Assembly: GCA_028823885.1 (NCBI GenBank)
Contig: JAPPFK010000167.1
Location: forward strand, 1-40,867
From: Rhodospirillales bacterium
Lineage (GTDB): Bacteria > Pseudomonadota > Alphaproteobacteria > Rhodospirillales > UBA2165
Length of the DNA: 40,867 nt
Direction of reading: 5' to 3'
The notes under the pieces are model-generated. The model worked only from the letters and a program-made list of their open reading frames with translations, was not told the DNA's origin and did no database searches. Made by a program: the position numbers and the translations under genes. This document shows, piece after piece, positions 1-40,867 of this stretch; position 1 is the first letter of the stretch; every line of letters begins with the position of its first letter.

Positions 1-105
1 GCGATCCGGTATTCCTTCGAAGCGGCGCGCCGGCAACTTAAAAAGCATGTTCGCAAAATCCCCGACAACCATCTCAGCGAAGAACGGGCGGCGAGCCGCC
101 GGTAA
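1..105 (+). CDS. C-terminal fragment of a gene truncated by the window edge; possibly HPF/RaiA-like ribosome-associated protein
   Basis: Frame 1 is open from base 1 to TAA at 103-105: AIRYSFEAARRQLKKHVRKIPDNHLSEERAASRR*. The 'FEAARRQLKKHVRK' segment resembles the end of HPF/RaiA-type domains; identity is tentative. Confidence 0.4.
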   Translation, partial: AIRYSFEAARRQLKKHVRKIPDNHLSEERAASRR

Positions 106-781
106 GCCGCCGGCCGGCGGTTCCCCGGTCTCGGCAGCCCGGGACAACTTGCTCAGGGAAATCGAGCGCGATGCCCGGGAGACGGCGGGCCTGACCGGCC
201 GGCGTTCGTTCGCGCCGCGGGTGATGGAGGCCTTGGCCGGCGTGCCGCGGCACGAGTTCGTCCCGCCCGGTGACCGGGACAACGCCTATCTGAACCGGGC
301 GCGGCCCATCGGCGACGGGCAGACCATTTCCCAACCGCTGATCGTCGCGCTGATGACCGATCTTCTCGATCTCGAACCGGATCACCGGGTTCTGGAGATC
401 GGAACCGGGTCCGGGTACCAGACCGCCGTGCTGAGTTTGCTGGCCGGTGAGGTCTACACCGTTGAAACCATTTCCCGCCTTTCCGAGACCGCCAGGGACC
501 GATTGAACCGGCTGGGCTATGAACGGATCCGGTTCCATGTCGGTGACGGCCACCTCGGCTGGCCGGAGACAGCGCCGTTCGATGCCGTCATCGTCACCGC
601 CGCCGCCGCCGAAATCCCCGACGCTCTCGTCACGCAATTGAAAACGGGGGGCCGGATGATGATCCCGGTGGGCCCGCCGGCGGGTTCCCAATCGCTGATA
701 CTGGTGACCAAGAACCGGTCCGGCGCAATCAACCAGAAATCCGTTTTGCCGGTCGCCTTCGTGCCGTTGGTCAGGGGGTGA
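47..781 (+). CDS. pcm: Protein-L-isoaspartate O-methyltransferase family protein (true start probably downstream, e.g. TTG 149 or ATG 224)
   Basis: GDGQTISQPLIVALMTDLL, VLEIGTGSGYQTAVLS and FDAVIVTAAAAEIPDALVTQLKTGGRMMIPVG are PCMT hallmarks. The 5' part overlaps the frame-1 partial ORF. Confidence 0.9.
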   Translation: MFAKSPTTISAKNGRRAAGKPPAGGSPVSAARDNLLREIERDARETAGLTGRRSFAPRVMEALAGVPRHEFVPPGDRDNAYLNRARPIGDGQTISQPLIVALMTDLLDLEPDHRVLEIGTGSGYQTAVLSLLAGEVYTVETISRLSETARDRLNRLGYERIRFHVGDGHLGWPETAPFDAVIVTAAAAEIPDALVTQLKTGGRMMIPVGPPAGSQSLILVTKNRSGAINQKSVLPVAFVPLVRG

Positions 782-839
782 AGCCGGCCCGGCCCGGTGA
801 TATGCTGGTTCCAAATCGGGGGCGCAGGGAGGGCAGGCG

Positions 840-2183
840 ATGGCGACCGACGAGCGCGGATTACATCTCAGTACCGACAGTGCCGACGCGGCCGAGGCCT
901 TCGATGCAGCCATGCGCAGCTTCTTCGCCTGGCGCCGCGACGTCATGCAGCATCTCGGCCGGGCGCTGGAGGCCGATCCAGGATTCGTCCTCGCCCACGC
1001 CTTGAAAGGGCTGTTCCTGTGCGGCATGCGCCAGCCCGCGGCCTATCCGATGGCCCGCGAAGGCCTTGCCGCGGCCAAACGGGGCGAAGCCGGCTGCTCG
1101 GACCGGGAACGCGCCTACGTGGTGGCGCTGGAGGCGACGCTGGACGGCGACCTGTTCCGCGCCGTCAACTGTTTCGAGGAGATCATCGCCGCCCATCCCC
1201 TCGACCTGATCGCCATCCGGCTCGGCCAGATGGAGCTGTTCTGGCTGGGCGAGGTGGCGTGGGCGCGGGACGTCACCGGCCGGCCGGCGGCCGCATGGTC
1301 CGAGGCGGTGCCCGGCTACGCGGCGTTTCTCGGCGTTCGCTCCTTCGCCCTCGAGGAAACCGGCGATTTCGAGGGCGCCGAGCGCCTCGGCCGGCGGTCC
1401 ATCGAACTGGACCCCGGCGATTGCCAGGCGGCGCACGCGGTGGCCCACGTCCTGGAGATGGAGGGCCGTCTCGACGATGGCGTCGAATGGCTCGACGGCC
1501 TCAAGGACAATTGGGCGGAGGCCAACCACATCGTGCATCACCTGTGGTGGCACCGCTGCCTGTTCGAGTCCGAACGCGGCAATCACGCGGGCGCCCTGGA
1601 AACCTATGACCGGTTCGTCCGCGATCCCTCTTCGCCCCTGATCCAGGCCATGTCCAACTTCTTCACCGACATGCAGAACTGCGCGGCGCTGCTGGCGCGG
1701 CTGGAAATGCGCGGCATCGACGTGGGCGGGCGCTGGGAGGCGGTGGCCGACGACTACGAGAGCTGGATCGGCAACCATACGAGCGCGCTGACCTCGCCGC
1801 ACTGCGCGCTGGTGTTCGCCGCCACGGGCCGTGATGCGAAGCTCGACGAACTGATGGCGGCCCTCCGGGAGTTCGCCGCCGCAGACCGGGGCGCCCTGGG
1901 TCCCCGCTTCGCCGTCGCCGTCATTCCGGCGGCCGAAGCCGCCGTCGCCTACCAGCGCGGAGACTACCAGGGCGTGCTCGACAGCCTGCTGCCGGCGCGG
2001 CGGCTGCTATGGCAGATGGGCGGCAGCCACGCCCAGCGCGACCTGTTCTTCCAGATCATGGCCTATGCCGCGGCGCAGTTGGGCCGCGCCGACCTGTTGG
2101 CGATCCTCCTGGACGACGTGAGGTCCATCGGCTTCGCACAGGTGGACCAGCGGGCGAGCTACGCCGACGTCGCCGCCGCTTGA
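840..2183 (+). CDS. Tetratricopeptide-repeat protein, TTC38-like
   Basis: 447 aa ORF with helical repeats (ALEADPGFVLAHALKGLFL, AHAVAHVLEMEGRLDDGVEWLDGL, HHLWWHRCLFESERGNHAGAL) typical of TTC38-family proteins. Confidence 0.75.
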   Translation: MATDERGLHLSTDSADAAEAFDAAMRSFFAWRRDVMQHLGRALEADPGFVLAHALKGLFLCGMRQPAAYPMAREGLAAAKRGEAGCSDRERAYVVALEATLDGDLFRAVNCFEEIIAAHPLDLIAIRLGQMELFWLGEVAWARDVTGRPAAAWSEAVPGYAAFLGVRSFALEETGDFEGAERLGRRSIELDPGDCQAAHAVAHVLEMEGRLDDGVEWLDGLKDNWAEANHIVHHLWWHRCLFESERGNHAGALETYDRFVRDPSSPLIQAMSNFFTDMQNCAALLARLEMRGIDVGGRWEAVADDYESWIGNHTSALTSPHCALVFAATGRDAKLDELMAALREFAAADRGALGPRFAVAVIPAAEAAVAYQRGDYQGVLDSLLPARRLLWQMGGSHAQRDLFFQIMAYAAAQLGRADLLAILLDDVRSIGFAQVDQRASYADVAAA

Positions 2184-2223
2184 GCGCGCCGCCTTCGTAC
2201 CGTTGGCCGGAGAGTAGGAAAAC

Positions 2224-2727
2224 GTGTCATTGCTGATCCGAGAGGCGGACGCTGGCGATTTCGAGGCCATCTGGCCCATCTTCCGGGAGGTCGTCGCCGC
2301 CGGCGATACGTACGGATTCGATCCTGAAACCGACCGGGAGGCGGCGCGGGAGATTTGGATGTCGCTGCCCGAGCGCACGCTGGTCGCCGAGTTGGATGGA
2401 CGGATCGTCGGCACCTACTACCTGAAACGGAATATGGCGGGCCCCGGCGGACACGTCTGCAATTGCGGTTACATGGTTCTTGGGACGAGCCGCGGGCTCG
2501 GCGTGGCCACGGCCATGTGCGAGCACTCCCAGGCGCTGGCGATCGAACTGGGGTATCTGGCGATGCAGTTCAATCTCGTTGCGTCCTCCAACGGGAACGC
2601 GGTGGCGCTCTGGGAGCGGCTGGGCTTCGAGATCGTCGGGCGGCTTCCAAGGGCGTTCAACCATCCCGCCCGAGGCTATGTCGATGCCTACGTCATGTAC
2701 AAATGGCTCGGCGAAGACCGGCCATGA
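2224..2727 (+). CDS. GNAT family N-acetyltransferase
   Basis: GTG start. IREADAGDFEAIWPIFREVV...GYMVLGTSRGLGVATAMCEHSQALAIELGYLAMQFNLVASSNGNAVALWERLGFEIVGRLPRAF is a GNAT fold with the acetyl-CoA loop. Confidence 0.92.
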   Translation: MSLLIREADAGDFEAIWPIFREVVAAGDTYGFDPETDREAAREIWMSLPERTLVAELDGRIVGTYYLKRNMAGPGGHVCNCGYMVLGTSRGLGVATAMCEHSQALAIELGYLAMQFNLVASSNGNAVALWERLGFEIVGRLPRAFNHPARGYVDAYVMYKWLGEDRP

Positions 2728-2745
2728 GCGCGACGGTCCCGGCCG

Positions 2746-3780
2746 TCAGCCGGTCGAGTCCCGCATCATCTCCAACGCGAGTTGAAGATTAGCCGGGTCC
2801 GGTTTCAGTTCGCCGGCGTGAATCTTGGCGGTGATCTCGGTGACCGCGGCATTGGCCGGGGCCGTCCCGCCGTTCGCCGCGCTTTCCTCCGCAACCAGTC
2901 CGTTGATCAGGTCGACCTCGCTGTAGCGGCCCTTCAGGTGGTCCTGGAGGACGCAGTCCCGCGCGGCCGGACCGATATCGGCGCCGAGCTTGTCGTAGAG
3001 GGTCTCCAGCAGCTGATTGGTCTCCCGGATATCGTCCTCCGTAAGTCCGAAGATCGGTTGGATGGCGTAGCCCCGGCGTTGGCCGGCGTGCAGGGCCTCC
3101 GTTCCAGCCTTGAGGACGAATTCCCGAAGTCCGGGCAGCTTGTTGGCTTCGTGCATGGTCAGTCCGAGCATCGCCAGCGGACCCAGGCACATGGTGTTGA
3201 CCACCAGCTTCATCCATTTGGCCGGCAGGATTTCGCCGGTCACCGAAACCTGGCCGACATGGCTCAGGATTTCCCGAACCTCGTCGATCCTCTCCGCCAT
3301 CTCCGGGTTGAGCGCGCCGATGCCGAACCATGTCTTGGCGGGCGGCGTATTCCGCTGAACGAGGCCGGGGGTGAATATCTCCGACGACAACTCGACCACG
3401 CAGCCGAGCGTCCGCTCCGGGCCGGCCACGTCTTCGATGATCCCGGCGGTCATGGCGTTCTGGATGCCGATCATCAGCCCGTCTTCGGCGAGATGGGGCT
3501 CCATCAGTTGGGCCATCCACCGGGTGTCATACGCCTTGGGCATCACGAGGACGAGGTCGAAGGTCCTGTTCAAGCCGGCCACGTCGCAAAGATGGTGCGC
3601 GTCGACGTCGGCGTGCTTCTCTTCCTCCGGCATCTTGATGGTTAGGCCGTTCGTCCGCATGGCTTCCACATGGGCGGGCCACTGGTCGATCATGGTGACG
3701 TCCAAGCCGGCTTGGGTGAGGTCGGCGCCGGCGCAACTGCCGTTGGCGCCGGTACCGATGATGGCGATGGAAGGATTCAC
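2746..3780 (-). CDS. Ketopantoate reductase (PanE/ApbA) family protein
   Basis: N-terminal Rossmann IAIIGTGANGSCAGADLTQAGLDVTMID; PAKWMKLVVNTMCLGPLAML matches the catalytic Lys region. Confidence 0.85.
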   Translation of the reverse strand: MNPSIAIIGTGANGSCAGADLTQAGLDVTMIDQWPAHVEAMRTNGLTIKMPEEEKHADVDAHHLCDVAGLNRTFDLVLVMPKAYDTRWMAQLMEPHLAEDGLMIGIQNAMTAGIIEDVAGPERTLGCVVELSSEIFTPGLVQRNTPPAKTWFGIGALNPEMAERIDEVREILSHVGQVSVTGEILPAKWMKLVVNTMCLGPLAMLGLTMHEANKLPGLREFVLKAGTEALHAGQRRGYAIQPIFGLTEDDIRETNQLLETLYDKLGADIGPAARDCVLQDHLKGRYSEVDLINGLVAEESAANGGTAPANAAVTEITAKIHAGELKPDPANLQLALEMMRDSTG

Positions 3781-3932
3781 GCAGCACTACTCCGTTTGCG
3801 GTGTCCGAGCCGCCATCATGCGCGCCGGAATTGGACACGCAAGGGCCAAGACGATCCAAAATTCGCGTCGGACGGCGCGAATTTACGAATTCCCGGCTTG
3901 CGCCGCCGGAGGATTTTTCTAATTTTCACCTC

Positions 3933-6443
3933 ATGCAGCTTGCAACCGACCGCGAGCGGGTGGTTGCGGTCCTGGGACCGACAAACACCGGCAAGACCTA
4001 CCTGGCATTCGAGCGGATGCTCGGCCATGGCAGCGGCGTTATGGGTTTTCCGCTTCGTTTGCTGGCGCGGGAGAATTATGACCGGGCGGTCGCCGCCAAG
4101 GGATCCCGCGAGGTCGCGCTGATTACGGGCGAAGAGAAAATCGTCCCCCCATACGCAAAGTATTTCTTCTGCACCGTGGAAAGCATGCCGATGGAGCGCG
4201 AGGCGGCTTTCGTCGGAATCGACGAGGTGCAGCTGGCGGCCGATCCGGATCGCGGCCATATCTTTACCGACCGCATCCTTCGGGCGCGCGGCACCGAAGA
4301 GACCATGTTCATGGGCGCCGAGTCGATCAAACCGCGGCTCAGCCAGCTGGTGCCGGGTATCGAGTTCATGGCGCGCCCACGTTTCTCCAAGCTGAACTAT
4401 GCGGGCCACAAGAAGATCGTCCGGCTCCCCGCCCGCTCGGCGGTCGTCGGGTTCAGCGCCGCCGACGTCTATGCGATCGCCGAACTGATCCGCCGCCAGC
4501 GCGGCGGCGCCGCAATCGTCATGGGCGCGCTGAGTCCGCGAACCCGGAATGCCCAGGTGGCCCTCTTCCAGAACGGCGACGTGGACTATCTCGTCGCGAC
4601 CGACGCCATCGGCATGGGCCTCAATATGGACATCGATCACGTCGCTTTTGCGGCGTTGGGCAAGTTCGACGGCCATCACGCCCGCGGTTTGAGGGCGGAG
4701 GAGCTGGCCCAGATCGCCGGCCGCGCCGGCCGGCACATGAGTGACGGCACCTTCGGGACCACGGGTGACGCCGGGGAAATCGAGCCGGAAATCATTCAGC
4801 GGATCGAATCCCATGAATTTGACCGGCTGAGACAGATTTGCTGGCGAAACCCGGTTCTGGATTTCAGCACACTCGCCTCGCTGGGAGAAAGTTTGCAACG
4901 GGCCCCCGATCTGCCCGGCCTGATCCGGGTCCGCGAGGCGCAGGACGAACGCGCCCTTGCCGATCTGGCTCAAAACCCCGCCATCGCCGATCGGGCCGCT
5001 GCCGAAAGCGACGTGCGGCTGCTTTGGGACGTGTGCCAGATCCCCGATTTCCAGAAGCTGATGAGTGACACTCACGTGAGACTATTGGGGCAGGTCTATA
5101 CCCATCTCATGGACGGCAACGGCCAACTGCCCAACGACTGGGTGGCCGGTCATGTCAGCGGCATCGACAGGCCGGACGGCGATATCGAGACTCTGCTCGC
5201 CCGAATCAGCCGGGTGCGCATCTGGACCTACATTTCCCACCGGGCCGATTGGCTGAACGACCCGGAGGCCTGGCAGGGCCGAACGCGAGAAATCGAGGAC
5301 AAGCTCTCCGACGCCCTGCACGACCGCCTCACTCAACGGTTCGTCGATCAGCGGACCGCGGTGCTGATGAAACGGCTGCAGGACCGGGAAGATTTGACCG
5401 CCCTGGTCGACGGGTCCGGAGACGTTCTGGTCGAAGGGCATTATGTCGGCCGCATGGACGGATTTCGCTTTACCCCCGACCGCGCCGATGGCGACCTGGC
5501 CGGCCGGGCGGTGACCAATGCGGCCATGAAGGCCCTCAACGCCGAGATCAATCGCCGGATCACCCGGCTCGAAAAGGCGGCCGCCGGCGATCTGGTCCTC
5601 GACGATCAGGGACTCATCGAGTGGGAGGGACAGGCTCTCGCCCGCTTGCTGCCCGGCCGCTCGCCCCTTCTGCCGAAGCTTGGAATTCTCGGCAGCGAGC
5701 TGCTGGACGGAACCGCGCGCGGCCGGGTCGAACGGGTTCTCGGCGAGTGGCTGCGCAATCGGATCGCAACCGATCTGGAGCCCTTGGTGCGGGCGACCGG
5801 GAGCACGGACCGGGGTCCGGTCCGCGGTTTGATTTTTCGCCTGGAAGAGGGCCTCGGCAATATCCGGCGGGAAGAGGTCGCGGACGAACTGGCCAAGCTG
5901 CCCCAGGAAGATCGCGCGGCGCTGCGGCAATTCGGCGTCCGCATCGGGCGGGATAGCCTCTATCTGCCAAGACTGTTGAAACCGAAATCGGCGCGGCTTG
6001 CCGCCATTCTGGCCGCGGTGCACGGCAAGTTCAGCCCCATTCCGCCCATTCCGCCCGCGGGCCGCTCGTCGGTCCGAATATCGGAGGCGGATGACCAGAA
6101 AATCCTCGGTGCCGCCGGCTACCGTGTATTGGGAAGGCTCGCCGTCCGCATCGATCTGCTCGAGCGCCTGTTGTCCCTGGTCTGGAAGGATCTCCCCAAA
6201 ACCCCGGCCAAGGTGACGCCCGAGATGCTCAACCTGTTGGGTTGCGGCGAGGAGGATATGGACGGCGTGCTCAAGGCAACCGGTCTTCGGCGCCGGCAGA
6301 CGGTCGACGGTATTGCGTATTTCCCTCCCCGCCGCCCAGCGCCCGGCCCGAAGAAGCGGAAACCCAAATCCGGACCACCGAAGGAAACGGTCGACGAGGA
6401 TTCGCCCTTCGCCAAACTTCGCGAAATCGTGGACACCCGATGA
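3933..6443 (+). CDS. SUV3-like DEx(H/D)-box RNA helicase (ORF open from 3801; ATG 3933 preferred)
   Basis: VLGPTNTGKTYLAFERMLGHGSGVMGFPLRLLARENYD (Walker A), GIDEVQLAADPDRGHIFTDRIL, VATDAIGMGLNMDIDHVAF and QIAGRAGR motifs. Confidence 0.9.
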   Translation: MQLATDRERVVAVLGPTNTGKTYLAFERMLGHGSGVMGFPLRLLARENYDRAVAAKGSREVALITGEEKIVPPYAKYFFCTVESMPMEREAAFVGIDEVQLAADPDRGHIFTDRILRARGTEETMFMGAESIKPRLSQLVPGIEFMARPRFSKLNYAGHKKIVRLPARSAVVGFSAADVYAIAELIRRQRGGAAIVMGALSPRTRNAQVALFQNGDVDYLVATDAIGMGLNMDIDHVAFAALGKFDGHHARGLRAEELAQIAGRAGRHMSDGTFGTTGDAGEIEPEIIQRIESHEFDRLRQICWRNPVLDFSTLASLGESLQRAPDLPGLIRVREAQDERALADLAQNPAIADRAAAESDVRLLWDVCQIPDFQKLMSDTHVRLLGQVYTHLMDGNGQLPNDWVAGHVSGIDRPDGDIETLLARISRVRIWTYISHRADWLNDPEAWQGRTREIEDKLSDALHDRLTQRFVDQRTAVLMKRLQDREDLTALVDGSGDVLVEGHYVGRMDGFRFTPDRADGDLAGRAVTNAAMKALNAEINRRITRLEKAAAGDLVLDDQGLIEWEGQALARLLPGRSPLLPKLGILGSELLDGTARGRVERVLGEWLRNRIATDLEPLVRATGSTDRGPVRGLIFRLEEGLGNIRREEVADELAKLPQEDRAALRQFGVRIGRDSLYLPRLLKPKSARLAAILAAVHGKFSPIPPIPPAGRSSVRISEADDQKILGAAGYRVLGRLAVRIDLLERLLSLVWKDLPKTPAKVTPEMLNLLGCGEEDMDGVLKATGLRRRQTVDGIAYFPPRRPAPGPKKRKPKSGPPKETVDEDSPFAKLREIVDTR

Positions 6444-6823
6444 CCGACCAGGCATCGATCCGCATCGACAAGTGGTTGTGGCATGCAAGGTTCGTAAAGA
6501 CCCGAAGTCTCGCGGCCAAACTGTGCCAAGGCGGCAAGCTGCGGCTCAACGGCGAGCATATCTCCAAGTCCCATCAGGCGCTCCGGCCCGGGGACGTGCT
6601 GACGTTTCCGCTCGGCCCTCATATCCGGGTCGTCAAAGTCGTCGCGCTCGGCGAGCGGCGCGGTCCGGCGGCCGAGGCGCAAGGGCTCTACGAAGACCTG
6701 GCGCCGCCCGAGCGCCGTCCCGGGGCGTCCGAACCTCGGACCGCCAAGCTATCCCGGGAACCGGGCAGCGGCCGTCCGACGAAGTCGGAACGCCGGGCGA
6801 TCGATCGGCTGATGAACCGCTGA
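6440..6823 (+). CDS. S4-domain RNA-binding protein, Hsp15/HslR-like
   Basis: IRIDKWLWHARFVKTRSLAAKLCQGGKLRLNGEHISKSHQALRPGDVLTF is an S4 domain; ATGA overlap with the helicase stop. Confidence 0.9.
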   Translation: MTDQASIRIDKWLWHARFVKTRSLAAKLCQGGKLRLNGEHISKSHQALRPGDVLTFPLGPHIRVVKVVALGERRGPAAEAQGLYEDLAPPERRPGASEPRTAKLSREPGSGRPTKSERRAIDRLMNR

Positions 6824-6889
6824 CCGAGACGCGGCAAACGGATCGCCGCGGGTGCTTGCCGGGCTCCGGGCGCCATGCTAGGCAACGGC

Positions 6890-7363
6890 ATGATCAATAG
6901 ATTCAAGGCGCTGTTTGCAACCGCCGATACCGGCGCGGCCGGCGACCTTGGCCGGGATGAGGAACTGCACCTCGCCGCGGCCGCCCTGCTGGTGGAATCC
7001 GCCTGCCTCGACGGTCATTTCGACGGGGATGAACGGTCCAGCATCGAACGGCTGCTCAAGGAGCGGTTCGAATTGGAAGAGGATGAAGTCTCCTCATTGG
7101 TGGCCGATGCCGAGGAAGCGGTTGCGGAGTCCGGCGAACTTTACGGCTTCACCAAGGTGATCAAGGACCGCTACTCCAGCGAAGAGCGGGTGGAAATGAT
7201 CGAAATGTTGTGGGAAGTGGCTTTTGCGGACGGCCGGCTCGATCATTTCGAGGACAATCTCATTCGGCGGGTCGGCGGACTGATATTCGTGTCCGACCGG
7301 GATCGGGGCGACGCCAGGAAGCGGGTCATGGCGAGGCTTGGCATCACCCAAGGCGCAGTGTAA
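6890..7363 (+). CDS. TerB-family (tellurite resistance-like / DjlA-like) protein
   Basis: [35 protein letters not shown]...[34 protein letters not shown]; TerB acidic helical repeat. Start taken as MINRFKALF. Confidence 0.85.
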
Positions 7364-7415
7364 GAAAGAAACGGCCGCCGAGGGGAGTGGCGGCTCAAGT
7401 ATCACGGAGATTGGA

Positions 7416-7751
7416 ATGACATACGTCGTCACTGAAAACTGCATCAAATGCAAGTACATGGACTGCGTCGAGGTTTGCCCGGTGGATTGCTTTTACGAGG
7501 GCGAGAACATGTTGGTGATCAATCCCGACGAGTGCATTGATTGCGGCGTGTGCGAACCGGAATGCCCGGCGGAGGCGATCCTCCCGGATACCGAGGACAA
7601 CCTCGATAGCTGGCTGGAACTGAATACGAAATTCTCGGCATCGTGGCCCAATATCACCGTGAAGGGTGAATCGCCGGCCGATGCGGATGAATGGAAAGAC
7701 AAGCCTGACAAGCTGTCTCAGCTGAGCGAGGCGCCGGGCCCGGGGTCCTAA
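7416..7751 (+). CDS. fdxA: 7Fe-type ferredoxin FdxA
   Basis: [55 protein letters not shown]; two Fe-S cluster motifs of the FdxA family. Confidence 0.93.
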
Positions 7752-7770
7752 GGGCGCTTCCGCCCTCCAA

Positions 7771-7800
7771 CGGTCTGATTTCAGACCGGTCTCCTTTTTC
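7771..7800 (+). terminator. Probable Rho-independent terminator downstream of fdxA
   Basis: CGGTCTGA-TT-TCAGACCG (7771-7788) perfect 8-bp stem followed by GTCTCCTTTTTC; preceded by AGGGCG-CTTC-CGCCCT (7751-7766). Confidence 0.65.
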
Positions 7801-7834
7801 CTTCGGGTAACCGTTCCGGAAACGGGGTGAACAC

Positions 7835-7898
7835 CTGACAAACCTGTGTTTTTGTGCTATATGATGCCGATGCCGAGCCGCGCGCTCGGCATTGGCAT
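7835..7898 (+). promoter_or_regulatory. Candidate sigma70-type promoter overlapped by a 14-bp inverted repeat, upstream of carD
   Basis: CTGACA (7835-7840) - 17 nt - TATATG (7858-7863); inverted repeat ATGCCGATGCCGAG (7864-7877) / CTCGGCATTGGCAT (7885-7898), loop CCGCGCG. Confidence 0.5.
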
Positions 7899-8080
7899 TT
7901 GGGGTTACGGTCAATACATCGAGCGTCCACAGGCGAGCGTCCGCAAACGAGTGCCCAAGACGCGGCATCGGATATCGCCGCGTCACTATGGAAATTTAAT
8001 GGTTGAAACACGGTGACGGCCGATGGGTCCGACTTCGGCCCGAATCCGGCGGTTCCGGCACCAAGAACCGAGAAGGTAGT

Positions 8081-8869
8081 ATGGCAACCAAGGCAACCAA
8101 GGCAACCAAGGCAACCAAGACAACCAAGGCGACCAAATCGACCAAATCGACGACCAAGACAAAGAAAGCGGCGAAGGCCCCCGCGAAGCCGGCCAGGAAG
8201 GCGAAGCCTGCGGCAAAGGCGTCGAAAACCGCGAAACCGGCAACCAAGGCGACGGCCAAGACCACGGCAAAGGCCGCGGCCAAGACCACGGCGAAGGCGG
8301 CTGCAAAACCAAAGGCGGCAGCGAAACCGGCGCCCGCGAAGACCGCCAAGCCAGCGCCCAAGAAGAAGGCGGCGGAGCCGAAGTTGGCGTTCAAGGCCGG
8401 CGACTACGTGGTTTACCCGACCCATGGGGTCGGGTTGGTTTCCGGAATCGAAAAGGAGACCATCGCCGGGCACGACCTCCGGCTAGTGGTGGTCACGTTC
8501 GACACTGATCGCATGACCCTTCGGGTGCCGACCGACAAAATGGAGGTATCGGGTCTCCGCAAGTTGAGCAGCCGCAAGGTGATGGACAATGCGGTGACGA
8601 CGCTCAAGGGGCGGGCGCGGATCAAACGCACCATGTGGAGCCGCCGGGCCCAGGAATACGAAGCCAAAATCAACTCCGGCGATCCCGTATCCATCGCCGA
8701 GGTGGTGCGCGACCTCCACCGCAATGTCGGCCAGCCCGATCAATCGTTCAGCGAGCGGCAGATTTACGAAGCGGCCTTGGAACGGCTCGCCGGCGAGTTC
8801 GCGGCCGTCGAGAGCATCGAGAAGGAAGAAGCGACCGAGAAGCTGGAGCAGGTCCTGAACGCTGCTTAA
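8081..8869 (+). CDS. carD: CarD/CdnL-family RNA polymerase-interacting regulator with a Lys/Ala/Thr-rich N-terminal extension
   Basis: Core FKAGDYVVYPTHGVGLVSGIEKETIAGHDLRLVVVTFDTDRMTLRVPTDKMEVSGLRKLSS...RIKRTMWSRRAQEYEAKINSGDPVSIAEVVRDLHR is diagnostic; N-terminal MATKATKATKATKTTKATKSTKS... tail of about 105 aa. Confidence 0.93.
   Translation: MATKATKATKATKTTKATKSTKSTTKTKKAAKAPAKPARKAKPAAKASKTAKPATKATAKTTAKAAAKTTAKAAAKPKAAAKPAPAKTAKPAPKKKAAEPKLAFKAGDYVVYPTHGVGLVSGIEKETIAGHDLRLVVVTFDTDRMTLRVPTDKMEVSGLRKLSSRKVMDNAVTTLKGRARIKRTMWSRRAQEYEAKINSGDPVSIAEVVRDLHRNVGQPDQSFSERQIYEAALERLAGEFAAVESIEKEEATEKLEQVLNAA
8083..8152 (+). repeat. Short tandem repeat, 9-bp unit (GGCAACCAA and variants), coding for the CarD tail
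   Basis: GCAACCAAGGCAACCAAGGCAACCAAGGCAACCAAGACAACCAAGGCGACCAAATCGACCAAATCGACG. Confidence 0.85.
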
Positions 8870-8878
8870 AGCGAATTG

Positions 8879-8916
8879 GGCGGGGCGTTAGCGAATTTTT
8901 AACGCCCCGCCTTTTT
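8879..8916 (+). terminator. Rho-independent terminator downstream of carD
   Basis: GGCGGGGCGTTA (8879-8890) / TAACGCCCCGCC (8900-8911), perfect 12-bp stem, then TTTTT. Confidence 0.93.
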
Positions 8917-8961
8917 ATTGGATGGAACGATCCCCATTGCCTGGCACGGACAGTTCCTCTC

Positions 8962-9762
8962 ATGGAAGTTGCGGAAAAATTTGCGGTTATTCGCGCATCA
9001 GGGCGCTACTGGACGGTTGGCGCCGTTCATAGCGAGGCCGACCGGCTGCAAGATCTCCATCGCCGGATGGAGCAGCGGCTGAAGGACAACGACAAACTCG
9101 TCTATCTCGGAAATTTTCTCGGCATCGGGGCCGCGGCCGTCGAAACGGTTGATGAAATGCTGCTTTTCCGCAGGCGCTTCCTCGCCCGGCCTCGGGCTCA
9201 CATCAAGGATTATGTAATCCTGCGGGGCGCGCAGGAGGAGATTTGGCAAAAGCTGCTCCAGATTCAGATGGCCCTCAATCCCGGCGAGGTGTTGAACTGG
9301 ATGATGGAGCACGGCGCCGGACCGACGATGCAGTCCTACGGCGCCGACCCCGAAGACGCGCTTGCCGCCGTTCGGGAAGGCGTAACGGCGCTCAATCGCT
9401 GGGCCGCGTCACTGCGCGACCGAATCCGCGGCCTCGACGGCCATGCCGCGCTCATCGCCAGTCTGCGCCGGGCGGCGTACGGCGACGACGGCGGCATGTT
9501 GTTTGTACATTCCGGCCTCGATCCGGCCCGGCCGATTACCAGTCAGGCCGATGATTTTTGGTGGAATAGCCAGGGTTTTGATGAAATTACCGCACCCTAC
9601 GGCACCTACCGCCGTATCGTACGCGGGCACGATCCTCGTGGCGGCGGCGTCCAAATCAACCCGTACACCGCGACGATTGACGGCGGTTGCGGTCACGGCG
9701 GAAATCTCGTTGCGGCGTGCTTCGACCCGCTGGGCGAGATGGTCGATCTGATCGAAGCCTAG
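8962..9762 (+). CDS. Degenerate PPP/calcineurin-type metallophosphatase-like protein (predicted pseudoenzyme)
   Basis: Overall PPP layout is kept ([87 protein letters not shown]), but the GDxHG, GDxxDRG and GNHE motifs are altered. Confidence 0.7.
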
Positions 9763-9763
9763 G

Positions 9764-10237
9764 TTGGCCGGCGGCCGGCCGCTGCGTATCGTTTCCGGCG
9801 GGCAGACGGGAGTTGATCGGGCCGCTCTGGACGTAGCGCTCCTGCTCGGCTTCGAGATCGGCGGCTGGTGTCCCCGCGGCCGGCGCGCCGAAGACGGGCC
9901 CATATCCGAAACCTATCCGTTGGCCGAAACCCCAAGCGCCGACTACAGCGAGCGCACGGTCGCCAATGTGCGCGATTCGGACGCCACCCTTATTCTGGGC
10001 CGCGGACAACTGTCCGGTGGTACGGCTCTTACCCGTGACATCGCCCGGACGCGCAAGAAGCCGTTGCTGGTGCTCGATCTTCGAACGGCAACGCCGGATG
10101 ATGCCGCCGCCTGGATCAAGCGGCAGGCAATTTCGGTCTTGAACGTGGCCGGGCCCAGGGAGAGCGCCGCCCCAGGCATCTACGGGGAGGCATCTAGCTA
10201 CCTGCGGCAGGTGCTCGGCTCGGTCGCTGCTCGATAA
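9764..10237 (+). CDS. Putative molybdenum-carrier family protein
   Basis: [84 protein letters not shown] start, 1 nt after the upstream stop. Confidence 0.85.
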
Positions 10238-11693
10238 CGGTCTTCACCAGTTGGCCGGCCCGAAGGGGTTGGCCGGGTTCCAGCCCGTTCAGAACCCGGA
10301 AACGCTCCTCCCGGAGGTCGGAATAGGCCATCAGATCGGCGAACTTCTCCACCGTATCGCCGACGCCGACCGCGCGAATACGGATGCGGAGCGGTTTCAC
10401 GGACCCCGCCTCCCGGCGGGTGATGGGTTTCATGCTGAATGTGGTTCGCCGTAACTCGGGATCGAGGCGATTGGTCCGGTCGGCCGGCGTGATGAACATG
10501 AACCGGTAGATCCGCTGGACGCTTTGCCGGATGGCGACCAGGCGAAGATCCGCCGCACCATAGGATCGACGGATTCGGGTGACGCCAGTCGCCCCTTGCA
10601 TGCCGTTGACGGTGATGCCTTCGACGCCGGAAAGCCGCAACCGCTTCCCCCACACCGCCGTCAAGTACCGGGTCATCGGACCGGTGTAATTGCGCTTAAT
10701 GTCAAATCGGATAACCGAGTTGGCGTTGTCCCGCGCGATCACCGCCCTTCGGCCGTTGAACAGGGTAAATCCGGGCGGCACCCGGAACTTGAAGAGAAGC
10801 TCGGGGTGGATGAATTCCTGTCCGCGGACGAATCCTTCCTTGGGATCGTCGCCGAACAACATCCCGTCGAGCGATGCCAGATAGTCGACCCGGCCGCGCT
10901 TCGTTCCGGCCGGGACATTGCCTCTCGCCGCCGCGATGGCCGCCCGCACACGCTCGAGCGGCCTCGGGTGGGTGGCGAGCAAATCAAACTGGTCCACCCG
11001 GTTCGGCGACTTGCCTCTTATTTTCGCTTCCAGCGCGGCATGGGCCCGCATTCGGGTAAGGAAGCTGGCCATGGCCTCGTCGGCATATCCGGTGCGGCTG
11101 AGATATCGCACGCCCAGCGAATCCGCCTCGAATTCCTGCTGCCGGGAAAATCCGCGCAACGTCAGATTGGCCAGCGTCCCGTAAACCTCGTTTGCCGCGC
11201 CGGACCCCAGACCGAGATCCAGCAGGACTGCGCCAATCCCGGCCGCAAACGTGCCGCCGTATCGCTCGGCCGAATGCCGGGCGGTGACGTGGCCGATCTC
11301 GTGGGCGATGACGCCTGCCAACTCCGCTTCGTCGCCGGCGAGCGCCATGAGGCCGCGGGTGACGTAGACATATCCGCCGGGGAGCGCGAATGCGTTGACC
11401 TGGTCCGAATTCAGGATGGTGAACGTAAAGCCGAGATCCGGCAATTCCGATGTTCTGGCCAGGTCCTGGCCGATCCGATTGACATAGGCAACGAGTTTCT
11501 CGTCTTCGTAGACGCCGCCGAATTGTTCGAGAATCTTGGGGTGCTCCTGCGCACCGATGTTCTTTTCATCGGCCAGGCTCATGCCGCCGGTGAAGATCCG
11601 CTTGCCCGTCGCCGGCGCGGTGGCGCACGCCGCCAGCCCGCCCATCAGCAGGATGAGGCCCAGAATCTTGGCTGTCTTTCGCCCGAGGATCAT
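10194..11693 (-). CDS. M48 family Zn metalloprotease, lipoprotein, BepA-like with C-terminal LysM-like segment
   Basis: Lipobox [47 protein letters not shown]-terminal [43 protein letters not shown]. Confidence 0.9.
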
Positions 11694-12547
11694 TCGCCGA
11701 CGATCTCGATCTGCTCAGGGTGCGTCACCTCGATCATAGGGCCGTTGAAGGATTTCAGCCAGCCGCGGACACGGATGGTCTTGCCGGAAAGGGACGTGAC
11801 GTCGATCCCGCTCGATTTGAACAGCCGCATCCACTTCGGGGCGATGGAAATCGTGAAATCGGTCCGCCAATCCGGCGAGAAATTCAGATAGGCGCGGCTT
11901 CTGATGATCGCCGCCGCCACGATCCGGCCCTCGACGATCTGGAAGCTGCCCATATGGCGTCCGGCATCCTCGGCGCGGCGAACCTGATAGAAGCGATGGC
12001 GCCAGATTCCGCGCCTGGTCGCCCTCGCTTCGCGCTCGAGCGCCAGCATGGCCGGGACGGCGGCCCGGTTGTCCGGAAGGGTATGGACCCGGGCCAGTCC
12101 CCGCCGCAGCAATTCGCCCTGGATCCAGAAATCGTTCGGTGTATAGAGATGGGCCAGCAGCCGGCCGTGCCGGTCCAACCGCTCGCCGCCGAACGCAAGC
12201 ATCAATTCCCGGCCGAGCGCCAGTTCCTCGAGCGCGGCCCTTGCGCGATCGGCCAATGGCCATTTGCGGACATGGGGCCGCCCCGGCGGAGGTTTGGGCG
12301 CTCGAATGCCGGCCAGGCGAATTTCCCGGGATCGCCCGGCCGGCTTGGCGAGCACGACCGTATCTCCGTCAACGACGGATTCGATCCGGACCACCGCTCC
12401 CGGCGCAAGATCGGGCTCGATGGCGTGCGCGGCCTCGCCCGCGGCGCCCGCCGCCAAGACCCCGGCGAGTACCCCCGGCAGCATCCCCGGCGGAAGCCGC
12501 CGAACCGCTTTAGGTCGGGAGATTAATGAGTATGATGCAACGGCCAT
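11690..12547 (-). CDS. Thermonuclease (SNase-like) family protein (ORF open to 12616)
   Basis: RIESVVDGDTVVLAKPAGRSREIRLAGIRAPK...RHGRLLAHLYTPNDFWIQGELLRRGLARVHTL...LEREARATRRGIWRH is the SNase signature. Confidence 0.88.
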   Translation of the reverse strand: MAVASYSLISRPKAVRRLPPGMLPGVLAGVLAAGAAGEAAHAIEPDLAPGAVVRIESVVDGDTVVLAKPAGRSREIRLAGIRAPKPPPGRPHVRKWPLADRARAALEELALGRELMLAFGGERLDRHGRLLAHLYTPNDFWIQGELLRRGLARVHTLPDNRAAVPAMLALEREARATRRGIWRHRFYQVRRAEDAGRHMGSFQIVEGRIVAAAIIRSRAYLNFSPDWRTDFTISIAPKWMRLFKSSGIDVTSLSGKTIRVRGWLKSFNGPMIEVTHPEQIEIVGE

Positions 12548-12600
12548 CGTTTTATGCGTTGGCTCCGAACCACCCTCCCTATCCTCAACTGGCGGAAACC

Positions 12601-13566
12601 ATGGACGTCGCCTCAACCCAGTATCAGATGTTTCCGGAAATCGAGCCCTTCAGCTCCGGCATGCTCGATCTCGACGGACATCATAAGATGTACTGGGAGG
12701 TATCAGGCAACCCCGAGGGACGGCCGATCCTGTTTTTGCACGGCGGGCCGGGCGCCGGCGCGTCGGCCTCGCACCGCCGGTTTTTCGACCCCGAGCACTA
12801 TCGGATCATCGTTTACGATCAGCGCGGTGCCGGGCGCTCCAAACCGTTTGCCGATGTTACCGACAACACGACACAGCACCTGATCGCCGACGTGGAGCGG
12901 CTGCGCGAGCATCTGGGGATCGACGGCTGGCTGTTGTTCGGAGGCTCCTGGGGCAGTTCCCTGGCGCTCGCCTATGCCATTGCCCACCCGCACCGGGCCC
13001 AAGGCATGATCCTCCGGGGCCTGTTCCTGTGTACCGCTGCTGAAGTGGATTGGTTCCTCGGCGGTATCGCGCGGGTGTTTCCAGAGCCATGGCGGGAGTT
13101 CCTGGAGTTTCTGCCGGACGACGAGCGCCGGAATCCGCTCGGCAGCTATCATGCGCGCCTGATGAGCGAGGACCCGACCGTCCATGGCCCGGCGGCCCGG
13201 ACGTGGGCGCGGTTCGAGGGCGCGTGCTCGACATTGCTGCCGAATCATCGCGGCGTTTCCGGGTTGGAGTCCGGCCGCGCGGCGCTGGCCCTGGCGCGCA
13301 TCGAGGCGCATTATTTCGTCAACGGCCTGTTCCTTCCCGATACGTATTTCTACGATCATCTCGACACGATCCGGCATCTTCCGGCCGTCATCGTGCAGGG
13401 CCGCTACGACATGGTCTGCCCGATGATCACCGCGGACGCCTTCACCGCCGCCTGGCCGGAGGCGGATTACATGATTGTTCCGGATGCCGGCCATTCGGCC
13501 ATGGAGCCGTCCATCCGCTCGGCGCTCGTCGGCTGTACCGAGCGGTTCAAGACCCGGGGGATCTAG
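12601..13566 (+). CDS. pip: Proline iminopeptidase (ORF open from 12526)
   Basis: MFPEIEPFSSGMLDLDGHHKMYWEVSGNPEGRPILFLHGGPGAGASASHRRFFDPEHYRIIVYDQRGAGRS...LFGGSWGSSLALAYA. Confidence 0.93.
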   Translation: MDVASTQYQMFPEIEPFSSGMLDLDGHHKMYWEVSGNPEGRPILFLHGGPGAGASASHRRFFDPEHYRIIVYDQRGAGRSKPFADVTDNTTQHLIADVERLREHLGIDGWLLFGGSWGSSLALAYAIAHPHRAQGMILRGLFLCTAAEVDWFLGGIARVFPEPWREFLEFLPDDERRNPLGSYHARLMSEDPTVHGPAARTWARFEGACSTLLPNHRGVSGLESGRAALALARIEAHYFVNGLFLPDTYFYDHLDTIRHLPAVIVQGRYDMVCPMITADAFTAAWPEADYMIVPDAGHSAMEPSIRSALVGCTERFKTRGI

Positions 13567-13626
13567 CCCGCATTTCTCACCAGGGTCATGGTCTGCCCGG
13601 CGCTCTATGCTATAACCCGGGCTACC

Positions 13627-13703
13627 GGCCCCGTAGCTCAGCTGGATAGAGCACCAGATTCCTAATCTGGGGGTCACAGGTTCGAATCCTGTCGGGGTCG
13701 CCA
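13627..13703 (+). tRNA. tRNA-Arg (anticodon CCT), CCA encoded
   Basis: GGCCCCGTAGCTCAGCTGGATAGAGCACCAGATTCCTAATCTGGGGGTCACAGGTTCGAATCCTGTCGGGGTCGCCA: acceptor GGCCCCG/CGGGGTC, anticodon arm CCAGA-TTCCTAA-TCTGG, T-loop TTCGAAT. Confidence 0.97.
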
Positions 13704-13729
13704 GCATTGCGTGGGCCAGGGGGAAGACG

Positions 13730-14122
13730 ATGCCGGTAAGAATCGAGGGCGGATGCGCCTGCGGCGCCGTACGCTACCGGTCGCCCGAAGCGCCCAAATT
13801 CTCCTTCCATTGCCATTGCCGTCAATGCCAGCAAGCCACCGGCACCGGCCATTCGAGCCTGCTGATGGTGCCGGCCGCTACGCTGGAGATCGAGGGAGAG
13901 CTCAAGTTCTTCGAGACGACCGCCGACAGCGGCAACGCGGTGAGCCACGGTTTCTGTCCCGATTGCGGCTCCCCCCTGATCAGTTTCAGCGCCGGCTATC
14001 CGGACAATCGCTACGTCATGGCCGGCAGCCTGGATGATCCAAGCGGCTTCGAACCGCGGAAAGCGATATTCGTGGAGTCGGCTCACGCCTGGGACCATAT
14101 GGACCCCAAACTGACCGGCTAG
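13730..14122 (+). CDS. GFA (glutathione-dependent formaldehyde-activating / CENP-V-like) family Zn-binding protein
   Basis: GGCACGAVRYRSPEAPKFSFHCHCRQCQQATGTGHSSLLMVP...SHGFCPDCGSPL with conserved Cys ligands. Confidence 0.92.
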   Translation: MPVRIEGGCACGAVRYRSPEAPKFSFHCHCRQCQQATGTGHSSLLMVPAATLEIEGELKFFETTADSGNAVSHGFCPDCGSPLISFSAGYPDNRYVMAGSLDDPSGFEPRKAIFVESAHAWDHMDPKLTG

Positions 14123-14146
14123 TCCCCCCTGCGGCGGCCGAGTGGC

Positions 14147-14193
14147 CTCCTAATGGCCCCCTAATGGCCCCCTAATGGCCCCCTAATGGCCCC
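14147..14193. repeat. 11-bp tandem repeat (CCCTAATGGCC), about 4 copies, at a convergent gene junction
   Basis: TCCTAATGGCC CCCTAATGGCC CCCTAATGGCC CCCTAATGGCC CC; the innermost copy holds the stop codon of the minus-strand gene ending at 14183. Confidence 0.95.
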
Positions 14194-15136
14194 AAGTATT
14201 GTCGTAGTCCCGCTTGGCCTCCTCGGTCAGGAATTCATCCTCGATTTCCTGAACGCGGTCGCCGCCGGTGAGTGATTTTTGATCGGCCCGGCCCCATTTG
14301 GATTGCCGTGCGCGCTCGTGGAATTCGTCCAGCGCGACCGGGCCCCGTTCGAACATGTCGTTCATCACCTCCCAGGCGGCCTGCATGCCGACGGTTGCGA
14401 AATAGACCGGGTAAAGGGCGATCCGGACACCCAGCTGGTCGTACTCTTCGAGGCTTGGCGCGGGCTCCTCGCGGCCGCCCCAGATCACCTGAACCGGGGC
14501 CGGTATCTCACGGCAGGCGCGCTCCAGATCCTTGCGCGTCTCCACGGAATTCAGCCAGACGTAGTCGGCGCGGCCTTCTTCCACATAGGCGATGCAGCGC
14601 TCCAGCGCCTGCTCGAAATCCCCGCCTTCGGCGCCCAGGCTGTCGTTTCGGGCGCAGATCAGGAAATCCGGCGCTGCCTCGTCGCGGGCCGCCGCCGCGG
14701 CCTTCATCTTGCCGACGTGCTCGTCCATGGAAATCACCCTCCGCCCCGCGAGGGTCGCCGATTTCTTGGGAGCTTCCTGGTCCTCGATATTCATCGCCGC
14801 CAGTCCGGCCGCGGCGATCTCCCGTACGGCAAAGTGGACGTTGACCGCATTGCCGAATCCCGTGTCCGCGTCGAGCTGGAGCGGAATGGATGTTCTCGAG
14901 GCGCAATGCCGTCCGTGGTCCACCATATCCCGAAGCCCCAGAATTCCATTGTCCGGCACGCCCAACAGGAACGCCGCCATCTGCGATCCGGCGAGGAAGA
15001 AGGCCTCGTAACCGATTTCCTCGGCCATTCTGGCGTAAAGGGGACTGAAGCCGCCCGGCATGACCGTTACGCGGTCGCGATCCAGGATTTCTCTCAGCGA
15101 TTGACGTTTCTGGTGGGTGTCCGGCTTCTCGCTCAC
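14183..15136 (-). CDS. Isocitrate lyase / PEP-mutase family protein
   Basis: LREILDRDRVTVMPGGFSPLYARMAEEIGYEAFFLAGSQMAAFLLGVPDNGILGLRDMVDH...PLQLDADTGFGNAVNVHFAVREIAAAGLAAMNIEDQEAPKKSATLAGRRVISMDE. Confidence 0.9.
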   Translation of the reverse strand: MSEKPDTHQKRQSLREILDRDRVTVMPGGFSPLYARMAEEIGYEAFFLAGSQMAAFLLGVPDNGILGLRDMVDHGRHCASRTSIPLQLDADTGFGNAVNVHFAVREIAAAGLAAMNIEDQEAPKKSATLAGRRVISMDEHVGKMKAAAAARDEAAPDFLICARNDSLGAEGGDFEQALERCIAYVEEGRADYVWLNSVETRKDLERACREIPAPVQVIWGGREEPAPSLEEYDQLGVRIALYPVYFATVGMQAAWEVMNDMFERGPVALDEFHERARQSKWGRADQKSLTGGDRVQEIEDEFLTEEAKRDYDNTWGH

Positions 15137-15224
15137 CGTATGTCTCCGATAATTCGTTTTCGCCCGTCCTCGCGCCAGTCTATGGTTTGGACCAGGATCG
15201 GCAATCCAAAGAAGGGGGGGATCG

Positions 15225-15959
15225 ATGCTGAAGCTCTATCACTTTTGGAGCTCGACCTGCTCCAAAAAGGTTCGCATAGCGCTGGCCGAAAAGGGCCTGG
15301 ACTGGGAAAGCCGTCACATCGACCTCGGTCCGAAGCAGGAAAATACCGAGCCGTGGTACGTGAAGCTGAACCCCAACGGGGTCGTTCCGACCCTCGATCA
15401 TGACGGCCGGATCATCATCGAATCCAACGTGATCATCGAGTACCTGGACGACGTCTTTCCCGACATCCATTTGCGGCCCGGGGACGCCTACGGGCGGGCG
15501 CAAATGCGCATCTGGCTGGACCGGACCGAACATGTGGTCCACAGGAACGTCAATATGATCTCGTTCAACAGGCGGTTCCTGCCGCGCCTTGCGGAGAAAT
15601 CGGATGCGGAAAAGGAGGCGGTGATCAACCGGATGCCGAACCTGGAAAAGCGCCGGGAAATGTTGCGGCGGCTGAGGGCGGGCGTGTCGGTGGACGACGA
15701 GGCGCAAGCCGAGGCCGCGCTTGCCGGGGTGATGGATATGATGGAGGTGCAACTCGGGCAGACGCCATGGCTGGCCGGAGAAGAGTTTTCCCTCGCCGAT
15801 ATCTGCATTACCCCGTTCATCGAACGGTTCGGGGCCAACGGGCTGACCGCGCTGATCGATTGGCGGTCGCGGCCGGCGGTCGGAGACTGGTGGCGGCGCA
15901 TCCAATCCCGGCCGTCCTATGACGAAGGGATGAATTTCCCAAACCCGGCGGCGGCCTGA
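15225..15959 (+). CDS. Glutathione S-transferase family protein
   Basis: LKLYHFWSSTCSKKVRIALAEKGLDWESRHIDLG...WYVKLNPNGVVPTLDHDGRIIIESNVIIEYLDDVFPD. Confidence 0.93.
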   Translation: MLKLYHFWSSTCSKKVRIALAEKGLDWESRHIDLGPKQENTEPWYVKLNPNGVVPTLDHDGRIIIESNVIIEYLDDVFPDIHLRPGDAYGRAQMRIWLDRTEHVVHRNVNMISFNRRFLPRLAEKSDAEKEAVINRMPNLEKRREMLRRLRAGVSVDDEAQAEAALAGVMDMMEVQLGQTPWLAGEEFSLADICITPFIERFGANGLTALIDWRSRPAVGDWWRRIQSRPSYDEGMNFPNPAAA

Positions 15960-15982
15960 GCCAGAGACCGAGCCAGGCCCCG

Positions 15983-16690
15983 CTAGCGAGGCTCCACGCC
16001 AAACCTGTATCCGCTGCCGACGACGGTCAGGATGATCGCCGGCCGGCGGGCATCGGCTTCGATTTTCTTGCGCAGGCGGCTGATCAGGACGTCGATGACC
16101 CGCTCCGAGGGGCCGTCCTCGTCCCGGCTGATGGCGTCCAGAAGAAAGGCCCGCGAAAGCACCCGGTTGGGCGCGTTGACCAATGCCGACAGCAGGTTGA
16201 ACTCGGCGTTGGTCAGCGGAATGACCTCGCCGCCCTGGCGGCTCAAGGTGTGTCCGGCAATGTCCAAGATGAAATCCGCGAACGCCACCGATTGCCGGCG
16301 CCGGGTATCGACCGCCGTCCCCTCTCCATCGGAGCGCCCCAACAGGTTCCGGATCCGCAGGACCAACTCCTCCGGATCGACGGGTTTGTTGAGGTAATCA
16401 TCGGCCCCAACCTCCAGGGCGGTAATCCGGTCGTCCCGGCCTTTGCGCGCCGTCAGAACGATGATCGGCGTCCTGGAACGCGCCCGAACCTGCCGGGCGA
16501 GGGTCAAACCGTCCTCGTCGGGGAGAGTGAGGTCGAGGAGGACCAGGTCGACGGGCTTGCCATTGAGCAGGCCCAGCGTTTCCGTCCCGGTGGCCGCGAC
16601 GCTGACCCGAAACCCCTCTTTCTCCATATAGGCGGCCAAGAGGGATTGGACGAATTCGTCATCCTCGACAATAAGCAGGTGAGGTTTCAT
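15983..16690 (-). CDS. OmpR/PhoB-family response regulator transcription factor
   Basis: LLIVEDDEFVQSLLAAYM...VDLVLLDLTLPDEDGL...PIIVLTARKGRDDRITALEVGADDYLNKPVDPEELVLRIRNLL, with winged-helix C-terminus DGPSERVIDVLISRLRKKIEADARRPAIILTVVGSGYRFG. Confidence 0.95.
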   Translation of the reverse strand: MKPHLLIVEDDEFVQSLLAAYMEKEGFRVSVAATGTETLGLLNGKPVDLVLLDLTLPDEDGLTLARQVRARSRTPIIVLTARKGRDDRITALEVGADDYLNKPVDPEELVLRIRNLLGRSDGEGTAVDTRRRQSVAFADFILDIAGHTLSRQGGEVIPLTNAEFNLLSALVNAPNRVLSRAFLLDAISRDEDGPSERVIDVLISRLRKKIEADARRPAIILTVVGSGYRFGVEPR

Positions 16691-16764
16691 CTCTAAAAAA
16701 ATCTCTTGTTTTCAATCAATTATGATTTATTTCGATGCAATCCGCCGCTTGCTCTTCACATCAA

Positions 16765-16789
16765 TTAACATATTTAACACACTTTAACA
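16765..16789. promoter_or_regulatory. Three direct TTAACA repeats between divergent regulator genes
   Basis: TTAACA at 16765, 16774 and 16784, spaced 9 and 10 nt, in an AT-rich gap. Confidence 0.4.
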
Positions 16790-16836
16790 TGGGCATTATG
16801 GCGCCAGACCATTGAAGCAAGCAGGGGGTAGGGAAC

Positions 16837-17553
16837 GTGGCCGACATCGAACTGAACCGTATCCTGCACGTGGACGATGAAAGCGATATCCGGCAGGTCG
16901 CGCGGCTGGCGCTCGAGACGGTCGGCGGTTTTACGGTCGAAGGATGCGCGTCCGGGCGGGAAGCGCTCGAAAAGGGCCCGCGTTTTGCGCCTCAGTTGAT
17001 CCTCCTGGACGTGATGATGCCCGGACTGGATGGTCCGGCGACATTCGAGGCGATGAAGGAGATCGACGGGCTGAGGGAGGTCCCGGTGGTGTTCGTGACG
17101 GCCAAGGCGATGCCGTCGGAGTTGCGGCGATTCCTCGATATGGGCGCCGCCGGGGTCATCGCCAAACCGTTCGATCCCATGGCCATTTCCGGCCAGCTTC
17201 GTGAAATCTGGCGGCAAGCCGTGAGTGATCCGGAAGCAAAATTCGCCGAGAAATTCGAGGCGCTCCGCAAGGCCTATGCAGGGCGGCTGGATGAGCGTCT
17301 GAAGGAAATGGAAGGCCAGCGCGACGCACTCGCCTCGGCTTCCGGAAGCGACGGTGAGACGGTGGAGCGCATCTCGCGGGCCGCCCATAAGCTCGCGGGA
17401 AATGCCGCGACGTTCGGGTTTGCGGAACTGGGCGACGCGGCGGCCCAGTTGGAGACGGTGTGCGAAGGAGCCGGCAAGGACGGCGCGCTGCCGGATTCGA
17501 TCCGCCAGGAGATCGTCGACCGCGTCGGCGCCCTGCGGGCGTTGATCGGTTAG
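16837..17553 (+). CDS. Response regulator receiver protein fused to an Hpt domain
   Basis: GTG start; RILHVDDESDIRQVARLAL...QLILLDVMMPGLDGP...VPVVFVTAKAMP...GVIAKPFDPMA (REC) and C-terminal RISRAAHKLAGNAATFGFAELGDAAAQLE (Hpt). Confidence 0.88.
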   Translation: MADIELNRILHVDDESDIRQVARLALETVGGFTVEGCASGREALEKGPRFAPQLILLDVMMPGLDGPATFEAMKEIDGLREVPVVFVTAKAMPSELRRFLDMGAAGVIAKPFDPMAISGQLREIWRQAVSDPEAKFAEKFEALRKAYAGRLDERLKEMEGQRDALASASGSDGETVERISRAAHKLAGNAATFGFAELGDAAAQLETVCEGAGKDGALPDSIRQEIVDRVGALRALIG

Positions 17554-17703
17554 TGGCGCCCGGCGTGCCGCGCAATATATTGGAGCTGTTGTTTTTCGAC
17601 GGCTTCGTATCCAGCAGTCCGGATATAAGAAACAACCGGGCGATGTCCCGATATCATTTTTCGGTGTTCCCTGTTCGCGAACCGTCGACCGAGGAGGTGG
17701 TTC

Positions 17704-18201
17704 ATGTCAATTGACCGGTTTCGGTCCCGACTCAGGCCGCCAGGTCTGCTTTACGTGGATGTGTACCCGTACCATCTCTCGCCGTCCGGAGAACTTGAGT
17801 TTCTGCTCCTAAAGCGGCGCGGCGATATCGTCCTGCCGAATGTTTGGCAGCCGGTGTCGGGAAAAATCAAGGAAGGTGAAAAGTTCGGTGAAGCGTTCAT
17901 CCGGCAGGCCGCACAAAAGACGGGTCGGCGCCCTCTCCGCGTGTTTGCGCTCGACACCGTGAACACTTACTTCGATGCCTACTATGACACCGTGATGCTT
18001 GTTCCCAGTGCCGCCTGCCGGCTTTTCGACAAGACCGTCGCGTTGGACGCGGATTTGCATGTCGAATTCAGATGGGTGGATCTGGCGCGGTTCGAGGCAA
18101 TCGTGAAATTCGACCATCAGAGAGAAACGGCGCGCAAGATCAGCGCAATCGTCCTCGAACAGCCTGGGCGGGGCCACTACAGCGAAATTCCGGTGAGTTG
18201 A
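17704..18201 (+). CDS. Nudix-fold protein with degenerate Nudix box
   Basis: GGAGGT upstream of ATG; WQPVSGKIKEGEKFGEAFIRQAAQKTGRRPLRVFALDTVNTYFDAYYDTVMLVPSAACRL. Frame of GX5EX7REUXEEXGU kept, but REUXEE reads RQAAQK. Confidence 0.8.
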   Translation: MSIDRFRSRLRPPGLLYVDVYPYHLSPSGELEFLLLKRRGDIVLPNVWQPVSGKIKEGEKFGEAFIRQAAQKTGRRPLRVFALDTVNTYFDAYYDTVMLVPSAACRLFDKTVALDADLHVEFRWVDLARFEAIVKFDHQRETARKISAIVLEQPGRGHYSEIPVS

Positions 18202-18264
18202 GACGGCAGATCTCGTTCGGCAATCGGCCTTCAAGCGGCACCGGTCTCCCCGTTCTCCCCAGTG

Positions 18265-18303
18265 CCAAAAAAAGAACCGGAATTTCGGTATCCGAAACTC
18301 CGG
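18265..18303 (-). terminator. Candidate Rho-independent terminator (minus-strand reading), between the nudix gene and the pha operon
   Basis: CCGGAATTTCGG (18277-18288) TAT CCGAAACTCCGG (18292-18303), 11/12 paired; on the minus strand followed by TTCTTTTTTTGG. Confidence 0.6.
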
Positions 18304-18482
18304 TGGAAAGTTCATTGGGGGGGAATTCGTGTTAGCAAAAATGCATCAAATGAATTCGTTTCGCTGGTCGGGCCGGGAAATTCAGCCTCCTGTGCCGCGC
18401 ACTATAGCAGGCCGCTATCGGGAGCGGGTGAATGCGGTATTGACGGCGTATGAACGGATGTTAAAGGGAATGTCAACGTGGA

Positions 18483-18734
18483 TCAGTCGTTCTTCTTGTC
18501 CGCGCCGGCGGCGGTGAATTGCGCCAGAAAGGCTTTCTGCATCTGCTCGAAAGCATCCAGTCCGCTCGGCAGCCAATTTTTGGCGATGGCTTCGGGGTCC
18601 GCGGAGCCCAGATAATCCATCATCCGCTCCTCGATCTGCTTCATGATCGCCGCGTTCATCTGTTCGACCGGCGGAAGCCCAAAAAAAGCGCGTGCTTCCT
18701 CGGGCGTGCAATCGATATCGATAGAGAATTTCAT
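18483..18734 (-). CDS. Small PHA-locus protein, DUF6489-like
   Basis: MKFSIDIDCTPEEARAFFGLPPVEQMNAAIMKQIEERMMDYLGSADPEAIAKNWLPSGLDAFEQMQKAFLAQFT; 22 nt downstream of phaC, same strand. Confidence 0.7.
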   Translation of the reverse strand: MKFSIDIDCTPEEARAFFGLPPVEQMNAAIMKQIEERMMDYLGSADPEAIAKNWLPSGLDAFEQMQKAFLAQFTAAGADKKND

Positions 18735-18756
18735 CTTGGATGGCCCCCCATGCCCT

Positions 18757-20607
18757 CTAGGACTTGACCTTGACGTAGCTGCCGGGCGCAGGCTCGATGA
18801 CCTTCAGTTTGCCCGCACCGGGCTTGCGGGCGGCAACCTTGTTGCCGGATTTCCGGGAAAGCCACTTGTCCCAGTCGGGCCACCAGGAGCCCGGCGTTTC
18901 GGCCGCCTCGCCGTACCATTCGTCGAACGTGCCGTACGATTTGCGTTTGGTATTGGTCCAGTGCTGATACTTCTGCTTCTCCGGCGAATTGATGACGCCG
19001 GCAATGTGCCCGGAGCCGGCCAGCACGAAACGAACGGGCCCGCCGTAGATGCCGGTTGCCTTGAAGACCGACGCCGCCGGGGCGATATGGTCTTCCTTGG
19101 ACGCCTGCAGGTAGATCGGGATCTTGATGGCGGAGAGGTCGACGGGTTCTCCCAGAACCTCGAACCGGTTTTTCGCCGACAGCTTGTTGTCCTGATACAT
19201 GTCGCGCAGGTAGTCCATCAGCAAGGCCGCCGGAAAGCGGGTCGAATCGGCGTTCCAGAACAACAGGTCGAATGCCGGCGGCGCCTTGCCCAGCAGGTAA
19301 TTGTTGACCACGAAGTACCAGATGAGGTCGTTGGCGCGCAGCATGTTGAAGGTCGACGCCATGGACGCGCCGTCCAGGTAACCCTTTTCGGCCACCTGCT
19401 TCTCCAAGGCATCCACCTGCGTCTTGTCGGTGAACAGCTTGAGTTCACCCGCCTCTTCGAAATCGACCTGGGCGGCGAAAAACGTGGCGGCGGTGATGCG
19501 GTCGTCCCCATGGGCCGCCATGTAGGCCAGCGTGGCGGCGAGCAGGGTCCCGCCGATGCAGTAGCCTATGGCGGTCACCCGGCGTTCGCCGGTGGCCTGT
19601 TCAACCGCGTCCAGGGCGGAAAAAATCCCGTCCCGGATATAATCGTCGAAGCTCTTGCCGGCCATGGTCTCGTCGGGATTGACCCATGACATGACGAAGA
19701 CCGAATACCCTCGGTCCGTTGCCCAGCGAATGAAGGAATTATCGGGCCGGAGGTCGAGGATGTAGAACTTGTTGATCCACGGCGGCACGATGAGGAGCGG
19801 CTTGGCGTAGACCTTTTCGGTGGTCGGGTTGTACTGAACCAGTTGGAAGAACTCGTTCTGGAAGACCACGCCGCCTTCCGAGACCGCGACGTTCTTGCCG
19901 ACTTCGAATGCATCCATGTCGGCCTGCTTGATGCTCAGCGTGCCGTCGCTGTTGCTGAAGTCCTCCATCAGATTCTTGAAGCCGTTGACGAGGTTCTCGC
20001 CGTTGCTCTCGGCGGTCTCCCTGACGACGACCGGGTTGGTGAGGGCAAAGTTGCTGGGGCTCAGCGCATCGACGATCTGACGGCTGTAGAACTCCATCTT
20101 CGCCATGTCTTCCGGTTCCAGGCCGTCCACTTCGCCCACCAGCCGCTTGAGCCAATTGGCGTTCAAGAGGTAGGACTGCTTGAAATAGTCGAAGATGGGA
20201 TGCTCCTCCCAGGCCGGGTCCTTGAACCGGTTGTCGCCGGGTTCCGGGCCGACGACGGGCTGGGCGTCCGCCTCTTGGTTGAACAGGCGCTGGGTCGTGT
20301 TGAGCCACAGGGACTGATAGCCGCGCCAAAGCTCCATCTGCGCATCCATGACCTTGGCCGGGTCCAGCTTGGCGTTGGCCAGCGGACTTGCCGCGGGCAC
20401 CGTGTCCCGATCGGTCTTGCCGCTGCCGGCCTCGCCGCTCTTTTCCGATTTTGCGCCGCCGCTGGCCGAATCCGGAGACCACGCCTCCATCCAGGCGTTC
20501 ATCGCCCGGCCGTATCCCGCCGCCAGCTGCGTCATGCTTTCGGTCAGGTCGGGCAGGCCGGGCTGGTCTGTCTCGCCCTTCTTGTTCTTGTTGTTTGTGG
20601 TGCTCAT
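18757..20607 (-). CDS. phaC: Class I poly(3-hydroxyalkanoate) synthase
   Basis: Lipase-like box AIGYCIGGTLLAATLAYMAA; LLIVPPWINKFYILDLRPDNSFIRWATDRGYSVFVMSWVNPDE; LAGSGHIAGVINSPEKQKYQHW. Confidence 0.97.
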   Translation of the reverse strand: MSTTNNKNKKGETDQPGLPDLTESMTQLAAGYGRAMNAWMEAWSPDSASGGAKSEKSGEAGSGKTDRDTVPAASPLANAKLDPAKVMDAQMELWRGYQSLWLNTTQRLFNQEADAQPVVGPEPGDNRFKDPAWEEHPIFDYFKQSYLLNANWLKRLVGEVDGLEPEDMAKMEFYSRQIVDALSPSNFALTNPVVVRETAESNGENLVNGFKNLMEDFSNSDGTLSIKQADMDAFEVGKNVAVSEGGVVFQNEFFQLVQYNPTTEKVYAKPLLIVPPWINKFYILDLRPDNSFIRWATDRGYSVFVMSWVNPDETMAGKSFDDYIRDGIFSALDAVEQATGERRVTAIGYCIGGTLLAATLAYMAAHGDDRITAATFFAAQVDFEEAGELKLFTDKTQVDALEKQVAEKGYLDGASMASTFNMLRANDLIWYFVVNNYLLGKAPPAFDLLFWNADSTRFPAALLMDYLRDMYQDNKLSAKNRFEVLGEPVDLSAIKIPIYLQASKEDHIAPAASVFKATGIYGGPVRFVLAGSGHIAGVINSPEKQKYQHWTNTKRKSYGTFDEWYGEAAETPGSWWPDWDKWLSRKSGNKVAARKPGAGKLKVIEPAPGSYVKVKS

Positions 20608-20640
20608 CGGGAGCCGTTCTCCGGGTCCAGCGTGTCGGGA

Positions 20641-21363
20641 TCAGTACATATGCTGTCCGCCGTTGACCGACAAGGTCGAACCGGTAATGAAACCGGCCTC
20701 GTCGGCAACGAGGAAAAGGACGGTGCGGGCGATTTCCTCCGCCTTGCCCAGGCGGCCGACCGGGATTCTGGCAATGATCTTCTCGAGAACCTGCTCCGGC
20801 ACGGCGGCGACCATGTCCGTATCGATATAGCCGGGGGCGACGGCGTTGACGGTGATGCCTTGGGCTGCGCCCTCCTGCGCCAGCGCCTTGGTGAAACCGT
20901 GAATGCCGGACTTGGCCGCGGCATAGTTCACCTGGCCGTATTGTCCGGCCTGACCGTTGATCGAGCCGATATTGACGATGCGGCCGAACTTGCGCTCGCG
21001 CATTCCTTCGATGACCGTGCGGCTCATGTTGAAGCAGGAGCCCAGGTTGGTATCGATAACCGCCTGCCAGTTCCCGGCATCCATCTTGTGCATGGTGCCG
21101 TCCCGGGTAATGCCGGCGTTGTTCACCAGGACCTCCACCGGTCCCAATTCTTCGGTAATCTTCGCAACGCCCGCGACGCACTCATCGTAATTCGAGACAT
21201 CGAACCTGTACGCCGGAATGCCGGTCTCGCCGGCAAATTTCTTGGCGCGTTCGTCGTTGCCGCCATAATTGGCCGCCACGGTGTATCCGGCGTCCTTGAG
21301 GGCAACGCTGATGGCGGCCCCGATGCCGCGGGTGCCGCCCGTTACGATCGCTATTCGGCTCAT
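20641..21363 (-). CDS. phaB: Acetoacetyl-CoA reductase
   Basis: MSRIAIVTGGTRGIGAAISVALKDAGYTVAANYGGND...VLVNNAGITRDGTMHKMDAGNWQAVIDTNLGSCFNMSRTVIEGMRERKFGRIVNIGSINGQAGQYGQVNYAAAKSGIHGFTKALAQE. Confidence 0.96.
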   Translation of the reverse strand: MSRIAIVTGGTRGIGAAISVALKDAGYTVAANYGGNDERAKKFAGETGIPAYRFDVSNYDECVAGVAKITEELGPVEVLVNNAGITRDGTMHKMDAGNWQAVIDTNLGSCFNMSRTVIEGMRERKFGRIVNIGSINGQAGQYGQVNYAAAKSGIHGFTKALAQEGAAQGITVNAVAPGYIDTDMVAAVPEQVLEKIIARIPVGRLGKAEEIARTVLFLVADEAGFITGSTLSVNGGQHMY

Positions 21364-21513
21364 ATCCTCTCTCCCCTGCTGAACGCCCACGGAGTGCCGC
21401 CGGTTTTTCGCCGGACGCAGGGTCTCCGAGGCGGTGGGTTTACTTTAACATTCCAAAATACAATCGAAAAATCCGTGCCGTACGGTCCGCGCTCGGGCAC
21501 CGAGCGCATAAAA

Positions 21514-21548
21514 GAAGAGCGTGATACCGGGCGGGAATCACGCTCTTC
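21514..21548 (-). terminator. Candidate terminator downstream of phaP
   Basis: GAAGAGCGTGAT (21514-21525) / ATCACGCTCTTC (21537-21548), perfect 12-bp stem, short T run on the minus strand (TTTAT). Confidence 0.65.
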
Positions 21549-21570
21549 TCGGGAAGCGTACTCGGGTTGC

Positions 21571-22110
21571 CTAGGCGGAGACGAAGGGCTTTACGAAGCT
21601 CTCGACGGCCCCGTCGAAACGGCCCTTGATCGGCTCGAAGCTCTTGACCGCGGTGTCGGCGGCGATCTTGTTGAGCTTGGTGGTCTGGGCAATCACGCGG
21701 TTGACCGAGGTGTTGACGGCCTCGACCTGCAGATCCATCAGCTCCTGCGGATTTTTGACCGCGAAGCTCTTCTGCAGCAGGTCCATGTTCTCGGCGGCCG
21801 CCTTCTTGGTGTAGTCGACCATGGAGGCGTAGTAGGCCTCGGCGCCGGCAACGGCAACGGAGGAAGCCGCTTCGACGGCCTCGATGTTGTCCTTGCCGTA
21901 GGACATCAGCTTGTCATAGGAGATCTTGGCGACGTCCATTTGCTCCTTGCCGTAGGCGCTGGCGTTCCTGTAGCCCTCGGCGGCGGCATCGGCGCCGATG
22001 TTCATCACGTTCTTCAGGGTCTCCTGGCCGACCGAGCTAATGGTCTCGATGGTCTCGGCGGCGGCCTCGGCGGCGGGTTTCGCGGTGCTTGCTTTCGCTT
22101 TGGTGGTCAT
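21571..22110 (-). CDS. phaP: Phasin family protein
   Basis: YRNASAYGKEQMDVAKISYDKLMSYGKDNIEAVEAASSVAVAGAEAYYASMVDYTKKAAAENMDLLQKSFAVKNPQELMDLQVEAV is a typical phasin_2 helical protein. Confidence 0.93.
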   Translation of the reverse strand: MTTKAKASTAKPAAEAAAETIETISSVGQETLKNVMNIGADAAAEGYRNASAYGKEQMDVAKISYDKLMSYGKDNIEAVEAASSVAVAGAEAYYASMVDYTKKAAAENMDLLQKSFAVKNPQELMDLQVEAVNTSVNRVIAQTTKLNKIAADTAVKSFEPIKGRFDGAVESFVKPFVSA

Positions 22111-22148
22111 AACTGGCTCCTTACATCCAAAAGTCAGGCAAATTCATG

Positions 22149-22249
22149 TTTTGCGTGACGAAATTTTGCATTGCAAAAAGATATATAATCCCCATGAATC
22201 CTCGTGTCAACGAGTTTTTTTGCATTGCAAAATATTTTGCACTACAAAA
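22149..22249. promoter_or_regulatory. Cluster of TTTTGCA-N-TGCAAAA palindromes in the phaP-phaR intergenic region; probable PhaR operators
   Basis: Perfect copies at 22164-22178 and 22218-22232 (TTTTGCATTGCAAAA); degenerate copies at 22149-22163 (TTTTGCGTGACGAAA) and 22235-22249 (TTTTGCACTACAAAA). Confidence 0.8.
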
Positions 22250-22327
22250 TACCGGTCCAATATGTCAGACTGAAGCAAGATGCCGGCTCAAGGGGTTTGC
22301 CGGTGGTCCATTTACGAGGACGGATGC

Positions 22328-22948
22328 ATGGCCAAACGGCAGAAGAATCCGGACGACGTCGTCATTATCAAGAAATACGCCAATCGGCGCCTCTACAATA
22401 CGGCCGTCGCGGAGTTCGTCACCCTGGACGATCTCCATAGGATGGTTAATGACGGCACCGACTTCGCGGTGAAAGACGCCAAGTCGGGCACCGACATAAC
22501 CACCTCCATATTGGCTCAGATCATCGCCGAAGAAGAGAGCAAGGGGCACAACCTTCTGCCGCTCAATTACCTCCGGCAGCTCCTGAGCTTCTACAATGAT
22601 GGTGTCGGTCAATACCTGTCCACTTATCTCGAACAGAGCATGGATAACTTCTCCAACAATCAGCAGCATATCATGCAGCAGATGCAGGAGATGTTCGGCG
22701 GCGCCGGCGCGATGCAGCAGTTCAATGAAATCGGCCGCCGGAACCTGGAAATTCTCCAGCAATCCATGGCCATGTTCTCGAATCCCAGTAGCGGGTCCGC
22801 CGCGAACGGCAACGGCCAGCATGCTCCAAGCAATGGAAAAGAGCCGTCCACCACGGAGGATGAGGACCGGCAGTCGGAGATCGACCGTCTCCAATCACAA
22901 TTGGCCGAGATCCAACAACGGCTGGATGACCTCTCCAGTGGAGGCTGA
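22328..22948 (+). CDS. phaR: Polyhydroxyalkanoate synthesis repressor PhaR
   Basis: VVIIKKYANRRLYNTAVAEFVTLDDLHRMVNDGTDFAVKDAKSGTDITTSILAQIIAEEESKGHNLLPLNYLRQLLSFY is diagnostic. Confidence 0.96.
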   Translation: MAKRQKNPDDVVIIKKYANRRLYNTAVAEFVTLDDLHRMVNDGTDFAVKDAKSGTDITTSILAQIIAEEESKGHNLLPLNYLRQLLSFYNDGVGQYLSTYLEQSMDNFSNNQQHIMQQMQEMFGGAGAMQQFNEIGRRNLEILQQSMAMFSNPSSGSAANGNGQHAPSNGKEPSTTEDEDRQSEIDRLQSQLAEIQQRLDDLSSGG

Positions 22949-22986
22949 ACGCCCATCCCCGTGAATTTTAGGAGCTAGCCCCCCAA

Positions 22987-23427
22987 GTGGACGAAATCGT
23001 ATCCAAGAAAAGCTTTGGGTTTGACGATCTTGCGGTCGGCATGACCGGCGAATACTGCCGGATATTGACCGAGCAGGATATCGAGGGATTTGCCGAAGTC
23101 TCGGGCGACGTCAATCCGATCCATCTCGACGAGGAATATGCCAAGGCATCGATTTTCGGCGACCGGATCAGCCATGGCATCCTCACCGCAGGTTATATCT
23201 CGGCGACATTCGGGGCCGAATTTCCGGGCCCCGGCTGGATCTATGTGAACCAGTCGCTGCGCTTCAAGGCCCCGGTCAGGATCGGTGACCAGGTCGACAC
23301 CCGGGTTACGGTGTCGAAGCTGGTGCCGGAGAAGAAATTCGTCGAATTCAAGACCGTCTGCAAAGTCGGGGAGTCGGTGGTTCTCGACGGCGAGGCGACA
23401 TTGATGGCGCCGAAGTTGGCCGGCTAG
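22987..23427 (+). CDS. phaJ: MaoC-family (R)-specific enoyl-CoA hydratase
   Basis: GTG start; [77 protein letters not shown]. Confidence 0.88.
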
Positions 23428-23504
23428 GCCGCACCGGCCGGCCTCGGCAAGATCCAGGCGACACCATGCCGGGCCCGCGGCGCCCGGCTGATGAGGAGGA
23501 AGAA

Positions 23505-24689
23505 GTGGCACAAGTTTCAGATATCGTAATCGCGAGCGGCGCCCGCACGCCTATCGGGTCGTTCAACGGCGCCTTGGCGTCCATGGCCAGTCACGAGTTG
23601 GGCGCGCTGGCGATCGGCGCGGCTCTCGACAAGGCGGGTGTTTCGCCGGACGACGTCTCCGAGGTTGTCATGGGCCAGGTGCTCGCGGCGGGCGCCGGCA
23701 TGAATGCGGCCCGCCAGGCCTCGATGGCGGCAGGCGTGCCGCAGGAAAGGACGGCTTACGGCGTCAATCAGGTTTGCGGTTCCGGTCTTCGGACCATTGC
23801 GCTCGGCGCACAGGCGATCGCCGTCGGCGATGCCTCGGTCGTCGTGGCGGGCGGTCACGAGAGCATGAGCCAGGCACCCCACGCCGCCCACCTCCGGGAC
23901 GGCCAGAAGATGGGTAATCTCGAGTTCGTCGACACCATGATCAAGGACGGGCTGTGGGATGCCTTCAACGGCTACCACATGGGTGTGACCGCGGAGAACG
24001 TCGCCGAACAATGGCAGATTACCCGCGATCAGCAGGACGAATTCGCGGCCACCTCGCAGCAGCGCGCCGAGGCGGCGATCGAAGCCGGCAGGTTCGCCGA
24101 CGAGATCGTTCCGGTGACCATCAAGACCCGCAAAGGGGAAACCGTGGTCGACACCGACGAATACCCTCGCGCGGGAACCACCACCGAGACACTCGGCAAG
24201 CTGCGGCCCGCGTTCGACAAGGAAGGCACGGTGACCGCGGGCAACGCATCCGGCATCAATGACGGCGCCGCGGCGACGGTGCTGATGACCGCCGGGGAAG
24301 CGGAGAAGCGGGGGATCACGCCGATGGCCCGGATCGCATCCTGGGCGACGGTCGGACTTGATCCGGCGGTTATGGGGGCGGGGCCGATCCCCGCCAGCCA
24401 GGCCGCTCTCGAGAAAGCCGGCTGGAGCGCCGACGACGTCGACCTCATCGAAGCAAACGAGGCGTTCGCGGCGCAAGCGTGCGCGGTTGCCAAGGAACTC
24501 GGACTCGATGCCGGGAAGGTGAACGTCAACGGCGGCGCCATCGCGCTTGGGCACCCCATCGGCGCCTCCGGTACCCGGATCATGGTGACGCTGCTCCATG
24601 AAATGGCCCGGCGGGACGCCAAGAAGGGCCTCGCGACGCTGTGCATCGGCGGGGGTATGGGCATCGCCATGTGCGTCGAGCGCGGCTAG
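23505..24689 (+). CDS. phaA: Acetyl-CoA acetyltransferase (beta-ketothiolase)
   Basis: [34 protein letters not shown]...[21 protein letters not shown]...[12 protein letters not shown]...[20 protein letters not shown]...[16 protein letters not shown] start. Confidence 0.96.
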
Positions 24690-24728
24690 GACCGCATCGG
24701 CTTCCGCTCCAGGCGGTAACGGATGGAG

Positions 24729-24758
24729 ACGGCGCTGCCCGAAGGCGGTGCCGTTTTT
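24729..24758 (+). terminator. Rho-independent terminator downstream of phaA
   Basis: ACGGCGCTGCC-CGAA-GGCGGTGCCGT, 11-bp stem with two G-T pairs, followed by TTTT. Confidence 0.85.
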
Positions 24759-24800
24759 ATTTGTGCCGCGCCCGCTAACTGTATAATATATAAATATGCC

Positions 24801-24814
24801 GGTATGATAATACC
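24801..24814. promoter_or_regulatory. Candidate operator palindrome upstream of the iclR-type gene
   Basis: GGTAT-GATA-ATACC in an AT-rich promoter-like region (TATAATATATAAATAT just upstream). Confidence 0.35.
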
Positions 24815-24857
24815 ATACGAATAAGGTCACCGGCGAAAGGCGAGACGGGAGGCGTTC

Positions 24858-25655
24858 ATGGCGGGCGGAACCGCTGCCGGCGCCAGGTCGACGACGACCG
24901 AAGGCTCCTCCAAACCGGCCCGGCGGGGGATACAGGTGATCGCGCGCGCGGCCAATATCCTGCGGACGCTGGAAGCCGAAAACCATGGCCTGTCGCTGAG
25001 CCAAATTGCCGAGCGGGTGGGCCTCGCCCGGCCCACGGTGCAGCACATCGTCGCCGAGCTGCAGCAACAGGACCTGGTCATGCCGGCGGGACCGCACTCG
25101 GGATTTCAGTTGGGACCGGGGCTGGTGAGGCTGGGGGCCGCGGCGCAGCCCGGCTTTGTCGAAATCGTGCGGCCGCTCCTGGAGACCCTGTTCCTGCGGA
25201 TCGACGAGACCATCGACCTGTCCATCCTGAGGGGGACCCGGGTGTATTTTATCGATCAGATCATCGCCCAGCACCGTCTGCGCGCGGTGTCGGCCATCGG
25301 GGCGGCGTTTCCGTTGATTTCGACGGCGAACGGCAAGGCGATGCTGGCGGCGATGGAGAACGAGACGGCCGAGAAAATTTTCCACGATACGGATCCCGCG
25401 GAGATCGGCCCTGGAAAGACCTGGGACGATCTGTTGCGCGAAATGACCGAAATTCGGCGGGTCGGGGTGGCCTATGACCGGGAAGAGCACTCGGAAGGCA
25501 TTTGCGCCCTGGGCGTGGATATCGGCAGGCCGAACGGCATTCCCGCGGCGATTTCGATCCCCGTCCCGGCGCACAGGTTCCGACGCCGCGCCGACGAACT
25601 CACCCGGGAAATTCTCAGCGCCCGGGAAAGGATCCTGGAAGCGCTGGGAAGCTAA
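24858..25655 (+). CDS. IclR-family transcriptional regulator
   Basis: [48 protein letters not shown] (wHTH) plus the IclR effector domain [22 protein letters not shown]. Confidence 0.95.
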
Positions 25656-26329
25656 TCGCGGCCGTAGAACTGCTCGCCGATTCTGATACGCGGCCGGCCC
25701 TGCGAGACGCGGTGCGCATTGGTGTCCCGCAGGCTATAGACGCAGCCGCAATATTCCTGCTGGTAAAATTCCTCGTCCTTGGAGATTTCGACCATCCGCT
25801 GGGCGCCGCCCTTCTTGCGCCAGTTGTGGGTCCAATAGCTCAGCCCGTCATGCCGGGCGGCCGCGCGCATGCCGCACTCGTTGATCTGGTCGAGGTCTTT
25901 CCAGCGCGACGTGCCGAGTGTGCTGGTGAAAGCCGGGTAGCCGTGCTCGACGGCATAAAGGGCGGACCGTTCGAACCGCATATCGAAACAGACCGTGCAG
26001 CGCGCGCCTCGTTCCGGCTCCCATTCCAGGCCTTCGACCCGGGCATGCCAATCGTCCGTGTCATAGTCGAGATCGGTGAACGGGACGCCGAGCTTTTCCG
26101 CATAGCGCTTGTTCTCGTCCTTGCGAAGCTCGTACTCCCGTTGGGGATGAATGTTCGGGTTATAGAACAGGATCTCGTAGCCGATGCCCGAGCGGGCGAT
26201 CTCGTTCATCACATCGCCGGCACAAGGCGCACAGCACGAATGCAGCAGCAGCCTGTCCGCGCCGCTCGGCGCGGTCAGGGCCGGCCGCTCATCGGCGGCA
26301 CGATCCGGAGAATCCTTTGAACTCGCCAT
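25652..26329 (-). CDS. queH: Epoxyqueuosine reductase QueH (ORF open to 26419)
   Basis: [47 protein letters not shown]...[43 protein letters not shown]...[12 protein letters not shown]. Confidence 0.94.
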
Positions 26330-26679
26330 CGGAGCTATATAAGCCCTGTCGCGCCGTGAGGCAATCACCGCCGGGCCGCCAATTCGGTGACGCCATGCCT
26401 CCAGCCAGGTACAGTTCATTCAATTCGATAATCAGATAACTGTCTGTAATTAAATGATTAAACTATAATTATACGATTATCAGTTAATTAGAGTGTTTTC
26501 CCCCATTGTGAACCCGGCCGGACGGCGTGGCGCGCCTGATGGCCGCCGGTGACGAATGGTTCAATTGACCAATCGGTCGCCATCCATCTTGACAGGATAA
26601 ACGTGCCGGTCCAATTTTCGCCTGATTTCGGGGACAAGCCGGACCAAGGTCGGCAGCTCGATTGGGATCAAAAAAATCC

Positions 26680-28014
26680 ATGTTGAATTCGGTCTTTGTC
26701 GGACGGGTTCCGATGGCAATCCTGGTGATTGTCGCTTCCGTTCTGCCCATTTGGCTCCTCGATTTCAGGCCGTCGGATGCGTCCCTTGTCGAGGGCCCCA
26801 TCGAACTCGAACATGCCGTGCCCGTCAATCAGGCCGCGCCCGTCGAACAGGCGGTCCCGCCGGCTCCGCCCGAGGCAGCCGGCCCCATTCCGATCGACCG
26901 AAAGATCCGGATCAGCCGCGGCGACACGCTGATGGGACTGATGATCGAAGCCGGGATCGAGCGAATTGACGCGTACAACGCCATCGAGGCCCTGCGTCTG
27001 CATTTCGACCCGCGCCGCTTGCGGCCGGAGCATGAGATCGTTGCCAGTTTCACGAAAGAGAATGAGGCTGCCGAAGCGGAGACGTTTACCGGTCTCATCA
27101 TCCGGCCCGATCGGGCTGTCGAATACGCCGTCCGGCGCACCGGCGACGGTAAATTCTCAGCCGGCAAATCAGTCAAGGAAGTCGAACGCACTTTGGTCCG
27201 CGCCGAAGGGGTCATCCGTTCCAGCCTCTATCTTTCCGCCGTCGAGGCAGGGGTACCTGCGGGCGTGTTGCAGGAGTTGGTCCGCATTTATTCCTGGGAC
27301 GTGGATTTTCAGCGTTCGATCCAACCGGATGACCGGTTCGACGTCATGTACGAACGGTTCTTCGCCAGGAATGGAACCCACGTCCGGAACGGCGAAATCA
27401 TCTACGCCAACCTCGTCCTCCAGGGAGACGGGCACCCCCTCTATCGTCACACGCTGGCCGACGGGAGCGCCGACTACTTCGACGACAAGGGCAAGAGCGC
27501 ACGCAAGGCGCTGATGCGCACGCCGATCAATGGCGCGAGGCTGTCGTCGGGGTACGGAGTCCGCCGCCACCCAATTCTCGGATTCAATAAAATGCACCGG
27601 GGCGTCGATTTTGCGGCGCCCACCGGCACGCCGATTTACGCCGCCGGCGACGGGACCGTCGTCTTTCGGGGCCGCAACGGCGCTTACGGCAATTACGTCC
27701 GCATTCGCCACAACTCGGAATATTCGACCGCGTATGCGCACCTTTCGAAGTTCAACCGCCGCGCCCGGAACGGACAGCGGGTCAAACAGGGCCAGATCAT
27801 CGGCTATGTGGGATCCACCGGCCGGTCCACCGGGCCGCATCTCCACTACGAAATCCTGAGGCGCGGCCGCCAGACCAACCCCATGCGGGTAAGGATGCCC
27901 TCCGGCAGGAACCTGAAGGGAGAGGCGCTGGCGCGGTTCCGGACCGAACGCGCGCGTATCGAGGAAGAGTTCGCCGGCCTGACGATTACCCGGAAGGCGG
28001 CCTCCGCCGATTAA
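26680..28014 (+). CDS. M23-family peptidoglycan metallopeptidase (ORF open from TTG 26662)
   Basis: N-terminal [78 protein letters not shown]...[18 protein letters not shown]. Confidence 0.95.
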
Positions 28015-30611
28015 GCCGCTTCCGCGTCGACGACGGCCTCGCCGTTCACCTCCAGGCCATCGGCGCCCGCGGTCACTTGGACCGTATCGCCATCGGAAAT
28101 CTTGTCATCCAGGATCATGGCGGCGAGGGGATTTTCCAATTTGCGCTGAATGACCCGCTTCAACGGCCGGGCGCCGTAAACCTGGTCGTACCCCGCATGG
28201 GCCAGCCAATCCCGGGCCGTGATGTCGAGATCCAGGGTGATCTTGCGCTCGGCCAGCCGGTCGGACAGACCGGCGAGCTGGATATCGACGATACCGCCCA
28301 TATGTTCCCGAAACAGGCGGTGAAACAGGATCACCTCGTCCAGCCGGTTCAAAAACTCGGGCCGGAAGGCGTTGCGGACCACTTCCATCACCTCGCCCTG
28401 CACCTCGGTGGAATCATGCCCTTCTTCCTGAGCCGCCAGGATTTCGGCCCCCAGATTGGAGGTCAGGATGATCAGCGTATTGCGGAAATCGACCGTGCGG
28501 CCCTGGCCGTCGGTCAGGCGCCCTTCGTCCAGCACCTGAAGGAGGATATTGAAGACATCCGGATGCGCCTTTTCGACTTCGTCGAACAACACCACCTGAT
28601 AGGGCCGCCGCCGGACGGCCTCGGTCAGCGCGCCGCCCTCGTCATAACCCACATATCCCGGAGGCGCGCCGATCAGGCGGGCGACCGCATGCCTCTCCAT
28701 ATACTCGGACATGTCGATCCGCTGCATGGCGGTCTCGTCGTCGAACAGGAACGCGGCAAGCGCCTTGGTGAGTTCGGTCTTGCCCACCCCGGTCGGACCG
28801 ATAAACAGGAAGGAGCCCATCGGGCGCTGCGGATCGCCAAGTCCCGCCCGTGACCGCCGGACCGCGTTCGAAACCGCGGCCAATGCCTCGGCCTGACCGA
28901 CGACCCGTTCGGCCAGCCGGTCCTCCATTTGAACCAGCTTCTCCCGCTCCCCTTCGAGCATCTTGTCAACCGGAATGCCGGTCCAGCGGGAGACGACGCC
29001 GGCAATGTGTTCCTCGGTCACCGTTTCCTGAACCAGTTTGTGTTCCTCGGCGGCCTCGGCGCGCTCCAAGACCTGCTCCAGTTCGGGAATTCGGCCATAC
29101 TGAAGCTCGCCCGCCTTTTCGTATTGACCGTCGCGGAGGGCCATTTCCATATCGCTGCGCGCCTGGTCGAGTTCCTCCTTGACCTTTTGGGTGGCGGCGA
29201 TGTCGGCCTTCTCGTTCATCCACTTTGCGGTCATCTCCGCCGAGCTCTCCTCAAGCTCGGCCAGTTCGGCCTCCAGGCGCTCCAGACGGTCCTTGGAGGA
29301 TTTGTCGTCCTCTTTCTTCAGCGCTTCGCGCTCGATCTTGAGCTGGATGATCCGCCGGTCGAGCTCGTCGATGTCTTCCGGCTTCGAGTCCACCTCCATG
29401 CGCAGCCGGCTCGCCGCTTCATCGACCAGGTCGATGGCCTTATCCGGCAGGAAGCGGTCCGAGATGTACCGGTTGGACAGGATCGCCGCGGAGACCAACG
29501 CCCCGTCGGTGATCCGAACGCCGTGGTGAAGGTCGTACTTCTCCTTGATGCCCCGGAGGATCGAGATGGTGTCCTCGACGGTCGGCTCCGCAATGAAGAC
29601 CGGCTGGAAACGGCGCGCAAGGGCGGCGTCCTTTTCGACGTGTTTGCGGTATTCGTTGAGGGCCGTGGCGCCGACGCAATGAAGCTCGCCGCGGGCCAGG
29701 GCGGGTTTCAGGAGGTTCGACGCGTCGATGGCGCCCTCGGCGGCGCCGGCGCCGACAAGGGTGTGCATTTCATCGATGAACAGGACGATCTCACCCATCG
29801 AATCGACGATCTCGTTCAAGACCGCCTTGAGGCGTTCCTCGAATTCGCCGCGAAATTTCGCCCCGGCGAGCAGGGCGCCCAGATCCAGCACCATCAGACG
29901 TTTGTTCTGAAGCGCCTCGGGAACGTCCCCGTTGACGATCCGCTGCGCCAGGCCTTCGACGATCGCGGTCTTGCCGACGCCCGGTTCGCCGATCAGCACG
30001 GGGTTGTTCTTCGTGCGCCGGGCCAACACCTGGATGGTGCGGCGGATTTCCTCGTCGCGGCCGATGACCGGATCCAGCTTGCCGCCGCGCGCCTCGCCGG
30101 TGAGATCCCGGGCAAACTTCTTCAAGGCGTCGTAGGCGTCTTCGGCCGTCGCGGTATCGGCGGTGCGCCCCTTGCGCACCTCCTCGATAGCCGAATTCAA
30201 CGATTGGGGCGTCACGCCGGCATCCGCCAGGACCCGGTGGGATTTGGTGTTGGGCATGATCGCCAGCGCGAGCAGCAGCCGTTCGGCGGTGACGTAGGAA
30301 TCGCCCGCCTTTTCGGCCAGTTCCTCGGCCTGCTGGAAGAGTTTCGATGTTTCCGATGCGAGGTAGACCTGTCCCGCCCCGTCGCCTTCGACGACCGGCA
30401 GCCGCTTGAGTTCCTCGGATACCTTGGCGTGGGCCTCGGTGGCATTGCCGCCCGCCGCCTCTATCAGGTTGGCGGCCAGACCTTCCCCGTCCTCCAACAG
30501 CACCTTGAGGACGTGCTCGGGCGTCAGTTGCTGGTGCGAGGACCGGCTGGCAAGTCCCTGGGCGGATTGAATGAAACCGCGAGACCGCTCGGTATATTTT
30601 TCGGCGTCCAT
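28011..30611 (-). CDS. clpB: ATP-dependent disaggregase/chaperone ClpB
   Basis: Clp_N, two AAA domains ([40 protein letters not shown]) and coiled-coil M domain. Confidence 0.98.
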
Positions 30612-30774
30612 GTTGATCCACCCGTTGTTTCGACAGAGCCGTCCGCCCCGATATACCGGCAGCGCATGGCCCCTCTAAAGATGGGACAATTGTACTATAG
30701 CCTTTAATATGTTGTGAATTCAGCGGCCTGCAAGGGCCGCACACGCCGTTCAGGCCGTTCAGAGGCGGGGACCG

Positions 30775-31539
30775 ATGACCCACACCGTGACCGATCTCTA
30801 TCGTTATCCCATCAAGGGTATGAACGCGGAAGCGTTGGAAGCCGTCGATCTATTGCCCGGCGAAGCGGTTCCCCTGGACCGGGCCTACGCTTTTGCCCTG
30901 ACCGGAACCCGGTTCGACGAGAACGATCCGGCTCACCTGCCCAAAACCGACTTCCTGATGTTGATGCGGGACGAGCGCCTGGCGGAATTGTCGGTTGTCC
31001 TCGACGACGACGCCTCCTGCGCGACGATTTACCAAGGCCGGGACGTTCTGGTCTCCGGCGATTTGTCCGACGGCGCCCGGCGCCGGGCCATTGAACGGTC
31101 GGTGGGCGGGTTCATGGGACTGCCGGAGAATGACGCGCCGCGCCTGGTTCATGCGGACGGCCATACGTTCTCCGACCACAGGAACAAGGTGGTTTCGATC
31201 ATCAACCTGGCATCGGTGCGGGCGCTGGAAGAGGCCATGGGAGCCTCGGTCCACCCGTTGAGATTTCGCGGCAACCTCTACATCGACGGGGGCGGGGCCT
31301 GGGAGGAATTCCAATGGATCGACCGGGCGCTCGAGATCGGGACCACGCGGCTGACGGCCACCAAACGGACCGACCGTTGCGCCGCAACGAGCGTCAATCC
31401 GGTGACGGCCCGGCGTGATCTGAACGTGGTGAACGGCCTGACCCGGGCCTTCGGCCATTTCGACATGGGCATTTATGCCCGGGTGGAGGAGGGCGGAACG
31501 ATCGCCGTCGGCGATGCGGTCAGCTTCCCCGGCGGCTAG
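30775..31539 (+). CDS. MOSC domain-containing protein
   Basis: TDLYRYPIKGMNAEALEAVDLLPGEAVPLDRAYAF...HPLRFRGNLYIDGGGAWEEFQWIDRALEIGTTRLTATKRTDRCAATSVNPVTARRDLNVV. Confidence 0.93.
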   Translation: MTHTVTDLYRYPIKGMNAEALEAVDLLPGEAVPLDRAYAFALTGTRFDENDPAHLPKTDFLMLMRDERLAELSVVLDDDASCATIYQGRDVLVSGDLSDGARRRAIERSVGGFMGLPENDAPRLVHADGHTFSDHRNKVVSIINLASVRALEEAMGASVHPLRFRGNLYIDGGGAWEEFQWIDRALEIGTTRLTATKRTDRCAATSVNPVTARRDLNVVNGLTRAFGHFDMGIYARVEEGGTIAVGDAVSFPGG

Positions 31540-32048
31540 GCCGTCGTGGCCTGGTCGGGCGCCGCCTCTTCGTCTTCGGATGTCGGTTCCGCGGCTTCGA
31601 CAATCGGCACCACTTCAACTTCCGCATCCTGCTTCGGTTCGGGCGCGTGGTCCTTGCCGTTGCCGTTCTCGGCCTGTACTGCGGCGTCTTCCGGCCGCTG
31701 GTCCTCAGGGGTCTCTACCGTATTGCCGTCGGCTTCGCTCTGATTTTCGGCCTGGCGGTCGTCCCCGTTGCCGCGCCGCCGGCCTCGCTGCTGATCCTGG
31801 CGGCCATTGTCGCCGTCGGCATTCAGGATGCGGTAGTAGTGCTCGGCGTGCTGATAGAAGTTCTCCGACGCGATGCGATCCCCGGAGGATTGCGCATCCC
31901 GCGCCAATGTCTGGTACTTTTCGAAGACCTGTTGGGCCGTGCCCCTGACCCGGCCTTCCGGCCCGTTGCTGTCAAAGTTGTTGCTGCGGCCCTGACGCTT
32001 CCCTCCACCGCGATTGCGGCTGCGCCGAGGGTTGGAACCCTGTTTCAT
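31536..32048 (-). CDS. DUF4167 domain-containing protein (ORF open to 32147)
   Basis: MKQGSNPRRSRNRGGGKRQGRSNNFDSNGPEGRVRGTAQQVFEKYQTLARDAQSSGDRIASENFYQHAEHYYRILN; basic N-terminus and acidic C-terminal tail. Confidence 0.92.
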   Translation of the reverse strand: MKQGSNPRRSRNRGGGKRQGRSNNFDSNGPEGRVRGTAQQVFEKYQTLARDAQSSGDRIASENFYQHAEHYYRILNADGDNGRQDQQRGRRRGNGDDRQAENQSEADGNTVETPEDQRPEDAAVQAENGNGKDHAPEPKQDAEVEVVPIVEAAEPTSEDEEAAPDQATTA

Positions 32049-32271
32049 GTCACCTGTTTCGTTTGCTTGCGCCCAACAATTTCCGGCCGACGTATTTCCC
32101 TGAATGGGCCCCCACATGGGTGGCTTTTGGCCATTCGCCCTCATCAAACGACGGCAATTTAGGGAGGGTTTCTATCGCTTGCGCGATGCACGACGTTAAC
32201 CGTCGGCGTTTACCCTGGGATCAACCTAGTCGCCGGGAACCCCTCTGCCAACCATGGAATCGCGATAATTG

Positions 32272-33132
32272 TCATGTATGGGCAACTGTTGCTAAAAGGC
32301 AACGCTCGCGGTTCGCGAGGTCACGGGCACGGGCCGCCACGCAGAACCCTGATTCCATCAAAATTCGACTGACGCCGGGGCCTTGCCCGTGTCCGATCTC
32401 GACGATCAGCGCTCCCCCCGGCGCAAGATTGGCGGCCAGCTCGGGAACGAGTTCCCGGTATGCATCCAGGCCCTGCACACCGGCGAATAGCGCCTGACGG
32501 GGTTCAAATTCCCTGACCTCCGGCGACAACGTCTCCCGTTCCCGGTCGGCGATGTAGGGGGGGTTGCAAAGAATGAGATCGAAAATTCCGCCGATCGCCG
32601 TACCCCAGTCGCCGCAAATGATCCGCGTCCGGCTGTCCAGGCCCAACGTCCGTGCGTTCCGAAGCGCCACTCCGCACGCCCCGGGGCTCAGGTCGACTCC
32701 GAGGCCGGCCGCATCCGGAAATTCTCGCAGGGCCGACAAGAGCAGGCATCCGGTTCCGGTACCGAGATCCAGGATACGGCAGGGCGCGCCGCGGCGGAAG
32801 TGTTCGACGGCCAGCTCGATCAGTGTTTCCGAATCGGGCCTCGGCGTCAGGGTGTCGGCCGTAACCACGAACTCGTCCTTCCAAAAGGCCCGGCGGCCGA
32901 GAATCAGGGATATGGGTTCACGATTTCGGCGGCGCTCCAGAAACGAGCGGTATCGCTCCTCTTGACGAGTGTCGAGGGCTTGGTCGGGTTCGGCGACGAT
33001 ACGCGCCGTGCCGGCGTCCATGGCCGCTTCCAGCAGAAGGCGGGCATCCAGGGTCGCCGTCTCCACGCCGGCGCCGTCGAGCGCCGTGCGGCCCGCCGAG
33101 AGCGCCGCCTCGATGGTCAACGGCATGGTCAT
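32272..33132 (-). CDS. prmC: Peptide chain release factor N5-glutamine methyltransferase
   Basis: [34 protein letters not shown]...[16 protein letters not shown]...[15 protein letters not shown]. Confidence 0.96.
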
Positions 33133-34202
33133 GAGACGGCGGCGAGGCGCGCCGCCTGATCCTCGGCCGCCAGTGCATCGACCATCTCGTCCAAATCACC
33201 CTCCAGCACCTTGGGCAATTGATGCAGCGTGAGATTGATGCGGTGGTCGGTGACCCGGCCCTGCGGGAAATTGTAGGTGCGGATGCGCTCCGACCGGTCG
33301 CCGGAACCCACCTGGCTGCGCCGATCGGCCGCCCGCTCCGCTTCCCGCTCCAGCCGCTCGACCTCGTAGAGGCGGGCGCGCAAGACCTTCATCGCCTTGG
33401 CGCGGTTCTTGTGCTGGGACTTCTCATCCTGGCACTGGACGACGATGCCGCTCGGCAAATGAGTGATGCGGACCGCGCTGTCGGTCTTGTTCACATGCTG
33501 ACCGCCCGCGCCCTGGGCCCGGTAGGTGTCGATCCTGAGATCCTTGGCGTCGACGGCGACATCGACCTCTTCCGCCTCCGGCAGCACCGCCACCGTCGCC
33601 GCCGAGGTGTGGATGCGGCCCTGGGATTCGGTTTCCGGCACCCGCTGAACCCGGTGGACGCCGGATTCGTACTTGAGCCGGGCGAAGACGCCGCGGCCGT
33701 TGATGCTGGCCATGGCTTCCTTGAAGCCGCCGATCCCCGTCTCCGAGAGCTCGATGATCTCGAAGGTCCAATTGTGGGCCTCGGCATACCGCTGATACAT
33801 GCGGAACAGATCGGCGGCGAACAGCGCCGCCTCGTCACCGCCGGTTCCCGCCCGCACCTCGAGGATGGCGTTTCGGTCATCGGCTTCGTCCTTGGGCAAC
33901 AGCAACAGCTGGAGGTCTTTCTCGAGTTCCGGGATACGCTGCTTGAGTGAGTGAAATTCCTCCTCCGCGAGCTCCCTGACCTCGGCATCGGCGCCGGCAT
34001 CGGCCATCAATTCCGCGAGGTCGGCGGCCTCGCTCTCGGCGCTCCTCAATCTCTCGATGGCGGCGACGATCGTCGACAGATCGGAAAACTCCTTGGAGAG
34101 TTTGGCAAATTCCCGGCTGTCGGTCCGGTCCCGGCTGGCGAGGACGTCCTGCAGTTCGGCGTGCCGCGAGACGACACGCTCGAGTTTCTCATCCAGGCTC
34201 AC
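33129..34202 (-). CDS. prfA: Peptide chain release factor 1
   Basis: [27 protein letters not shown]...[48 protein letters not shown] (GGQ motif). Confidence 0.98.
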
Positions 34203-35419
34203 GCCTGCTTGTCCTTCCTGCCGAACAGGCGCTGAAGCAATCCGCCGCTTTTCTCCGGCCGTCCCAGCAGCCGGTCGACCAGCAGCCGCGTCGCCTCGTC
34301 GGCATCCCCTCCGGCGTCCGCGACCGCGCTTTGGCGCGCGCTTTCGACTTGATGGCGCAGCGCTTCCAACTCGGTGGCGCTCTCGGTCCCGGCGTTCCGC
34401 AAATAGCGGTTCACGGCCTCTTCGAGGATCGACCAGCCGGTTTCCGCCTCGGCCTCCCGCTGCCGGCGGCCCTCCCGCGCCACGCCTTCCAGGTCGTTAA
34501 GCGAGTACCGGAACGCGTCTTCCAGGCGGTCGACGGCGGGGTCGACATCGCCGGGGACGCCCGTATCGATGAGCAGTACGGGGCGGTGCCGGCGGGCCCT
34601 GATTGCGGCAAGCATGGCCGGCTCGTCAATGACATAGCGGCGCGTGTTGGTCGCCGTCAGGACGATATCGGATTTTTCGAGCAGGGACGGCAGCCGATCC
34701 AAATCGTCTACATGGCAGTTCAGGGAAGTCGCCGCGTCTTCGGCGCGCTGCAGGTTTGAATGAACGACCGTGAGGTCCTTGAGGCCGGCCCGCCGCAGGC
34801 TGTCCGCAACCTGAATGCCGAGCTCCCCGACGCCGATCAGCAGCGCCGAGCAGCCGTCCGGTTTGCCATGCAGGTCGCGTGCGACGCGCACCGCGGCGCC
34901 GGCGATGGATGCCGGCCGCTGATCGAATCCCGCGGCCCGGCCGACCTGCTCGGCGGCCTCGTAAGCGGCGCTCAGGAGCCGTTGGAGGGCCGGCCCATCC
35001 ATTCCGAGTTCCGCGGCGCGGCGGTGGCTGGCCCGCAACGCGGAGCGAAGGGCGGGCTCGCCGATGATCAGGCCGTCAAGCGCCGAGGCTTCGGCAAAGA
35101 CATGCCGGATGGCCTTCTCATCGGTGATGACGTAGAGCTGCTCCTCGGCCTCCGCCGCGCTCAGGCCCGCCCGGTCGGCCAGTATCCGAGCGACGTTCGG
35201 GGCGATGGATTCGCAGTCGTCATGCAGCGCCAGCACCTCCACCCGGTCATCGGTGGACAGGTAGAGAGCCTCACGGATATCGGCTTCCCGCAACTGATCG
35301 GCCAGCCCCGGCAACGCACCCTCATCCATGTGCAGCCGGTCGCGCACCGACATGGTGGATGACCGGTGATCGGCCCCGATAATGAGCGGTTTGACGATGG
35401 AGGTGTCTGTCTCGTTCAT
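34199..35419 (-). CDS. Glutamyl-tRNA reductase-like protein lacking the catalytic cysteine (ORF open to 35443)
   Basis: Colinear with HemA/GluTR ([106 protein letters not shown]), but STCNR reads STDDR. Confidence 0.85.
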
Positions 35420-35435
35420 TGGCCTGAATCGCCGG

Positions 35436-36683
35436 CTAGCCACGGTACTTTTCGAGCGGTGCTCGGATGTCGGCCAAGGGTACCTCGGATTGTTCGCCGG
35501 AATCCATGTCCCGCAGCGTCACCGTGCCCCGCGCCAACTCGTCGTCGCCCAGCAGCAGCGCCGCAACGGCGCCAAGCCTGTCGGCGCGCTTCATGCGCCT
35601 GGCGAGGTTGCCCGAGTACCCCATCTCGATGACGAAACCCGCGGCGCGCAAGCCATGAGCGATCTTGATCATCTCCGCGTTGGCGGCGTCGCCGACGGGA
35701 ATCAGCGCAATTGGCCGGCATTTGGGCTCACCGTCCTCGACCAGCAACGACAGCCGCTCGACGCCCGCGGCCCAGCCGACCCCCGGCGTGGCGGGCCCGC
35801 CCGTCGGCACCCGCGTGCCCGCGTAACGCCCGCCCCCCCGCACCGCGCCCAGTGCGCCCCGCGCCCTGGGGGTGAACACGAAGGCCGTATGGCAGTAGTA
35901 ATCGAGACCCCGCACCAGGGTTGGATTGAGCGTGTAGGGGATGTCCAGGCTTTCGATTCCCGCCAAGACCTCGTCGAAGAACGAGCGCGAATGGCCGTTC
36001 AGGCTGTCCCGAAGGATCGGGGCATTGGCGACGATTTCCCGGTCTCTTGCGTCCTTCGAATCCAGCACGCGCAACGGATTGCGGTCGAGCCGCTCGCGGC
36101 TGTCCTCGGAGAGCGCGTCGCCGTGGGAACTCAGATAATCGACCAGCGTCTCCCTGTAGGCCAGGCGGGTTTCGGCGTCGCCAAGGCTATTGATTTCAAG
36201 GGTTACCGCGTCCGCGAGGCCCAGCTCTCTCAGGAAATTGTAGGCGAGGGAGATGACCTCGATGTCTCCCGTCGGTTTGTCGACCCCCATGAGTTCGACG
36301 CCGACCTGGCGGAATTCGCGCCATCGGCCCTTCTGCGGCCTCTCGTAGCGGAACATGGGACCGCGATAAAAAAATTTGAGCGGCAGGTTCTGCTGGAGGC
36401 CGTTGGAGATGTACGCCCGGGCCACGCCGGCCGTGCCTTCGGGACGCAGGGTGATCTTATCGCCCCCCTTGTCCTCGAAGGTGTACATCTCCTTGGTGAC
36501 GATGTCCGAGGTGTCGCCCAGCGTCCGGCTGAACACCTCGGTAAATTCGAACACCGGCGTGGTGATCTCGCCGTAGCCGAATCGCTCGGCCACATGGTAC
36601 GCGGTTTCCTCGACCCGCCGGTAACGCCGGTTATCGTCTGGGAGAATATCGTGGGTGCCGCGGACGGGGTTCAAGCTGGGCAT
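35436..36683 (-). CDS. hisS: Histidyl-tRNA synthetase
   Basis: VRGTHDILPDDNRRYRRVEE...LRPEGTAGVARAYI...FFYRGPMFRYERPQKGRWREFRQVGVELMG...LVRGLDYYCHTAFVFT. Confidence 0.96.
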   Translation of the reverse strand: MPSLNPVRGTHDILPDDNRRYRRVEETAYHVAERFGYGEITTPVFEFTEVFSRTLGDTSDIVTKEMYTFEDKGGDKITLRPEGTAGVARAYISNGLQQNLPLKFFYRGPMFRYERPQKGRWREFRQVGVELMGVDKPTGDIEVISLAYNFLRELGLADAVTLEINSLGDAETRLAYRETLVDYLSSHGDALSEDSRERLDRNPLRVLDSKDARDREIVANAPILRDSLNGHSRSFFDEVLAGIESLDIPYTLNPTLVRGLDYYCHTAFVFTPRARGALGAVRGGGRYAGTRVPTGGPATPGVGWAAGVERLSLLVEDGEPKCRPIALIPVGDAANAEMIKIAHGLRAAGFVIEMGYSGNLARRMKRADRLGAVAALLLGDDELARGTVTLRDMDSGEQSEVPLADIRAPLEKYRG

Positions 36684-36820
36684 CGGGGTTCTTTCGATTC
36701 TGGGCGCGTCTTGTCATCGCTAGGCGGGTTATAGCCCCGTGAACGCCGAGGTGCCAGACATGGGCAATCCGGCGACGGCGCGCCGCCCGGCGGGCACTCG
36801 ACGATCTGCGGCAAGGATAG

Positions 36821-38215
36821 CTATTCGACGACGGCGGTGCCGTCCTTGAGGCGGTCGGGTTCCAATGCGACGTGGCGTCGGACGGTACCGGGATCGCCGA
36901 TGGAGGGCACCACCTCGCCGTCCACGGTAATCTCCAGCGCGCCCGCATTGCCGGTCATCAATACCAAGCCCGGCCGGTTGGGGACCTCGTAGACATCACC
37001 CGCCTTGAGAAGCCGGGTCATGATCGACTGGTTTTCCGTATCGTCGCGCACCTGAACCCAGCTCGCGATCTTGGCGCGGACAACGATGCGGGGTTCCTCT
37101 TCGGTAACCGCGGAAGCGGGCGTTTCGTCGGCGGTCGCCGGCTGCACGGCGGCAATCTGCGTTTCCGCCGGTTCAGTGGCCGGTTGGCCGGTATCGTTCA
37201 GCGCCACTTGCGTCGGGTCGGGTTCCGGCGCCGGCTCGCTCGCCGCGGGGGTGTCCGGCATCGCCGGCGGTTCGGGCGCAGCCGCGGCGCCGATCTCGGC
37301 CGTCTCGGCAGCGGGTTCGGTGCTCGCTTCGGCCATTTCAGGCGCGGGCCTGGGCTCGGTGGCGCCAGCCGGGGCCGTTTCGACGGCTTCCGAGTTTGCG
37401 GCAGGTGCCGTCTCGGAGACTGTTGCATCCGTTTCCGCCGTTGGCGGCGGCGGGGCCTCGACGGCCTCGGTCACTTCGGGCGGCGCGGGTTCCGCCGGTG
37501 GTTCAACCGCCGTCTCAGGGGCGGAGGCAACGATGGCGGGTGTCTCGACCGGCCCAGGGGCGGAGGCAACGACGGCGGGTGTCTCCACCGGCTCAGGGGC
37601 AGCGCCCGGCGCATCGGAAGAGGCCGGTGCCGCGGTGAGCGCCGTTTCCGTGACCTCGGGGTCGGCCGCGGGACTTTGGGAGGTCTCCGGCGCATCGGTG
37701 ACCGGTTGCACGCTGGCCGCGTTCGCCGCGGCTGCCGGTGCCGTTTCCTGAGCGGCCTCGGGCTGAAGCCGGGACGGCACCGGCGTGACCACTTCGGCGA
37801 CGAAACGGTCTTGGGTCGACAGGAAATACCAGCCGCCGTAGCCAAGCGCGGCGACCAGAACGCCGACCATCAGTACGGCGCCCCGCGGCATCCCGTGTTG
37901 GGGGATGAAGGAGGGGAAGCTGAGTTCCGCGGGCTGGTCGGGAACGCTGGATTCTTCCTTGAACCGGCGTACCACATCCTCGCCGTCCAAATCCAAATAC
38001 TCGGCGTAGCCGCGAACGAAACCGACCGCATAGGCGTGACCCGGCAAATCGTCAAACCGGTCTTCCTCGATAGCTTCGATGTACACGCGGCGAATTCGGA
38101 GAGCTGCGGCGATATCTTCCGGTTCTTCGCCGCGCCGGAGCCGTGACGCACGGAGCAGCGCGCCAATCCCGCCGCCGGCTTTCATCTGTTGGGGAAGATC
38201 CGAGTGCGTGTCCAC
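36821..38215 (-). CDS. rodZ: RodZ-like protein: N-terminal HTH, TM segment, long Pro/Ala/Glu-rich linker, C-terminal DUF4115-like domain
   Basis: IGALLRASRLRRGEEPEDIAAALRIRRVYIEAIEEDRFDDLPGHAYAVGFVRGYAEYLDLD; TM GAVLMVGVLVAALGYGGWYFL; C-terminal ASWVQVRDDTENQSIMTRLLKAGDVYEVPNRPGLVLMTGNAGALEITVDGE. Confidence 0.88.
   Translation of the reverse strand: MDTHSDLPQQMKAGGGIGALLRASRLRRGEEPEDIAAALRIRRVYIEAIEEDRFDDLPGHAYAVGFVRGYAEYLDLDGEDVVRRFKEESSVPDQPAELSFPSFIPQHGMPRGAVLMVGVLVAALGYGGWYFLSTQDRFVAEVVTPVPSRLQPEAAQETAPAAAANAASVQPVTDAPETSQSPAADPEVTETALTAAPASSDAPGAAPEPVETPAVVASAPGPVETPAIVASAPETAVEPPAEPAPPEVTEAVEAPPPPTAETDATVSETAPAANSEAVETAPAGATEPRPAPEMAEASTEPAAETAEIGAAAAPEPPAMPDTPAASEPAPEPDPTQVALNDTGQPATEPAETQIAAVQPATADETPASAVTEEEPRIVVRAKIASWVQVRDDTENQSIMTRLLKAGDVYEVPNRPGLVLMTGNAGALEITVDGEVVPSIGDPGTVRRHVALEPDRLKDGTAVVE
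37516..37593. repeat. 39-bp tandem duplication (13 aa unit) in the rodZ linker, plus a partial third copy
   Basis: CAGGGGCGGAGGCAACGATGGCGGGTGTCTCGACCGGCC / CAGGGGCGGAGGCAACGACGGCGGGTGTCTCCACCGGCT; encodes PVETPAVVASAPG / PVETPAIVASAPE-like units. Confidence 0.9.
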
Positions 38216-38414
38216 GGTGCCGAGCCCCTTGACTGTTCGCCTCCTATGCGCGATCGGGAATCATCAAGGCCGCCCAGCCTTGGACGAACCGGCTGCCCGT
38301 TTCGCAGCGCAAAAAAACGACAAAAATCTAAGTATCGCCACTATTTGCGAGAATTTACCGCCATCGAGTCTTGAGTACAAGTTTTCTCTATGGTCCACGG
38401 CCCGGGACGGTTCC

Positions 38415-40688
38415 TTAAATCATCACTCCATGATCAATTGCGAATTCCCGGAGTTTTTCACGAAGGCTGTGTACGGGCATGGATTGCAGCGTTTGGATGT
38501 ATTTCGAGATATCGCCGTAGTTCAGGCTGCGGATCATGGTTTTGACCGGTCCGATGAATGACGGCGCCATGGAAAGGCTGCGAAATCCGACACCGATCAG
38601 CGCCATGGCGTCCAAGGGCCGGCCCGCCATTTCCCCGCAGAGGCTGATCGGAATCCCGGCGTCGTCGCACCGCGCGGCAAGGCCGCCCAAAAACGACAGG
38701 CCCGCCGGCGAAAGCGCGTCATAGCGATCGGCGATCCGCGGACTTCCGCGGTCGCTGGCGAACAGAAATTGAAACAGGTCGTTGCTGCCGACCGAGATGA
38801 AATCGACCCGTTCCAACAGCGCATCGAACTGAAACGCGAGCGCCGGAACCTCGAGCATGGTGCCGACATGCAGCTGTTTCGGCAGCGGCCGGTTGCGTTT
38901 TTCCGCACGTTCGAGTTCACGATCCAGGAGTGCCCGCGCGGCATCGAACTCCGAAACTTCCGTGATCATCGGAAACATCAGCGACAAGTCACGATCTCCC
39001 GCGGCCCGGATGAGGGCGCGGAATTGGTGCCTGATGAGAACCGGCTGATCGAGCGCCACCCGGATTGCCCGCCAGCCCATGGCCGGATTTTCTTCGTCGA
39101 AACTGCTCCAATAGGGCAGGCTCTTGTCGCCGCCGATGTCGAGGGTCCGGAAGACCACCGGCTTCCCGCCGCTCAGGTCCAGCACGCGCTCGTAGAGCGC
39201 CGATTGCCGGTCGACGTCGGGATACTTGCTGCTTTCCATGAACGGGATTTCGGTCCGGAACAGGCCGATACCGTCCGCGCCGGTCTCGTCCAGGCTCTGC
39301 AGATCGGCGAACAGGCCCGCGTTGATGTTGAGCGAGACGGTGACCCCGTCCTTGGTCTCGGCGGGGACGTTGCGGAGCGAGGCATATGCCGCCACGCGCC
39401 GGGCGCGGGCGCGGAGGGTTTCGGTGAACGCCTGCTGGACATCCTCGGCCGGGCGGATATGGGCTTCCGCCTCGTCGGCATCCACGATGACGATGTCGCC
39501 GGGCTCGACATTGTCGAGCAGGTCGGTGGCCCGACCGATCACCGGAATGTCGAGGGCGCGGGCGACGATGGCGACATGGGTGGTCGCCGAGCCCTCCTCG
39601 AGGACCAGGCCGCGCAGCCGGGTCCGATCGTAATCGAGAAGCTGTGCCGGACCCATGTTGCGGGCGACAAGGATGATGTTTTCGGGGAGCTCCCATTCGG
39701 GGCCGATGTCGTCTCCCTCGGTTCCGGTCAGATGCTGGAGCAGACGATTGGCGAGGTCCTCGAGGTCGTGCAGCCGCTCGCGCAAATAGGGGTCCCGCTG
39801 ATTCCGGAACCGGGCGCGGGTGTCGTTGTGGACCTTTTCCACCGCCGCTTCGGCCGTCAGGCCGCTGTCGATCGCCTCGCCGATTCTGGCGAGCCACCCC
39901 GCATCTTCGGCGAACATGCGATAGGTTTCGAGAATATCCCGGTGTTCGCCGCCGTTCGCCACGTCGGTCGCCTGGAGCATGGCGTCGATGGCGCCGTGCA
40001 TTTCGTCGACCGCTTCCCTCAGGCGCTGCTGCTCTTCCTCCGGATTGTCCGAAACCAGTCTTTCGATGACGAACCGGGGCTCGTGAAGAACCGCTTCGCC
40101 CATGGCGACGCCCGCGTTCAGCCTGACGCCTCCGATGGTGACCGGCAGCAGTGATGCGCCCTCCACGGCGTGCAGTTCCTCGGCGCTGATCAGCTCGCCG
40201 GCGGCGATCAGTTCGGCGATCACCATGGCGACCGTCTCGAGGGTCTCGGCCTCTTCGTCGGTGTAGTGACGCTGGGTCCGGTTCTGCACCGCCAGCACCC
40301 CTTGGACCCGGCCGCCGCGGAGGATCGGGACGCCCATCAGCGAGTTGTAGATCTCTTCGCCGGTCTCCGGCCGATAGGCGAATTTCGGGTGGCTCTGCGC
40401 ATCGGAAAGCGCCATGGGACGGGCGTTGGCGGCGATGGTGCCGACCAGTCCCTCGCCCATTTGAAGGCGGGTATTGTGGACCGCCGTGGGTTTGAGACCG
40501 GTTGCGGTGAAAAGCTCCAGCACTTCGCCGGCCCGCAGGACATAGATCGAGCACACCTCGGCGACGAGGTCGGTGGCGATGATGCCGGCAATCTTGTCCA
40601 GACGCTCCTGGGCCGAACCTTCACCCGCCATGGTGTCGCGAAGGCGCGCCAATAAACGTCGGGAACCTGTGAGCGGTACTCGTGCCAT
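38415..40688 (-). CDS. ptsP: PEP-protein phosphotransferase of the nitrogen PTS (EI-Ntr, GAF domain + EI)
   Basis: N-terminal GAF (LDKIAGIIATDLVAEVCSIYVLRAGEVLELFTATGL); LVLEEGSATTHVAIVARALDIPVIGRA (phospho-His region); GIGLFRTEIPFM; VGTMLEVPALAFQFDALLERVDFISVGSNDLFQF. Confidence 0.97.
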   Translation of the reverse strand: MARVPLTGSRRLLARLRDTMAGEGSAQERLDKIAGIIATDLVAEVCSIYVLRAGEVLELFTATGLKPTAVHNTRLQMGEGLVGTIAANARPMALSDAQSHPKFAYRPETGEEIYNSLMGVPILRGGRVQGVLAVQNRTQRHYTDEEAETLETVAMVIAELIAAGELISAEELHAVEGASLLPVTIGGVRLNAGVAMGEAVLHEPRFVIERLVSDNPEEEQQRLREAVDEMHGAIDAMLQATDVANGGEHRDILETYRMFAEDAGWLARIGEAIDSGLTAEAAVEKVHNDTRARFRNQRDPYLRERLHDLEDLANRLLQHLTGTEGDDIGPEWELPENIILVARNMGPAQLLDYDRTRLRGLVLEEGSATTHVAIVARALDIPVIGRATDLLDNVEPGDIVIVDADEAEAHIRPAEDVQQAFTETLRARARRVAAYASLRNVPAETKDGVTVSLNINAGLFADLQSLDETGADGIGLFRTEIPFMESSKYPDVDRQSALYERVLDLSGGKPVVFRTLDIGGDKSLPYWSSFDEENPAMGWRAIRVALDQPVLIRHQFRALIRAAGDRDLSLMFPMITEVSEFDAARALLDRELERAEKRNRPLPKQLHVGTMLEVPALAFQFDALLERVDFISVGSNDLFQFLFASDRGSPRIADRYDALSPAGLSFLGGLAARCDDAGIPISLCGEMAGRPLDAMALIGVGFRSLSMAPSFIGPVKTMIRSLNYGDISKYIQTLQSMPVHSLREKLREFAIDHGVMI

Positions 40689-40867
40689 TTACCTGCCTGC
40701 GTGGGGTGTGCGGCCAGCGCGCCGAAGGACGTCCCTGCCGCGCTTCCTGGCCGCTTAAACCGTCGCGCGATGAAAGCCGTTTTGCAATCGGCATTTGGCC
40801 CGGGCGGCGCTTGAGCGGCAGCGCCCGCCGCGCACCCGCGGAGACGGTCCCCGAACCGCCGCCCGGC

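Follow-up and report, generated by a model that had tools for sequence, protein, structure and literature searches.

The window, that is, the whole stretch of DNA analyzed here (40,867 nt, contig JAPPFK010000167.1 of a Rhodospirillales bacterium), carries directly downstream of carD an ORF for a protein that resembles PPP-type phosphatases, referred to below as pseudo-PPP. The ORF and its immediate surroundings comprise the following features:

8081..8869, plus strand: carD (CarD_TRCF_RID and CarD_C domains), the conserved upstream neighbor, assigned by Pfam and synteny
8878..8912, plus strand: intrinsic terminator hairpin between carD and the ORF, with a 14-bp stem (−26.1 kcal/mol, z −3.95) and a T tract after it
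8962..9762, plus strand: pseudo-PPP phosphatase ORF, ATG start, TAG stop, 266 aa
9764..10237, plus strand: circularly permuted YpsA (cpYpsA) gene of the SLOG family, starting 1 nt past the pseudo-PPP stop, assigned by Pfam PF12694 and synteny

The distance from the end of carD to the start of pseudo-PPP is 92 nt, and the first-pass annotation had correctly placed the ORF directly after carD with a strong terminator in between. It had also assumed a separate promoter; no sigma-70-like promoter match was found in the region 8780-9050, and a promoter of its own is possible for pseudo-PPP in the window. The 1 nt spacing on the downstream side suggests that pseudo-PPP and the SLOG gene are co-transcribed in the window, and the cpYpsA gene adjoins pseudo-PPP in a subset of the relatives. 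From position 3801 to 11693, the gene order is helicase, S4 RNA-binding protein, TerB, fdxA, carD, pseudo-PPP, cpYpsA and M48 protease, and the order from the helicase to the M48 protease is partly kept over many families of the taxonomic order. The CarD protein of the window has a tail of about 100 residues (8081-8380) that is rich in Lys, Ala, Thr and Pro, resembles histone H1 and lies N-terminal to the RNAP-interacting domain. By a simple composition rule, such an N-terminal tail is present in 8 of the 145 CarD ORFs examined.

All motifs that had been quoted for the ORF were recovered in its 266-aa translation, that is, G20-A-V-H-S24, G50-NFLGI-G56, G89-A-Q-E92, F181-VHSG, V220-RGHDP, I239-DGGCGHGG247 and the segment from W113 to 127. 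For an overview of how these motifs vary, 161 family members were collected and aligned, 157 of which are distinct:

9019..9033, plus strand: motif 1 remnant GAVHS (residues 20-24), replacing GDxHG; residue 21 is A in 106, S in 47, P in 2, C in 1 and T in 1 of 157 members, never D
9109..9129, plus strand: motif 2 remnant GNFLGIG (residues 50-56), replacing GDxxDRG; residue 51 is N in 140 and D in 13, residue 54 is G in 157/157
9154..9180, plus strand: EMLLFRRRF (residues 65-73), holding a family-specific insertion absent from canonical homologs; F69 in 147/157, R70 in 156/157
9226..9237, plus strand: motif 3 remnant GAQE (residues 89-92), replacing GNHE; residue 91 is Q in 141, never H, and E92 is present in 157/157
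9502..9516, plus strand: motif 4 FVHSG (residues 181-185), His in the window and variable across the family (H72, N43, S33, A5, P4)
9619..9636, plus strand: motif 5 remnant VRGHDP (residues 220-225), replacing VHGHT; R221 in 148/157, H223 in 6/157, F or Y in 107/157
9676..9702, plus strand: C-terminal glycine-rich loop IDGGCGHGG (residues 239-247), common to active PPP proteins according to profile alignments

The relationship to PPP phosphatases is faint at the level of the single protein. Searched alone against Pfam, the window protein matched no family, and its match to the NCBIfam ApaH model (NF001204) remained below the threshold (E 0.07, 12.3 bits versus the 176 bits required). With the single sequence as a phmmer query, the PPP-type Ap4A hydrolase 2qjc ("Diadenosine tetraphosphatase, putative") was matched, and the alignment kept motifs 1 and 4 and the C-terminal loop in register. 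The family profile also matched 2qjc best among PDB entries (1.3e-6), as well as 4j6o (1.6e-4). Among 40 family members, Pfam recognized one, weakly, and the ApaH model 17 at an E value of 0.01 or better (best value 4e-7); the catalytic motifs of this symmetrical Ap4A hydrolase are gone in the family. The profile-profile comparison with hhalign was unequivocal, as the family aligned with active alphaproteobacterial PPP proteins over 226 columns, with the motifs in order (P 99.8%, E 7e-29). This full-length alignment with bacterial PPP-type metallophosphatases (PF00149, protein-serine/threonine phosphatase-like) includes the shared elements W-x-x-x-G-G-x-x-T-x-x-S-Y-G, Q and W, and D-T-G...G-x-L. 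Taken together, the sequence comparisons securely identify the family as genuine PPP/ApaH-type relatives by descent, with full-length homology and motifs in order. A calcineurin-like fold is predicted from this profile homology; an AlphaFold model that was computed from three near-identical sequences (the window protein and two relatives with 95-96% identity) had a mean pLDDT of 38.

With the window protein as query, matches were obtained in 107 of 150 genomes of the order, and these fell into two groups, orthologs with more than about 180 bits and canonical PPP paralogs with about 50 bits or less. Orthologs are present in about 77 of the 150 genomes (74 above about 180 bits and three with fragments at contig ends). 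The genome of the window itself also carries a canonical PPP paralog (G000:C47, locus L001; 33% identity). In the order sample the pseudo-PPP gene is single-copy except in genome G097, which has two orthologous copies (L050 and L055) on different contigs, both beside carD; this may reflect a duplication or a mixed assembly. A profile built from 40 family members matched 135 of 386 genomes of the class at 1e-20, with one copy each. Among 399 genomes sampled across the phylum there were 13 matches, all within the Alphaproteobacteria, and no family match outside of this class. The two named relatives are MAGs of Rhodospirillales. No relative was found in the viral contigs searched, and plasmid searches with three members yielded either nothing or weak partial matches (about 29-31% identity), which, where annotated, bear the name metallophosphoesterase. 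The open-access papers searched on bacterial pseudophosphatases of the PPP type and on phosphatases linked to carD contain no description of the family. As far as these samples reach, pseudo-PPP thus appears to be an uncharacterised family specific to Alphaproteobacteria and kept in roughly a third of the genomes sampled from this class.

The first-pass annotation had described a PPP layout in which most metal-ligand motifs are erased. Indeed, the orthologs fix the same substitutions. At the position of the metal-1 Asp in GDxHG, 153 members have Ala or Ser and none has Asp, the bridging Asp of GDxxDRG is usually Asn, and the second Asp of this motif is invariably Gly. The Asn of GNHE is retained in 4/157, its acid His is mostly replaced by Gln and never present, and in 107 members Phe or Tyr takes the place of the metal His in the HGH motif. 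An ortholog with intact GDxHG or GNHE, which would have pointed to a sequence error, was sought and found in 0/157. In contrast, the ligands D, H, D, N, H and H as well as the acid His are all retained in 15 of 15 canonical homologs from within the taxonomic order, and likewise in the paralog in the genome of the window. None of the hallmarks of active PPP enzymes, the GDxHG Asp, GDxxDRG and GNHE, is found in the pseudo-PPP family. The number of metal ligands retained out of six is zero in 19, one in 71, two in 59 and three in 8 members. The window protein is among the latter, and its three ligands are all His (H23, H183 and H223). The claim that the later His ligands are kept is thus true of the window lineage and fails for the family, in which H183 is present in 72 and H223 in 6 of 157 members.

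The family has also gained invariant residues that are absent from canonical enzymes, namely W17, F69 and R70 in the insertion, W147, G160, A172, W200 and the replacement of His by Arg at position 221. The FRR insertion distinguishes it from the canonical homologs, including the paralog in the same genome. An Arg at position 221 is also found in eukaryotic PPPs such as PP1 ("RAH"), and therefore this replacement alone is not novel. Of the polar residues, E92, H161 and D240 are the best conserved, and they occur in canonical homologs as well.

In a phylogenetic tree the whole pseudo-PPP family lies on one side of a branch with a support of 100/100. Together with the shared motif losses, this indicates that the loss looks ancestral and shared, and is due neither to sequencing errors nor to a peculiarity of this one locus. 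The reading frame is open in nearly every ortholog, and pairwise comparison of the window with its three closest relatives gives dN/dS values of 0.08-0.12, with synonymous sites being saturated for the most distant one (0.08-0.13 among close relatives); values of this size show that the gene is not decaying. A conserved lineage, the absence of catalytic residues and purifying selection, the features by which a pseudophosphatase is recognized, are therefore found together.

Is the protein inactive? An ApaH-like phosphatase lost its activity when the Asp of GDxHG was exchanged for Asn, and active ApaH-like phosphatases are noted to lack the second Asp of GDxxDRG (PMC8220851). Therefore, G54 alone would not prove inactivity. 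However, these enzymes (ALPHs, including 2qjc) keep GDxHG and GNHE, and the pseudo-PPP family keeps neither motif. What argues for inactivity is that the metal-1 Asp, the Asn and the acid His are lost jointly, usually along with the last metal His. The prediction of a catalytically dead protein is thus borne out at the level of sequence, by a PPP relative with the same catalytic substitutions fixed across 157 orthologs. The sequences show that one PPP lineage lost the metal-1 Asp, the general-acid His and its partner Asp (of GDxxDRG) in all members examined, while the remaining ligands decayed to differing degrees, the core fold signatures were kept and new family-specific invariants were gained. 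Such a protein would be unable to perform bimetal phosphoester hydrolysis. The retention of the same inactive form across genomes suggests that it now works by binding something, and not as an enzyme. Most probably, then, pseudo-PPP represents an alphaproteobacteria-specific family of PPP-fold pseudophosphatases whose role is to bind or to scaffold rather than to catalyze. A functional parallel is the eukaryotic pseudophosphatase STYX, in which a conserved fold without catalysis serves in binding, competition and scaffolding (PMC10211241). However, STYX has a cysteine-based fold, in contrast to the metal-dependent PPP fold of this bacterial, class-wide family.

The partner or regulated process might, tentatively, be linked to CarD. 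In Caulobacter, CarD (CdnL) is an RNA-polymerase-binding protein (PMC5324124). Across the class, 143 of the 160 loci with usable flanks have carD as the immediate upstream neighbor in the same orientation, and the median gap is 92 nt, as in the window. In 17 of the 143 genomes no more than 40 nt separate the two genes, without a terminator-like hairpin, and co-transcription with carD is likely there. This gene order makes a functional tie plausible, and in a more specific version of the proposed role pseudo-PPP would be a dedicated CarD partner that modulates the CarD-RNA polymerase interaction or CarD levels, which is conceivable, but doubtful at present. Several results speak against it. In the window, the strong terminator separates the two genes. 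carD is present in 341 of the 386 genomes of the class versus 135 for pseudo-PPP, and thus CarD function does not need pseudo-PPP. fdxA precedes carD in 124 of 138 carD-linked loci with enough sequence; because this order is similarly conserved, the synteny with carD may be partly passive. Rate covariation in mirror-tree tests was mixed: CarD scored higher than FdxA and the helicase, yet lower than the M48 protease (0.57 versus 0.77). A signal specific for CarD was not obtained. Moreover, pseudo-PPP persists elsewhere when it is away from the carD locus, and inspection of such loci by eye revealed no evident alternative shared partner. At one locus (L181 in G241), also inspected by eye, pseudo-PPP is flanked by an fdxA-like frame immediately upstream and by an M48 protease gene downstream, with carD missing in between; at L142 and L174, where pseudo-PPP is not at the carD locus, there is a sigma-32-like (rpoH-type) gene on the downstream side. 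A class-wide PPP pseudophosphatase that is a dedicated regulator of the CarD-RNA polymerase system is somewhat less probable still.

Binding in the old pocket was the mode that the first-pass annotation had suggested, with a phosphoprotein or nucleotide as ligand. A trap for a phosphopeptide, Ap4A or NpnN-capped RNA, which would protect or sense its ligand, would fit the names of canonical relatives (protein or dinucleotide phosphatases), the weak ApaH matches of 17 of 40 members and the SLOG-family neighbor downstream in a subset of genomes. In PPP enzymes, however, phosphate is contacted by two Arg residues, one in GDxxDRG and one in W-I-R, and by the Asn of GNHE, and these residues are not kept in the family. 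Their loss renders a classical phospho-ligand site unlikely, and this part of the earlier proposal is not supported.

Slightly more improbable is that pseudo-PPP is still an enzyme, with a relocated or altered active site and a different reaction, using either one metal bound via H23/H183/H223 or the residues E92, R88, R221, H161 and D240. E92 and R221 are indeed kept at motif positions, the window protein retains its three His ligands, and the ALPHs have remained active despite one lost Asp. However, the family does not conserve H23, H183 and H223 as a set, 19 members have no ligand left, and E92, H161 and D240 do not point to a new site because canonical homologs share them. A decaying pseudogene or a chance resemblance, which the degenerate motifs and the missing Pfam recognition of the window protein might suggest, is hardly credible, being contradicted by orthologs throughout the class that are nearly all open, by a dN/dS of about 0.1 and by the hhalign E value.

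In the reviews consulted, the pseudophosphatases covered are eukaryotic and for the most part cysteine-based in fold (PMC10211241). A metal-dead PPP family that is under selection and sits beside carD offers a clear target for finding out what an emptied PPP fold does in bacteria. Names assigned by homology, such as metallophosphoesterase or ApaH, would mislead for this family. Pseudo-PPP is a candidate partner for CarD and, if the regulator reading were true, would be a case in which bacteria use the PPP fold to control transcription without enzymatic activity.
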